Origin: Stygiolobus caldivivus
GTDB taxonomy: Archaea; Thermoproteota; Thermoprotei_A; Sulfolobales; Sulfolobaceae
Length of the DNA stretch: 64,000 nt
NCBI RefSeq assembly: GCF_019704315.1
Contig: NZ_AP024597.1
Span: 186,001-250,000, forward strand
Direction: 5' to 3'
Shown here in pieces: positions 1 to 64,000 of the stretch (position 1 is its first letter; each line of letters opens with the position of its first letter). The notes under the pieces are model-generated. The model was not told the DNA's origin and made no database searches. It was given only the letters and a program-made list of their open reading frames with translations. The position numbers were made by a program, and so were the translations under genes.

Positions 1-383
1 TATACATTACTAAGTCCACCGTGGCCAGTAGCGGTCCAACTTATAGTGTTGTTATAGTCCCCGAGGACTTTAACTATAACGGGACAATTTACCTGACTGC
101 TGTAAACACTACGCCAGTGTTGTACGGGAGTGACGTGGTCGCCCCTAATTTAGGCGATTTTGACGTGAAAATTAACGGTACTATCCCCGCTTTCACGAAT
201 AACGTTATATTATATTCCACGTCGCTCCACGAACTATACCAAGGTTCAATACCCTTATGGAAAAGTACCGTTGGTGCACCTCAGACAATCACTATTCCAG
301 TTAAGTCAGACGCAGTAGTTTTCATATTTATCCAGACCCCTAAGGGTTTGGTGGAGGTGGGTTACGTATGGCTAGAAGATTGA
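1..383 (+). CDS. Secreted or pilus-associated protein, 3' part only
   Basis: The frame is open from the first bases of the window to the stop at 381-383. A GTG at 21 could be a start, but codons before it are open and read naturally (Y-I-T-K-S-T), so the gene most likely begins outside the window. The visible 120 or so residues contain no Cys and many Asn/Thr and beta-branched residues with several N-x-S/T sites, as expected of an extracellular beta-rich protein. The last 16 nt overlap the start of the next gene, whose product has a type IV pilin-like signal, so the two are probably co-transcribed. It may be a pilin-like subunit, but the N-terminus that would show this is missing. Function unknown. 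Confidence 0.6.
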   Translation, partial: YITKSTVASSGPTYSVVIVPEDFNYNGTIYLTAVNTTPVLYGSDVVAPNLGDFDVKINGTIPAFTNNVILYSTSLHELYQGSIPLWKSTVGAPQTITIPVKSDAVVFIFIQTPKGLVEVGYVWLED

Positions 384-2602
384 TAAGAAATAGAGGTCTA
401 TCGGAAATTATTGGATTTTTTGTACTACTCCTAATCCTGATAGCAGTACTTGTCCCGTTAGGGCTTTACCTCTTGTCTTCCCCAGCACAGCAAGAACAAG
501 CTAAACAGTCAGCTAACGGTTATAAGCTAACTGCCGAACAACAGCTAAGCGAATTTGCTATAGCATATGCCCAAGGTGATGCGACACCCCAGCTACCTGC
601 TGTATTACCAGTATATACTAACGGTAACTTATACCTAGTATTCCCCGGAGGTCAGAACCCGGAGGTACCGGTTACAGTAAAAGCCTACTTAGTGGAGTAT
701 TCAACAGGGAGTGGCTCAGAGTGGTTAACGTTAAATACAAATCTCCCCGTACTCGTCAGTAAGTCTAACTCGACATTCTATAACGGGTATAAGGCGATAG
801 AAATCCCTCTCTCGTCAATATACAACCTAAACCCGAACAATATCGAGAGGGTAGCAATAGTGACGCAATTAGGAAATATAATCTATGCATATCCCCCCAC
901 TGCAATACCGTTACCCAAAATACCCTCCCTTGCTGTATTTATAAACCTACAGCCTAAATCCCTGACCGTAGTAGCGAACCCGCAATTTCAGGCCCTTTGT
1001 CCTTCATCTGGGTCTATTGCTCTTACTCAACTGGTAAAAGAATATGGAGGAACAGTGACGTTCTCGGGGTCTTTTGCCAACGCATTGTTGAACGCTTCGA
1101 CAGGGACAGCATTAAAAATGGACATGGCATATATAGGCCCTATATGCTTTACTACCGACAGTTTTAGTACGCCTCTCAACAACCCCGCTGCAACATTTAA
1201 AGGCATAATGAATGGGACCTTCGACTGTGCAAACATGATGATAAAAGGGACTATTCAAGGCTACTTTACGTCTCCCGGCTTTATCTCCGTAGAAGGTGCG
1301 TCAGTTAACGGTATAACATTAAACGGTGGGTTTATCAACACCTCTATGAAGGTGACCGGCTTATCTGGAAACCTTAACTTTATCCCACAGTCGATAAGTT
1401 TTGCATTGAGCAATCAGCCTGTACTACCAGGTGAAATAATAATTAAAAATGCACAAGCTGTGTCATTAAACTTAGTTAACGTGAGCGTGGACGGTACATT
1501 CAGCGGTACTTTCAGCGGTATATTAAACGGAAAGAAGGTCACTATATCAGGTAGTAATAAACAGATAGACGGGACAGTTGAGGAAGGGACTCTAACAGGT
1601 TCCATAACTGAAATGACTTTCACACAACGCATTGTTACGGTAACAAATAGTTTTGGGTTTACACAAGCTATATGTTACTCGCCGGGTGGTATAGCAGGTA
1701 CCATATCCCAAGCTGAATTAGAGACAGTGGTAACTAACTTTAACGGGACTACTATAGGAAGTGCCAGTGTAAAATATATTAACGCCAGCCCCACAGTACC
1801 TACACCAGGCTTATTTACCGACTTCGGTGTGAATGAAGACACTTATAACGTTAGTTTTAACAGCCTTTCCGGTGAAGTAATACTGAGTGGGGCCGACGGA
1901 AATATTGGAGAGCAGAGCCCAATAACAGTAACATTCCCAGTTCAGCCCAACTTCTTAGGACAATATCCATCAACGTGTGATTCAATTGATGAGTTTGACG
2001 GTGTTATAGACGGGACAATGAACTTGGATAATGGAGAATATATGCAACTAGGTAGCTTATTCTCCAACGTCATAATTTCAATACCTCAAAATGCATATAA
2101 CCCCGATAGTAATAATGGGCTTGTAACGGGGACTGGATTTAATAATGGGTTCTATATAGTGACACCATTGGTTATTAGGGTATCTTTCGAACTCGATAAT
2201 CCTTCCAATATGACTGATGAGTTTACTATGATGCCAATTGCGGTAAAAGAATTATACTACTTTACTTTCCTGGGACAGAACCAACAAAACCAGCAGCCGA
2301 TTACGGGTTATGCTGAATATATAGGCACAGCTGACGTAGTCCTAAACCCTGAAATAGTAATCCCGCCATTCCATAACGCTACATATACTTACACGGTAGA
2401 TATACCGGTGACCGGGTCTTTCTTCAATGTCCCTAACATACAAGATATACATAACCCTCAGGCTTTAAACAACGGTAAAGTAGAGTATGTAGAGGTCAAT
2501 TTGGGTCTAGTAACACCGAATGGATATGAAGCCACTACTCAAATAATAGTCACACCGTATAACCTGATAACCTATCCGGTATCCGGTTCTTCATCAAGCT
2601 AA
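368..2602 (+). CDS. Large surface protein with type IV pilin-like (class III) signal peptide
   Basis: The 744-aa product begins with basic residues and the motif RNRGLSEIIGF, followed by about 20 hydrophobic residues. This is the layout of archaeal class III signals cut by the PibD/FlaK peptidase after Gly, leaving the hydrophobic helix as the assembly domain. The rest is beta-rich, poor in Lys, full of Asn-Gly and N-x-S/T sites, with short degenerate Gly-rich repeats (pattern x-G-T-F-x-G) around residues 370-420. It contains only a few Cys. At 744 aa it is far longer than ordinary pilins (100-250 aa), so it may be a tip or adhesin subunit, or a surface protein exported by the pilus route. 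It overlaps the upstream gene by 16 nt. A T-rich run after the stop (around 2624) may terminate transcription. No assembly ATPase or platform protein is visible here. Confidence 0.75.
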   Translation: MARRLIRNRGLSEIIGFFVLLLILIAVLVPLGLYLLSSPAQQEQAKQSANGYKLTAEQQLSEFAIAYAQGDATPQLPAVLPVYTNGNLYLVFPGGQNPEVPVTVKAYLVEYSTGSGSEWLTLNTNLPVLVSKSNSTFYNGYKAIEIPLSSIYNLNPNNIERVAIVTQLGNIIYAYPPTAIPLPKIPSLAVFINLQPKSLTVVANPQFQALCPSSGSIALTQLVKEYGGTVTFSGSFANALLNASTGTALKMDMAYIGPICFTTDSFSTPLNNPAATFKGIMNGTFDCANMMIKGTIQGYFTSPGFISVEGASVNGITLNGGFINTSMKVTGLSGNLNFIPQSISFALSNQPVLPGEIIIKNAQAVSLNLVNVSVDGTFSGTFSGILNGKKVTISGSNKQIDGTVEEGTLTGSITEMTFTQRIVTVTNSFGFTQAICYSPGGIAGTISQAELETVVTNFNGTTIGSASVKYINASPTVPTPGLFTDFGVNEDTYNVSFNSLSGEVILSGADGNIGEQSPITVTFPVQPNFLGQYPSTCDSIDEFDGVIDGTMNLDNGEYMQLGSLFSNVIISIPQNAYNPDSNNGLVTGTGFNNGFYIVTPLVIRVSFELDNPSNMTDEFTMMPIAVKELYYFTFLGQNQQNQQPITGYAEYIGTADVVLNPEIVIPPFHNATYTYTVDIPVTGSFFNVPNIQDIHNPQALNNGKVEYVEVNLGLVTPNGYEATTQIIVTPYNLITYPVSGSSSS

Positions 2603-3159
2603 ACCTAGTTAAGGTAATACCCTTTTTTTAAACAAGACAAAAATTTTTCAACTCGTCCTATGTTTTAGGCTCCTTGATAGTATATCGAATAAACTTATCT
2701 AATAACCTACCTATGATATTTATCGTATTATACCTCAGGATAGCTGGGGCTACTTAATACTATAGTAGCATTTATCGGAAAATTCCTGCAAAGTTATGTT
2801 ACCTTAAAAATAATTTAATAGCAACACAAGAGGAAATCAAACAACTTGCTGTAAAGCCTAAGGTTCTTCATGGACATGATTTATTTTATCACATTATAAA
2901 ATGAAAATATTTAAGCAATAGAAATTCCCGAAACTGCTACTATAGTTAATAGTTAGAAGTTATTATAGCAGAGGCCACCACGGTATTTAATTTGACTTAT
3001 TTATAGTCGTCTCTGTCACGTATTTATCCACGGTTTGTCTAAGATAAAATTTAAATAGAATATATCTATAGACAATTCCTCGTATTAAATATATTTATAC
3101 ATTTTGTTTAGCACTATAAAGTAAATAAAAAATATATACTTAGATACGCAAAATATATT
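2603..3159. other. AT-rich intergenic region with a short coding remnant
   Basis: No intact gene is visible. On the + strand, about 2744-2903 reads as roughly 53 continuous codons without a start (ending H-D-L-F-Y-H-I-I-K-stop), which may be the tail of a decayed gene. The last 120 bases are very AT-rich and probably hold the promoter of the gene at 3160. Confidence 0.35.
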
Positions 3160-3504
3160 ATGGTCATGAATTCTGAAATTGTGTATCCTGATGACGTTAT
3201 GTATGTGGACTATGAGACCTTTTTACAGTTATTAAGCATAACCAAATTAACGGGAATATTTAATACTTCTTATACAGAAATTACCTTACCACTAGAAAAT
3301 GGGATAGAACTTTTACAGAGAGAAATTTCCACGTTAGACATAGCACAGATAGTACTGGTTTTACCGCGTAATATAAAAGTAGAGGAAGTGATAAAGAAGA
3401 TAAACAGCTTAAAACCTACTGTACCAGTATATGCCATAGTCCAGAATTCACAACTTGACTATTTTGTAGTAATCTACCAAGAGAAGCCAAAAGTAAATAC
3501 GTAA
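3160..3504 (+). CDS. Small alpha/beta protein, paralogue of the protein at 38080-38394
   Basis: The product is 114 aa, soluble, with no signal or membrane segment. The second half alternates hydrophobic strands and helices (A-Q-I-V-L-V-L-P, then V-I-K-K-I-N-S-L-K-P, then V-P-V-Y-A-I-V), which looks like a small Rossmann or receiver-like fold. The same order of elements is found in the protein at 38080 (E-Q-I-I-L-L-I-P, then I-N-K-V-K-P-D-I-P-I-F-V-I), so the two are paralogues. Two Met codons lie at the start (MVMNSE); either could initiate. It stands alone between long non-coding stretches. Function unknown. Confidence 0.6.
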   Translation: MVMNSEIVYPDDVMYVDYETFLQLLSITKLTGIFNTSYTEITLPLENGIELLQREISTLDIAQIVLVLPRNIKVEEVIKKINSLKPTVPVYAIVQNSQLDYFVVIYQEKPKVNT

Positions 3505-3675
3505 AAAATCAAATTCCTATGCCTAGCCTATAGTTTTGCAGTAGACTTTAATCTTGGACTTATTTCGAATAGGGATTTCATTAGCCCACCGTATCGTTCT
3601 ACCCAAAAACCTTATGCCAATATATTATACTTAATATGATGTGTGGTATTACGGTTTTTCGATAGAGAGATCGGG

Positions 3676-3850
3676 TCTTAGCAGTTTACGTAAAACCGTT
3701 ACGTTTAATATATTTTTAGTAATTTAGGTAAGTGGTGCTAGAATTTACGACTCAAACCTTTAGTCTCCAAGAATTTAACATAAAATGAAGTATAAGTGTC
3801 GACGTAATGGTCAGGGTTAATACTCAACAGAACGATTTTTTCCAATAAAT
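3676..3850 (+). repeat. Dispersed repeat R1, copy a
   Basis: This non-coding segment opens with tttacgtaaaacc, continues through a ttttta-taatt block and closes with taacataaaatgaagtata followed by a cgatttttccaataaata tail. The same blocks in the same order occur at 15768-15945 and, on the other strand, at 43940-44085. It fills much of the 3505-4105 gap, in which no gene is seen. Confidence 0.55.
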
Positions 3851-4105
3851 ACTATTTAAATATAAATACTAGTCGTAGCTACTCATACCGTTGAGTTCAG
3901 TAGGAGCTAATATATGGTCAGTTTACAAAGACATCAGCACCGTTAACAGCGGAAATATTCCCGGACGAGGGGGGTAAAGACTCGTACTTTAACGCCTGAC
4001 TTAGTATAAAAAACCTTTTACGCGACTTATCTACCGAGAGGACATATCTTACATGCACGTCCTAAATCCAGTTGGTTACGGAAGACCGTCACTGTCATCG
4101 CGGGT

Positions 4106-4450
4106 TTACGTTAACGACTCTAAGCCTATAAAACCCGACCCCCTCTTCCATAACAGCTTTTTCTCCTTTACTCTGTCCTTCTCTCCTTCGTCCAAGACTA
4201 TGTAGTCCACATTACCTCTAATGTACTTGCTTACCATGTACATCCTGTCAAAGACGGGCATGTCCTTTATCCCGGTGAACACAAAGATAAGGTCAATATC
4301 GCTTGTGTCCACGTAATCCCCCCGGGCCCTAGACCCGAAGACGTAAACCTCGATTAACGTTGAGAAGTCCCTTGATACCTCTTCTACAATTTCCTTAGCT
4401 AGGTATACCATCCTCATTTGGCTCTCTATTGCAGACTTCCCCTTACCCAT
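4106..4450 (-). CDS. MNT-type nucleotidyltransferase (antitoxin-like partner of HEPN)
   Basis: The 114-aa protein has the minimal nucleotidyltransferase signature: GSRARGDY at residues 39-46 and SDIDLIF at 50-56, giving the Gly-Ser motif and two metal-binding Asp (D51, D53). Such small MNT proteins form two-gene modules with HEPN proteins. In characterised pairs the MNT protein neutralises the HEPN ribonuclease, in some cases by adding AMP to it. Here the HEPN gene lies immediately upstream and overlaps by 25 nt, so the two are translationally coupled. The start at 4450 keeps the whole nucleotidyltransferase fold. Family assignment is firm; the activity in this organism is inferred. Confidence 0.85.
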   Translation of the reverse strand: MGKGKSAIESQMRMVYLAKEIVEEVSRDFSTLIEVYVFGSRARGDYVDTSDIDLIFVFTGIKDMPVFDRMYMVSKYIRGNVDYIVLDEGEKDRVKEKKLLWKRGSGFIGLESLT

Positions 4451-4773
4451 TCCACCACCTCTTTAGCCCTGTTTAACAAGTCTTCCGAGATCGCCCTGCT
4501 ATATTGTTTAAACGGGACGCCGTTAGCAGCGTCCGGATAACGGGAAATTACGAAGTGTGAGGACAACACCATTAAGTCTTCTTTGACCTTAGGGGGTATC
4601 GCTAGCCCTTCCCCTTCTATGACCTCAGCGAGCCCAGTAAGAGAGTGTGTCTTTCCGGGGTCTTTACCTAAGAAAATACTCAGTGCCTTTAGTGCTTCTT
4701 CTGCAGCTTGCTGGGAGTGGAACGCTGAAGCGTAATATTTAACGCTCGACAGGGGTACTCTCGCAGTGTCCAA
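4426..4773 (-). CDS. HEPN domain protein (toxin-like partner of MNT)
   Basis: The protein is helical and contains the typical HEPN segment F-H-S-Q-Q-A-A-E-E-A-L-K-A-L (from about residue 18), then K-T-H-S-L, then F-V-I-S-R-Y-P-D. With the MNT gene it forms a HEPN/MNT module, usually a toxin-antitoxin pair with a ribonuclease toxin. The annotated ATG at 4773 starts inside helix 1. Codons further upstream in the same frame read D-Y-R-D-W-L-D-Q-A-N-E-D-L, exactly the missing family N-terminus, but no normal start codon opens that extension. An ATG at about 4825 lies in another frame. Either an unusual start is used or a one-base change has shortened the gene. Confidence 0.8.
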   Translation of the reverse strand: MDTARVPLSSVKYYASAFHSQQAAEEALKALSIFLGKDPGKTHSLTGLAEVIEGEGLAIPPKVKEDLMVLSSHFVISRYPDAANGVPFKQYSRAISEDLLNRAKEVVEWVRGSLQ

Positions 4774-5289
4774 GTCCTCATTAGCTTGATCTAACCAGTC
4801 CCTATAGTCTACTATACACCATTTGTGATGAAGGTTATAAACTCTTTTGTGTTACGTCTGTTATACTCGGTTAAGTAATAAAGGGCAAGTCCTCCTAGCA
4901 TTTTATGTAAAACCCTAGCACTGACATTTTTTATTAAATAGACGGAAGCACTATATATTTTCTGAATTAAACCACAGTTTTGGGGCTTTAAGATAGGGTG
5001 TAAGTACCAAGAAAAGTGTTAGGGTAATGTTTACCGCCACGGTTTTCCTATAAATACTATCCTTATTTTCCTATCCTTATAGGTACTAGCCCTTAACTAA
5101 CAATAATGTTGTCCTTTATTAACTGAGCGAGTATAAGACATCTGCACTGTGAGAAGAAATACAAGATATTATGGTGGTACGGTCTTGCGAAAGTATTTGA
5201 AGGGCTAGAAGGAATTACGGTATCTCACCGTCCTTCACGGTTTTAAGTCCCACGGTATGATCTCCTGCCCGTCCCTAACGGCTGTCTGT

Positions 5290-5550
5290 GTATAACCAAG
5301 TGTTTGGTTTCAGACTAAGGCCTTTTACAGGTCTTTTTGAGACTTCTATTTATTTCAGTGTAGTTGGTCGTCATTAAATATACACACTAAGCAGCGTTAA
5401 CGTGGTAGTGTACAAAAAAGCGTACTATAAAGGGCCATGATTTAGACCAAGAGTGGACCTATACGTACTGTATTATTCGTCCATGAATTATACAAGTTCG
5501 AGAGAAAATTATAATACATAAAGGACGCGTGAAAGGCCAACTAGTAAAAA
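5290..5550 (+). repeat. Dispersed repeat R2, copy D
   Basis: The core around 5403-5520 (gtacaaaaaagcgtactata, then a tgtattattcgt block, then cataaaggacgcgtgaaa) matches the repeat at 38470-38720 on the same strand and those at 26640-26920 and 14735-15100 on the opposite strand. The region 4774-5654 contains no gene. Its first part (about 4985-5065) also has a piece resembling the tail of R1 (agggtaatgtttaccgccacgg). Confidence 0.6.
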
Positions 5551-5654
5551 AAGTAAATTTACAAAAGAATGTGGACGACATCGATAAGGATGTAGTTACT
5601 AAAATACGATATATCCGAATATTATGTTCCCCGCCCCCTCATGTCAAGCCCATT

Positions 5655-6392
5655 TCACGGTTTTATGTGATAGTACTTCTCGAATATGTAGAGGAATAAT
5701 ACAAGCGTGAATACACTCAACACGACTTCAATGTAGACCCCGACATTGAAGTTCAGCATGATATACTTGCTCTTTATGTCACCGTAACCCAAAAGCGGGG
5801 AAATCAAGAAAACTACGTAAGCGGTATACCCGCTTATTGACACGTGGTGCGACACAACATAGCCAGAGACTATAAAGGTCACCAATACGGGCAAGACGAA
5901 GGCTATCAGAAACGTGATTATATATGAGACCCCTTCAGTCCCAATGATGGACACCAACATTATCAGAGACTCGTAGAAGAGGACAGTAATGAAAGAGAGC
6001 AAGACCAAGATATCATCATGTAATAACGTTATGTCCAGCACCGCTAGATAGACCAGGAAGACCGCGTCCCAGAGCGCCAAGGACATGAGCCTAGCAAAGG
6101 CTACTCTCCTCCATCCCCTGAACAGGGAGACCTCGAATACCGTAACGTCGTCATTCCTAGCCACGTGGGAAGTACCCAACGCAGTGACCATGGGTATTGT
6201 GTAGAGCGAAGAGAACGTTATGTAGTCCAGCACTATCTGGAAATGTTTGACGGACGGCGTGTAGTAGCTCAACGTAATCAGTGCCGATACAAAGTAAACC
6301 AGTATCAGCACACCGGGGGAAAATTCACCGTGGAGGTACCACTTAATCGCTCTCCATGTATATCTTTCTGACCCCTGCCTTTTTGAAACCAA
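5655..6392 (-). CDS. ABC transporter membrane subunit
   Basis: The 245-aa product is almost entirely hydrophobic, with about six predicted membrane helices and no sequence motif of its own. It follows and overlaps an ABC ATPase gene by 50 nt, so it is most likely the permease half of a two-gene ABC-2-like exporter. The overlap is long, and a start further inside is possible, but the N-terminal basic stretch (SKRQGSERYTWRAIKW) fits a cytoplasmic leader before the first helix. Substrate unknown. The genes for Cys-rich secreted and membrane proteins at 8151-9700 lie beyond an IS relic on the other strand and may be unrelated. Confidence 0.65.
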   Translation of the reverse strand: MVSKRQGSERYTWRAIKWYLHGEFSPGVLILVYFVSALITLSYYTPSVKHFQIVLDYITFSSLYTIPMVTALGTSHVARNDDVTVFEVSLFRGWRRVAFARLMSLALWDAVFLVYLAVLDITLLHDDILVLLSFITVLFYESLIMLVSIIGTEGVSYIITFLIAFVLPVLVTFIVSGYVVSHHVSISGYTAYVVFLISPLLGYGDIKSKYIMLNFNVGVYIEVVLSVFTLVLFLYIFEKYYHIKP

Positions 6393-7134
6393 TTGCTATC
6401 CCCTTTTTTACCATACTTTCCATTTCCTCTTCCTCCCCCCTCACAAGGAGGATATTACCAAAGTCCGCTATCGTACCCGAAGGCGGTGTGGTGTTAAACC
6501 TCACGAAAACCTCGTAGATCGGTTCCCTGTAAAGGTCGTCGATCGTCCCCTTCCACCTCACCTCACCTTCCTTCAGGACTACTATGTAGTCACCAAACCA
6601 CTCAGCCTCCTCAGGTATGTGGGTAGTTATTACCTTGTCTGCTTTATCCTTCATGATGACCTTGCCTAGCTTCGTGGCGTTAGCTAAGTCGACATGCGAG
6701 AGCGGTTCGTCCAGGACCTTTATCTCGGACTTTACACACAGGACAGAGAGGAGCTGAACCATCTGGGTCTGACCACTGGACAGGGAGGAGATATACTCGT
6801 TCTTTACGTCGTCAAGGAGGCCCATGTCATCGCACTCGTCCAAGTATCTCATGTAGTCCTTTACCTTAACCTTGAGGTTGAACTTGGGCTTCTCGAACTG
6901 GAAGGCCATCATGGAGACCGCTTTGTCCCTGTCCTTATATGGGATTACGCCGTTCACGATTACTTTCCCCCTAGTCGGGGAGATAAGCGACGTCATAATC
7001 GACAGGAACGTAGTTTTGCCGCTACCATTATGGCCTAGAAGACAGAGGTTCTTCCCCTCGAAGTCGAACCTGACCCCCTTCAAGGCGGTCTTCCTCCCGA
7101 AACTCTTATAAACATCTTCTGCAATTACTCTCAT
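6343..7134 (-). CDS. ABC transporter ATP-binding protein
   Basis: From the ATG at 7134 the protein (263 aa) contains Walker A GHNGSGKTT, the Q-loop region F-Q-F-E-K-P, the signature LSSGQTQMV, Walker B I-K-V-L-D-E-P and the H-loop T-T-H-I-P-E-E-A. A longer reading from 7218 would add 28 residues, but that extension runs into the terminal repeat of the IS relic at 7193, so the downstream ATG (MRVIAEDVYKSFG, the usual start of this family) is preferred. It drives the permease encoded just downstream. Single-NBD drug or peptide exporters have this organisation. No regulator is visible nearby. Confidence 0.85.
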   Translation of the reverse strand: MRVIAEDVYKSFGRKTALKGVRFDFEGKNLCLLGHNGSGKTTFLSIMTSLISPTRGKVIVNGVIPYKDRDKAVSMMAFQFEKPKFNLKVKVKDYMRYLDECDDMGLLDDVKNEYISSLSSGQTQMVQLLSVLCVKSEIKVLDEPLSHVDLANATKLGKVIMKDKADKVITTHIPEEAEWFGDYIVVLKEGEVRWKGTIDDLYREPIYEVFVRFNTTPPSGTIADFGNILLVRGEEEEMESMVKKGIAIGFKKAGVRKIYMESD

Positions 7135-7192
7135 ATCGAGAGAAAAATAAGCAAATATAGTTTTAAACCTTTCTATAAAAAGTCGGAGTAAA

Positions 7193-7954
7193 GATAGTGT
7201 CGTTATTAAGCTATTCATATTTGTATAACGAGTATTACTTATGGGTAGGAAGCCTGTAATCAGACATGATATACCTTGTCCCTCTTGTGGTAGCCACCAC
7301 GTAGCTAAGTGAGGTAAGCCTCTGGGTAGGCAGAGGTATTTGTATAGGTACTGCGGTAAGTATTTCCTCAGTGATGTAACCTATCACCACTACTCTGAGG
7401 AGGTGAGAGAGAAGGCTTCAAGGATTTATGCCAACGTTATGAGGGCGGTTTCTAAGGTACTTAATGTACTTCCGGACACGGTGTTTACTTGGGTAAGGCG
7501 TTAAGGTAGGCGGGGGTAAGAGGACTCGCGGGCTTGTGGGAGAAAGCGAAGGAGTTGGTCAGTGGTAAAGTCATTACTATTGATAAGGTACGGTTGAACT
7601 TTTACAGAAATACTAGGGCTTTTTACGAGGGGGTCTTCACTTGTCACGTTTACACTAGGCTAGGGTTTTATCCAGATTACTCTGTTGGTGATAGGGACGA
7701 GAAGGCTTTCCGTGAGGTCAAGCACTCCTTGCCGGAAGGAGGTAAGTGACTATTATGACTTATACTTTTGGTTAAAGGACTACACGGTTATCTCACCGGT
7801 TAACCCAACGATTCACAGCACTGAGGGATAGGCTTATCAAGAGGCGATAAAGGCAGTAAATAAGAGTGTAAATATTGTGAAGTAATTCCATAGCGTTGGT
7901 CTTATGGGAAAAAAGGTTAAATCCCAGAATTTGTAGCTTAATGACAAGGGTATC
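7193..7954 (+). mobile_element. Degenerate IS1-like element (copy 1)
   Basis: The left end reads gatagtgtcgttattaagct and the right end carries its inverted counterpart (tagcttaatgacaagggtatc), giving imperfect terminal repeats 762 bp apart. Inside are fragments of an IS1-type transposase: a zinc-finger part (C-P-S-C-G-S-H-H-V-A-K, then an in-frame TGA, then G-K-P-L-G-R-Q-R), a helix-turn-helix-like part and a later part (from 7534, G-K-V-I-T-I-D-K-V, ending R-E-V-K-H-S-L-P). Several stop codons and frameshifts interrupt it, so it cannot encode a working transposase. A longer relative with the same ends is at 54221-55039. The size is near that of ISC796-like IS1 elements of Sulfolobus, but this was not checked. 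Confidence 0.75.
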
Positions 7955-8150
7955 ACCACTCTCAAAAAGTTAGTTAGAAGTTTTTAAAGACCACGTAACT
8001 GTTTAGCTGGAGTTTTGATTTCTATATGGGATTTTCAAGATGAGGAAATATACAGATTATTTATCCTTATAATAGATTATATGATGATATATAGAATATA
8101 AAGATTATCTTTTTAAAGTTTAACAAGTAGTGTATTAATAGAGTGAAAAT

Positions 8151-8720
8151 ATGTTAGAAAAGACAAGAAAAAAACTATATTATGTCTCTCTCTTGTTTTT
8201 ATTACCGATTTTCCTTCTAGTCGCTTCGAGCTCAATAGTCAGTGCATCGATAGGAAACGTCAGCGGCTGTGTTATCGATACAGTAGATTTGAAATGTCCT
8301 ACTTATTTTCTATTCTGGAAGACTGGCTGTGTGACTGTTGGCATTGTCTCTGAAAATGGAACCTATTTAACATACAATAATGGAAACTCGGTAACTGCTT
8401 CAACCTCTACATTCGATCGTTCTTACAACAATTGCTATAATGTTCAAGAAACTGGAAGTATGAATAATTTTCAATCCTCTCCCCCATGTTTCCAGAGTAC
8501 TGCTACGTTCAGTTTCGGCCCAGAGGGTCCTTGTGCTCGTAACGCCCCAGCAGGGACTGAGACTTTTCAGATCATTATAAAGTTAATACCTTGCTATAAT
8601 GGAGGATATTTACTCTACGTTAAAGGGCTAGCAAGTGGATCCTACAATTACGTCAAGACTTGTCAATCATCCTCATCACCTATACCTCCGATAATAATAG
8701 AGGGTGATGTTGACGGGTGA
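8151..8720 (+). CDS. Secreted cysteine-rich protein of unknown function
   Basis: The 189-aa product starts with a basic stretch and a hydrophobic segment ending S-I-V-S-A-S, a classical Sec signal peptide. The mature part has nine or more Cys residues spread along it (for example V-S-G-C-V, L-K-C-P, K-T-G-C-V, N-N-C-Y, P-P-C-F, G-P-C-A, I-P-C-Y, K-T-C-Q), probably forming disulfides outside the cell. The C-terminus ends in a Ser/Pro-rich tail and acidic residues. The next gene starts 29 nt later and encodes a membrane protein, so they are likely one operon. A secreted Cys-rich protein followed by a membrane protein could be a toxin and its immunity or processing partner, but I recognise neither family. 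Confidence 0.65.
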   Translation: MLEKTRKKLYYVSLLFLLPIFLLVASSSIVSASIGNVSGCVIDTVDLKCPTYFLFWKTGCVTVGIVSENGTYLTYNNGNSVTASTSTFDRSYNNCYNVQETGSMNNFQSSPPCFQSTATFSFGPEGPCARNAPAGTETFQIIIKLIPCYNGGYLLYVKGLASGSYNYVKTCQSSSSPIPPIIIEGDVDG

Positions 8721-8749
8721 CATGGCTAGGTAGTAGAAAGTGATTAGGC

Positions 8750-9700
8750 ATGAAGAGGAAGTCGGTCATCAAGCTAACTATGATTTTTTTAGTAGTAGTC
8801 CTTGCTATCATAGTCTTATCTACACCTATCTCCTTTTTATTATACTACTACTCCATTCCCTACTCAACGCCGTTTCAGAAGGGAGCTACTATAAATTATG
8901 AAATTTTCCTTTCCTACACCTATAAGACATTTAAAGGTAAGATTTACAGTCTAGAAGAAAACGGTTACCTGACGGTGAAGTCTCTGGGAGGGTCACAATT
9001 CGAACTCACGTTTTACGGAGGGTACCTCAACCTGACTTGCTTTAATTTCAAGGCCAGTAAACCCACCTCTACAGTAGTCAAGGCCGGTAAGATCCCAAAC
9101 GTCACAACGGTCTTGGGGTATTCCTCTCCGCTAATGAGGACCCTGATCATAAAGGGGTACCAGCCTACAGCCGTCTTTAATTATACTCCTTACCCGGGGT
9201 GCAGCGTAAAAGAAGTTTTGGTCAAGACAAGTATTACCCTTTTCGATATAGAACCTCCTTTCGGGTTAATGCCCTATATATATGTCGATAATGTAAGTAG
9301 GAGCCCGGACTTGTCGTTAGTTTACTTCCCGGTCCCGGGAGACAGCATGATCGTAGACGGGGGTACGATCAACTTCTACTACCAGCCCCCGACTTATAAT
9401 GCCTCCGCCTCTGACCGGTTTGCCAACCCCCTGATCCCCATTAACATGACAGGGTGGATGGTCGAGTGTAGCCTGTTCCAATACCTGATACACAACGTGA
9501 CGTCTAACTACGCAGAAAACGGAAAGTACTTGGCTACCATGAGCATTTCAGTCCTGTTGCCGAACTCTCACAACAGGATCAGATTCGACCAAGATTGGGG
9601 CGAGTACCCTTTAGCTACCATCGATTATTGGAGAAATGTAATAATACTGTTCCTCATCATAATAGGCGTCTTATACTTCTTATACAGGAGGATGGTCTAG
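8750..9700 (+). CDS. Membrane-anchored protein with large extracellular domain
   Basis: The 316-aa product has one membrane helix near the N-terminus (about residues 8-33) and another at the very C-terminus (about 292-312, followed by Y-R-R-M-V). Between them lies a roughly 260-residue domain rich in aromatic and beta-branched residues with N-x-S/T sites, so it probably faces outward. Base composition is somewhat GC-richer than that of the preceding gene. The 29-nt spacing suggests co-transcription with the Cys-rich secreted protein upstream. No family recognised. Confidence 0.6.
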   Translation: MKRKSVIKLTMIFLVVVLAIIVLSTPISFLLYYYSIPYSTPFQKGATINYEIFLSYTYKTFKGKIYSLEENGYLTVKSLGGSQFELTFYGGYLNLTCFNFKASKPTSTVVKAGKIPNVTTVLGYSSPLMRTLIIKGYQPTAVFNYTPYPGCSVKEVLVKTSITLFDIEPPFGLMPYIYVDNVSRSPDLSLVYFPVPGDSMIVDGGTINFYYQPPTYNASASDRFANPLIPINMTGWMVECSLFQYLIHNVTSNYAENGKYLATMSISVLLPNSHNRIRFDQDWGEYPLATIDYWRNVIILFLIIIGVLYFLYRRMV

Positions 9701-10417
9701 AGACTTGGGCTTAGCCGCTCGGCCCTTTCCTGAGCACATGTTGACAATGGACCCTAGAGGGTTATGAGAAAGGCGGTAGCGCAGTCGCTGAGCTATTATA
9801 CTCAGTCAAGTACTAAGGAGCAAGCCCTCCATCATATTCATAGAGAATGTGTACTATATAGGCTAAAGCCCCATCACCCTTTACAAACCGACCGAGTATT
9901 TCTTTACGGTGCTCAAGGCGTGGTAAGCCCTTTTCCTATGCGGCCGCTACGGGGGCAGGGGCCCCTTTTATACACAATTTGTGCTCTAGCGACGGGCTAC
10001 CGTCCTCAGGTATACCAGGCCACCGGCTAAAGGGATAGCTCTAAAACCGACCATAACATCAACGAGAAAGTCTTTGCCCTTTAATACTTTACAAAGTACG
10101 AAACCGGTCCGAGCGGGTCTTGCGTTCAGGTAGCTTAACTTACCCACCTCTAACACCGACAAACCCGAGGTCTGTCCCTTTAACCTTGGCAACCATACGG
10201 ACAGCGCCTTACGTGAGATCCGGTGTCGGTATTTTTTATTAATCTGACTTGTGGTATTACACAATCCACGGTTAGGAGTGGGGACTCTCGAGTATTTAAC
10301 ATAAAGCTAAGTATTGGCATAAATACTAGGGTAATGTCCAGAGCGTAGTTTTTCAGTAAATTTTATACTAAAAAGGCCTTACATAATGCGGGGACTTCTT
10401 GTTTTTGTCGAACTATT
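9701..10417. other. Non-coding region with R1-like tail
   Basis: Open frames here have no protein-like character on either strand. Around 10295-10365 the sequence (tatttaacataaagctaag, then actagggtaatgtcc) resembles the end of repeat R1. Nothing else is recognised. Confidence 0.35.
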
Positions 10418-10456
10418 ATGACAAAATTTATAAACTGGGTATTTAGAGGTTTACCA

Positions 10457-12307
10457 ATGAAAGATAATAAAAAGTTAGTGTCTATATTAATGCTCTCCCT
10501 AATTTTTTTATGTACACCTATTACACTGGCTCAGGTATCGCCTCAGGTAAAGCTAATGGCCACTAAGACTATTGACTCACCGTACGTGTTAGTTTGCAGT
10601 GTAACGGGGTATGACCACGGTATAATAGTACCATTAGAATACGTTAACTTTTCCTTTAGTTCAGGACAATTGAGGTACTATTCGACCTTATACATATACT
10701 TCTTCAACGCCACTACCAGCGTACTACTATACGAGTCAGCCCTAAACGGGATTGCCAAGGTCATACCTTTCATCAGGGACGGAGATCTATACATAGTGGT
10801 CCGCACGTTTGCGAATTCGCCCTATATTTCCCAAACACACTCACGATCTGTCGTTTACGTGTTCAGCGGCCTAAAGTTGGTTAGCACTTATACTATTGCA
10901 GGCACACTACTGAGCCCCAACGAGGTACCCCCACCGTCGAACCTCTCCGCAATCCAGATTGAAAAGTTTTGGCTTTCCAAGGTCACGGTACACATAAACA
11001 ATTACACAGCGACCGCAGAGGTGTGTACAGAGAACGTTACTATAGAGTTAAACGGGGTGAATATTACACTGGTAGGGCTGAGGCCTATGGTCGAACTACA
11101 ATTATCTGAGGGTGTACTCGTTATAGCTAAATATATCCAGCCGATATTGGGAGAAGCCAGGCCCCCGTTGTTAAACTTCACCTTGTTCAGTAATAACGGT
11201 AAGGTAATATGGACTGAAAACTACTCGATACGTGAACCACAGGAGGACCTCTTCAACCTGTTTAGTTCTAGCCAAGAAGTGAACTCTGACCTTTTCGGCC
11301 TACTTACCAGAGGGAAGGTAGCCGTAGTAGGCGATCAACTCTTCCTGATTAACGTGACCCAACAGGGCCCGTTTTTCGGCGAGTTAAGGTTCATCAACGC
11401 GACAATACTGGGGGTGAACCTGAGTGACGGGCTGGTCACCACAAGGGTAGACCTAACAAACGTGACACCTAACATAGGGTTACTGAACATAGGAGGGAAG
11501 CTTTACGTGTTGGCAATAAATAGTTCCGGAATTAACGTCGAGAAGTACAGTGACGGGCGCCTCACCGAGGTAAGCGAAATCCCGCTTGTCATACAGACAA
11601 AACAAGTAGTTAAACAGGATCACCAAGTAATCACATACCCTAACGGGACTACTATAAGGCGTGTGGTCAATGTTACCATAAACGTGACAAATATCTTGAC
11701 CAGCGCGTTCTATAGCTATGGCAGGTACTTATTGATAGCGAGCCCCTCAACCAAAGGTACTAATGTTACGGACATATACTCTAGAGGGATCACCTATTAT
11801 ACTTTGGGCGAAAACGTGACCCAGTTCCAACTAACACAGAGGAACTATGTGTTATTAATGAACAACAGCAACAATTTCACTTTAGTGTTTCTCAACAGTA
11901 ACGGGACTGTTATGGGGACTATGGACATCGGGGGTCTAGGGTCGGCTTTAGCGTCCTCTCTCTTACCGAGGCCTTACGTGTATGTGAGCATGGTAAACCC
12001 CTATACGTACTACGTGCTCAAGGTGTATTATAACCTGACTTCAGCTAACACTACGAATACTGAGATGCCGTCTTTCAAGGGCGAAACGCAGATCAACGTC
12101 TATGAAGTGGAATTCCCACAGCACTCAGTCCAGGTTACTAATACTATTACTAGTAATAAAAATAGTAATACAGTTCCTAACTCAACACCCTCTAACTCAA
12201 CACCCCCATCCACCCCCACAAGTGTAAATACCACACTATTGATAGCGGTAGTCGTCATCGCCGTAGTAGCTGTGGCAGCAGTCTTAGCCTTAAAAAGGAA
12301 GAAGTGA
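10457..12307 (+). CDS. Secreted, membrane-anchored surface glycoprotein
   Basis: I prefer the ATG at 10457 (MKDNKKLVSILML) over one 13 codons upstream at 10418, because it gives a standard signal peptide: basic start, hydrophobic core, cut after I-T-L-A-Q. The mature protein (about 590 aa) is beta-rich, contains many N-x-S/T sites and resembles a repetitive propeller-like surface domain, though no repeat motif is clear. It ends with a Ser/Thr/Pro/Asn linker (about residues 575-595 of 616), a membrane helix of Val/Ala/Ile and the tail ALKRKK. This tripartite layout is typical of Sulfolobales cell-surface binding proteins or components anchored near the S-layer. Function unknown. Confidence 0.65.
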   Translation: MKDNKKLVSILMLSLIFLCTPITLAQVSPQVKLMATKTIDSPYVLVCSVTGYDHGIIVPLEYVNFSFSSGQLRYYSTLYIYFFNATTSVLLYESALNGIAKVIPFIRDGDLYIVVRTFANSPYISQTHSRSVVYVFSGLKLVSTYTIAGTLLSPNEVPPPSNLSAIQIEKFWLSKVTVHINNYTATAEVCTENVTIELNGVNITLVGLRPMVELQLSEGVLVIAKYIQPILGEARPPLLNFTLFSNNGKVIWTENYSIREPQEDLFNLFSSSQEVNSDLFGLLTRGKVAVVGDQLFLINVTQQGPFFGELRFINATILGVNLSDGLVTTRVDLTNVTPNIGLLNIGGKLYVLAINSSGINVEKYSDGRLTEVSEIPLVIQTKQVVKQDHQVITYPNGTTIRRVVNVTINVTNILTSAFYSYGRYLLIASPSTKGTNVTDIYSRGITYYTLGENVTQFQLTQRNYVLLMNNSNNFTLVFLNSNGTVMGTMDIGGLGSALASSLLPRPYVYVSMVNPYTYYVLKVYYNLTSANTTNTEMPSFKGETQINVYEVEFPQHSVQVTNTITSNKNSNTVPNSTPSNSTPPSTPTSVNTTLLIAVVVIAVVAVAAVLALKRKK

Positions 12308-12745
12308 ATTTTTTCCCTTAATTTTTCGCTATATTTCTTCTGTTATCTGTTATGGTTCTCTATTTGTTTCACTTGTTTTTCACCTCTACGTCATTACAAT
12401 TAAGGCCTTAAAGTACATCAGATTCATGGAAAGCCTAAACGATTTAGTCCTAAAGACCCGGGGGTGATACGGGAAAATACCACCACGGTGTAAAGGCTAC
12501 AGTGTTTTTACATTACTTTTTCACGACGTCTTTCCAAATACCGTAATGTGAGTAGGCTGGCGTGGGGAGGGGATTAATTATACTCAGTCAAGCTACGTAG
12601 GCCTATCGCCATATATACGGGGTATACTTTAAGTTAAAGCTAATGATGCCCCCATAGTCTGATCAAGCGTAAAAAAATAAGCATAAGTTATACTTAGGCA
12701 AAAACGTATAAAAAGGCCCGTGCTACCCGTAACAACTGCCCTCAC
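12308..12745. other. Non-coding region
   Basis: A T-rich stretch directly after the upstream stop (12309-12330) may be a terminator. The remainder shows no gene and no repeat that I could recognise. Confidence 0.3.
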
Positions 12746-13315
12746 TTACTGCGGGCTTGAACTCCACCGCTCAATAATCTCTTTGTTATCAAGGACTAGC
12801 ATTAGCCTGCTCATATTGGCTAAGGACCTCTCGTGTGCTTCCTTATCTGCTGACGACACTGCCTCCTTTGCTATTACAGGTAGGAAGCCGAGTGTTTGGG
12901 CATGCCTTGCAGAAGTCTCGACCCCTATATCTGTCGCGATACCGGTAAACACTATTGTTTGGATCCCCGCATTCCTTAGCATTAGCTCGAAGTTTGTGCC
13001 TACAAAAATTGACGCCGTGTTCTTGTTCAGTACCACGTCACCTCCCTGCGGGTAAACGTCCTTGACTATGTCGCCGGGGTTAAAGTTCCTCCTCATATAT
13101 GCTGGTTGGAATCTCTCCGGCAAAGGGGTTATCTTTGTATAGACTATCGGCACGTCGTTCTGCCTCGCTGAGCTTATTAACTCTTTGAGTTTAGCCAAGA
13201 AGGTGTCTTTATTAAAGATCGAGTTTACCAGAGCCTCTTGTACGTCCCATACCACGAGGACTGAGTTCTTTTTTGTTATGAACTTTTTTAACTCGTCTTT
13301 GTTGAACCAAGCCAT
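12746..13315 (-). CDS. Isochorismatase-superfamily hydrolase with Gly at the nucleophile position
   Basis: The 189-aa protein has the isochorismatase/cysteine-hydrolase fold markers: the strand V-L-V-V-W-D-V-Q with catalytic Asp (D24), [10 protein letters not shown] with catalytic Lys (K98), a Gly-Thr-Asn-Phe loop, and [15 protein letters not shown]. In nicotinamidase-like and other cysteine hydrolases the last motif is A-T-D-I-C-V with the nucleophilic Cys. Here it is Gly131. True isochorismatases such as EntB also have Gly there, so hydrolysis without a covalent thiol intermediate is possible. The substrate cannot be told from sequence. It is a single gene with no operon partners. Confidence 0.8.
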
Positions 13316-14047
13316 AAAGGAGAATACTTATTCAGAGGTAAAAAGTTTATCACCGAACAGATCCCGTGACTATAACTGCGCTGAATACTTTTCAGGTACA
13401 CAGCTTAAAATTATCGGGTTAAATAAAAAGAGGAGTGTACAATAGGGCATATTATCAAACAGATCCTTTAAAGTTATCCAATATTTTTATAAAGTTTTAA
13501 TTTAATTTGGCCCTCGAGTCCCTAACGGGGAACGCATGACACTCTCGGTTCAGACTATGTAGACCAAAAGGCTCTCCTTATGCTTTAAACTTAATACCGA
13601 GTGAAAACAATAAACGTTAAACAATGCGCTTCTGGTACGGAGGGTAAACCTCACTACACGATAGGTTTAGAGGTGAACTACACTTCAGAGTGTAGGCAGA
13701 GTTTAAACCTACCCTTTTGTGTTTATAACGAGTTTTTATTCCACGTATTATTACTCATGCTGGCCTAAGTTAGGGTCACAACGTGCGGTGTCCTATCTAC
13801 TTATGCCCCTACGTATTTCTGATCAGGCACATGATGCTAACATTTTCTGAGCGGTGCTCTGTGCCCTCAAGTATTTAACAGAGGTGAAAGTGTATAAGTT
13901 AAGGGCTAAGTGTTCAAGGTAATACTTAACTGCCTCGGCTTTTACCGCAAGCACCACACTGGGTTAATCTAATGAGGACACGCGAGGTCCTCATCGGATT
14001 GTACAGTCAATTTGATTAGGTATATCTGCATAGTATTTAGATAGAAA
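13316..14047. other. Non-coding region
   Basis: No coding signal on either strand. The section around 13863-13960 (agtatttaacagaggtg, then aaggtaatacttaactgcc) weakly resembles the tail of repeat R1. Confidence 0.3.
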
Positions 14048-14695
14048 ATGCAACTACTTATATTCCCGATATCGCTCTTGGCATCAGGGCTAATAATCAT
14101 GGCAGTGCCCTATTACTACTCTAATAAGTTAGTGTATATCGCGGTGACCTTGGCCTCTTCGGCCTCTATCTCGTTCTCCCTCCAGTTCCTACTGGAACTA
14201 TCACCTCTGTTCAGGCCTTACTTGCACTTCATTTCTTATTTCAACATAATGGTGGGGCACAACTGTATGAACGCGTTAGGTTTTCTTATCCCCCTCTCCG
14301 TCTCGCTATACCTAGCTACTAAAGCTGAGGTCGACAAGGTCGATATAGTCCTACTCATCACCTTATTGGGGATAAGCTCAACGGCGTTAACATTATACAA
14401 ACTGGGGCTCATCCCTTATATACCGGAGCTCCTCGTGTACAGGAATTATGTAGGTTATTCCCCTGATATTTTTCTCGTGATGGCCTTCTCCTACTCCCTA
14501 TTTAGAAAGAAGAACCCTTGCAAGCTGGCTTATGTAGAAATGTTTATAGCCGGGGCTTACGGCGATATGGTAGCGTTCGTGATAGGCGGTTCACATATTA
14601 TAGCCGGGGGGCTGGGCTTCCTAGACGGGGATTTCCTGTTACCGCTCTTGTTCTCTCTAGAGCTGAGACTGTTAAAGAGGTTTAAGAAACGATAG
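14048..14695 (+). CDS. Polytopic membrane protein of unknown function
   Basis: The 215-aa product has about six or seven hydrophobic segments separated by short loops and a basic C-terminal tail (L-L-K-R-F-K-K-R). A loop N-I-M-V-G-H-N-C-M-N-A lies near residue 70, and two Gly-rich turns (F-I-A-G-A-Y-G-D and H-I-I-A-G-G-L-G) lie late in the protein, which could be functional. There is no signal peptide and no recognised family. The gene stands alone between long gaps. Confidence 0.6.
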   Translation: MQLLIFPISLLASGLIIMAVPYYYSNKLVYIAVTLASSASISFSLQFLLELSPLFRPYLHFISYFNIMVGHNCMNALGFLIPLSVSLYLATKAEVDKVDIVLLITLLGISSTALTLYKLGLIPYIPELLVYRNYVGYSPDIFLVMAFSYSLFRKKNPCKLAYVEMFIAGAYGDMVAFVIGGSHIIAGGLGFLDGDFLLPLLFSLELRLLKRFKKR

Positions 14696-14734
14696 GGACA
14701 TGACTTTTATTCTCGCTGATGTTTTTTCACTCAT

Positions 14735-15100
14735 GACGATAACTTCTGCCCTTTTAAAGCTTTAGCCCCTTTTACGCGCCTTTTGCGGACTATTTTTTCC
14801 CTTGATCTAGTATAAATTCTTGAGCGAATAATTACAGTATTATGTGTAACCATTCTAGGTAGTCGGAGTCATAACCTCCTTATAATCGCATTTATACACG
14901 CTATTGCATCAGTTTTGTCTAGTGTATACTTATAATCGGTCAGTTTATAAAGGGCGACATTATCGTCAGCCTAGGGCTGATATATACACGCCACGGGAGA
15001 GCAAGGGCTTGCCCTCTAGCATCTAACTAAGTATAACGTGTGATATAACTTTACTGAGATAAATAGGGATGACAGAAAAGGCGTGAATGATCAAAAGACA
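14735..15100 (-). repeat. Dispersed repeat R2, copy C
   Basis: Reading on the + strand, the blocks cttataatcgcattt and gtgtgatataactttactga followed by gataaatagg match, in the same order, the copy at 26640-26920 and the reverse complement of the copy at 38470-38720. This copy is longer because it contains about 70 extra bases between the blocks. It occupies part of the 14696-16359 gap. Confidence 0.5.
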
Positions 15101-15767
15101 CATGGATTACCAGTTCTATATATTCTAAAAATTTAATTTTAAATCCTCTTAATATATTTGGCATGAATAAGTCTATATTATGTAGCGGACTTGTTTTTCT
15201 TAGTCGCAATTTATTTATCCTTTATAGTAGTTTTACCGTTTCACTTATCCCTTTTATACCCTCCCTATGTTCCTACTTTTCCTCATATTATATTCACTCA
15301 AAAGTAGCTACTCTTCAATTGCCCCTTGATGTCGTTCCTTCTTTACCCCCTCTTGTTAGGTATTATTGCACCAAGCCTTATATCCTTAGAAGTTTCATTC
15401 TTAATTATTAGCCTAGCTCTCGGTTTTTGGGTGCTCACGTCTCCATTGTAAATTAAAATACTCTCTATTGAATTAGTATAATTCTTTGTACAAATATCCG
15501 AATTTCTATTAAACTTTCTATCTAATTAAAGTTACACCCCCTCTCTTTCCGTCCTATTAGTTTTTTGTATTAATTTTACTCGTGTGTAATTAACAGTTAA
15601 AATACCACTTCTTCAATAAGATAAACTAAAATTGCAATAGGTCCGTGAACTACTCCTAAATAGATTTATTGGATTTCAAGGCTTTAGACTAAGATCGCGT
15701 GTAAATACTGATCAGGTATAAGTGTTTTAAGGATAGTGTTTTTAGCATAACACCCCCAGCTACCATG
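15101..15767. other. Non-coding AT-rich region
   Basis: A short open frame at 15163-15411 has an improbable composition (runs of Ser, Tyr, Leu) and no support. Around 15465 the sequence gaattagtataattct is also found at 58761 and inside R2 copies, so part of this region may be a worn R2 remnant. Confidence 0.3.
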
Positions 15768-15945
15768 GTTAACATTTTACGTAAAATCCTTACGTTTGAT
15801 AATATTTTTACTAATTAGACATGTAATATTACATATCTTACAATTATGGATTAGATTTTTAAGCACTTAACGTTAAGTAAAGTATAAATATTTACGTAAA
15901 TATTTAGGATAATACACAGCTACCACGATTTTTCCAATTATTGGT
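15768..15945 (+). repeat. Dispersed repeat R1, copy b
   Basis: The segment opens with ttttacgtaaaatcc, runs through tttttactaattagacatgt, then ttaagtaaagtataaatatt and acgtaaatattta, and closes with cagctaccacgatttttcc. The first blocks match the reverse complement of 43940-44085 almost exactly, and the closing block resembles that of 3676-3850. The ends are partly palindromic around ttacgtaa. Sequence from 15946 to 16359 shows nothing recognisable. Confidence 0.6.
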
Positions 15946-16359
15946 ACAACGAATAAGGGATACAGAAATCAACTAAACCATAAGCTCTGCCTGTGACAAA
16001 ATTATTTCACCGGGCTAATCTAGAACACCTATAAGTCTGTACCCTGTAAGCCTCTCTTGCAAGTGTAATTAAAGCTGAGTATAGATGGCTCAATAAAAAG
16101 TCTAGTATTATGCTTCAAAATAATAAGTATCTCTTGTGCAATTAAGACTGTTACATATAGCGCCAAGTGTATGGACCTTATGCCATAACAATTGAGGAGA
16201 GAGTGATGTTAACACAAGGTTGAGAGTCACGAATATAACAGTTTTCCTAAACACGCGATTATTACATTTAAGCTTAAGGTATACTAAAATTTTTAATAAA
16301 ATTCTGGGAAAAATAAAAGAAAGTGCCTGTCTTTGATTTTTCCTCTTTTGTCATATGGA

Positions 16360-17130
16360 TTACGCTAAGCTTAATACCTCCTCTCCGTTTACGTTAACCT
16401 CCCCGTCAGACACTCCTGCATATATCACCGGCGGGGCTTGTGACTCCCCGGTAGCGGTGACCACATGGATAGAGGGTATTGTGTCCACGTTTATCACCCC
16501 GTTTTGTACTTCTAAGTGGTAGGTCAGGTTATAGTATTTACTTACGGTCACTGTGATCATACCGTTACCGACACTCCCGTAGAGGGATTTCCCGACCGCG
16601 TTATGCATTGTGATCACGCCGTTACCGACATTCACCTCCCCCTGAATAAAGCCCACATTATACAACGACACGTCTCCGTTACCTACCGTGAGGTAGAGTA
16701 AAGACGTATTAACGTCGGTAAGTTTTACGTCACCGTTACCCACAGATATATTAGCAGACGTGAAAATACTGATGGGTAGGTTAACGTAAATATCAGCACA
16801 GTATACGTTACTAGTGTCTGATGGAGGGGTTACCGATATGAACAAGGTCCCGTTAACCTCCTTGTAACAGACGTTAAAGTCGGAAGTCGAAGCCGTAAAC
16901 CCTTTAGCAACTAACTTAATACTGATACTGGGGGCTTGGCTTTTCGTTACTGACACAATACCGTTGCCGTTACATATCACCAGTTCGTGCACGGGGAGTG
17001 TTACGGGGACCGTTACGACCTCGGTCTTCATAAAGAGGTAATCTGTTATTATCGGTATCCCGGACACTACTAAGACGCCTACTGAACCCGCCACTACTAT
17101 AATTAGTATTGACACTAGTAACTTGTCCAT
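16360..17130 (-). CDS. Membrane-anchored beta-helix-like surface protein
   Basis: The 256-aa product has an N-terminal hydrophobic anchor (about residues 5-30) and an extracellular part built on repeats of the motif V-G-N-G-D-V or V-G-N-G-x-I-T (at about residues 134, 150, 168 and 189, and as a variant further on). These regular turns point to a beta-solenoid of the kind found in DUF4097-like or adhesin-head domains, where each V-G-N-G forms a corner. No catalytic residues are evident. It stands alone. Role likely structural or adhesive, by inference only. Confidence 0.6.
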   Translation of the reverse strand: MDKLLVSILIIVVAGSVGVLVVSGIPIITDYLFMKTEVVTVPVTLPVHELVICNGNGIVSVTKSQAPSISIKLVAKGFTASTSDFNVCYKEVNGTLFISVTPPSDTSNVYCADIYVNLPISIFTSANISVGNGDVKLTDVNTSLLYLTVGNGDVSLYNVGFIQGEVNVGNGVITMHNAVGKSLYGSVGNGMITVTVSKYYNLTYHLEVQNGVINVDTIPSIHVVTATGESQAPPVIYAGVSDGEVNVNGEEVLSLA

Positions 17131-17173
17131 AGGGATTTAGAAAATAAAGCATTATAAAAGGTTTGTGGTAGTA

Positions 17174-17400
17174 TTTTAGAGAGTGATAATAGTGTCACCA
17201 TTAAGCCATAAATTACACTAAAAATTTATATTAGAGAGTACTTTCAGGTAGGAGATCTGTAATTAAATATGACGTAGCTTGTCCCTCTTATAGTAGTCAT
17301 CACGTTGTTAAGAGTGGTAAGCCTCTGGATAGACAGAAGTATTTGTGCAGGGACTGCGATAAGAACTTCCCCGCAAATTTAATCATCACTATCACTTTAG
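17174..17400 (+). mobile_element. Left-end relic of an IS1-like element (copy 3)
   Basis: The segment starts with gagagtgataatagtgtcac followed by cattaagcc, resembling the terminal repeat of the elements at 7193 and 54221. It then encodes the zinc-finger part of the same transposase (A-C-P-S-Y-S-S-H-H-V-V-K, then G-K-P-L-D-R-Q-K-Y-L-C-R-D-C). One zinc-ligand Cys has become Tyr and homology stops near 17400, so only the left quarter survives. Confidence 0.6.
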
Positions 17401-17523
17401 GTCATGTACAGAATAATGCATTATCAGTATCAATATTATTAAATTACAGCAGTTATTCTACGTTTAACCTAACTTAAAGGTTTTCATCAGGATTAGCACA
17501 CCTCGTAGACGATTTTTGACAGA

Positions 17524-17790
17524 TCCTTTACTTCTTTATTTTTAGGTTTATTGTTGAACTGAATGCCCTCACTCGTTTAGGTGTCCCAGATGCTTTTCCT
17601 TCTGTTATGGGTGTGAGTGTTAGGGCTAATGCTACCTTCCTGCTCAGCTCGTCCATCACGAGTATTCCGGCTAAGTAGTTGTATGCTTTGGTGAGCTAGC
17701 TTTTTGCGGTGTTTAGTTCGTTATAGTTACCAATTTCTTGACCTTCACATTTTCCAAAGAAATTAGACGTAAGCCTAAAAACCTTATCAG
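17524..17790 (-). pseudogene. Decayed gene fragment of unknown family
   Basis: Read on the minus strand, this stretch gives a protein-like sequence containing L-T-K-A-Y-N-Y-L-A-G-I-L-V-M-D-E-L, then A-L-T-L-T-P-I-T-E-G-K-A-S-G-T-P, ending in K-K-stop. It is preceded by another in-phase-like piece after a frameshift and a stop codon. There is no start codon for the whole. I do not recognise the family. It is probably a remnant left by transposition or deletion. Confidence 0.35.
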
Positions 17791-17799
17791 TATTACTAG

Positions 17800-20051
17800 T
17801 GCTTGGTATTACCAAGGAAAAGTAGGATAACTGTTGAAAGAGATTAGTAGGGCAACGTACCTCGATAAGCTAAGTTGCTCAAAGAGCCCGTTACCCTTTA
17901 AGCTAGGGTATAACTAAGCGTTGCTACCACCAAAAAATTGTCGTTATGCCTTGAAGGAGAGAACGAAATTATTGGTCTCCTTGGTATGTCCACTATAATA
18001 GCATTGGTTAATATGGACGACAGATACCCTCACCCTATATGTGCCTGCAATTTACACCGTCTTTTTAGGCCCTCCTAAGCCGTATACACCAGACAGTAGC
18101 CTAGTGCGTTTATTGTTTAAAACTATAAACTTTGTACAGTTTTTAAATGGTAGAATTCATAAAAAATTAATATGGTGGACAAGACATGCCACAGCGGGAT
18201 ATTCCCAATACCTTACTCCAGCGGGTGTATAGGTGTGGCAATGAAAGGGCTTCACAAAAGAACGGATTGGGGGGTGGTCGCTTAGGGGTCATGAAAGGGG
18301 ATCTACTCTATTTGAATTATTACCCGAGTACAAATCAGGGCCTATACCGACAAGCGTAGGTATCGCTAGCCTACATTAAGAGTACGAGGGCTTTAAAGCA
18401 CCTACATATTGCGTGATAAGTTAGCGTAATGAAGATAGTCCAAGCTTAAGGATTGGCCAATGTAGTACGGTGTATCTATATGTATTAGATCGTGCAACGT
18501 TGATACGCTACCAGATTGGTGGACACGGCACCAAAAAGCTGGAGTACAGCCTAAAATATATATTGAGTGTGAAGTATCGTTTCTGAAGACTTTGAGAGTA
18601 CTGACACTGTACCCTTACAACACTGGTCATTACCGTTTTATCATTAAAATGTGTTTATATCACGATAAAAACGTACGGAGTTTTTACTGGGAGATAAATA
18701 GAAACTTTTTAGAGGGCAATAAAGTCAGGTAAGGATAGTAGGACAAGTCTCTTGCCTATTAACATTCAAGCCCGTAAATGCAGGGCATATTTTCAGTATC
18801 TACACACAGTCTACAAAGTAGACCGAGGCCTACAATTGCAGGCTTCATCTTCAGCGTCATGATGAATCCTCGTTAGCCTTATGCAGTTTATACTTTTTAA
18901 TAATTATCCTACCTAGATTAAAATATTCTTATAGGATACCTTAAAAGATTTAACATATATATAAATTATGATATAAGTATTTACGTTAAATACTATAATA
19001 AAATAATTGTTCTCATATCTCATTACTGTCCTTTATCACACACGAAGTATGTTCACTCTCGCATTAGATCTATAGTGGACTTAGGATAGGCATGCGGGAA
19101 GGTGTAACACTTTTAACCTAGAAAGAGGGCTTTGTCATGATGAAGTTCATGAAGCGTAATACCCTGGACTTTTAAATTACACTAGACTTTTCTTAAACGA
19201 TAATAAATGAACTTGGCCATATTTTAATTAGAACGAAACCTACAGTAGGTTTGAAGCATTATCTACCAGTCTTATAGTCTTCTTATTATAGTAAATTCGA
19301 CAAGAAATTAACCTTTATTCACACATGCCGTAGAAGGATACTGAAAATTTTATCTGCCCTCTAAATAATATTGATAAGAGTTGAAGACAAATAATATCTA
19401 AAGGTTGGTTAAAGTTTCTCCGCTCTGGCCCTTAGTGGGGTGAAGTCGATGGCTTATCTTGTCCTCGTACTCGTCACGACTAACTTATGCTGTCCCTTCT
19501 CCCCATTGCAGATGTATTGTAGCTATCTTAAAAGTGGATGTCCAAAAACATAAATTACTAGAGGGATAAGAAGGTTTATGAAAAGGGACACCGGTTACTG
19601 CAATGATACTATCCTAGTGCTTAATCTATTTTAATTTAGTAAATTCAGAAATAGAATAAAGGTTAAGACCCCACCACTCTATTAGCTAAACCTCTCTAAT
19701 GTAATAGAACCGGAAGGTAAATATGGTTATGGAGACTGTTGAGCTCTCCTTGAGACACTAGTTAAAGACATTAAGTGCGATTGGAGATGGCCCCTACGTG
19801 GGTGGTAAGTATTCTGGGGCTATTTACCTTTGACGTAGACGTAGTGGGTAAGAGGGAGTTGGTTAAGATGCGTACTAGGTCGGTATCGGTGACCTAAAAT
19901 AGTAGCCGTAAATAGAGGTGCAGTGAGGCAGTCTAAAACGTAACCGCTTATACCAAATTGTTTTTTGAAATAACTGGTTAGTACGCTTTTACTCTCGTCG
20001 CCAATAAAAGGAGCTAATGCACGTTACTGAGGATATTAGAGCGATACACGG
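17800..20051. other. Gene-free region, probably a graveyard of decayed sequence
   Basis: More than 2 kb without a convincing gene. Short open frames have atypical composition. At about 18763-18792 the sequence attcaagcccgtaaatgc followed by agggcatat is repeated with two or three changes at 46362-46390. At 18955-19000 there is an R1-like tail (taacatatatataaattatg, then gtatttacgttaaatac). The rest holds nothing recognisable. Confidence 0.4.
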
Positions 20052-20750
20052 TCAAGAACTTTCGATTTCTCCAGGTTTAATTATCCTTATCCCCAGTGAG
20101 TTTGCTATAGCGATAATTCTTTCCTCATTCTTATCGTCTATGAAGGGAGTGACCACAACAACCTCTGACACCTTCCTTCCCTTAACCTTCTCGTACAGTT
20201 CTTTTTTCCTGCTGAAGGGTAGGAGGTCACTCCTCTTCAATGATGCAGTTAACTCGACTAGAATGACTTTACCGTCAGTTAAGACTACATCGATCTCTAC
20301 TTCAGAAGGGTAACCGTAAACGATACCCTCCTTGTCAAAAATGACCTCTCTGTCAACTTTCCACCCTGCATCAGCTAAGAGCTCCATTATACCTTGCCTG
20401 AACACGCTTTCAGCTGTAATACCCCACCTGGCACCTAAAGCACTTAGAGTTATCTCCAACCTCTTAATGTCATTCTTGACCTCCTTAATATCGTCCTTAG
20501 TAGCCATGACCCTCTTCACCTCCTCCAACTCCTCCTTAGTAGCCAAGTTCTTGAGGTCGTCCTTAGTAGCCAAGTTCTTGAGGTCGTCCTTAGTAGCCAA
20601 GTTCTTGAGGTCGTCCTTAGTAGCCAAGTTTTGCCATGGCATTAACCTAGATAAGGCCTGGTAAATTATCTCCGGTCTGGTAGTAAGTACATCAGCTAAA
20701 ATAGACGGGTTCTCAATTAATACCTTCTTTATTTCGTCAGCTAATGACAT
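20052..20750 (-). CDS. Coiled-coil protein with PD-(D/E)XK nuclease-like domain
   Basis: The 232-aa protein has a helical start, then four near-perfect nine-residue repeats N-L-A-T-K-D-D-L-K (about residues 41-76), a further charged coiled coil, and a C-terminal domain of about 120 aa. That domain resembles DUF3782-type PD-(D/E)XK folds: E-S-V-F-R-Q-G in a first helix, then E-V-E-I-D-V-V-L, then V-I-L-V-E-L-T-A-S. In active nucleases the last strand usually carries E-x-K; here Lys is replaced (E-L-T), so catalysis may be lost or altered. No neighbour explains its role. Confidence 0.7.
   Translation of the reverse strand: MSLADEIKKVLIENPSILADVLTTRPEIIYQALSRLMPWQNLATKDDLKNLATKDDLKNLATKDDLKNLATKEELEEVKRVMATKDDIKEVKNDIKRLEITLSALGARWGITAESVFRQGIMELLADAGWKVDREVIFDKEGIVYGYPSEVEIDVVLTDGKVILVELTASLKRSDLLPFSRKKELYEKVKGRKVSEVVVVTPFIDDKNEERIIAIANSLGIRIIKPGEIESS
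20529..20636 (-). repeat. 27-bp tandem repeat inside a coding region
   Basis: The unit gtagccaagttcttgaggtc followed by gtcctta is repeated about four times with almost no base changes and codes for the nine-residue repeat in the protein at 20052-20750. The low divergence at synonymous sites suggests recent copy-number change. Confidence 0.85.
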
Positions 20751-21149
20751 ACCTAATTATATATTGAGTCCTAAAAATAAAAAGCTCACTACCCAACTTA
20801 GGTTTGTTCACCTATATGAAGCCTCACGTATCAGTGCTGTTATATGCACATTTAGGTTTTTATCTGACCGTACTTAGAAAAATAGAACCACAAAATGGAC
20901 ACAAATCGTTTAATTGACGGTATAGCCCACGGATCCATTTATATTCGTCTTACCAAAAAGTGGAGTTCTAACTGTTAATTGTACGTTTATTAAAATTAAT
21001 GCTAAAGAACTGATAGGATGGATAAAAAATGAGCCCTTACTTTAATTTAAATATAGTGTTTAACACATTTTTAGCGATCCATACATAGAATTATACTAAC
21101 TATAGAATTATATCAATTCGCAAAAGAAAATTCTAATTTGTGACGTAGA

Positions 21150-21250
21150 CGTAATCAGCACTAATATTTTAGTGTGTTATCTAAGCATTATACTATTATA
21201 ATTCTACAAGAAGATTATAATTAGCAAAGAGGCCGTGAAAGACCCCCCTA
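21150..21250 (+). repeat. Partial dispersed repeat R2, copy E
   Basis: The end of this segment (attataattagcaaagaggc followed by cgtgaaagacccccc) matches the end of R2 at 57590-57622 and, less well, that at 5503-5535. The upstream part is weaker. No gene is visible in 20751-21380, apart from the promoter of the gene at 21381, where a gttatatag box lies 20-30 nt upstream. Confidence 0.4.
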
Positions 21251-21380
21251 TTCATGTTTACTGTATTTTTGCATTCTCTTTCACAGTCAATATTGGCACT
21301 AGTTTTCACACAGTTCAAAATTTGAAACTAGTTGTAGAAGTTATATAGGAAGTTATATAGTCAGTAGAGAATTAATAATT

Positions 21381-21724
21381 ATGGCTGAAGAAATACTCAG
21401 AGACCCGTTAATCAGAGCAATGCTCGTACTGACTATTGTGCTGCTGGGGGTGTTAATAGTGATGTTCACACTAGACTTTATCGTTTCGGTAATGGAGGGC
21501 AAACTCATAATCAGTGGGGTCACTAATGTCTCAAAGCTTTATGGTTACATTATAGGCGGAGTACTGATCTTAGGCTGGGGTTTCTTCTTCCCAGTCTACG
21601 TAAGTACGAGGGGAGAACAAGGAAATATGTACCGTCTGAAATAGGAGAAGCAATAGACATGTATTATAAGGGCCTAATCACGCAGGATCAACTGGTTCAG
21701 ATAATAGATAGGTATATGCAATGA
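21381..21724 (+). pseudogene. Small two-helix membrane protein with a one-base frameshift
   Basis: The first frame (87 aa) has two membrane helices (about residues 12-34 and 54-72) and ends with an atypical tail M-Y-R-L-K at 21644. From 21630 another frame continues without break as Y-V-P-S-E-I-G-E-A-I-D-M-Y-Y-K-G-L-I-T-Q-D-Q-L and ends at 21724. This is a short helical hairpin like those at the end of many small membrane proteins (SHOCT-like). Adding one A to the run in caaggaaatatg (21617-21628) would join the two as G-K-Y-V-P-S-E. It is either a true frameshift mutation or a read error in an A-run. The full protein would be about 114 aa. Function unknown. Confidence 0.65.
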
Positions 21725-22019
21725 AGATACGTGAGGGCTTGAGATAAAAAACTTTTTTGTATAAAAAGGTTTAACGTGTATAAGACCGAGAGCCTTTACT
21801 AACACTGTAGCTAACTAAACCCACCTAAGGGTTAAAAACGGAATCAAAGTAAAATTCTGGCGACTATACGTAGTAGACCCCACGGAGACCTGTAGTGTTT
21901 CCCAAAGAAATACCTCGTTTTACGATCTCCTTGTACATGTACCTGATGTATGTGTACTTGTAACTCTTTCTTTGACAAGTATGTCTTACAAGTACTGCTA
22001 TATGCCCCTTTAGTTTGAC

Positions 22020-22523
22020 ATGTTTTCATTAACCGTACTAACTTTATTAGAGTTCAACAAGGATATTTGTACTATGAAATTCCCTTCTAAGAAAAAGAAA
22101 GTTGTTTCCATCATTAACCTCATTACATCAATAAGCATTCTCGTGGTAATAACTTCACTGACTAGGACTGAGTTCATACTGCCTCCTTTCCTCGCAACAG
22201 CGGCTACAAAATACCCCGACCCCGACTGGAGGAGGCCCAGGAGTTTTTCCATTATTACGTCTTACGTGATATGTAGTTTGATCGGAGTAGCCTTTTCTGT
22301 CTTCCACTTGTACGGCCTAATATTTGCCTCGGTGGCAGCTTTTTTATCATTTACAATCTGTGTCATAATAGACATAGAACACCCGCCCGCAATCCTTGCT
22401 ACATTTTTAGGAGTATTAGAAAAGGTAGGGCCTTTATATATTTTACACCCCGTGCTCACCGGTGTCGTGGTCGTTGAAGGAGTAAACTATATTATGACCA
22501 AATACGGGGAGCAAAGGCTGTAG
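22020..22523 (+). CDS. HPP-family integral membrane protein
   Basis: The 167-aa product has four or five membrane helices and the family marks P-P-F-L-A-T-A near residue 59 and E-H-P-P-A-I-L-A-T near residue 120, the HPP motif. HPP proteins are found in archaea, bacteria and plant plastids, and some have been linked to nitrite transport. The role here is not known. A second ATG at 22074 (MKFPSKKKK) would remove 18 residues of doubtful character and may be the real start. The next gene on the same strand is 82 nt away and unrelated in type. Confidence 0.7.
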   Translation: MFSLTVLTLLEFNKDICTMKFPSKKKKVVSIINLITSISILVVITSLTRTEFILPPFLATAATKYPDPDWRRPRSFSIITSYVICSLIGVAFSVFHLYGLIFASVAAFLSFTICVIIDIEHPPAILATFLGVLEKVGPLYILHPVLTGVVVVEGVNYIMTKYGEQRL

Positions 22524-22604
22524 GGGTCACTAGTAGTCACATGATAAACTTACTTCCTCCCTACCTGATCTCCCTTTAATAGCCTCTACGCCGATATACT
22601 TTAT

Positions 22605-23033
22605 ATGGAACTCAAAACTCCCCCGAGGATAAAAGTCTTGGAAGCGCTTGGGGCTATAGCGGACGGTAGGGTAAGGAAGACTGAGGAAGGGTGTAAGGTT
22701 ATCTCGTCGGAGAGGGACAAGGAGTACGAGGTCAGGATTAAAGAGCAACTCGTTTACAGTGATGACAACGGGACTAAGTTCAGGGGTTATGTGGGATACC
22801 CGATCATATCATGTCTTATGCTTAATAATGTCTTACCTTTCAACCAGACGTACGCTGAAGCGTTAAAGGGGATACCTTGGAAAAAGCTGAATGAGGAGTA
22901 TAAGAATTATGCAAAAGTAGAGGAGGTCGTGTTTAAAGTCAGTGAAGAAAGGGGGGTAAGCAAGGAAGAGTTAGAAAGGTTTGTATACGAAGTTATAGCA
23001 AAACTCAAATCTCTCCACCTCCGTCGCTTGTAA
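22605..23033 (+). CDS. Conserved small soluble protein of unknown function
   Basis: The 142-aa product is charged and soluble. It starts M-E-L-K-T-P-P-R-I-K-V-L-E-A-L-G-A-I-A-D and ends in a helical segment (V-S-K-E-E-L-E-R-F-V-Y-E-V). A central stretch with G-Y-V-G-Y-P-I-I-S-C-L-M-L may form the core. A TATA-like element (atatacttta) lies directly before the ATG. The last 29 nt overlap, tail to tail, the end of the HypC-like gene on the other strand. I do not recognise the family. Confidence 0.65.
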   Translation: MELKTPPRIKVLEALGAIADGRVRKTEEGCKVISSERDKEYEVRIKEQLVYSDDNGTKFRGYVGYPIISCLMLNNVLPFNQTYAEALKGIPWKKLNEEYKNYAKVEEVVFKVSEERGVSKEELERFVYEVIAKLKSLHLRRL

Positions 23034-23250
23034 TTGACTTAACTTTTTGTTTTAAGTCTTCCTCCACCTCGTCTTCTTTCAAGACCTTAATAGCATACCC
23101 GGCGTGAACTAAAACCCAGTCCCCTTCTTTAGCATCTACTAAAGATAAGCTTACCTGCCTCTTAAAGCCTCCGAAGTTTACCAAAGCGTTTTCCCCTTCT
23201 TTCTTGACCACTTTACCCACAAATGCCATATCGTACGGGTCATATTCCAT
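23005..23250 (-). CDS. HypC/HupF-like small protein lacking the N-terminal Cys
   Basis: The 81-aa protein follows the HypC pattern in its core: F-V-G-K-V-V-K-K-E-G, A-L-V-N-F-G-G-F-K-R-Q-V-S-L, then G-D-W-V-L-V-H-A-G-Y-A-I-K-V-L. HypC helps load the Fe(CN)2CO group into NiFe hydrogenases and needs an N-terminal Met-Cys. This protein contains no Cys at all. It starts M-E-Y-D-P-Y-D-M-A-F, and the second Met would give M-A-F where M-C-L is expected. No hydrogenase or other hyp gene is in the window. It is likely an OB-fold relative with another role. The porGDAB operon is upstream on the same strand side, 185 bp away. Confidence 0.65.
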   Translation of the reverse strand: MEYDPYDMAFVGKVVKKEGENALVNFGGFKRQVSLSLVDAKEGDWVLVHAGYAIKVLKEDEVEEDLKQKVKSITSDGGGEI

Positions 23251-23434
23251 AGTATTATTTACTCGGACTTCATTTTTAAGCCTATATATATATGAATAAA
23301 ATAAATAATAGAGAAATATAACCCTTCTATTTCACGTTTATAACAATCTAAGCTTAATGAGAATAACCTAATAAAAATAGAAAAGATTTATAACAAATGG
23401 GCCTTCGTGAACGGTTAGCCCCTCAGATACCTCT

Positions 23435-24346
23435 TTATTTCTTTACTAACTGTTTTATGTATTCCCACATGGAATCTACTGCCTCTTGAAATGCTCTCAC
23501 ATCATCTTTAGTCATCTTATCAAACCTCCCTTGAAGCTTCAGGTACTCTTCTACCGGTTTCCTTTTTGACTTATCTAGGAGTGTCTTACTAAGGCCGGTT
23601 AAGCTAAACTCTCCATTTACTACTTCGAACAGTGGCCATACACCCGTCTCTACTGCGACTTTAGCTACCTCAATTGTGAGACTGCTGTCAAACCTCCAAC
23701 CGGGTGGACAAGGTGACAACAAATGTATGTACCTGAACCCTTGAATATCTTTAGCTTTCCTTAGCTTAGCTTGGTAATCAAACGGGTATGCGATCGAGGC
23801 CGTAGCGACATAGGGTATCTTATGCTCTATCATTATGAAGGGTACGGGCTTCTTGAATTCGCGTTTTCCGGTAGGTGTGGTAGTAGTCCAAGCACCGAAA
23901 GGTGTCAGTGAAGACCTCTGTATACCGGTGTTCATGAAAGCCTCGTTGTCATAACATACGTAAATTATGTCTTCATTCCTCTCAGCAGCTCCACTGACAG
24001 TAGCAAACCCTATATCACCGGTAGCACCATCTCCAGCCCAGACCACCACTTTAGCGTCATCTCCCCTCATTCTCAACTGCCTCGATATCCCCGATGCGAT
24101 AGCCGCTGAAGCAGCAAAGGCACTATGAATTACCGGTACTTGTGACGGAGACCCGTGTATATCACCCATTATTACTGTAGAACATGAAGCAGGGACTACG
24201 AGTACGGTCTTCTTACCCATAACCTCCAGTAATAACTCTAACTCCTTTGGTATAGGGCACCCCGGACAAGCTGCATTACCCCTAAAGAAGTGCTGCTGGC
24301 TTATTACCTTCTTCCTTCTAATATATTCAGGGACTAATTCACTCAT
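23435..24346 (-). CDS. porB: Pyruvate:ferredoxin oxidoreductase, beta subunit
   Basis: The 303-aa subunit binds thiamine diphosphate and one [4Fe-4S] cluster. The sequence shows C-P-G-C at residues 27-30, a further Cys at 55, the thiamine-diphosphate motif G-D-G-A-T-G-D-I-G starting at 105 and a [10 protein letters not shown] stretch that completes the Mg/ThDP site. It works with the alpha, gamma and delta subunits encoded just upstream to convert pyruvate and CoA to acetyl-CoA and CO2, passing electrons to ferredoxin. Its start overlaps the end of porA by 8 nt. Related 2-oxoacid oxidoreductases are similar, so pyruvate as substrate is likely but not proven. Confidence 0.9.
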
Positions 24347-25499
24347 TTAACCACCTCTCTTCAAACTTATGACCGTTAAGTACATCTTCCATTACTCTCT
24401 GAAAGTGAGATGGCCTCACGTCTTTCCCTCCTATACCCGCTATCACACTCATTACCTCAATACCACTGTTGTAGAGTGATGCCTTGACCTCAGTAGCTAA
24501 TACCCCACCGCTTCCAAAGGAGTATTCCCTATCAAAGGTCACTACACCGCTGACTCCTTTAAGGACTTCCTTTATTCTCTCCTTAGGGAAAGGCCTGATA
24601 ACCCTTATCTTTAGCAGTCCTACCTTCTTTCCTTGGTTCCTAAGTCTCCTTACAGCCTCCCTTGCGTCACCGGTCCATGCTCCTGAAGTTGTAAACACAT
24701 ACTCAGCGTCTTCACACATGTAACATTCTACGAGACCATACTGTTTTCTACCCGTTATTTTCTCATAATCTTTACTTATCTCCTCAATTACGGCTTTACT
24801 ACCATTAATTGCCTTCATCGTCTCGTACTTTATCTTCATATAGTCGTCAGGTGCGGCTATAGGACCGACGTTCACGGGGTCTTTAAAATCTATTAAACTG
24901 AACTCCCTGGGGGGTAGGAATTTGTCCACGATTTCATCGTCTAAGACCATTAACCTCTCCATAGTGTGCGTAAGGATAAACCCGTCAAAGCCCATCATCA
25001 CTGGAAGTAAGACTCTCTTATCTTCACTTATCCTGAAAGCTTGAAGAGTCATGTCATAGGCATCTTGAACGTTCTCAGCCATCATCATTATCCACGATGC
25101 GTCTCTCTTGCTAAAGAAGTCTTGGTGGTCGTCCCATATACTCCAAGGTTCTGCAATAGCCCTAGTAGCTACTGCGTTAACTATTGGTACCCTCTCTCCG
25201 CCTACCCAATACACCATCTCGGTCATGTAAAGTAGGCCTTGAGATGATGTTGCCGTAAACACCCTGGCACCCGCCACCGCAGCACCATAAACTGCCGCCA
25301 TTGCAGAATGCTCTCCCTCAACTTTAATTAGCTCAGCCTTCAGTTCTCCTTTCTCTATATACTCAGCTAGTTTTTCAAGCATCGTAGTCTGAGGTGTAAT
25401 TGGGAATACCGCCAACACACTTGGTTTAGCCTGCTTTACCGCGTAAGCTACTGCGTGGTTACCTACCATTGCAGTTACATGATTCTGCACTGTCATCAT
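24339..25499 (-). CDS. porA: Pyruvate:ferredoxin oxidoreductase, alpha subunit
   Basis: The 386-aa protein contains the pyrimidine-binding domain of the enzyme, with [10 protein letters not shown] near residue 31 and [11 protein letters not shown] near 59, where the conserved Glu activates thiamine diphosphate. The [11 protein letters not shown] segment is typical of pyruvate-type enzymes. The C-terminal domain contains the V-I-R-P-F-P motif. It starts one nt after the stop of porD and overlaps porB, consistent with a single transcript porG-porD-porA-porB. Confidence 0.9.
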
Positions 25500-25500
25500 T

Positions 25501-25761
25501 TCATTTCACCTCCGGGAACATTTCTATTGCCTTTGCGGGGCATACTTGTGCACATACCCCGCATCCCTTACAATAATCGTAGTCGATCCTCACATCAAAG
25601 CCCTCTAACAAGTCTATCGTGTTTTCGGGACAGTAAATATAGCAAAGCCTACACTTAGTGCATTTATCGTAGTGGATTACGGGCTTAATTACTCTCCAAT
25701 GGCCCGTTAGCCCGGCAGACCCTTCCTTTGGCCTCCCGATGGGGACCGGGTAGTCTATCAT
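25501..25761 (-). CDS. porD: Pyruvate:ferredoxin oxidoreductase, delta (2[4Fe-4S] ferredoxin) subunit
   Basis: The 86-aa protein has two complete ferredoxin motifs: C34-x2-C37-x2-C40-x3-C44-P and C64-x2-C67-x2-C70-x3-C74-P. They carry electrons from the beta subunit cluster to external ferredoxin. The first residues ([10 protein letters not shown]) are typical of the delta subunit. It overlaps the stop of porG by 4 nt. Confidence 0.9.
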
Positions 25762-26297
25762 ATTTCCCTCACCATCTCATAACCTAGTTTAGCCGCTTCA
25801 GCATTAGCTTCTCCTAACTTACCTCCAAACGTCTCTATAACTGCTTCATGGATTGCGTCAAGTGAGACCCCGGTTATTCTAGCTATTGCCCCTACCATAG
25901 GGATATTGACAAGCCTCCAACCGGCTATGATAAGGTTCAACTTTTCGGCTATCTCAACTGCGTCTAAGTAAAATGTCTTTTTCCACAACTTCACGGGAGT
26001 TTTTGTATTTAAGACCAACACTCCGTCATCTCTTAAATTCTCTAACGGGTTCATGACCTTAAAGAGTGAGGGATCAAAGACCCCGACCACGTCAGCGTCA
26101 TAGACTTCTCTGTGGATATAAATGGGTTCGTCCGAAAGGCGGACATATGATGTTACCGGAGCACCTCTCCTTTCACCCCCATAAGAGGGAATAGATTGGC
26201 CGTATTTCCCTTGAATTACCGCAGCCTTGACCAAAATCTCTCCGGCAGTCACTACTCCCATGCCCCCTCTTCCTCTGAGGATTATTTCAAGTTTCAT
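25758..26297 (-). CDS. porG: Pyruvate:ferredoxin oxidoreductase, gamma subunit
   Basis: The 179-aa protein starts with the family hallmark [14 protein letters not shown] and contains [13 protein letters not shown] near residue 37, as in the gamma domain that contributes to CoA and subunit contacts. It is the first gene of the operon. A short AT-rich region precedes it, and the start ATG at 26297 is the only one compatible with the full domain. Confidence 0.9.
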
Positions 26298-26639
26298 ATT
26301 ATGAATTTCTCATTCACACATAATATTCTCAAGTATGAATAGTCCAAGGTTAAAGAAATTAACACGGTTAAGGTGATTAAAACAGTATATCGATTTCATA
26401 AGAGAAGTGCTCAATACCACTAAAATCTAAGCACAAAAGGCCATGGGAAACATTGCACCAGAACTGATCTCCTTGACGGCGCTTACATCCATTACATAAA
26501 GGTGGTAATGCATAAGGTTCGCCAGTTATATACGTGTGTTTTCTATCTAGAATAGACAAATATTATAATGTTGGCTATTACTTGAAATTAAATTTTATAA
26601 TATCATAACTTTGTAAACGATAAGACCTCTTTACTTAGG

Positions 26640-26920
26640 TAAGTACTAAAAAGGCTTGGCCCTTTAAAGGTCTCTTATGCGTCCTTTGCAAGTTGTAATT
26701 TTTACTCGAATTAGTATAACTCATGGACTAATAATACAGTTCAAGTGGGATTATTCTGTGTAGTCTAAATTATAACCCCTTATAATACGCTATTTTTTAT
26801 ATACACTACTATTGTATACACTACTACACTAACATTGCTTGATACATATTTAATAATGTGTAATATAACTTTACGAGATAAATGGAATTCAAAAAAAAGA
26901 AATATGAATCACCCCTCTAA
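26640..26920 (-). repeat. Dispersed repeat R2, copy B
   Basis: On the + strand the blocks are atgcgtcctttgc, gaattagtataactcatgga, tctgtgtagtctaaattata, acc-ccttataatacgcta and atgtgtaatataactttacg with gataaatggaattc. All occur in the same order, reverse-complemented, at 38470-38720. No gene is visible from 26298 to 27134. Confidence 0.65.
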
Positions 26921-27134
26921 ATATAGCACATTATTTTACTCAGGTCATGACAATTTACTGAAAGTATATAGGACAATGTTATATAATCTATAAATAAATT
27001 CAAGAGAAATTAACACTAAGAATAAGATTTAAATGCATGTTCTACATAGAAAAATAAACAGTTAAAATGCAATATCTAGTGGGACTTTGTTACTTTTCCT
27101 ATTAAAATAACCTTTTTTATTTACCAGTAGCCTC

Positions 27135-27296
27135 ATGAGGCTATGCATTAGGAGAAGAGAAACCATAGGTAAAGGCGGTATCGCGGTTATTGACGAGTCT
27201 CAGAGACGCTCTTCGTATAGATTTTACCGTGATAATCAACCGGGAAAGAGAAGGGATCCTCGTGGCAGTTGGTTCGAGCTACGGGATAATAGATAG
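27135..27296 (+). pseudogene. Possible decayed small gene
   Basis: A 53-codon frame begins M-R-L-C-I-R-R-R-E and continues I-G-K-G-G-I-A-V-I-D-E-S. After one frameshift near 27250 the sequence would read G-I-L-V-A-V-G-S-S-Y-G-I-I-D-R-V. This order faintly recalls a HypC-type protein (Cys near the start, A-V-V-D, V-L-V-x-V-G), but similarity is too low to name it. No intact product is expected. Confidence 0.25.
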
Positions 27297-27429
27297 GGTG
27301 TTTGACAAGGTAGACCTATCGACCTTTACTTTTTGAATGCCTATTACTATTTTTGGAAACCTATCGTCCCTCATATAATCATGACCAAGTTGGATCACAC
27401 TTAAATTATTAGACACCAAACTAATTATC

Positions 27430-28305
27430 ATGAAGAGGAGAGTTGATAGTCTAATACAAGGTAAACAGACGAGGGATGGAGCCGGGGTTAGACTATACAG
27501 AGTATTTGGCGGTCCAGATACGGTGGATATTACAGACCCTTTCTTACTCCTCGACTTCTTCGGCTCGAGTAACCCGGAAGAGTACCTAATGGGCTTTCCT
27601 TGGCACCCCCACCGGGGTATTGAGACAGTGACGCTCCTTTATAAGGGCAGGGTCGAACATGAGGACAGCGAAGGTAATAAAGGAGTGATTTATCCCGGTC
27701 AAGCTCAGTGGATGACAGCAGGGAGCGGGATATTCCACCAAGAGATGCCAAAGCCTATGGACAAGACCTTTGACTACCCGTTGGACCCTAAAACGGTCTC
27801 AGGACTACAGCTCTGGGTGAACTTACCGGCAGAAATGAAGATGACAGACCCGGTCTACAGAGACGTTAAAGAAATACCTAAGGAAGACTTTGACTTTGGT
27901 ACAATCCAAGTGCTTTCAGGTGCCTATAAGGGGTTAGAGGGACCAGTGAGAGTTAAGAGCCCTGTGGACCCGTCATATTACGACATTCAGCTCCACGGTG
28001 ACTTTACAGCATCGTTTAAAGACGGTTATACGGTCCTTGTATACGTGGTCGAGGGAAAGGTTAAACCCGGTGGGTCATTGCCCGGGATCCCTGCAGGGAA
28101 CCTTATAGTCTTTAGTAGAGAAGGGGAGGAGATAGAGCTAAGTGGTGACGGGAGAGTAATAGTGTTAGCGGGGAGACCGCTTTACGAACCAATAGCGTGG
28201 TACGGACCAATAGTAATGAATACAAGAGACCAGATATACCAAGCACTAGACGACCTAAGAAAAGGGACTTTTGTTAAGAAAAGCGGTGTTAAAGATGAGC
28301 CATGA
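27430..28305 (+). CDS. Pirin-family cupin protein
   Basis: The 291-aa product is a bicupin of normal pirin length. The N-terminal cupin has the metal site H59-x-H61 (W-H-P-H-R-G-I-E-T-V-T) and H103-x-E105 (G-S-G-I-F-H-Q-E-M-P), the four ligands known from pirins that bind Fe. Some members act as quercetin dioxygenases and others as regulators, so function cannot be set from sequence. The N-terminal R-D-G-A-G-V-R-L-Y-R-V-F-G is typical. The gene stands alone, with a short upstream AT-rich region. Confidence 0.85.
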   Translation: MKRRVDSLIQGKQTRDGAGVRLYRVFGGPDTVDITDPFLLLDFFGSSNPEEYLMGFPWHPHRGIETVTLLYKGRVEHEDSEGNKGVIYPGQAQWMTAGSGIFHQEMPKPMDKTFDYPLDPKTVSGLQLWVNLPAEMKMTDPVYRDVKEIPKEDFDFGTIQVLSGAYKGLEGPVRVKSPVDPSYYDIQLHGDFTASFKDGYTVLVYVVEGKVKPGGSLPGIPAGNLIVFSREGEEIELSGDGRVIVLAGRPLYEPIAWYGPIVMNTRDQIYQALDDLRKGTFVKKSGVKDEP

Positions 28306-28784
28306 CCTATATTTTATCACCTAAGTTACATGTCAAGCACTCTTGATACGTTCTCATTACTCCCTAAATACTTCTTTATGTTAGTCCTAGGGGCACCGCC
28401 CAAAAAAGCTTGCCACAATACACAAAAACTCCTACCTACCCCCAAGACTTACTACACTTAACGAGTTGGTGCCTACACTAAAAAGGACGAGTCATACCTA
28501 AATACGGGTTTTCTACCCGTGAGTAATACCAGTAATGTAAGAATTTATACCATAATGATGACACTGTGACTACACTCTATGTAATATTAATTAACTGTGC
28601 AGTACTCGTGAATAGACAAAGAATATAAAAACCGGCTCAGCTATTCTTTATTTCTAATGTAAATTAAGACTTTATAAGGTTTTGATATTCGCTGTTACAA
28701 AGCCATAATAAAAGAGATAATGATTATTATATCCAAGCCCGGTATTATGAAAGGGTTTATATCGTATGGGTACGAGAAGTTGTT
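28306..28784. other. Non-coding region
   Basis: No gene or repeat recognised. The segment just upstream of 28785 (gtttatatcgtatgg) is a plausible TATA element for that gene. A short inverted repeat (acgggttttctacccgt at 28504-28520) forms a small hairpin of unknown role. Confidence 0.3.
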
Positions 28785-29783
28785 ATGAGTTGGGATTTAG
28801 AACTTTTAGGCCTAAACAAGCTTAAGAGCGGGGCACTATACATGTTTATCGCTCCTTTTCTCCTGATAGTAGCGGTTATATTAATTGTCGTTACGGGATT
28901 CGTCTCGGCGTTTTTCTCACAAAACAATAACTTACCTACTTCCCCCAGTTCTGGACTCCCCGTTATAACCCCTTCCCAAGCAGGCGGGCTATTAGCAGGT
29001 TTAACGGTAGGTGCCATACTAGCGTTCATCTCCCTCATCCTGTCCTTAGTAGGTATTTTCAGTATAAGAAGTGGGTTCGGCAACTTGTCATACAAAGTAC
29101 GAGACGTGGAGATAGGGAAGACCGGGACTACGCTGATAATAGTTAATATAATACTTTCCTTTATCCTACCCATAGTCATTCTGCTATTCGCCTTTCTAGC
29201 ACCCTCATCCTTTAACCCTATTGACTTTTCATTATTCTACGACGGGATACAGATAATACTCCTGATATTAGGGGTTATAGGTAACATACTAATAGGGATA
29301 GGGTATTATAGGGTAGGTAATATATACGGCTCCGATGCTACAAGGATAGGCGGGATACTCATAGCTACCATTATACTATCTATCGTAGGGTTCATCTTAG
29401 CTTACATAGGGTTAGGAGGAATAATAAACAAAATACGTAGCGGTGGACAACCTGTCTCTCAGGGCACGTACTACCCACAGCCACCTTATGTCCAACCTGC
29501 AATATACCAAGAGGGTGGTCAGGGTATACTTACGTCACAAGGGGTGTTAAACTTCCAAGTATACTCCACTGTACCGGCTACCCTCATCTTAGCTTTTATA
29601 GAAGGGGTGAATATAAGCACGTCGACTATCTGGCCCCAGAGCATCCCCCCGAACCAAATAACTAATGTAACGGCTAAGTTCACACCTATCCAAGTGACCC
29701 CAAACGCCCAGTATAGGGTCAGGGTCACCGCTTTGGTAAACGGGGTGACGACGGACTTCGTCGTGATAGCTGTGGGTACCTAA
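28785..29783 (+). CDS. DUF973-like membrane protein with extracellular or C-terminal beta domain
   Basis: The 332-aa product has five or so membrane helices in its first 215 residues. The N-terminus (L-E-L-L-G-L-N-K-L-K-S-G-A-L-Y) and the F-S-I-R-S-G-F segment fit the Sulfolobales DUF973 family as I know it. Then come a Pro/Tyr/Gln-rich linker (residues about 225-245) and a beta-sandwich-like domain of about 85 residues ending A-V-G-T. The role of the family is unknown. The convergent cyclase gene ends 9 nt away. Confidence 0.6.
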   Translation: MSWDLELLGLNKLKSGALYMFIAPFLLIVAVILIVVTGFVSAFFSQNNNLPTSPSSGLPVITPSQAGGLLAGLTVGAILAFISLILSLVGIFSIRSGFGNLSYKVRDVEIGKTGTTLIIVNIILSFILPIVILLFAFLAPSSFNPIDFSLFYDGIQIILLILGVIGNILIGIGYYRVGNIYGSDATRIGGILIATIILSIVGFILAYIGLGGIINKIRSGGQPVSQGTYYPQPPYVQPAIYQEGGQGILTSQGVLNFQVYSTVPATLILAFIEGVNISTSTIWPQSIPPNQITNVTAKFTPIQVTPNAQYRVRVTALVNGVTTDFVVIAVGT

Positions 29784-29792
29784 ACAAGGTTG

Positions 29793-30356
29793 TCACTTTA
29801 CAGCAATTGCCCTTACAGGTGAACCGTCTACGCCTACAATATTTAACGGTAGTGCCTGAAAGTTGACTAACTCGCCTACTATGGTCTTGAGGTTCTCCGA
29901 AAGGTTCTCGACTATTAAGACTTCATGACTTAGGAGTAGCCTATGGACCTCGTTATCCCCTATACTAGGCGAGTCTATCCCCACCATCTTATACCCCTTA
30001 TCTATTATCTTCCGCGCTACTTCAATGTTTATTGTTGCAAAGTTTTCCATCCTCCAGCCTTTTTTCCAATACTTGCTAGAACCGGTATAGATCAGGAGTA
30101 TGTCGGCGTCTGTGAGCTTGTCCACATTATCGGTTACATAAGCCTTACCCATAAACTTCTCTAACGGTATCTGGTCCAACCTCTTACCGTCAGGTATAAA
30201 ATGGTATGGGACATCTACATGCGTACCCGTGTGTGTACCTATAGTGACCTTATGGATGACATAGTCTTCTTTCCTGATTTCCACCAGACTCGGCTCCGGG
30301 TCGCCGGGGTAAAAGGGCATCCCGTTTTCTATCCTAACGGATAGGTCTATTATCAC
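29793..30356 (-). CDS. Cyclase-family metal-dependent hydrolase (kynurenine formamidase-like)
   Basis: The 187-aa protein carries the family motif H42-T-G-T-H46-V-D48-V-P-Y-H52-F, whose His and Asp bind a divalent metal, and a later segment G-I-D-S-P-S-I-G-D. The family includes arylformamidases and other amide or ester hydrolases. The substrate here is unknown because there is no neighbouring tryptophan catabolism gene. The length is slightly shorter than the common 200-210 aa but the fold looks complete. Confidence 0.8.
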   Translation of the reverse strand: MIIDLSVRIENGMPFYPGDPEPSLVEIRKEDYVIHKVTIGTHTGTHVDVPYHFIPDGKRLDQIPLEKFMGKAYVTDNVDKLTDADILLIYTGSSKYWKKGWRMENFATINIEVARKIIDKGYKMVGIDSPSIGDNEVHRLLLSHEVLIVENLSENLKTIVGELVNFQALPLNIVGVDGSPVRAIAVK

Positions 30357-30494
30357 ACTCCTTTTATCTTACTCTCGCCTAATTAAGGATTATGGAGCTC
30401 CTTAATGCCCTCTCGGTTTTCTAATAAAAATACTAAACTAAAAATACTAAACTTACGGTGCAAAAGAAAGTTTAGGCTTAAAACACACTAGCTC

Positions 30495-31526
30495 TTAGGA
30501 CAATAATGCTTGGTTTAATTCCCTCAGGGCTTTAGCACCGTAGAAGAAGCTCCCTATAATTAACAATATACTCGATGGGATATCCAGTACATAACCTACA
30601 TACGATAGGACAAGTGACAGTTGGGTCAGTATGGGTAGGTGGTCAAGCACGGGAATATAGCCTACGTTCTGACCTCCTAAATAAAGTACTCCGAGAAAAC
30701 CGATAACAGCACCTATTTCACCTACGAGTTTACCTATAGGCATTGACCAAGGCTTGTTAAATGCTGCTAGAAAACCTGCTACTGCTAAGATGATGATCGA
30801 ACCCCACGTTATAGGCCCGTACGTATCAAATATCTCTAAATTAAAGTTAACTGATTCTGAAATCGCCATCATGGCTCCGACAAACCCTATCACAAAACCT
30901 GTTATTACTCGGGCAAGGTTACCGCTCCTCCCTACGAAGAAACCAACTAGGTATAAGACCGAACCCGCAGTCAGGAGTATGCCGTAATTAAGGAGGGGTG
31001 ATACCAGTGAATAAGGCGTGCTTATGCTTAAATAGGATGCTAACACTTGGGCCAAACCCAATGTAATGGTACCAATGAAGGCTACGATAACTAATATTGG
31101 GATAGAGGGGAGTACTTTCTTAGACGCGCTAACGGCTATTGCAAATATACCTGCGACTATATACATTGCGTAATAGATGTCTAGTAGGGCGTATACAGAT
31201 GCCGTGTCTACCCCGAGCGAAAACGAGTGAATTGTAGACAATATATCTGCTACGCCTAATACGATAAGTGCTAAGCCTAAAATTAAGCCCCCGGCAAGGA
31301 TAAGCTTACCACCTATTGTCTCTGTCCAGTGTTGTCTCTGTGGATAGTACTGCGGGTACGTTTGCTGCGGGTAGGCCGGTTGCTGCGGGTATGTAGGATA
31401 AGCTGGCTGTGGTTGTTGAGGTAATGGGGTGGGTTGTTGGATAGGAGGAAACCTGAACCCGCACTTACCGCAAAAGACTGCCTCATCAGGGTTTGGTGTA
31501 CCACATTTAGGACAATATTTCGTCAT
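30495..31526 (-). CDS. Zinc-ribbon membrane protein
   Basis: The 343-aa product begins with a double-CxxC zinc ribbon (C-P-K-C-G at about residue 5 and C-G-K-C-G at about 19). A Pro/Gln/Tyr-rich linker follows (about residues 28-65), then about seven membrane helices. This layout (cytoplasmic zinc ribbon, disordered linker, membrane domain) is common in archaeal membrane proteins of unknown function. The Pro-Gln linker resembles that of the DUF973-like protein two genes away, so the two may be evolutionarily or functionally linked. Confidence 0.7.
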
Positions 31527-31957
31527 AGAATCGTTTTCATTACCCGATATTAAAAGTCTTACTATTGTTAGATAAGGTATTAAGACGAGTTGGCCGTAAT
31601 CCGTCAGTATTTTAATGTATGATTTTAGATTAATGTTTTGGATAGAATATCTACAATATCGGAAAGAGGAACGTTATGAAAAAGCCACGAAAGAGGTGAG
31701 GAGATTCCGCAACTCTCATTTACGTGTTTGGATATTGTTTAGCTAAACAGTAATTTTGAGATAGTGGTGTATACTTAGCTTTGAACTGGCCTTAGTTCAT
31801 AATATTAGGAGCTAATACGTTAGAAAATTTCTGTTACCATTACTACGTTATACTGGTCGTGTTTGTGAGCCATTTTTCGCAAAAATATTGAGGTAGTTTA
31901 TTTAATTTAAGGTAGGAAGTGGATGATTTTAAATAGTTTGGTATCAAACAAACTATT
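31527..31957. other. Non-coding region with promoter of the next gene
   Basis: No gene is seen. A TATA-like box (gattttaaatag, 31926-31937) lies about 25-30 nt upstream of the ATG at 31958, consistent with a leaderless transcript. Confidence 0.4.
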
Positions 31958-32596
31958 ATGAAAGTGTTAGCCGCACCGGGTCCGGTTTCATACCCCGTTA
32001 TAGTAAATAATAAAGGAATAGAGTTATCCTTCTCTAAAGAAGGTAACGCAGATGTAGTCCTAGATTCTACTGTTTCCTTAGCTAAGAGAGGGCTCAAATT
32101 AAATTATATTACAGTTAAGGGCTTAATGACCGTATACCCCACCGTAGGTAGGAAGATCGGAGTACCGAAAATGCTTACCGCAGCTAATGTGTTAGCCAAG
32201 GCATTAATCGATACTAAAGGGTTAAACGCTGAAATAGTAGGTATAGACGATATGCAAAAGGTATTAGAAGCACTGAAGAAAGGAGAAATTGATAGTGCGA
32301 TAATACCGTCCGGGATTGCTAAAGGAGTCACATTTGAAGAACTGTTAGGGATTCCGGGTAGTTGCGGTGCTAATGTAAAGCAGGAGTTTAGGGACAGTTT
32401 CACCTCTTTATATAATGAAGGGATAGACATGTTTAAGGAAGACCCTGAAGGCTTCGCGTCCAAAGTCGTTTCAACATTAGGAGGGAGGGTTAGTAAAGAG
32501 TTTGTGATAAATGTGATGAAGAACTCTGAATTTAAAGTAGAGGAATTGTCTAATGACAACGATTTCGTATCCTTGGTAAAGAAATATCTTAACTAA
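31958..32596 (+). CDS. Periplasmic-binding-protein-like cytosolic protein (DUF3834-like)
   Basis: The 212-aa product has no signal peptide. It alternates beta and alpha elements typical of a type II binding-protein fold: A-P-G-P-V-S-Y-P-V near the start, G-L-M-T-V-Y-P-T-V-G near residue 54, D-S-A-I-I-P-S-G-I-A near 112. A Gly-rich P-G-S-C-G-A-N-V loop follows. This pattern fits the Sulfolobales family DUF3834 as I remember it. Ligand unknown. Confidence 0.55.
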   Translation: MKVLAAPGPVSYPVIVNNKGIELSFSKEGNADVVLDSTVSLAKRGLKLNYITVKGLMTVYPTVGRKIGVPKMLTAANVLAKALIDTKGLNAEIVGIDDMQKVLEALKKGEIDSAIIPSGIAKGVTFEELLGIPGSCGANVKQEFRDSFTSLYNEGIDMFKEDPEGFASKVVSTLGGRVSKEFVINVMKNSEFKVEELSNDNDFVSLVKKYLN

Positions 32597-32724
32597 ATAA
32601 AAGTAAAATACATTACTATTAACTAAATTCAAAAACAATGAATTTTTGCAATTAATTTTATTGGAGAGTATTTAAATCCGACATATTTAAATGTCTCATA
32701 AATTACATTTATTTAGATATAACT

Positions 32725-34336
32725 AAGAAAAAATTTAATTATAATAGATACATTATTTTAATTATTATAGTTATAATTGTTTTTTCTGTGTTCTAGTTCG
32801 AGATAGGGTATAATGTTGCTAATTCTAGAAATAACTATTTAGCAACTCCTCCTTCCTCTCCTTCTATCAAAGTAGTTAAGTATAGTGTATATCTAGACGG
32901 AATTAACTTTGTGGATTGTTATTACCCTTCCAGTGAGGATAATTTAAATTCTTCAACTTTCAACAATGGTTTCTTAATGTTTAGTTATACTTCTAATCGT
33001 GAACCTATAATAAAAGGAAATTTAAACGTCACGTGGTTTTTACCATTATCATTTAACTATGAACCTAACTTTGTGGACACATAACGTTAACTCATTAGGA
33101 AAGGGATGGGCAGCAGCTTATAGACAGACCGTGGGGTGTGCAGTGGGCCCGTCTGAGGCTAATGGGATAGTATTTGTCGCGTCAAATTCAGGGCCAGTAT
33201 ACGCGATTAACGTCTATACCGGAAAGATTATTTTTAAGCTTCCCTTACCAAGTACACTGTCCATGTGGATGCCACTAGTTTATCATGGAATTTTATATCT
33301 AGGGTTAGGAGGTGCTATGTTTAACTACCAACAAGGGCTACTCAACGCCTACGGAGGTGGACATAGAGGACAATATACTGGCGTAAGTGGACTACTGGCT
33401 TTGAACGCTACTACAGGGAAACCTTTATGGTTTATCTTAACTAAATCTCAAGCAATGCCTACAAGGATCATTGTTAATAACAAGCTGGTGTTCGATGACG
33501 GTGATGGAAACATTTACGGTGTAAATCCGTTTAACGGAAAGGTATTATGGAAATTCTCTTATAACGGAAGTGGCAATATGGCGTCTCTTGATTATTATAA
33601 CGGTATAGTAATAGCTGGATTTTCAGAAGCCTATCCAGTAAATACATCTGCAATCGTAGGTGTGTATATTAAGAACGGGAGTCTAGCTTGGATAATAAAA
33701 TTACCTTTCGCTGTCACGTCCAGTGTCGGGGATGCCGTCCCTGGCGTGTATAACGGTTATTTAGTTGACGGTTTCTTAGGTTACGGATCCGGTCATGGAC
33801 CTTATTTATCCGATATAAAAGCTAGGGAGGTACTGCTTATAGCTAATGCAAGTACTGGTAAAATCCTTGTTTTAGAAAATGTTACTAATAAGACTGTACA
33901 TCCAAGCGATACAAATAACGGTTATAATCCTTTAGTCATAAATAGTACAATTTACTTGCCCACGATTACAGGGACTGTCGAGGCTTTCAATCTCCAAGGA
34001 AAACTCTTATGGTCGTCTCCTCAAATATCTAACACGGTGATTCAAAGTGCTCCACTACTATACAAAAATTTCCTTATTGTTACTACCGGTCCCAATATAG
34101 TTGTACTAAATGCAAGCGGCGGAAAAGTAATTAATGTATATCATACTCCATTCATAATAAGACAGCAACCCGTAATAGTCGGGCAAACTGTTATCGAAAC
34201 GACTTCCACAGACTGGGTGTTTGCTATACCATTAGTAGACCTCTTGCATGAAACAGAGGTTCCGCCTTTGGGTGTAGCCAAACTCTACCCAAACATGCTT
34301 CTACGCCTACACATAAGGGTTACCGTCAAGGCATAA
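32725..34336 (+). pseudogene. Decayed PQQ-like beta-propeller surface protein
   Basis: The intact part (33059-34336, 425 codons) reads as a propeller with W-x-x-x repeats such as K-P-L-W-F, K-V-L-W-K-F and K-L-L-W-S-S and several G-x-I/V-Y-x blades. Its natural N-terminus lies upstream in another frame: about 32725-33080 gives a basic stretch, a hydrophobic helix (I-I-L-I-I-I-V-I-I-V-F-S-V), then about 90 residues ending N-V-T-W-F-L-P-L-S-F-N-Y. That part has a TAG at 32794 and needs a frameshift near 33060 to join the propeller. No start codon is clear. The gene is most likely inactive, though expression of the 425-aa part cannot be excluded. It overlaps the next gene, on the other strand, by 11 nt. 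Confidence 0.65.
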
Positions 34337-35246
34337 ACAGAGCTATTGTGAAGAGAGACGTAGTCTCTGTATTTACATTTCCAATGGGGACAATAGTGCC
34401 GTTCAACACCTCATAGTTTGTGAAGAAACCCCCAATAGGGGACAGCAGGTGGGACGAGATCTGGTATATCTTTTTTATAATGGGCAAATACTTCTCAGCA
34501 AAGGTCTGGTTATAGGAGCCGATATATTTCCACGCGATCACTGCTAAGGCTAACTTATAAGACGTATAAGACCCGTTGGAGAAGCTCTCGTCAGCAAAAC
34601 CGTAGCCGTCCCAAAAGTCGTTAATTACAATAGAAAATACCTTTTCAGCAAGGGTGATATTCCCGTTCTCCGCTTCATATATCGCAAAAAGTAACGACGT
34701 GTCTGCATATTCGTACCATGAGAGGTAATCTGGTGACTTGTTAAAGCTCACCGTATAAATGGGTCCCCAGACCTTTACGTTTACGGGTGTCTTAAACTCC
34801 CACGAGAAGTTATGTATACCCGCTAAGACCAGATAAGGGGACAGGGTTAAATTACTTTCAATATTCTGCCAGACTGTTTTCCATAGAGAGTTATTAAGGT
34901 ATTTTAAAGCTATTACCGCGAGCAAGTTATCACTTTCTACATAATACTTATTGACATAAGGACATTCTGAAAAGAGCTCCAGAGAGGAATTATATGTAAT
35001 ATTATAATAGTATTCTATCAACGACTTAACGGATATCGGTAACGTCAGGTTAATGCCCTTTAATGACGTGTTAGGGAAGAAAAACTGCGGTCTGGTAGAT
35101 GATGGGGGAGAAAAGATCGAATAGTTCACATGGACCTTATAGTGATAGTATAGTACAAGAAACAGCTCGGTCGCGATCAGCAAGACCAAGACTAAGGACA
35201 AAATGGCCAGCGTTTTCCTGTTCATAAATACCGCCCTATCCCGCAC
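34326..35246 (-). CDS. Membrane-anchored extracellular helical protein
   Basis: The 306-aa product has a single N-terminal helix (about residues 11-33) and a large outside domain with many N-x-S/T sites. The domain contains regularly spaced helical pairs (A-V-I-A-L-K-Y-L, S-L-L-F-A-I-Y-E-A, L-A-L-A-V-I-A-W-K-Y-I) as in alpha/alpha toroid proteins, the fold of some glycoside hydrolases and lyases. A W-Y-E-Y-A-D-T-S and a D-G-Y-G-F-A-D-E segment could hold acidic catalytic residues. The alternative start M-N-R-K at residue 8 gives a better-shaped signal. Family not recognised. Confidence 0.55.
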   Translation of the reverse strand: MRDRAVFMNRKTLAILSLVLVLLIATELFLVLYYHYKVHVNYSIFSPPSSTRPQFFFPNTSLKGINLTLPISVKSLIEYYYNITYNSSLELFSECPYVNKYYVESDNLLAVIALKYLNNSLWKTVWQNIESNLTLSPYLVLAGIHNFSWEFKTPVNVKVWGPIYTVSFNKSPDYLSWYEYADTSLLFAIYEAENGNITLAEKVFSIVINDFWDGYGFADESFSNGSYTSYKLALAVIAWKYIGSYNQTFAEKYLPIIKKIYQISSHLLSPIGGFFTNYEVLNGTIVPIGNVNTETTSLFTIALFMP

Positions 35247-36049
35247 ATACTACCCTTTCTGCGTGTCTCATTATTCTTATTATCTGTACTTTCGCCATCC
35301 GTATAGTCCTGCACATAGTGAGATGCGAGCAGGAGGGCCCCTCAGAGGTCAGCCTGACATATATTACCCCAATACTCTGTCGGGGGATAAGACGTGATAA
35401 TAAAAGTCGCCCTTCTCCCACTCCCGTTAAGTCCTCAAAAAAGTTGTTGAGGATCATATATGTTTACGTCACCAAAAGATTTTTTAGAATAGAAGTATTT
35501 AAAGATAGGTTTACCTAACACCTTACCATTTATTGAAAAATTATGGCAATGAAGTATATTATCTCGCACATTTATACTTCGTCAAGTGTTAAAGGGTAAG
35601 GGTTTTCTCACTAATACACTCGATAGTCTTGATATCTTGTCCTTTAAACTTTGACCGTAGAATAATTATGTAACACTTTATATTCGATAGTTGGGTGGGC
35701 ACATAGACTTAACGTAAAAGTATTGCGTACACGGTATATACTCAGGGAGTTTATAAAGGGTAAGGATTAGCTAGTGTAGGGCGGAAGAGTTTGTTAGATG
35801 GTAAATAAGGGCTTAGTCCCCTAATTTAGAACCAAATATAAAAAATTTCGGAAGGGGAGGAGGCATTTACGTAAAATTCTACACCGCTATAACCGTAAAC
35901 GACGGCATAGACCTCACTTATCAGGACAACTACACTTGCTGATACAAACAGAGGTCGGGCTTAACTCGTTCGTTATATTATCTCGAAATAAAATTTAAAA
36001 AAGAGAAATATGATTAAGTTTAAATATTAAAATACAGTAATATTCCTAC
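35247..36049. other. Non-coding region
   Basis: No convincing gene. A ttacgtaaaattcta segment at 35869-35883 recalls the beginning of R1, but the rest of the repeat is not there. The AT-rich 35985-36049 stretch probably holds the promoter of the next gene. Confidence 0.3.
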
Positions 36050-37102
36050 ATGAACAGAATAACCCTTTTGGCTATTTTATTATTAATTACCTCGATCCTG
36101 GTCTCAGCTTCAACTATAACCGTAAATACGATTTCTACGGCTTCAGGGCCCAGTTACGGAGTATACGCTGACGGTAAGATAATAATAGTCGCACAAGGCG
36201 CTTTTGAGCTCCAATGCATAGAGAACAACACAATAGTTAATACCATCCCACTCCCACATGACCCAGCAGACCCGTTTAAGGTGGCCTATGACCAAGGTTA
36301 CTTGTTCGTAATATACCAAAAAGGCCCCTTAGTAGTCCTAAAGGACGGGAAAGTCATATCAACATATAACATACCCCACGTAGGTAAGTACCCCGATATA
36401 CTGACCGCAGGTAAGTACGTCGCAGTAACGGCTTCTAATGGGTATAAAGTCTATTTCTTCACACCTTCTGGAGAAATAGGCTCTGTGTCAGTGGAACCCA
36501 ACCCTCAGGCTTTAGCTTATGACAATTACACTAACACGATATATGTAGGGGCTTACGGGTATAATGTTATAGACGGCATATCACTATCTACTATGAAAGT
36601 CACTCAGCAGATCAAGATCAACGCTACCGTGGTTGACACGATGACCTTTGTACCCCCGGACCTACTTGCCGTTGCGACGTATAACCAACAAGTGGAGTTC
36701 ATAAACGTGACTAGCGGTAAGGTAGTAGCTACCGCGTCGTTCTCCCCACCAGATACCGGGATATTCGGTTATTCGCAAATAACCTATGACCCCGCTGACG
36801 GCTACGTCTTACTCAGTATAGCCCACCATAACGATTTAGTGGCGGTAATAAGTACAAACGGGGAAGTAAAGTACTTGGTCACAGTGGGCAATTCCCCTAA
36901 CGGAATCATATTTGACCCTCAAAACAATTACGTATATGTACTAAATTACGGCTCTAATTCTATAAGTTACTTCCTTTCACCCAACATAACTACCCACACA
37001 GTATCGACCTCGTCCAACTTCACACTGCTTTACATGGTAGTAGTAGTAATCATAATCCTGCTAGTAGTAGGGGGTATTGTTGCGTTCAGGAGGAGGAAAT
37101 AA
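36050..37102 (+). CDS. YVTN-type beta-propeller surface protein
   Basis: The 350-aa product begins with a Sec signal peptide, followed by a propeller of about seven blades containing motifs such as N-T-I-Y-V-G-A-Y-G-Y-N-V-I-D, N-Y-V-Y-V-L-N-Y-G-S-N-S-I and V-G-N-S-P-N-G-I. This is the YVTN family pattern. A membrane helix of Val/Ile and the tail A-F-R-R-R-K anchor it at the C-terminus, so the propeller faces the pseudoperiplasm. The next gene's ATG immediately follows its TAA, so both are expressed together. Confidence 0.7.
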   Translation: MNRITLLAILLLITSILVSASTITVNTISTASGPSYGVYADGKIIIVAQGAFELQCIENNTIVNTIPLPHDPADPFKVAYDQGYLFVIYQKGPLVVLKDGKVISTYNIPHVGKYPDILTAGKYVAVTASNGYKVYFFTPSGEIGSVSVEPNPQALAYDNYTNTIYVGAYGYNVIDGISLSTMKVTQQIKINATVVDTMTFVPPDLLAVATYNQQVEFINVTSGKVVATASFSPPDTGIFGYSQITYDPADGYVLLSIAHHNDLVAVISTNGEVKYLVTVGNSPNGIIFDPQNNYVYVLNYGSNSISYFLSPNITTHTVSTSSNFTLLYMVVVVIIILLVVGGIVAFRRRK

Positions 37103-37792
37103 ATGTCGTCCCTAGTCGTGCAGACTTTTACTCCAATCCCTGTTGTAATAGCTTATTTCATGGTGGCAGGGATAGCCGCTGTATTCATGCTCTTGAGGGT
37201 AAAGCCCAAGTTCACCACTCTAGACTTAACGTATTTGGGCATAGGGGGAGCAATTGCTGCGGTAGCTGACCACTTTATAGGGGACCTCATTTTTCTACCT
37301 AACGGTATTTACCCCATAGTAAACCCACCTGTCTGGTTTAGGCTCTTAGTATTGTTCATAACGGTAGCAGTGGTGAGAAAAGTAGGGTCTGGGATATTTG
37401 CAGCAGCTGTATTTGACCTAGTCGGGGATATAATACACTTCGGGGTACGAGGGGAGCCTTTGTGGCTGATCGAGGACATGTTAACTTACGGGTTATATCT
37501 CGACTTAATGGTTTACTTTACTAAAGGGAACATATTTGGAGTTAGTGAGACGACCGGTAAAGGTGTTTTACTAGTATCAATAGTAGAAGGAGGGATCTTG
37601 GGCTTTGTTTCTTCCTTTGTCCACCCAATCTTCACTATGGGTACAATAGCCCCTATAGTCTTCGGGCGTATATTCAACGCACAAGCGGTAGTATATTACT
37701 TGATCACGTATATTATTGGCAATACGCCCTTTGGTGCGTTTGCCGGGGTAGTTGCGAACAGGGTGGGTAGACTTGTGTCACAAACAGTTTAG
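37103..37792 (+). CDS. Polytopic membrane protein, possible ECF-type substrate-binding component
   Basis: The 229-aa product has about six membrane helices. The start is secured by an aggaggagg ribosome site inside the end of the preceding gene, 5-8 nt before the TAA-ATG. Membrane segments with buried Asp/His (V-A-D-H-F-I-G-D-L-I and V-F-D-L-V-G-D-I-I-H-F) and the overall topology are reminiscent of S-components of energy-coupling factor transporters such as YkoE, but this is only a resemblance. No ECF ATPases lie nearby. Coupling with the surface propeller suggests that the propeller captures a ligand or contacts another surface component. Confidence 0.5.
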   Translation: MSSLVVQTFTPIPVVIAYFMVAGIAAVFMLLRVKPKFTTLDLTYLGIGGAIAAVADHFIGDLIFLPNGIYPIVNPPVWFRLLVLFITVAVVRKVGSGIFAAAVFDLVGDIIHFGVRGEPLWLIEDMLTYGLYLDLMVYFTKGNIFGVSETTGKGVLLVSIVEGGILGFVSSFVHPIFTMGTIAPIVFGRIFNAQAVVYYLITYIIGNTPFGAFAGVVANRVGRLVSQTV

Positions 37793-38079
37793 TGTTTTAT
37801 CGTACAAGGTGCGGAAAACTGATATAATATCAACATTAATCTAGTTTGTATTTCTGTCAATTTTCTCGAGGATAAGCACTCAATATTTTTTCTTATCAGG
37901 GGTCACAAACGCATTCAAGCTACAAGAAACAGATTAGTCTCCTTAGTGAATCTATGAAAATGAATCAGACATAACACACCCCCCTGTTTAAACTTTTAGC
38001 AGGATATAAAAACCAAGTCTGTTAACATTATTTAACATAAATTTATAAAAATGAAATTAATCATTGACTATGGTTCGCT

Positions 38080-38394
38080 ATGGAGAGCTATTTAGGAGCG
38101 GGAGACAATATATTTCACGTGCTTCAGCTCCGTTCAGAAGTAGTACAGAAAATAAAAATACCCTTAAGTCTCGTTAGTAATTTTGAAAAATTCTTTAAGC
38201 TGATAATTCCGAAAGATGTGGAACAGATTATACTCTTAATACCGGCTGGACTAGACGGGGAAACAATCACCACTTCTATAAATAAAGTCAAGCCTGATAT
38301 ACCAATCTTCGTAATAGAAAGTGACACTTGTGGAAGTAACGAGATTCTTCTGCTGCTTGAAAAGTCCAAGAAGATAAGTAAGCGTATACCTTAA
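38080..38394 (+). CDS. Small alpha/beta protein, paralogue of the protein at 3160-3504
   Basis: The 104-aa product contains V-E-Q-I-I-L-L-I-P-A-G-L-D-G and S-I-N-K-V-K-P-D-I-P-I-F-V-I, which align with the matching strands and helix of the protein at 3160. It is soluble, with two Cys (one in D-T-C-G-S). It sits between the YVTN/permease operon and the sulfur oxygenase reductase gene, which is transcribed toward it. Function unknown. It might be linked to sulfur metabolism only by position. Confidence 0.6.
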   Translation: MESYLGAGDNIFHVLQLRSEVVQKIKIPLSLVSNFEKFFKLIIPKDVEQIILLIPAGLDGETITTSINKVKPDIPIFVIESDTCGSNEILLLLEKSKKISKRIP

Positions 38395-38469
38395 TCAGTG
38401 CACAAGTCTTCCCCTCTACTTCACTCGTTTTGACTTTAAACAAGAGATTTTGTTCATGTCAAGTCAAGC

Positions 38470-38720
38470 GAAGAGTGTAGAGTCTTTCAGATCTCTTTTG
38501 TGGATTCCATTTACCTTGCAAAGTTATATCACACAATTTTTAAATATATACTATAATATTAATGTGGTAGCACATATAAAAAAGCGTATTATAAGAGGTT
38601 ATAATTTAGACTACACGGAATATTTTTACGTATGCTGTATTATTTGTGCATTGAATTATAATACTAGTTCTAGAGATAATTACAGTTCACAAAGATGTGC
38701 GAAAGACATACCAGGTAGTA
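38470..38720 (+). repeat. Dispersed repeat R2, copy A
   Basis: This copy, between the small gene at 38080 and the 3' end of sor, contains the blocks ggattccatttaccttgcaa, agttatatcacac, gtggtagcacatataaaaaa with gcgtattataagagg, ttataatttagactacacgg and attatttgtgcattgaatta. It is the best-preserved copy for comparison with those at 5290 (same strand), 14735 and 26640 (opposite strand). Confidence 0.65.
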
Positions 38721-38762
38721 AAGAGTTTAAAATTTTTCATTAAAAAAGTATATTAAAAAAAG

Positions 38763-39698
38763 TTACAAGTGATATTCGTTTAAGTATTCTCTCCAGTACG
38801 TGCCTTCCATCATCGGGTTTAGGACTCTTATATAGGGGCCGAAAACTAGCGTATCTAATACTTTATCGTGTATCTGCCTCACCTCGGGATGTATCAGTAC
38901 TCTGCCAAGACCAAACATTAAAGCATTGGTATCACTCCATTCCGTGTGGACTATATACCTTTGGGGCCTATTCCTGAACTCGGGGGCCTCGTATATGGTA
39001 ACTGGCTCTGGTACGTCCATTCCGTTTGCAGTCTCTAATATCTGGTGGAAGCCCTTAGCGTTAAGCTGTAGACTCCCTAAAGGTGAGACCCCGATTTCTT
39101 TGAGTATCATACCTCCTAGAAAACCTGGGGCAGACCTGAAGGCCTCTAAAGTCTTTATAGCATTTTCCTCAAATTGGCTTTCTAACCCCTCTTTTACTAC
39201 GTGTTCACCAAACGCTACCACTCTTTTGCCGTAGGGCTGGGAGATCGGAGGGATCGAAACAGCTTCGCCTGAAGCGAACTTCTTACCTACCATTACTGTG
39301 AAGTCTGTCATCTCCGTGTTTAACGGCATGTTTGCATACACTATCTCGTATAAGGGTTCATAAGGCCCCCAGATCATCTGGTCGGAGCACTGTAGACATA
39401 ACCTGAATAAGTTAGCCCAGTTCTGTCTGTGCATCTCTTCGTGGTCTTTCCAATGCTTCCAAAACGTATACTGCATTAACGTTAAGCTGTGCATCTCTTG
39501 GCTCATCTCCATCTTTGCTCCTCCCCACCTAGTCCCTAGCGGCACTGCTCCTATTTGTACATGGTTCTGAAAACCTACAAAGCCGGGGTGTCTAGCTGTT
39601 ACCATACAGACCTTCGGACCTACTTTGCCAAAAAGCTCTAGTGTCTTAGGATCATTCTTAACTTCTGCCATGTTTATAGCTACATATGGTTTAGCCAT
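38763..39698 (-). CDS. sor: Sulfur oxygenase reductase
   Basis: The 311-aa protein matches the cytoplasmic enzyme that disproportionates elemental sulfur with O2 to sulfite, thiosulfate and sulfide without external cofactors. The non-heme iron ligands are in place: H86, H90 (in D-H-E-E-M-H) and E114 (G-P-Y-E-P). The three active-site cysteines C31, C101 and C104 are also present at the numbering known from Acidianus ambivalens. Length is as usual (308-312 aa), and the enzyme forms a hollow 24-mer. No maturation genes exist for it. It is divergently placed relative to the gene at 39855, with about 155 bp of AT-rich sequence between them. Confidence 0.96.
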
Positions 39699-39854
39699 TT
39701 TTGATCATTTAATATATCTGAATAATAGTTAATAATCACGTTATTCTTTATCATTTAGTCTAGTTAAAATAAGAATTTCTCTCATACACAAATTTTTATA
39801 AATATATTTTTCCTTATATTTAATTTATTTCAAATCTAATAGATAAATATTTTA

Positions 39855-40535
39855 GTGTATAGATACACATATTTATACGTGAACAAGGAGTTTTATGAGA
39901 GGTTGCTGAAAGCAGAAAATAAATACGATAGGCTTGACGGCTGGAAAAAGGCTGACATACTATATAACGCTATAGACCTAAGGTCTCTTAAGCGCTACTT
40001 CCTCGAGTTATTGAAAGACGAAGACATAGATGTTGCGCTGCACGCATGGCAAATGCTCCCCCAGTTGATTAAACTGGGTGTGATAGACAAAGGGGACTAT
40101 GACGAGAAGGAGCTGGCTAGAGCGTTAAGGGAAGGTGACATAAACGCATGGTGGATAGCTTACGACCTTTGGAAAGAAGGAGTGGTCACGATAGACCTCC
40201 TTAAGTCTAATATCCAGTATTTTGAGAAAGCCCTAAGGGGAGACCCGTACACGAGGATAAGTTCGTGGAGCTTACTCCCATATTTCTTGGAGATAGGGTT
40301 AGTTGAAAAACCTTCTGATGACTACCTCAACGAGCTACTAGACCAGCCCCTCAATATACACATCAAACTCAACGTCGTATACCTAATCCTTGAGCTCAAA
40401 GAAAAGGGTGTCATAAATAAGATTAACGTAAAGGGGATAAAGGAAGTAATGCAAGATCCTAATTTCAAAACTCTATCTGAGGCGTACGAGAAGGACTGGA
40501 GAAAAGCGGCCCAATACGTTGAGAGTATCAACTGA
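39855..40535 (+). CDS. Helical repeat protein of unknown function
   Basis: The 226-aa product starts at a GTG and is made of helical pairs of about 35-40 residues: A-L-H-A-W-Q-M-L-P-Q-L-I-K-L-G-V-I, then W-W-I-A-Y-D-L-W-K-E-G-V-V, then R-I-S-S-W-S-L-L-P-Y-F-L-E-I-G-L-V. The spacing is like that of HEAT or TPR repeats, probably a protein-binding scaffold. It shares an intergenic promoter region with the divergent sor gene, which could reflect common regulation. Family not recognised. Confidence 0.6.
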   Translation: MYRYTYLYVNKEFYERLLKAENKYDRLDGWKKADILYNAIDLRSLKRYFLELLKDEDIDVALHAWQMLPQLIKLGVIDKGDYDEKELARALREGDINAWWIAYDLWKEGVVTIDLLKSNIQYFEKALRGDPYTRISSWSLLPYFLEIGLVEKPSDDYLNELLDQPLNIHIKLNVVYLILELKEKGVINKINVKGIKEVMQDPNFKTLSEAYEKDWRKAAQYVESIN

Positions 40536-41097
40536 CCCAACAAAACCTCTATCTACATGTGTTGTTAGGTAACCTAAAAAGAAAAAATAACAGCCTAATC
40601 GTACTCCGCATTATACACTATTGATAGTCCTCTCAGCTAGCCTCCTACCCCGCCGACGGTAGACCCACGACAAAGGTCCTCTTAGGATGGTTTATAGATT
40701 CGTGATTTACTTCTTCATCATTCATAGTTAGCAGGGTCTACCACTACGCTCCACCCACTAACAGTAGACCACGAGGCTCCAGGCCATACCCACGCCTGAG
40801 TTCCCCCCTTCACATCCGCTCCTTAGGGACGCTAGGGAGTGCAGACGAGTGCTGAAATCATGTGGGAAGTTTATAGTTGCCGGACTGTACGGACTCTCCC
40901 CACAAAATAGCCTGTGCTTTAAACCGTTACCAATGTTAAAGGGCTTTACCCGGCCCTAACAATGATGCTTGTCGTTCGTTTTGTAAAGGTAAGTATTCAG
41001 GGTAAATAACCAACTACCGCGATTTTTAGTAAATGCTTCCCGGTATTTCGGCTACATATAAAAAGAGTTTAATTATCTCTCTTTTCTAATCCTATGT
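40536..41097. other. Non-coding region with R1-like tail
   Basis: No gene visible. At 40985-41040 the sequence (agtattcagggtaaataacc, then aactaccgcgatttttag) resembles the closing part of repeat R1. A TATA-like gctacatataaaaagag lies about 30-45 nt upstream of the next gene. Confidence 0.4.
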
Positions 41098-41451
41098 GTG
41101 AATGAAAATTTAGTAACCGTTATGGCGTCATTCTTTTCTGCCCTTTCTGATAGGACAAGGCTGACGATAGTGTTATATTTGATGGAAAAAGGCAGCGCAA
41201 CAGTCCAAGAGTTAAGCGAGGGCTTAGGTAAATCCCAGTCCTTGATCTCTCACCACCTCTCCTGCTTAAAGAACTGCGGAGTGGTGAAGGTGGAGAAGAA
41301 AGGGAAGTTTTCTTATTACTACATAGCCGACGAAGATGTGAAAAGGATAATAACGATGGCTATAAACCACGCTGTACAATACGGTAAGTCCATAATGTCG
41401 TGTGAGATAATCAAGTCAGAAGGTCTTGAGGCCACTACCGGTAAGGACTAG
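41098..41451 (+). CDS. ArsR-family regulator with CmtR-like cysteine site
   Basis: The 117-aa protein (GTG start, probably leaderless) is a winged helix-turn-helix repressor of the ArsR/SmtB type: [14 protein letters not shown], then [12 protein letters not shown] as recognition helix, then the wing G-K-F-S-Y-Y-Y-I. It lacks the C-V-C motif of ArsR. It does have C56-x3-C60 in the recognition helix (L-S-C-L-K-N-C) and a single C102 near the C-terminus. Mycobacterial CmtR, a Cd/Pb sensor, uses C57, C61 and C102 in the same places, so a thiophilic metal or metalloid is the likely effector. The end overlaps thrC tail to tail by 36 nt. Confidence 0.85.
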
Positions 41452-42417
41452 GACGGGGTCTTGTAAGTCTACTTTTTCACTCCCTGCTAAGACTGTGGCA
41501 GAACTGTACTCAACAAGGAGGCCCATCCTAGCGAGGTCCTTCCAAGACCTTAATATCTCCTCTTCCTTCACCACAACACATTCGTCTATTGCTTTCATCA
41601 TCTCGGGTAGTAATACGGGTTGTGTAGACACTAACGCGTCTGCTATACTGTCAACCTTTTCGGGGGGAGTATAAGGTATTTTATGGAAACTCGCGCATAA
41701 CGGCATAACTTGTTCTGTCTGAACCGCAATTATTTTAGGCTTTTCTTCTATAATCCCACTCCTTAATAGGTGGGTTAACCCCTCATAAAGCCCTAAAAGT
41801 AAAGTCCCTGCTGACACAGGTATCACTATCTCCCTCGTGTCCTTGTACTGTGAGATGATCTCATAAGCTAGGGTCCTTATCCCATCCCTGAAAAAAGGCT
41901 GAAGTATGTGGGAAGCGTAATACTTCCCCGAGCCCATAGCAGCCTTCATGACGTCGTCCCTACTACCTTTCACTTTAACTACCTTAGCTCCGTAACTCTC
42001 TATCTGTCTGAGTTTACTGCCTTTGGCGTTTTCTGGTACGAAAATAGTAGCATTAATCCCTGCAGCTGCAGAGTAGGCTGAAATTGACGCACCGGCATTG
42101 CCCGAAGAGTCCTCCGATATGTCTTTTATCCCTACTTGTTTTAAGTAAGATATGAGGGTCACAGACCCGCGATCCTTGTACGAACCGGTAGGGTTCAGGA
42201 AATCGAGTTTGAAGCGAAGTTTCCCTACCTTAAGAAGGGGAGTATTCCCCTCTCCTAATGAGACCCATTCCCTCAGGTAAGGGAAGTTTTCCCGCACCTC
42301 CGGCGTGTAGTCCCCCATTATTTCTACCTTAAAAGGTCCCCCACACCTCGGACATGTTATCTCGTATATGTTTTCCCTCTCTCTACCGCATCTTGAGCAC
42401 TTGACTGTGAACTCCAT
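41416..42417 (-). CDS. thrC: Threonine synthase
   Basis: The 333-aa protein is a PLP enzyme of the fold II group. It begins with a zinc ribbon (C7-x2-C10 and C22-x2-C25), as in archaeal threonine synthases. It then shows the PLP lysine in N-P-T-G-S-Y-K81-D-R-G and the phosphate-binding loop S-S-G-N-A-G-A-S. It converts O-phosphohomoserine to threonine in the cytosol. The C-terminus [10 protein letters not shown] is typical. Related enzymes (threonine dehydratase, cysteate synthase) are less likely because of the ribbon. Confidence 0.9.
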
Positions 42418-42810
42418 ACTTGATCACTGTATTGTCAAAACCTAATTATGTTTATGTCGGGAATCCTTCTGACGTGTGACAGTCCACGTCCATTATGACA
42501 AGATCGTTCTTGCGTCCAGTAACCCGAGTGAGGACACTTTTTCTATGAAGATTACGCGGTGTTACAGAGAAAAATGAAGCTACAAGAGCTACAACACATA
42601 CTGTTTAAGGGAGGCATACAAAAGTACGGCATGGAAGGGTTTTGAGCACGAGCACTTGTTGAAGTTTTAGGCTTTGTTTGGCGAAATACACGGAAAACGT
42701 CTAACACCCAATACCACCATGTCATTCTAGGTGATATTTTCACAATTTCTATTTTTATTTCTATAAAAGTTACAATTAATAATAAATTCATACGAGTAGA
42801 GAGAAGCGGT
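42418..42810. other. Non-coding region
   Basis: No gene is seen on either strand. The last 80 bases are AT-rich, with a tttctataaaagtta box about 45 nt before the next ATG. Confidence 0.35.
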
Positions 42811-43656
42811 ATGGAAGTAAGGAGAGTCAGGACATATATACCCGGGCTGGACGAGATACTTTACGGCGGGATACCTGAAAGGAATATAGTCCTCCTATCA
42901 GGAGGCCCCGGTACTGGGAAATCTATTATGGCTAAGCAGTTTATCTACAACGGGTTGACAAAAGGGGAAAACGGGGTTTATGTCACGTTAGAAGAGCACC
43001 CGGTATCGGTAATAAGGAGCTTCCACCACTTCGGTTGGGACATAACTAAGTATGAGAGGGAAGGTAAGTTTGCCGTAGTTGACGCATTTACGTCTGGCTA
43101 CGGTTCTACTGCTCAGAAGGAAAAGTACGTGGTGAAAAATGTGGACGACGTAAAGGAGTTCTCAGAAGTACTCAGGAGTGCGATTAAAGAAATTGGGGCT
43201 AGTAGGGTCGCAATAGACTCTGTTAGTACACTTTACCTGACGAAGCCCGCAATAGCTAGGGGGATAGTAATGACGTTAAAGAGGTTAATATCGGGTCTAG
43301 GGTGCACTGCCTTTTTCGTAAGCCAAGTGTCGGTGGGTGAGAGGGGTTTCGGAGGGCCCGGTGTGGAGCACGCTGTAGACGGGATAATCAGGCTTGACCT
43401 TGATGAATTCGAGGGGAAAATGTATAGGTCGGTTATAGTATGGAAAATGAGGGATACGAGAATTTCTATGGTCAGGCACCCTATGGACATAACGGATGAG
43501 GGGATAGTAATACAGTGGGACAAGTACTTGAGAATAACCAACTTCAAGGCCGAGATAGAGCCCCTCCCGCAAAAAGAAGTAGAGGAGATGAAAAAAGCAG
43601 TTGAGGAAGCTAAGGTGCCCGAGAAGCGGAAAGTGGTACCTGAGGAAGAAGAGTAA
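42811..43656 (+). CDS. Single-domain KaiC-like ATPase (RecA superfamily)
   Basis: The 281-aa protein starts with the KaiC hallmark ([15 protein letters not shown]), followed by Walker A G31-G-P-G-T-G-K-S38, a V-T-L-E-E-H segment with the catalytic Glu pair, Walker B R-V-A-I-D-S-V and the closing V-W-K-M-R-D-T-R. The last 30 residues are a charged, Lys/Glu-rich tail that is probably disordered. Archaeal single-domain KaiC proteins bind and hydrolyse ATP. Proposed roles in signalling or motility are not settled. The gene stands alone. Confidence 0.85.
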
Positions 43657-43939
43657 TGGAAATGAACTAGTTTTCATTTAGAAATATTTATGCTTTTTAT
43701 TAGTATATATTTTACCATACAAGACCTTGATCCTGTAACGGGTGAACCGGTTTGATAGTGGCATTAACGGGCTTAGGTAGTAAATAGATAGAAGGTACTC
43801 ACGTACAACACTTTGTGTAAAATTATCCTGATATATTATTTTTTAAGTCATAATTAGTGCAAGTACACCTTGTTACATGACCTTTATGTCAGCTACCCGG
43901 AGTAGTATTTATTAAAAGCGGGCATTATATATGCACTAA

Positions 43940-44085
43940 ACATTTACGTGAATATTTATACTTAATTTTATGTTATATGTTTAACAACACCTGTTTTCTA
44001 GTCGTGAAGTATATAATATCACATGTCTAATTAGTAAAAACACGCCGACAAAAAGATTTTACGTAAAACATCACTGGAGTTTTTA
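43940..44085 (-). repeat. Dispersed repeat R1, copy c
   Basis: Read on the minus strand it has ttttacgtaaaatc, then tttttactaattagacatgt, then taacataaaattaagtataa and attcacgtaaatg, in the same order as at 15768. It lies in the 43657-44298 gap, where no gene is seen. Confidence 0.6.
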
Positions 44086-44268
44086 ACTATTTTACCTTAC
44101 GAAATACAATTACTTAACTTTATTACTCCCCAAATGGACTGGCTCAAAATGATCTTGTCCCTTTGCCTTATCAAGAAAGTGACTAAATGTTATTATTTTA
44201 TTTAACTTAATAGTTATATTTCACTTATCCTAAAGATCTTACATTTTATAATGATTTTTATAAATTGA

Positions 44269-44277
44269 CTTTTTATA
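44269..44277 (+). promoter_or_regulatory. TATA box of the Fe-S membrane protein gene
   Basis: The sequence ctttttata lies about 25 nt before the ATG at 44299, the usual distance for a leaderless archaeal transcript starting at or next to the ATG. Confidence 0.45.
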
Positions 44278-44298
44278 CATAAAATCTAAAAACTCATT

Positions 44299-46284
44299 AT
44301 GCAAGGGGGATTTGTAATTACAGTCCCACAGTTCGCTTCGCTAGTATATATAACCGGGATGATGGCGATAAACTTCTTTATCCTTTACACTGTCCTCAGG
44401 AAGGAATACGTTAATAAGAGGGCCGTATTCTTCCTCTCCTCGCTAATACTTTACATGGGAGTTGAGAGCCTAGCGTTTGGCTATATAGTCTTCTACCACG
44501 GTAAGCTCTTAATAGAGCCTGTCTTACTCCTCTTAGCTTCAGTCCCGTTATTGCTCTCAGCATCGGTCAAAAGCGAAGTAATAAGGGTTAGGGGAAATAA
44601 CGTAACTTCTCTACTCTTATCCCTCTCAGTCGTGTTTGACGAGTTCAGCATGGGGTACCTTTACTCTTCAGCTTTCGGCCCGCGGGCGTTCAACCCAGTA
44701 ATTGACGCCGTGAGTAACATAGCCTTCGGGATAATGATGGTGATTGACGGTATATTCTTCCTGTTGATTAGTAGGGTGAAGGACATATTTGAGGTCTCTT
44801 TCGCTACTTTTGCGATTTCTATGGCTTTCCTACCCTCAATATTTGTGCAGTTCTCTAAAGAGATAGAGCTGATAGCCTCACTATTGTCTACAGCAATAAT
44901 GGTCGTTAATATCATTACGCTCTACCTGATAGTCGTTAGGAGAGTTAGCTTTAAAGGAGTACTCGTGAGCCTAAGTCTGGCGGCTTTCGACTTATTTATG
45001 ATGTTAGGGTTGACGACTTTTGCGGTACTCAGTGACATGTGGGTAACCTCACTTTCAATACTCACTTCAATGGTCTGGTATTTTATCTTGGTCATCAGGG
45101 ATATCCCGGCTAAAAAGGTAACTTACACGTTAAAGTACCCGTTCTTATTCCTTATACTGGTAAACCTGACGGAGCTAACTATGGGTTTCGGAGAAAGTGT
45201 ACTGGGGTTTAATATAACCAACTCGTTGTTCGCAATGACGACCAGTCATATGCACTCCATGATGCCAACTTCAATGTCAGGAATGGGTAGTTCAGCTCCA
45301 ATGATGCACATGATGAGGAGCCCGCTCAGTAACCCTTTCTGGTGGCTCTTCCCCATTAACCCCTTAGCTATGGGGCTCATGTTTTTACACGCCACTCCCG
45401 ACCCGTTCTTTAACTTATTTATGACCTCTTTCATGCTAGTGATGTCTGCGACTATGAGCCCCTTCTATGTCATCATGATGGGGGCTGAGATGGCTTTCTT
45501 GGTCTATGAGAGGTTTAAGGTAGCGAGGACTTCACAAGTGAAAAAGTGGGCGTTAGTGATCCTAGTCGGGATCCCGCTCTTCGTAATAGCTATACCTTAT
45601 TATACAAACTTTTACGTATTCGGTATGAGCGGGATGATATTCCCAGTCTCGTTATTGCCATTCGTCCTGTCGTTAGCCGCTGTAGCACTGGCGTCTACCT
45701 TGTTCGGTAGGAGGGCTTATTGTAACGCTGTATGTATGTCAGCCCATATGTGGACTAACGTATTCTATGACCAATTTAAGCCTAAAAAGTCTAGCAAGGT
45801 TTGGGATTACTTGAGGTGGTTCTTCCTTGTCCCTATGGTCGTGGCTTTCTCCCTATACGTCGCAATGGAAGTCCATATGTGGTCGCCCCCTAGGATAGGT
45901 ATGACTACTCTTAACCCGCTGAACTTTTACGGTATGTTTGTGCTAAACTATATCTGGTGGTTCTTTTACTTCCTTACACCAGTATTCGGGGCTTACAGCT
46001 GTGCAAGGCAGGGTTGGTGCGGTTTCGGGACTTTTGCGGGAGTATTCAACAAAGTCCTGTTCAAGGTAAGGGCAAGAGACGTAAACACTTGCAGGTCCTG
46101 CCAAGCTAAGAGCTGTGAAAGCGCTTGCCCAGTGAAAATACCGATATCTACAGACATACTACAAAAAGGTTATACTAATAGGGTTTCTTGCGTGGGGTGT
46201 GGTGACTGTGTCGAAGCATGTCAATATGATAACCTAACTATTGAAGACCTTATGAGTAAATTTAGACATAGCGTGAAGACCTAG
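44299..46284 (+). CDS. Polytopic membrane Fe-S protein with Met/His-rich segment
   Basis: The 661-aa product has about 14 membrane helices. Residues 313-339 form a loop very rich in Met and His (M-T-T-S-H-M-H-S-M-M, then M-M-H-M-M), as in proteins that handle copper. The second half resembles NapH/NosR/CcoG-type electron carriers: C475-x3-C479, C568-x5-C574-G, then a cytosolic tail with C598-x2-C601-x4-C606-x3-C610-P and C631-x2-C634-x2-C637-x3-C641, enough for two [4Fe-4S] clusters. It probably passes electrons between a cytosolic donor and the membrane or outer face. The first half is not recognised, and fusion of the two parts is unusual. Its own promoter suggests independent control. Confidence 0.7.
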   Translation: MQGGFVITVPQFASLVYITGMMAINFFILYTVLRKEYVNKRAVFFLSSLILYMGVESLAFGYIVFYHGKLLIEPVLLLLASVPLLLSASVKSEVIRVRGNNVTSLLLSLSVVFDEFSMGYLYSSAFGPRAFNPVIDAVSNIAFGIMMVIDGIFFLLISRVKDIFEVSFATFAISMAFLPSIFVQFSKEIELIASLLSTAIMVVNIITLYLIVVRRVSFKGVLVSLSLAAFDLFMMLGLTTFAVLSDMWVTSLSILTSMVWYFILVIRDIPAKKVTYTLKYPFLFLILVNLTELTMGFGESVLGFNITNSLFAMTTSHMHSMMPTSMSGMGSSAPMMHMMRSPLSNPFWWLFPINPLAMGLMFLHATPDPFFNLFMTSFMLVMSATMSPFYVIMMGAEMAFLVYERFKVARTSQVKKWALVILVGIPLFVIAIPYYTNFYVFGMSGMIFPVSLLPFVLSLAAVALASTLFGRRAYCNAVCMSAHMWTNVFYDQFKPKKSSKVWDYLRWFFLVPMVVAFSLYVAMEVHMWSPPRIGMTTLNPLNFYGMFVLNYIWWFFYFLTPVFGAYSCARQGWCGFGTFAGVFNKVLFKVRARDVNTCRSCQAKSCESACPVKIPISTDILQKGYTNRVSCVGCGDCVEACQYDNLTIEDLMSKFRHSVKT

Positions 46285-46434
46285 CTTTGTTTTATTACGA
46301 GATTTAGTTTTTTCTCATTTTTCCCCGTTTTTCTTCCCCCTCCTCACTTGTATAGTATTGATATTCAAGCCCGTAAACGCTGGGCATATGGCCATCAAGC
46401 GTTGCGTTTGCTCACACCGTAATGAAGGTAGACC

Positions 46435-47121
46435 TCAGGGGCTCTGGCTATTTAGGAGGATTTCCTTCATCAACTTTCCGTTTTCCAACATCCACAAGTC
46501 GTTGTTAAAAAACACAAAGATATCCCTCGCGTTTAGGGCTACCAATTTTTCGGCTACTTCTTTAAGCTCATTAGCCGAGTACTCATAAAAATACCAGTTA
46601 TCCCTACCGTGCATCCTGAGGTATATTATACCATTAGAGTTAAAGTAGTAATTACCTATGGGGGAGTCAATTGAGACTACGACACACTTCACGTCCGGTA
46701 TACCCTTAAACCACTCTACACTCCTAAACTCCACTGCAGCCCTATCCCCTAAAGTCTCGCAGACCTCATTAACTCTTTGGACGTTTTCGTTCGTCTTGTG
46801 GAAGTTGGGAGGTAACTGAAAAAGGTAAAACCGGGGGTTTAAAGGCTTGAAGAGCTCTACAAACTTTTCTACCTCACCTCTAACTCCTTTTAGCCTCTTC
46901 ACGTGGGTGATCCTCCGGTTAACTTTTATAGCCCAAGTGACCTCGTAATTTCTCCACTTTTCTACTTGTTCGGGTGAAGGGACTCGGTAAAAGGACGCGT
47001 TTAGTTCAACAGCGTTAAACCCCGTATTTTTAATATACCAATCCAATGACTTCCCGGAGTTCCAAGGATAGAGCCACCCGGAAGTACCTATGTATATCAA
47101 TTGTCTTCCCCCTACTATCAC
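46435..47121 (-). CDS. DUF72 (YecE-like) TIM-barrel protein
   Basis: The 228-aa protein has the family start Y-I-G-T-S-G-W-L-Y-P-W followed by V-E-L-N-A-S-F-Y-R-V-P, then F-L-F-Q-L-P-P-N-F near residue 100 and A-V-E-F-R-S-V-E-W near 130, in the usual order. The last part has Y-L-R-M-H-G-R and a Tyr-rich stretch. The biochemical role of DUF72 is unknown. Just downstream (46362-46390) lies the 30-bp sequence shared with 18763-18792. Confidence 0.85.
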   Translation of the reverse strand: MIVGGRQLIYIGTSGWLYPWNSGKSLDWYIKNTGFNAVELNASFYRVPSPEQVEKWRNYEVTWAIKVNRRITHVKRLKGVRGEVEKFVELFKPLNPRFYLFQLPPNFHKTNENVQRVNEVCETLGDRAAVEFRSVEWFKGIPDVKCVVVSIDSPIGNYYFNSNGIIYLRMHGRDNWYFYEYSANELKEVAEKLVALNARDIFVFFNNDLWMLENGKLMKEILLNSQSP

Positions 47122-47496
47122 TTATTAATCTCCTAGGTATAAAGGACAACCTTTAATACACTGACCTTTATTCTGCAGTATGACTGCTCCACACATCAGC
47201 TTGAGTCAAATTTACGTTAGTGGAGTTGAACACAATGTCGTCACTAAACTATGAAGCCTCTATCTGCTTGAGGCAAGTAAACCCTACCCACACTTAGCCT
47301 TAAATGAGCTCACTTTCGTGCTCAGTTTATAGCTTAATAACGACATAATGACTAACCCCAACACCACTTCGACAACTTACACCCCATTATAGGGCAAAGT
47401 ATCGAAAAACTAGGAGCAATAACGTAAGAATATAAAACGCGTAATAAAAAAAAAAACACGACCTGCCAGACTTCACAAAATATCAAGCTCACTTGT
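47122..47496. other. Non-coding region
   Basis: No gene or repeat recognised. An A-run followed by acacgacc at 47449-47464 lies just beyond the stop of the gene read from the other strand and could be the T-rich terminator of that gene (as read on the minus strand). Confidence 0.3.
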
Positions 47497-48276
47497 TTAC
47501 TTCCCCTCTTTCCTCTCGACCATCCTCATCTGCTTGGGCGGTTTAGGGAATAAAGTCCTGAAATGGAGGGCTAGGGCTAACGTCGTAACGGGGGGTAAGA
47601 ATATATACGCCAAGAATAAAGCGGTCTCTCCACTGGGTACAAAAAGGAGGACATTAGCTGCAGGGATAGCTGTAGCTAGTATTAAAGGTATCGAAACACA
47701 ACAACTCCCCCCTGCGATCACACCCATTACAGGGGCGACCAAGATAGCCCTAACCTTTATGAACTTTGACATGTCTAGTACCCTCAGGATAGTAGCTGTT
47801 ACTATCCCGCCTATTAAAAACCCCATGGATATCGAGTAGAAAGTCAGTTCTAAGAAGAAATTAGGGGGGAACCCTAGTGCCAGGCTAGGGTTAAAGAGCA
47901 AGTTAATTAGCGTGGCGTAAGGCCCACCGGGGTAATAGGGTGACACGTTAAAGGAGACAAAGGAGCTACTGATACTGAAAAGTTGGCCGTAAATTGCAGT
48001 TAAAAGCCTTTCCAAAGCTATGCTATATACCACGTAATGAAATGTCAGATAAATACCATATATTACGTAACCCTTACCCGTGATATTCCTTGTCAGGTAG
48101 TTAAAAACTCCCTTTAACGCGCTTTTAAAAAGTAAAGACAGTAGCGATGACCAGAACAAAAAGTTACCAAAAATTACATAAACAGAATAGCTGTCGGAAA
48201 ACGGAGCGAGGTACACCAAAATAAGACCTATGACCATAAAAGGGACGTAATAAAAGGGCTTGACGGAACTACCCAT
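47497..48276 (-). CDS. Polytopic membrane protein with Gly-Gly-Ser-Cys-Cys motif
   Basis: The 259-aa product has about seven membrane helices and a basic, Lys/Arg-rich C-terminus. A vicinal Cys pair lies in a late helix entry (V-I-A-G-G-S-C-C-V-S-I-P), followed by a segment of Ala/Leu and a P-S-G-E-T turn. Such a pair could bind a thiophilic metal or undergo redox. No family recognised. The arsenite oxidase genes lie next on the same strand, upstream by 711 bp, so co-transcription is unlikely. Confidence 0.6.
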   Translation of the reverse strand: MGSSVKPFYYVPFMVIGLILVYLAPFSDSYSVYVIFGNFLFWSSLLSLLFKSALKGVFNYLTRNITGKGYVIYGIYLTFHYVVYSIALERLLTAIYGQLFSISSSFVSFNVSPYYPGGPYATLINLLFNPSLALGFPPNFFLELTFYSISMGFLIGGIVTATILRVLDMSKFIKVRAILVAPVMGVIAGGSCCVSIPLILATAIPAANVLLFVPSGETALFLAYIFLPPVTTLALALHFRTLFPKPPKQMRMVERKEGK

Positions 48277-48987
48277 AAGTGTAAATCGTCTTAAAAATAA
48301 ATAAAGTTAATTTTATTCAGTATAAGAATAGCTATAAGGGTAGGGATAAAAATGGAACCCCAACACCGGTAGCTTATATTTGGTGAACACCAGATACTAA
48401 TGGGGTCGAGAATAACATGTATTAAAAAATCGTGGAAACCTCGTATTATAATAAATAATAGTTTAGTTTAATAACTTATCTACTCTATTCTACTAATAGC
48501 TTAATTTGCATAGCCTATTACGTTTAACGGTCGAGGACCCAGTGCTCTAACGCAAAAGCATGTGATAGCTGTCGCCTAACAGGTGAAAACGCCTCAGACG
48601 TAAGGCTTTCACGTAAAACCTTACATGAATAATGGCTAACTTGTAGGCATGGCCAATTCCATCAAGTTAGCGTGCGGTCTAAGACACTTCATACCATAAG
48701 CCCTTATCCTAGAATTATAGGGTACTTGTGCTTAGTTTACTTTAGATAATTAGTTTGATATCTAACTATTCATATATATTTTGCTGAAAGATCATTAATA
48801 ATTGGTTTATATACTAAAAAGCTATAACCGTCTTACCTTTATTTTTCAATCTCTATGATAAAATTTATGAAGCAAAGAGGATTTGCATAAAAGGCTATTG
48901 GGATAAAAATAAAGAAACTTATGATAATAAAAACAATATAAATAAAATTTAAGGGAAAGAGGAGAAAAAAGTTGACTTAGAAGGTTG
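48277..48987. other. Non-coding region with two small hairpins
   Basis: At 48636-48670 an 8-bp stem (ctaacttg / caagttag) encloses a 19-base loop. Just before it gtaagg and ccttac pair around a ttcacgtaaaa centre. The latter resembles the palindromic start of R1. Nothing that looks like a gene is present. The region separates aioA from the membrane protein gene. Confidence 0.4.
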
Positions 48988-51900
48988 TCACGAACTACTG
49001 GGTATGTTAAACTGGACTGGGGCAAATGTTATCTGCTGTTTAACCTCTGCGGGTAACGTCCCCACTTTGACTATATTAGCCCACGTCCACTTGACCATCT
49101 GGTTATCAGTCACTGGGTCTACGGTAGGTGTCGTTAACTGGTTAGCGCCCGGCGATGTCGGGTATGCCATCGCCACAAATACCGAGCCGGGGGCTACCGT
49201 ATTCGATATCCACACTACACCGGTTAACGTACCCCAGTCATTATACAGCATTATTATGTCACCGTTTTCTAGACCTTCATTTGACGCGTCCTGCGCGTTC
49301 ATGGCAATTATCGGGAAAGGTACCCTACTGTATATCTCCGGGACTTGATAGTCAGTCCACCCTGACTGGAAGATTATGTTCCACCTGCCGTTATTTACCC
49401 AGTACTTGTACTTATTCTGTTGCTGAACTGCATAACCGAATATCCCTACATACGGCATCGGGAACGGGTTCAACGTGTTGACTACGGCTGCCTTTAGCGT
49501 GTCATATGAATAGCCGAACATGGACTGGACTTGGTCGGGAGTGACGTATATTATATCCCTCGTTATTAACGGTAAGACCGTATTACCAACGGTTATCGCG
49601 TTATTACAGTCAATTGTGATCTCTTCTACCCTGAACTTACTGTGTAGGACAGGCTCGAAGTAGTTCACTAACCCGTATAGTGTAATAGTACCTCCTTGTG
49701 AACAGGCTTGCGCGACAGCTTCTCTGGTCATGGACGAGGGGCTACAAACGGCTCCGGTACACGAGGCACCTAAGATTGGTACCTGAACTCCTATTGTCCT
49801 TGCTAGCCATAGGTAGTAAAGCTGGGTCTGGGATGGCGTAAACACGAAAGGCGCGTGAGGTATGAAGAACCCGTATGGCCATACCGATGCTATTTTGCTA
49901 CCGGCATTCGCTACATAGTTACTCCAGATATCGCTGTATATACCGAACCAGTTATAGTCGAAGTAGTTCTCCGAGTACTGGGGTATCAGCGTTAGTGGCG
50001 TGGAGTTCTGCTTCATGTTATTAGATAAGGAAGTCCATATGGGGTTGAACGCGTTATACAGCCTCTGTGCTTGAGGTGAGTTCTGTTTACCCTCACTCTG
50101 GTATAACTGGTATATCCTGTAAGCGATCATCGCATATACCCACACATCAGGCATCGCTATACCGGGCGGTGGCATAAACGGCTCTACTAGCCTCAACCTC
50201 CTATCGTGACCGTCCCACCTCAGTTCGTACGTCTCTCCGTGGTTGGCCGCGTGTGGTATCAAGACGTGAGCTGCCGTCTCAAATAACTGGTTCTGGTTTA
50301 GTATTATATCACTACCTACTACGAACAGTGCACCGGGAGTAGCGTTAGAACCGCTCAGGCACCCTATTACTGCTTCTGCATACGTGTCAGCGTCCGGGAA
50401 GTTGGGTATTGTAGCACTTACAGCACTCGTGTTATAGTACGGTGAACTGGAAATAATCGAACTCTCACTTTGCGAAGGCACTCCTAAGGACAATACGTTC
50501 TCTACACACTCTTGCAACAAGTGGGCCCTGTGGTTTATAGCTAAAGCCAACTTCCCTCCTGCCATTGTCAGCTTGTACGGGACTGCCGTGAACACCCACA
50601 GTACCTTACCGTAACCACTGTATATCAGGTAGTCTATTACCGGGTTATACTGGTATATCTGCGGTACTAGAGATTTGGTATACTGGTTGTAGAAGTTGGT
50701 TATGAAGTTCGCTACGTTTTGGGCGTTAACGGTCATCCCTTGAGCTTTCAGTTGCTGGGGGACATAACTGCTCATTTGTATCCATAACATCCTGCCCTTG
50801 TTTAACGGCAAATTCAAGTCCTGATACCATGGTGGTGGTGGAGGTAACGGGAATGCTCCTCCTCTCTGGTGACCGAAACCTGTTGATATACCGGTACCGG
50901 GTCTACCTGACGTGGCACCTACTATTACAGCTAGGTCACCTAAAGCATATATTGGTGTGTAGTTACCTGACCATATTACCCCTTTCTCGAATTCGATCAG
51001 GACTCTCTTATAGTAAGCAGTACCGTTACTCCCCATCTTGGGTTTGGCTAACATATCGCCCATTAATTGGATAATGTTAACAGGTACCCCGGTCTCTGAG
51101 GAGACTTGTTGTAGTAAGTTACTCAGGCCTCCAGCCTGACTTATCAAGTTCTGCAAATACTCTGTGTACAAGTTATAGTTGTCTGTTACGAAGTTAAAGC
51201 CGTTCGTCGTAGCTGAAGAGCCTTGGTATATCTGTTGCACGAAGTAGTTTACAGTGTCCGGGTATGTCTGATAGATATAAGCCGCTACACCGTTGATCAG
51301 CAGAGTATCAGTACCGGGGTTGACCAGCACCACTAAGACTTGTGGTTCTCCGTTACTGTCGACGTTACAAGTACCGCTCATAGCTTGCTCTAAAGTACAC
51401 CCTACTGCTGCTGCTGTAGCGTGTGCAGTCTCTGATGGCCTAGCCTCAACTACAATCGCTTTCCCAGGCGGAGTAGGTTCACCGGGCTCAAACCAAGTTG
51501 CCTTCCTCTTTTGTGTAACGCCTCTTAAGTTATCGAAGATGTGTTGAATTAGATTTACTGTGGAAGTAACGTATTCATTAATCCCGTACATCACCATTAC
51601 ATCGGTTATACTTATATCTAACATGCTAGCCGTATCGGTACCATTACCTCCTGTCAACTCCAATAATGCGTCCTCTGTCAACGAGAACGCTACCTGGTAG
51701 TGGAACCTCACAAACGGGGTCGCAACGCCCATGTGTAGTAATAGTCCGGGCATCAGGTTACTTACTATTCCACCTCCTTGTCCGCCGCCGTGGTCAGCCC
51801 TTATCGCCATCACTTGCAGTGACCCTGGTCCCACTGGGTCGGGGTAGGGGAAAGTCTCGTTGTCCATGTAGTACTTCAAGACTTTAGCTAATACCTCTAT

Positions 51901-52482
51901 AATATAGCTCCACCCTACGGGCTGTAGCTGTCCGCTCCACCTCACTAACGGTTCTTTTATCCTGGTCTGGTACTGCCTGAACCCTGCTGCGTTATCATGG
52001 AATGGGCTCCATATCCTCTTAGCGTTCCTCCCTCCTCTGGTAGAATAATTTCCTTGGTTTACAGGACATTCAGAGCTAGGTATCTCAAGTATATAGACAG
52101 GCTTCCATGTACCCGTAGTCTCGTCATATGTGACTGTCTTACTTACCATCCCTTCTCCTATCCACGGGATAGCGGTAGGTGGATTTGCCGATAACGGATA
52201 TAAAGGCTTTGTATAGTCAGCATAATGTCCTTGTAAGTTATAGTCGTATACTTTATCAATGTAGTTATACACTATTGCGTTTTGCCCTGCAGCAGGCCCT
52301 CCTTCTTCTCCAACAGGGAATACGAATACGTCATATCCACACCCTACATTGCAGAACCTACATGTCAAGTGGTACCTCTGAGCGGTCACTGGGGGTAGCG
52401 GCACTTTAGTGTTGGGTGCCCCGTAAACTGAGGGACCTGTTGCGGGGGTCACACTACTGGTTGAAGTAGAAGTGGAGGACAT
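48988..52482 (-). CDS. aioA: Arsenite oxidase large (molybdopterin) subunit
   Basis: The 1164-aa protein is a DMSO-reductase-family molybdoenzyme. Near its start it has C41-x2-C44-x3-C48 ([11 protein letters not shown]), the [3Fe-4S] site pattern of arsenite oxidase, and lacks the fourth Cys expected for [4Fe-4S]. The following R-I-W-S-P-F-H-D-N and [11 protein letters not shown] segments are typical of the AioA pterin-binding region. It oxidises arsenite to arsenate and passes two electrons to the Rieske subunit. It is clearly longer than bacterial AioA (about 820-850 aa), apparently through insertions. It has no signal of its own, so export with AioB through Tat is likely. Its ATG overlaps the aioB stop by 1 nt and has a ggtgag ribosome site. 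Confidence 0.92.
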
Positions 52483-53138
52483 CAGCTCTCACCCATAGGG
52501 GAAGATGATGCTTGTGCAGCTGTGTTATATGTACCATAGACTAGCCTGTTAAACCCTACTGCATAAATGTCCCCAGTAGACTCGTCATATTCCAATATCA
52601 GTTGAGGTAAGAACTGGTTAGGGTGACCTACTACTTGCATACCTCCCGCCGTAGCGTCGTACTGTGAGAAGTGCTGTGGACATAACATACACCTTGTATT
52701 AGGATCGTATTCTAAAATATAACCCATGTGTGCACAATATGCGCTGTAGCCTACCACATCTCCGTTAGGTCCTACACCCCCTACTGATGGGACCCCGGTC
52801 CTGACTATATATACCGTATATCCCATGTAATTCGTAGTTATCGGTGTACCAACTTGTAGTTGACTATAATTAGCTACTTTTTGCCTTACATATGCTACTG
52901 GAACTGAGACAGGAGGTGCTGTAGTAGAAGTAGTAGAAGTTACTGTTTGAGTGACTGTAGTAGTGGATGTTCCTATCTCCTCTTTTACAATCGAAGAAGT
53001 AATCGGTTTCTCTTCCACTGTAGTCCTAGGGAAAGCGTTTCCGCCTATCACTATTCCAGCCGCTATTCCGGCTATAGCGGCCGCACCACCTATTATGACT
53101 GCACGCCTATTGGAGTCTACACCCTTATCCTTGCTCAT
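52482..53138 (-). CDS. aioB: Arsenite oxidase small (Rieske) subunit
   Basis: The 218-aa protein starts with a twin-arginine signal ([10 protein letters not shown], then an Ala/Gly/Ile helix, residues about 9-33), followed by a Thr-rich linker and a Rieske domain. The [2Fe-2S] ligands are C135-x-H137 (Y-C-A-H-M-G-Y) and C153-x2-H156 (L-C-P-Q-H-F). The subunit takes electrons from the [3Fe-4S] cluster of AioA and passes them to a soluble or anchored acceptor, here probably the sulfocyanin next door. The start has a ggtga ribosome site 10 nt upstream. A tttatattta box 25-35 nt upstream may be its promoter, and aioB-aioA form one transcript. Confidence 0.9.
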
Positions 53139-53375
53139 TTATATATTCACCCAAGCTATTATAATGTTAAATATAAATGATTAAAAAACTTAATTAGCTA
53201 AATAATATATATGCTTAGACATACATATTTATTAAAAAATTTTATTTATTTAAATCAGATAATGCATATTTACTAAATATTGTATTAAGCTTAATAATGA
53301 TAAAAAAGATTTTAAAAAATCTATTATAAAAAACAAAATAACATTTTTATAGTTTATAAATGACCATTAAAGGTC

Positions 53376-53900
53376 TTTAGCTTGTCATTATTATGTATGG
53401 TGTTGTTACTGATGTTGATGCTATTATTGTCCCCCACATCCCTGCTGCTGCGTGTCCCGGTACTCCGCAGGCGAACCAATATATCCCAGCGGGTAGTGTT
53501 ACGGACGTTGATGCTGTGGAACCGGTCGATATCCCTGTTTCATAGTTTGTAGGTGTACCCCCTGCTACAGCTAGGATCTTACCGTCATTACCTATATTGT
53601 CAGTAGGTGTGGCAGTAGTGTTCTGCAATATCACTACGTCGTGGTTTAGCGGGGCATAATTAGTATAGATCACGATTAGGGTCCAGCCAGCAGGGATATA
53701 AACGTGTATAGTGTCATAATCAGTACCGTTATAATTTATCGGGTCACCGGAGCTCGAGGAGTCCAAGTAGAGGAAGACAGTCTTATTAGACGGGTTATAA
53801 GGCATCTTTATAGCACCGGGCGGAAGAGTAGAAGTTGTAGTAGAAGTCGTCGTGGTAGTAGTAGTTGTAGTAGAAGTCGTGGTAGTAGTAGAAGTTGTCG
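53376..53900 (-). repeat. 525-bp inverted repeat, left copy
   Basis: By eye this segment is the exact reverse complement of 57936-58460. It covers the Thr/Ser linker, the whole copper domain, the stop codon and two further bases of a sulfocyanin gene. Outside the borders the sequences differ completely. Confidence 0.9.
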
Positions 53901-54033
53901 ATACACTCACGGGTGGAGGGTGATAAGCATGAACCGGATAATACGTGATACTATAATTATATATTAGGAATCCTGCCATAAAAATTGTTCCCGCAAATAT
54001 TAACACTAGAATAGCCTTTCCTATGGCTGTCAT
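53377..54033 (-). CDS. Membrane-anchored sulfocyanin-like blue copper protein, aio-proximal copy
   Basis: The 218-aa product has an N-terminal membrane anchor (about residues 5-27), a Pro/Ser/Thr linker with long Thr runs (about 45-72) and a cupredoxin domain. The type 1 copper ligands are H131 (L-N-H-D-V-V), C189, H194 and M199 in [11 protein letters not shown], the sulfocyanin pattern. It probably carries electrons outside the membrane. It lies 239 bp upstream of aioB on the same strand, but its gene is oriented toward aioB. It has its own tttttttaaaact promoter box and a gatga ribosome site. The copper domain appears identical to that of the copy at 57779; only the anchor differs. Confidence 0.88.
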
Positions 54034-54220
54034 TTTTCATCAAAAATTTAGTTTTAAAAAAAGAGTATTTATTTTTAACTAAACTCTACAATAATGAATC
54101 ATTTCTTTTTTAAAATTTATAAAATAAAGCAATAATTAACTATTAGTATGATATTTCTTCAATATTATTTCTATGTTATATTATTTCTTTTTATATCTCT
54201 TTTCTTTAGGTATTAACCCC

Positions 54221-55039
54221 GAGTATAGAGATAGTGTCGTCATTAAGCTATTTATATTTGTATAAAACGAGTATTACTTATGGGTAGGAACGGTAATTAG
54301 GTAAGGTTTAGCGTGTCCCTCTTGTGGTAGTCACCACGTCGTTAAGTGCGGTAAGCCTCTGGGTAGGCAGAGGTTTTTGTGTAGGGATTGCGGTAAGTAC
54401 TTCCTTACAAATGCAGTTTATCACCACCACTCCAAGGAGGCACTACACGCTTCGCCTCTAACAAACTTGGGTTTATAACCGTGGGAGTTTGAGGGAGGAG
54501 ACTTTAAGGACGTATGCTAATGGCATGAGGGCTATTTCTAGGGTGCTTAACGTTCCTTTGGGTACTGTTCTCACTCGGGTAAAGCGTTATGGTGTGCAGG
54601 AGTAGGAGGAGGCCGTGGACTTGTGGGATAAGGCTCAGTCAAGGGTAAAGTCGTTACTTTTGACGAGATGTTGACGTACTTGTACAGAAACGCTGGGGCT
54701 TTCCTACAAGTCACTTGTCACGTGTACACGAGTCTCGGGTTTTTACCTAGTTTACTCTGTGGGTGATAGGGGTGAGAATACTTTCGTGAGGTCAAGGACT
54801 ACTTGCCAGACGACGGTAGGTTAGTGATGATATGGCGTTTACTTTCGGTTAAAAAACCACACGGTGGTAGTCTTACCGGTTAACCCCCAACGGGTCACTG
54901 AGGGATAGGCTTGTCAAGAGGGGGAAGAAGGCTGTTAACAGGAGTATAAATATGGTGGAGTATTTCATAGTGCTGGCCTCATGGGAGAGAAGGCTAATCC
55001 CAGAATTTGTAGCTTAATGACGACAATATCTCCACTCTC
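54221..55039 (+). mobile_element. Degenerate IS1-like element (copy 2)
   Basis: The ends are imperfect inverted repeats (left gagtatagagatagtgtcgt, right, reversed, gagagtggagatattgtcgt), about 819 bp apart. Inside are pieces of the IS1-type transposase seen in copies 1 and 3: C-P-S-C-G-S-H-H-V-V-K-C-G-K-P-L-G-R-Q-R and C-R-D-C-G-K-Y-F-L-T, then after an interruption around 54450 a helix-turn-helix-like part and later fragments. Stops and frameshifts make it inactive. It lies between the two sulfocyanin genes. Confidence 0.7.
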
Positions 55040-55239
55040 ATCTGCAGTATAGAGTCGCTTTTTGCCGCTAAGACATGATGTTCTCTAACCTACACCGTCA
55101 CTCCGTAGCGAGATTCCTTTTACTAAATAATTTATTACTTATTAGTAGCACAAGGGCTAGATAATAATTGCCATTAAATTAGTATGTAACTAAGTTTATT
55201 TTTTTAGCTTTCTCTACAGTATATAGCTAAAATTAAATC

Positions 55240-55254
55240 AAAAACTTTTAAAAC
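55240..55254 (+). promoter_or_regulatory. BRE/TATA element of the 52-aa membrane protein
   Basis: The sequence aaaaacttttaaaac ends about 21 nt before the ATG at 55275, as expected for a leaderless gene. A near-identical element, gaaaagcttttaaac, precedes the oxidase subunit II gene. Confidence 0.5.
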
Positions 55255-55274
55255 TATATATTATTAAAAAAGTT

Positions 55275-55433
55275 ATGATGGCCATGTTATTCCCATTTGC
55301 TGTGGCGACATATGCCCCACCAAGTAGCATAGGTTTTGAGGACGTGTTTGGTTTTGGATTAGCAGCATTAGCATTCGCTTTCGGTGTAATATTTTTACTG
55401 TTAGTCAAAAAGAAGATAGTAAATATATTCTAA
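55275..55433 (+). CDS. Small single-helix membrane protein (52 aa)
   Basis: The frame begins M-M-A-M-L-F-P-F-A-V, continues P-P-S-S-I-G-F-E-D-V-F-G, and then has one hydrophobic helix of about 20 residues closing with K-K-K-I-V-N-I-F. It has good coding character, a TATA box at the right distance and no overlap with other genes. Its position between sulfocyanin and oxidase genes, and a promoter like that of oxidase subunit II, suggest a small subunit or assembly helper of the oxidase, by inference. Small one-helix subunits are known in archaeal oxidases. Start could be either of the first two ATGs. Confidence 0.55.
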   Translation: MMAMLFPFAVATYAPPSSIGFEDVFGFGLAALAFAFGVIFLLLVKKKIVNIF

Positions 55434-56085
55434 ATTTTTTAATATTATAAAGACTGAGTATAATACTACAAGTGGTTAGGCTGTAATTAATTCCTAGACG
55501 CCATTTAGAGTCAAATAAATAACATGTTACCCTAGAGCTAAGTTTCCTAACAAGTAAAATATTGAGTAAAATAATGGCTTACATTAGAATAACTAAATTT
55601 CTACTTTTTCTGAAATTAAAAGGTGTTAATACATTGAACGAATATATGTAATCTAACAGATGAAGTAGAAATCATACTTATTTATTTATATTAAATAAAA
55701 TAAAAATAGATTGAATAAATCAATTAGATTAATTTTTGAATATGTAGTTACCGTTATCAAAGAAATCACTTCACTTATTAGAAATTTTGTAATTAATTAT
55801 GGCGGTTGAACTTAGACCTCGAATTGGCTTCTATGAACAACCAGCTCTTTTTTGTGGTTTCTATTCGCCTTAATCAAGTGAGCCCCTAACTATTATTCTT
55901 CGGTCAATGTGTAGAAGGATAGAATATAACCCTTTTACGATAATGAAAGCCTCAGCGTATAAGAGTATAGACTCTTACCTTGAAGGAAGACATAACTAAG
56001 TATAAATGCAGGTTAAGCAATATAAAATGGCGTGATATCAAAAGGAGAGTACATAAAAGTGCGTGATAAGGAGGGAGTGTTGAGA
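55434..56085. other. AT-rich non-coding region
   Basis: No gene recognised. The T-rich run directly after the stop of the 52-aa gene is a likely terminator. The remainder up to the IS end contains nothing clear. Confidence 0.35.
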
Positions 56086-57251
56086 GTGTTCTCAAACAGT
56101 CACCAAATTCGAAAAGTATTTGTAAAAATATTAGAGTATTTATAAAAAATCTTTTTTATAGTGCGATTAACTGAAAAGAGCTAGAAGTGTAAAGGAAAAC
56201 ATTACTTCAGAGAAAAACTCATGTGCAAGGGTCACGAGGTTTATGTGGGGTCACTAGATGGACCTCGTAACCCTTGCACAACTAATACTTTTAACCCTAA
56301 GGGATTTAAATTTTAAGCCGAGAAAACACGAGCCGGAAGACCTTGCATACGCAATAGCAGCATACTTACTAGGAGTACAAGTCACCAAGTTAGGGACACC
56401 ACCATCAACACTATACTACTACACTAAAAAACTCGGGGTAAAGAGGAGGAGAGAAGAAAGACCACCGTGCCCCTCGTGCAAGTCAAACAGAGTAGTAAAG
56501 AACGGCTCATCTAGAGGAAAAACAAAATACAAGTGCAAAACTTGCGGGAAGACGTCCTACCAAGCGACCAACCACAAGATGAGCAAGGAACAAAAGGAGA
56601 GGGTATTGAAAGAGTACACGAATAGGATGAGCATGAGGGGGATAGCGAGAGTCGAAGGGAAACCGTTAACGACAATATACAGCTTTATAAGGAGGAAAGG
56701 GGTAGAAGCGTATGCTTACCTACTACTCTTGCAAGAACGATTAGAGGGTTTCACGGCAAAAGCTACAGTGCTCGACGAGAGTTGGACTTACGTGTGGGTC
56801 AGACATGGGCGAAAGGGGGTGGACTTGTGGATATGGAACGCGTTAGCAGATGGTGTGCCCTTCTTTATCACGGGTGATAGGGGTTATAGGACTTTTAGCT
56901 CCCTCCAGAACTCCCTACCCGAGAGTAGGGTGTACTACACTGATGGTTACTCGGTTTACCAAGTACTCGACAACCACGTTGTGGGTAAGGAGTATACTTA
57001 CACTGTGGAGAGTTATCATTACTTACTGTAGGGCCCACTTGGCTAGGTTGGCAAGGGACACGAGGGCTGTTAACAGGGACGTGGGGATAGTTGAGTATAG
57101 TCTAGCCTTGTTGAATGTCATGTACCCGGTAGTTTACTCGAGGGAGAAGACTCCGTTGAACGAGGCTTACTTGAAGGGGATACACTATATTAGAAATAAA
57201 CTGATATAATATTACAAACACTTCTCGAATTTCATGGCTGTTTGAGAACAC
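56086..57251 (+). mobile_element. 1.17-kb insertion sequence with long inverted ends
   Basis: The left end gtgttctcaaacagtcacca followed by aattcgaaaagta pairs with the inverted right end (gtgttctcaaacagccatga, aattcgagaagtg) over about 40 bases. Between them lies one transposase gene with a frameshift. Its size of about 1166 bp is close to that of ISC1173-like elements of Sulfolobus, but this was not checked. It belongs to a different type from the 0.8-kb IS1-like relics. Confidence 0.8.
56258..57209 (+). pseudogene. Zinc-ribbon DDE transposase, frameshifted near its end
   Basis: The first frame (257 aa) has a helical N-terminus, a zinc ribbon C-P-S-C-K-S-N-R-V-V-K-N-G with C-K-T-C-G-K, a helix-turn-helix (I-A-R-V-E-G-K-P-L-T-T-I-Y) and the first catalytic residues of a DDE domain: V-L-D-E-S-W, Y-Y-T-D-G-Y and T-V-E-S. 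The frame then ends in a stop at 57029. A second frame continues C-R-A-H-L-A-R-L-A-R-D-T-R-A-V-N and runs to 57209 with K-L-I-stop, the natural end of IS1-type transposases. A one-base change near 57015-57025 is enough to join them. Programmed frameshifting cannot be excluded, but its place differs from that in IS1. Confidence 0.75.
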
Positions 57252-57429
57252 CCCCGATAAGGACGCTATGATTTAGAAAATTAAGAATAGTCTCACATGA
57301 ATCATTTATTCATACACTGAATTATGTTAATTCAGTAGAGGGTATTATAATTTATAAACGACTCATTTAAGCCCTTATTGTTGGCAATTCATGTTTATTT
57401 TGTGATTTTCATTTGTCTAAGTATAGATA

Positions 57430-57640
57430 TACTATATAACTGTTAAAAATATTAAAACCAATGTTAAATCACGATAATTAATGCACGATACCACATAAAG
57501 GCGTAAAGCGACGGGTTTATAATTTAGTTTATACAGAATAATTATGATTATTCATATGCTAAATTACACTAATTTCGTAAAGAATATTGCAATTCATAAA
57601 GGAACCGTGAAAACCCCCTATTAGTTCATTAAAAAATTAT
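57430..57640 (+). repeat. Dispersed repeat R2, copy F
   Basis: The blocks aatgcacgataccacataaa, then ggcgtaaag, ttataatttag and ttcataaaggaaccgtgaaa follow the same order as in copies at 5290 and 38470. It lies between the IS and the second sulfocyanin gene. The rest of the 57252-57778 gap is AT-rich, with a ttttttaaaatg box. Confidence 0.5.
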
Positions 57641-57778
57641 AATAGAACAAATATTAAATAGTTTTATACAAAAATAAGGTTTTATATCTATCTTAACTTT
57701 TTTAAAATGTTCCTTCTTGAATCGATTTTTTAGGAAAAAATTTAATTAGCCAGAGTGAACAGTAAATTTTGAAACATC

Positions 57779-58459
57779 ATGGCTTCAAGCACTCCCATTG
57801 TTGTGGCTATAGTGATAGCAATAATACTAGTAGGAGTGGCAGTATACTATGTAGCTACTAGGCCAAGTATAACATCCACTACGACACTTCCGCCAACTTC
57901 AACTGTAATTACAGAAACTACGAGCTATACTGTGACGACAACTTCTACTACTACCACGACTTCTACTACAACTACTACTACCACGACGACTTCTACTACA
58001 ACTTCTACTCTTCCGCCCGGTGCTATAAAGATGCCTTATAACCCGTCTAATAAGACTGTCTTCCTCTACTTGGACTCCTCGAGCTCCGGTGACCCGATAA
58101 ATTATAACGGTACTGATTATGACACTATACACGTTTATATCCCTGCTGGCTGGACCCTAATCGTGATCTATACTAATTATGCCCCGCTAAACCACGACGT
58201 AGTGATATTGCAGAACACTACTGCCACACCTACTGACAATATAGGTAATGACGGTAAGATCCTAGCTGTAGCAGGGGGTACACCTACAAACTATGAAACA
58301 GGGATATCGACCGGTTCCACAGCATCAACGTCCGTAACACTACCCGCTGGGATATATTGGTTCGCCTGCGGAGTACCGGGACACGCAGCAGCAGGGATGT
58401 GGGGGACAATAATAGCATCAACATCAGTAACAACACCATACATAATAATGACAAGCTAA
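57779..58459 (+). CDS. Membrane-anchored sulfocyanin-like blue copper protein, oxidase-proximal copy
   Basis: The 226-aa product has a different N-terminal anchor from its twin ([10 protein letters not shown], helix about residues 7-26), a longer Thr-rich linker (about 32-80), and the same cupredoxin domain with ligands H139, C197, H202 and M207. It is well placed to donate electrons to the CuA centre of the oxidase encoded 523 bp downstream on the same strand. Sulfocyanins do this in the SoxM complex of Sulfolobus. The two copies appear identical over 525 bp, including silent positions. Confidence 0.88.
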
Positions 58460-58460
58460 A
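57936..58460 (+). repeat. 525-bp inverted repeat, right copy
   Basis: The segment is the partner of 53376-53900. The distance between the inner ends is about 4.0 kb and includes both anchors, both promoters, two IS elements and the 52-aa gene. Confidence 0.9.
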
Positions 58461-58935
58461 AGTTGAATAAAAGCAAATATCTTTTTCTTTATAATTTTTG
58501 TAATTTTAGTTTTTAAAAAATTAACTATATTTCTACCACTCATACAAAATCAATTTGTAGACCATTGGGTACTCTTCAAAATCTCTATTCATCTCAGCAA
58601 AATAGTGTTTTATCGGATATTTGTACGCTAAGTAATATTAAAGGGAACAGTGAGTAAGATGGGCGATAAGGAGGTCATAACTTTAATCAAACAGAATACT
58701 TGATATATTGGGTTATGGGTCGTTCATGTCTCTATCACGAATTAAAATATCCCCTTGTGGAATTAGTATAATTCTACAATGGTTCTCTCTCACCAAATAA
58801 CCCGATATAATGATTATTGGTTTAGTTCTTCTCCTAATACCTAAAATTTAGTAATTAAAATATTTGCTTTTAGTTCAATCAGGATTTAAAAACTATTTAT
58901 GCTTTAATAATTAATGACAATTAAAAATAAATACT
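58461..58935. other. Non-coding region
   Basis: No gene seen. A T-rich stretch at 58480-58520 after the stop codon may be a terminator. Around 58740-58790 there are bases shared with R2 (gaattagtataattct), too few to call a full copy. Confidence 0.35.
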
Positions 58936-58952
58936 AAGAAAAGCTTTTAAAC
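58936..58952 (+). promoter_or_regulatory. BRE/TATA element of the oxidase operon
   Basis: The sequence aagaaaagcttttaaac lies 31-47 nt before the TTG start at 58983 and would direct transcription of the subunit II-subunit I operon. It resembles the element before the 52-aa gene at 55275. Confidence 0.5.
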
Positions 58953-58982
58953 TATTATTTGGATTAAAACTTTTGATCTAAA

Positions 58983-59534
58983 TTGTCCAGTGAGCATAGG
59001 GATTGGGAAAAGATATGGTTTTTCATCATGTTAGCCCTTGTAATCGCTTTTACAGGCTATACTTATGCGACTATAGCTAACGGGACTTCAGCGACTTACC
59101 GATACGGTTTACCGCTGGGAAGCGGGTTGCCTAAACCCTTACCAAACGGGACCCTAGTAGTGTATATGCTCGCTGTGCAGTGGGCTTTCATACCGCAAAA
59201 TGCCACAGAGATAATCTATGTCAACGGACATGAAATGAATATAAGCATGCCCCAAGTAATAGGCTATACTCAAGGATACAACCCAGGTCTTTCGGTACCG
59301 TATATCAAAGTCAACCCCGGTCAGCCAATAGTAATAGTACTATACAGTAATAACGTAGTCCACGGCTTTTACATAAGGTTACCTCACGGTACACAAAACT
59401 GGAACATAGTACCGGGTGTAAACAGTTACGCCTTTTTCTATGCACCTACCGTACCCGGAAACTATACGTTCCATTGTTCCGAATATTGTGGAGTAGGTCA
59501 TCCCTTAATGTATGGTTATATATGGGTGATGTGA
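58983..59534 (+). CDS. Heme-copper oxidase subunit II with complete CuA site
   Basis: The 183-aa protein has one N-terminal membrane helix (about residues 11-31) and an outside cupredoxin domain. All CuA ligands are present: H127 (V-V-H-G-F), C165-S-E167-Y-C169-G-V-G-H173-P-L-M176. It therefore accepts electrons from a protein donor, not from quinol, and fits with the sulfocyanin upstream. The start is a TTG; an in-frame TGA nine bases upstream excludes an extension. It ends one nt before subunit I. Subunit II proteins with a single anchor and short N-terminus are typical of B-type oxidases. Confidence 0.92.
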
Positions 59535-59535
59535 G

Positions 59536-61116
59536 ATGGTCAAACTCGCTCCAAAAACTAGTTTAGGTCTAGCCCTAGTTTATGCAGCAGGAGGAATATC
59601 TTGGTTAATAGCTATGGGGATAGCAGCACTATGGTTTAGGACTATACTACTGAACCCTAACCTACCGCCAAAAACAGAAGAAGCTGTTGCACCCCTATAC
59701 TATTTCCTCGTTACTTTTCACGGACAAGCAGCTATGATGATAATAGTCGAGGACTTGTCCTTTTCACTGTTTGCCTATGCGCTGTACAAGAGCAACATGT
59801 CCACTATCCACAATAAGTTATTGTATGCATTGTTCTGGTTGGTCAACGTACCTATGATAATAACTTTTGCAGGAGGGCCCAAGACTGGCTGGTACATGTA
59901 CCCACCTCTAGCGTTACAGAGCGGGTGCTGGCTGGAGTTCCATTCCAACACCCTAATTGGACTAGCGTATTTCATGATGTTCGTACAAGCCGTAGCTGTC
60001 ACGTTAACCGCACTCGTGATGTTTATAGACGCCCTTAAGACGAAGCCCAAAGAAGGGAAGATACCTATATTCGCTGCCTATGCGATGATGTTCGCAGGTG
60101 CGTTCATATTCCTTACAGAACCTGCCTTAGCTGCTGCGGAACTGTGGTACGTCTTATACTTCTGGGCAAACGTCCCAGTTAACCCGTTAACATGGGTGGT
60201 ACTGTTCTGGTTCTGGGGACACCCAGTAGTATACTATGTACCGTTCACAGTGTTTGGCGGACTGTACGCCCTAATACCACAGTTTGCCGGAAGGCCACTT
60301 TATAGTGAGAAATGGGCTAGGTGGAACATACTATTACTCTTCACTTTCGGTATGACAGCATGGGTGCACCACCTGCAGACATGGCCCCTACCGGTATACA
60401 TAAGGGCGTTCATTACCCCTACCACCTTAATACTGGCTGCAGGGTCGGGGCTGACAGTGTTAAACTTAGGACTGACAATTGCTACAGCTAAAAAGTACGA
60501 CTACAAGAACCCTGTAGGTTTTGCGTCATTAATAGCTTTTATAGGGTTTATACTGGCCGGGCTACAAGCACTAATATTACCTGAAAACACCTTAAATGTA
60601 CTAGTCCATAACACGTACTATGTAGTAGGACATTTCCACTTGATGATATGGACGATTATAGTCGTAGGGTATGTCGCTATACTCCTCGACATGTTACAAG
60701 CTAAAATGGGGACGTTAATGCAGTTATCCAATATAAGCAAGGGGATGGTGTTCGGTGGGTTAGGATTATGGACTGTTGGTGCACTAGGTGCTGGGTATAC
60801 CATGAGCTATGCAGGTTACATAGGACTGATAAGGAGGTGGGTATCATATCCGCCCTACTTCCAGTCCTTTATGGACGCAATATCTTACTTTGCAATGATA
60901 ATGGGGATAAGTTTTGCTATGTATGCGATCCCGGTAATATTTACTTTACTAAGGGTAGGTACGAGTATATTCTGGGTAAGCAGTGAGGCCCCATCTATGC
61001 CTGCAGGGACTAACATAACAATGAATAATACACCTACAGATACTCCGAAGGTAGACCACGCTAAAGACACCGTCAACCCAAATAGTTTTAAGGGTAATGA
61101 TAAAAATTTAGTTTAA
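59536..61116 (+). CDS. Heme-copper oxidase subunit I
   Basis: The 526-aa protein has about 12-13 membrane helices and all metal ligands: H62 (T-F-H-G-Q) and H368 for the low-spin heme, H366 for the high-spin heme (V-V-G-H-F-H-L), and H229, H278 and H279 for CuB. Y233 (G-H-P-V-V-Y) can form the His-Tyr crosslink. The A-type D-channel and the usual E of H-P-E-V are missing, so it resembles the B-type branch, which pumps fewer protons. It reduces O2 to water at the membrane. A ggtgat ribosome site lies in the end of subunit II. Together the two genes form a cytochrome c oxidase-like enzyme fed by sulfocyanin. No subunit III is visible. Confidence 0.92.
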
Positions 61117-61156
61117 TTAAAGTAAATTTTTTAAGGTATATCTCTTAATTTTTTTT

Positions 61157-61717
61157 ATGATTAAATTAAATCATAATGTCTCTAAAAAACCCCTTATTAT
61201 ACCCTTAATATTTATCCTCGCTTTTGTGAACCCCTACGTAGAAATACTCCAGTTTACGAACCCGATAGCGTATATGCTCGACCATTACGCGCTCTACGCA
61301 GCAGGGCTGATCATAGGTTACAAGTACTTCAGGGGGTCTTTTTGGTCGTTGCTGATAGGTGTTATACCCGCAGGTTTTTGGCATATACCGCTGTTCTTCG
61401 CGCTAGCGGCGTCTTTCTGGCAGTACAGGTTTCTATGCGAAGCCACCCTCCTCGTGGGGGGCATCCTAGCGGGGTCTTTTATACCCAAGATGTCGCTTGC
61501 ACAAAAATTAGCGGGACTAGCTGTGTACATGTTAGCAGATTCTATCCTTAGCATATTCTTTGTACTCGGCTACCCTCAATACTCGGATATTGACTACCCG
61601 TTTTTAGGTTGGAGCAATACTGAACTACCTCCAGTAGGGATAGCCATGTTCCTAGTTATGAACATAGTGTTGATATACAGCATATACAAGTTAATGAGGA
61701 ACATACAACTCTTCTGA
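61157..61717 (+). CDS. Polytopic membrane protein following the oxidase (DUF1404-like)
   Basis: The 186-aa product has five or six helices and conserved-looking polar residues in them: [18 protein letters not shown] and [10 protein letters not shown]. The His-containing helices could bind heme or metal. The pattern is close to DUF1404, found in Sulfolobales, as far as I recall it. It begins 40 nt after subunit I in the same direction and is probably part of the same transcript, perhaps as an assembly factor. The stretch between contains a T-run that could act as a terminator. Confidence 0.6.
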
Positions 61718-62162
61718 AAAGTGTTCATTTTTTCGGTAAACATATACTTTAAAAAGTGAACATAAATTTTATGTTTTCCGAGGAGAATATATGATAATCT
61801 AATTAATTTATGGGATATATTAAAATGTTTTTAACATATCTGACGTGTCTAAAAAAGCCCTCAAAGACACAAAATAGGGCTGTAGTGGTGCAGGTGTATG
61901 AGTAGCACTTACCGGGTTAGTGAGGAAAAGCCTCGCGACCAGTTTGTGCTTATAAGGCCTTTGTCTTTTTAGGAAAGTGCGGTACACGGATTCTCTACCT
62001 AACCCAGTCACAGTTTAAAGTGTAATGAAGTCTCTAAGGCCGCTCGGTGTATTGAGAAAATTACGTTGCTATTGAAAGCCACAAGGAGTATAAGAGCCGT
62101 ATAAAGACCTTAGAGTTACGCACTATTAAGGTATAAACTTACATACTCTTAAAAGTTATGAG
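61718..62162. other. Non-coding region
   Basis: No gene recognised on either strand. The region ends with a gaggtgg ribosome site at 62161-62166, which belongs to the next gene. Confidence 0.35.
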
Positions 62163-62177
62163 GTGGTTGTATATCCT

Positions 62178-62540
62178 ATGATATGTACGGTTACGGATGA
62201 GAATTTACGTGTAAGAGTTTTTTCAAGAGGAGAACTGCTAGTACTATATGACGAGGGGAAAAACGAGGTAGTCATGAAGGAGAAAAACCCGGCTTTAAAC
62301 TCTCCCATGAAGAGGCCAACTGTAGCCAAAGAATGCGTTAGGTTAGGAGCTGATAAAGTTTTGGCCGCACACGGGTCCTTGTGTTTTCCCTCCTATAGGA
62401 TCCTTAAAAAAGCGGGAGTATTGATGTCGGTTACTGAAGACGGTAGTCAAATAGAGACTAAGAACTTTTGGGGTGTTAACTGGAAAGAGGTAGTATATTC
62501 TAGTTTCGATGCCATGAGAGAGAGGATAAGGGGGCACTAA
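62178..62540 (+). CDS. NifX/NifB-C-like small cofactor-binding domain protein
   Basis: I prefer the ATG at 62178 because a gaggtgg ribosome site lies 11 nt before it; a GTG at 62163 would put that site inside the gene. The 120-aa product has no signal. It contains E-K-N-P-A-L-N-S-P, K-R-P-T-V-A-K-E-C-V-R-L-G-A-D-K-V-L-A and H-G-S-L-C-F-P-S-Y, features of the ribonuclease H-like dinitrogenase FeMo-cofactor-binding family. No nitrogenase genes are here, and in archaea such proteins have unknown roles, possibly in binding metal clusters. Confidence 0.6.
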   Translation: MICTVTDENLRVRVFSRGELLVLYDEGKNEVVMKEKNPALNSPMKRPTVAKECVRLGADKVLAAHGSLCFPSYRILKKAGVLMSVTEDGSQIETKNFWGVNWKEVVYSSFDAMRERIRGH

Positions 62541-62819
62541 GTCGCTACTTGCTTTTTAGATTCACTGCAAGGGCGGGAATCTGTAGTCCTATTCTCGAGT
62601 TTAAAAATAAGTCGGCACACTTTAGAAACGGGTAAGGTTACTTAGTTTCTTCACTCTAACGTGAACACGAGCAATATTTTATATGCAAAGTTTCAGGCTT
62701 AGGCCTCAGTACTGTAACTAATGTAACATTAGCACTTGGCTATACGTAAACATACGTCCTAAAGTAGACGTTATTATGGGGACTTTTCTATACCTAAGGC
62801 TATAAAAGACCGGGTCACA

Positions 62820-63992
62820 CTAAGTCCTGACTTTCGAAGGTATTAAGGGGGTCAATATAATAGATATTACAGCTAGGACTAGGGCTATATAGAACGTAGT
62901 GACCAAAGGGACTTTGTCCCCTAAGAGTGCTGTAATTAGGGCGTTCCCTGCTGCACCTCCTACAGTGACCCCGATCCCCCACACGTATGAATTAGCTACA
63001 GTGTAGAACGACTTAGGAAAGGTCTGGGACACATAACCCAGGAGGACTGGAAAAGCGCTGAACGCGGCTAACGTGAAGATAACATACATAGCGGCCGCAG
63101 CTACTAAATAAACGGAAAAATACAAGAAACCGAGGAAAGCCAGAACTGATATTATGCTCGTAATTAGGAAGGCAAATCTTCCCCCCTTTTTCTCCGTCAC
63201 CCAGCCGAATAAGGGCTGTCCGAACACTGAACCTATAAACCCCACAGTCAGGAATACCCCCGCTAATACTTTAGAATGGTATGTATCGTAAATGAACTCG
63301 CCGGTAAAAGTAGTAGTTCCGGTTATAAACATACTCCTTATGAACACGATTACACCTAAGATAAACAGAAACTTGTAAAATATTCTGTCCAATTTTTCCT
63401 TACTCTTCCTTATATCTCCAGAACCGCCTTTCTTATAGAAGCTAAGTCCTACAAATATGATAAACGTAGCGACCACAAAGACCAGGGAAAGTGATACTAA
63501 GCCTAACAGCTCCCCTATGGCGAGTATCATGAAAGTGACTATAGTAGGCATTACAGCCCTCCCGACACTCCCAAAAGCCCCGTTCAACCCCAGCGCCCTG
63601 CCGCTACTCTTCCCGAAGATCCTCGAGAGGATAGCACCACCAATAGGGTGATAGAAGGCCTGTCCTATCCCTAAAATTACTGTGCCTAAAACTATCAGGG
63701 AAGGGAAGGAAAAACCCAAGGCGAATAACATTAGGGCTATCCCTTCAAGTAGTATCCCCAAGCTTAATAACGGCGTATCTAAATTGTGTCTGTCTGCAAA
63801 GTCCCCGATTACTGGCGACAATAACCCCGATAAAAGGGTGTATATTATTGACAGTGTACCTAAGAACACTATACTTACGTGGGCTTGTGTAGAGTAATAG
63901 ACGATTAAGAGGGGGAAGACCAGGAAAGTACCGTCATTCATAAAGTGGGCTAAGGAGGTTATAGCCAAAGCCCTTAATTCATTAGATTTCAT
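62820..63992 (-). CDS. Major facilitator superfamily transporter
   Basis: The 390-aa protein has 12 membrane helices in two halves, with the loop G-D-F-A-D-R-H between helices 2 and 3 and its repeat [10 protein letters not shown] in the second half. The [13 protein letters not shown] and [12 protein letters not shown] segments are typical of the fosmidomycin-resistance-like (Fsr) branch, which are exporters. The substrate is unknown. The start at 63992 is followed by the usual first helix. It is the last gene in the window. Confidence 0.85.
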
Positions 63993-64000
63993 AACAAATT

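Follow-up and report, generated by a model that had tools for sequence, protein, structure and literature searches.

What does a protein do that carries a methionine-rich membrane domain and an iron–sulfur redox module on a single chain? The question is raised by a gene in the 64,000-nucleotide stretch of Stygiolobus caldivivus DNA that we analyzed (hereafter the window, always at its full length). To our knowledge, copper acquisition and oxidase loading in archaea of hot acid springs are largely obscure. The family described here is a concrete candidate for archaeal copper handling, found in bioleaching organisms, some of which have genetic systems. A review lists only one archaeal cupric reductase, the cytosolic CopZ (PMC7558416). 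Stygiolobus sp. KN-1 is facultatively anaerobic and uses either sulfur plus oxygen or hydrogen plus sulfur for growth (PMC8483694), and S. azoricus (G019), of the same genus, is an obligate anaerobe (PMC7067957). Our literature search returned nothing on the gene or its paralogues.

Results

Predicted architecture of the protein

The open reading frame at 44299-46284 (+) starts with ATG and is intact, bearing out the reading of the locus as one 661-residue protein in the initial annotation, which had been made from the sequence alone; the reverse strand across the same interval holds no long open frame. That annotation was right to call the product a membrane protein, but its count of about 14 helices should be 15, as predicted from hydropathy together with the alignment. 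The features, with the branch of the family to which the gene belongs denoted A-type, are as follows.

44299..46284 (+): whole coding sequence, 661 aa, A-type family member
44299..45513 (+): N-terminal membrane domain, residues 1-405, about 11 helices, invariant Met/acid core, no known family
44641..44748 (+): first E-x2-M-G ... M-x2-D hairpin, residues 115-150, TM4-TM5
45172..45492 (+): second E-x2-M-G ... M-x2-E hairpin, residues 292-398, TM10-TM11
45214..45336 (+): outward loop (predicted sidedness), residues 306-346, with the Met/His-rich segment 313-339
45535..46281 (+): NapH-like redox module, residues 413-661
45721..45735 (+): membrane-side Cys pair 1, C475-x3-C479, next residue Met, not Pro
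46000..46020 (+): membrane-side Cys pair 2, C568-x5-C574
46090..46221 (+): two [4Fe-4S] binding motifs, C598-C641, predicted cytoplasmic

In the 15-helix model each predicted inner loop is richer in Lys and Arg than the outer loops; on average, with the tail excluded, the inner loops together hold 22.7 such residues and the outer loops 4.8. By the positive-inside rule, the N terminus and the Met/His loop would thus lie outside the cell, and both Cys pairs and the Fe–S tail inside; whether the Met loop faces outward had been an explicit question of the initial annotation, and the rule places it there. An AlphaFold model (three sequences) was unusable (pLDDT 35, pTM 0.22).

The N-terminal domain matched no family in Pfam, NCBIfam, PHROGs, or the PDB. 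For the C-terminal part, the best NCBIfam match is TIGR02163 (NapH), with an E value of 1.6e-10 and 40.9 bits against a cut-off of 213, so that the similarity of this part to NapH, as originally proposed, is real but weak and does not amount to membership in TIGR02163. The four membrane-side Cys (475, 479, 568, and 574) and eight cluster Cys (598, 601, 606, 610, 631, 634, 637, and 641) that had been counted in the single sequence are confirmed, all 12 of 12 being invariant in the orthologue alignment. The same holds for the motifs that they form, C-x3-C-M and C-x5-C at the membrane and C-x2-C-x4-C-x3-C followed by C-x2-C-x2-C-x3-C in the tail, which the positive-inside rule places inside; the protein ends 20 residues past the last cluster Cys. 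Judged by its sequence, the C-terminal half represents a NapH-type redox module that has diverged.

Orthologues, paralogues, and distant relatives

Of 31 Sulfolobaceae genomes, 24 have an A-type orthologue, at 52-78% identity; the A-type proteins form one fully supported clade in the tree. The gene is missing from G004, G005, G016, and G020-G023, of which we take G022 to be S. acidocaldarius. In G006, presumably M. cuprina, it is broken near residue 280 into two frames that overlap (L057), either as a pseudogene or through a sequencing error.

The source genome also encodes two paralogues, one B-type (633 aa) and one C-type (about 475 aa). The N-terminal domain of the B-type protein is homologous to that of the A-type over its whole length (hhalign E 3e-13) and has the same Met/acid core. 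Unlike the A-type, both paralogues lack the Met/His outer loop and the Cys at position 634, which in B-type proteins leaves the second cluster one ligand short; the C-type also lacks much of the N-terminal domain. After the B-type gene, three genomes carry a short stand-alone version of the N-terminal domain (E 8e-15 to B-type). Because this version exists, we conclude from the homologues that the domain is a separable module and the protein a true fusion of a membrane domain with a NapH-like module, much as the initial annotation had it. Whole-length relatives outside Sulfolobaceae are few, being found in two genomes of the same class and four elsewhere in the phylum, one of these last as a fragment; on plasmids we found no relative.

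Methionine is the most conserved residue of the membrane domain

Among the A-type orthologues, 22 of 42 Met are invariant versus 19 of 247 Leu/Ile/Val/Phe (Fisher p 5e-11). As a control, SecY of these genomes has no such bias (3 of 10 Met versus 81 of 187 Leu/Ile/Val/Phe), and the B-type paralogue has the same bias as the A-type (22 of 34 versus 35 of 231). When A-type and B-type proteins are aligned with two sequences from other orders (35 rows), 44 columns are identical, of which 13 are Met, 11 are Cys, and 3 are Glu, with other residues in the remaining 17. Across a set of 16 diverse proteins at about 20% identity, made up of representatives and three more distant sequences, 41 columns are identical; Met accounts for 14 of these and Cys for 11. 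It is unusual for Met to be the most conserved residue of a domain, and this points to a function for its sulfur ligands. The claim that the protein bears a Met signature of the type used for Cu(I) is upheld at the level of sequence by the 22 invariant residues.

The invariant Met are also placed in a pattern. All six invariant membrane acids have an invariant Met at i±3 or 4 (expected 1.1, p 1.5e-4), and 13 of the 17 invariant Met within the membrane lie in its outer or middle part; with TM11 and M480/M484 the core continues toward the inner Cys pair. E-x2-M-G recurs in TM4 and TM10, and M-x2-[DE] in TM5 and TM11, which suggests that TM4-TM5 and TM10-TM11 are two equivalent hairpins. The motif symmetry is exact, and an hhalign comparison for internal duplication of the domain was not significant (E 0.02).

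The second hairpin has the Met/His-rich loop as its outer turn. The loop's densest 27-residue stretch, residues 313-339, contains 10 Met and 3 His; the density first noticed is thus real, and the description of more than ten Met was a slight overcount. Given the Met content of the protein itself, at least 10 Met in 27 residues would arise by chance with a probability of 4e-6 per position, or about 0.003 across all positions; with the Met content of SecY the per-position probability is 1e-10. The segment that separates F311 from R340 varies from 0 to 51 residues among the orthologues. Taken over all of them, the loop is 33% Met and 10% His, compared with 6% and 0.8% in the remaining protein, and a Met/His-rich composition is kept in 20 of 22 aligned orthologues at loop lengths of 11 to 51 residues. 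The positions of the Met within the loop are not conserved, and the orthologues of G012 and G018 lack the loop, with no Met or His between the equivalents of F311 and R340. Conservation of the Met among homologues had been named as a test in the initial annotation; for the loop, composition survives this test and position does not, and a central role of the loop is not borne out. In the alignments the conservation signal is stronger in the membrane Met than in the loop, which looks like an accessory, putatively metal-gathering segment and not an active site.

Gene neighborhoods of the three types

A-type genes have little conserved context. In Stygiolobus the gene lies between those for a KaiC-like ATPase and a DUF72 protein; in Sulfurisphaera (G030 is presumably Sulfurisphaera tokodaii) and in G001 a DUF1404 gene is near, in Sulfurisphaera together with a gene for DUF929 (thioredoxin-like). 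The closest fixed neighbor, in five genomes, is a CISM reductase operon: the A-type gene is divergent from this molybdopterin operon in four genomes of the genus Saccharolobus (g7) and in M. yellowstonensis, and a nitric oxide reductase gene follows the operon in the loci that we read further. A 10-kb island that includes both the A-type gene and the operon (L052, L053, and L054) is 98.9-99.9% identical between M. yellowstonensis and two g7 genomes, an identity between genera that indicates recent transfer. SSO2801, considered as a sulfur reductase subunit, was rejected as such, being cytochrome b558/566 subunit A.

In none of the genomes read does an A-type gene stand next to an oxidase subunit gene. 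In 11 genomes (Metallosphaera, Sulfuracidifex, and Aramenus) the B-type gene immediately precedes COX1 in the same orientation, and in two genomes of family f34 a relative closes a COX1-Rieske-cytochrome b operon, where it overlaps the cytochrome b gene or comes directly after it. In G039 and G480 a relative is found beside DUF1404 and a homologue of the window's membrane protein at 47497-48276, a protein that elsewhere forms part of oxidase clusters, and one relative adjoins a ZIP metal transporter gene. C-type genes are grouped with genes for DUF929 thioredoxin-like proteins, VKOR, and CISM. In G009, which we take to be M. sedula, the C-type paralogue (L119) lies beside DUF929, VKOR, and TatA/TatC-like genes, a setting that hints at extracellular thiol redox chemistry.

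The A-type gene does not track CuA or sulfocyanin

The initial annotation had linked the protein to the nearby blue copper and CuA oxidase genes. Across the 31 Sulfolobaceae genomes, we found no significant association of the A-type gene with CuA, sulfocyanin, or sulfur-reductase-like CISM: of the 24 genomes with the A-type gene, 21 have CuA and 20 have sulfocyanin, and of the 7 genomes lacking it, 7 have CuA and 6 have sulfocyanin. G001, G003, and G019 have the A-type gene and neither a CuA nor a sulfocyanin gene, seven genomes have CuA and no A-type gene, and the A-type gene is missing from genomes with many copper proteins, G022 for example. The proposed link is not supported by this evidence, and the A-type gene does occur in genomes without CuA oxidases, a pattern of the kind that the initial annotation had named as refuting its idea. 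For the CuB site the check is uninformative, since COX1, being present in 31 of 31 genomes, cannot discriminate; the obligate anaerobe S. azoricus keeps the A-type gene in a genome with three COX1 genes. A tie to the oxidase cluster of the window was likewise considered and rejected: in Sulfurisphaera this cluster is far from the A-type gene. [NiFe] hydrogenase shows no pattern with the distribution of A-type genes. All 10 genomes with a close CISM relative have the A-type gene (Fisher p 0.066), and 14 A-type genomes are without this enzyme. A link to heme-copper oxidases appears one level up, among the paralogues and distant relatives. We conclude that the client of the A-type protein is not the CuA oxidase; that of the paralogues and distant relatives is probably the heme-copper oxidase encoded beside them.

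Discussion

Relation to known systems

NapH, NosR, and RdhC share a four-helix membrane module with two CX3CP motifs (PMC5928378). Like NapH, NosR, and RdhC (PceC), the protein has membrane helices with two membrane Cys pairs, and like NapH and NosR it then carries two [4Fe-4S] motifs, in a tail predicted to be cytoplasmic. It differs from all three in that its pairs read C-x3-C-M and C-x5-C and not C-x3-C-P, departing from the two-CX3CP pattern, in its extra domain of about 400 residues, and in having no FMN-binding domain. CcoG (RdxA/FixG), a cupric reductase of the polyferredoxin type that the cbb3 oxidase requires, is likewise a membrane protein with two [4Fe-4S] clusters and is encoded in an oxidase operon (PMC7558416), as are the B-type proteins and two f34 relatives but not the A-type. 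The studied protein is without the Ig-like C-terminal domain of CcoG, which YccM-type members lack too, and a Met/Glu membrane domain is not known from CcoG. With Ctr1, CcoA, CopA, and CusA it has in common Met in membrane helices and Met-rich outer segments. In CopA and CusA, Met is found with carboxylates along the metal path. Conserved membrane-helix Met, a trait of Met-rich Cu(I) transport proteins, is present here (22 of 42 among the orthologues and 14 family-wide); Pfam and the PDB gave no homology of the N-terminal domain to Ctr1, CopA, CusA, or CcoA, and unlike those proteins the studied one carries a fused Fe–S redox module. We place the family with the NapH/NosR/CcoG kind, as a variant that has not been described.

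Proposed function and its rivals

We propose, with a probability of roughly 0.4, that the protein is a redox-coupled handler of soft metal in the respiratory membrane, comparable to CcoG and equipped with a metal-binding membrane domain of its own; the metal would most likely be copper. What makes copper or soft-metal handling for respiratory enzymes a probable role is that Met is the best conserved residue and that relatives stand beside genes of oxygen respiration. The outer Met/His loop would collect copper or a comparable soft metal from the acidic surroundings, the Met/Glu core would bind or conduct it as Cu(I), and electrons passed by the Fe–S module from quinol or ferredoxin would keep or make it reduced, so that reduced metal could be loaded into respiratory metalloenzymes. 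To this extent the initial annotation was right in kind, in naming a Met signature, an Fe–S module, and a possible copper function. Several observations on the A-type branch count against the proposal: no oxidase subunit gene adjoins it in the genomes read, it does not track CuA or sulfocyanin, an obligate anaerobe keeps it, its most constant neighbor is a CISM operon, and two orthologues lack the Met-rich loop. A bolder version, which we regard as doubtful, would make the family a new class of redox-coupled metal conductor, in which a Met/carboxylate path of two hairpins is fed by the loop, the Fe–S module reduces the passing metal, and the whole supplies a missing step of copper acquisition for respiration in acidophilic archaea.

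The main rival is pure electron transfer: a NapH-like dehydrogenase of quinol (caldariellaquinone) or ferredoxin might supply respiratory reductases or oxidases with electrons across the membrane, and its Met core would serve not for metal but for packing, the binding of quinone, or electron relay. Many oxidoreductases have NapH-like proteins as partners, a module used again and again (PMC8238504), and the C-terminal module resembles NapH. The divergent CISM operon with its nitric oxide reductase in five genomes, the presence of A-type in 10 of 10 genomes with the close CISM relative (p 0.066), and the company that C-type genes keep with DUF929, VKOR, and CISM all speak for this reading, which suits the A-type gene context at least as well as soft-metal handling does. 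Yet the CISM association is not significant and leaves 14 A-type genomes without the enzyme, and electron transfer alone does not explain 14 invariant Met at 20% identity, their pairing with acids, or a loop that is 33% Met without fixed positions. We consider this rival possible, and tentative at best.

Two further readings turn on the Met themselves. The protein could be a transporter or sensor for another substrate, such as Ag(I), Fe(II), Mn(II), or a sulfur species, with the Fe–S module as a redox switch. Sites of carboxylate and Met are known also from Nramp and VIT-type iron transporters. The invariant carboxylate–Met pairs within the membrane, the one relative next to a ZIP transporter, and a host that grows on sulfur in hot acid are compatible with this, but the Met-rich core and loop favor a soft metal and we found no iron or sulfur gene link for the A-type branch as a whole, which makes it improbable. 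That the Met-rich loop reflects neutral drift or protection from oxidation, in a protein of otherwise ordinary function, agrees with its unconserved Met positions and its absence from two orthologues; set against the Met/His-rich composition of 20 of 22 loops of 11 to 51 residues and the invariance of the Met within the membrane, this is the least credible account, and a very unlikely one.

Other features of the window

A cluster at 47497-61717 comprises a CC-motif membrane protein, large and Rieske subunits resembling those of arsenite oxidase, a pair of sulfocyanins, a CuA subunit, COX1, and DUF1404. Sulfurisphaera likewise has the CC protein, the sulfocyanins, and CuA/COX1 in a cluster. The membrane protein (47497-48276) has a GGSCCVSIP motif and no Pfam family, and its homologues are next to CuA subunits in other genomes; in L117 and L136 they adjoin relatives of the NapH-like protein studied here. 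The molybdopterin subunit (48988-52482, 1164 aa) scores 349 bits, just below the arsenite oxidase cut-off of 359, and its substrate is therefore uncertain. A sulfur oxygenase/reductase gene lies at 38763-39698 (NCBIfam SulOxRed, 620.8 bits). The two sulfocyanin genes, 53377-54033 (-) and 57779-58459 (+), are inverted and share 524 bp of identical DNA that corresponds to the whole cupredoxin domain; their N-terminal anchors differ, and an apparent transposase ORF lies between them. Equal-scoring pairs of sulfocyanin genes occur in several other Sulfolobaceae, and such pairs suggest gene conversion.
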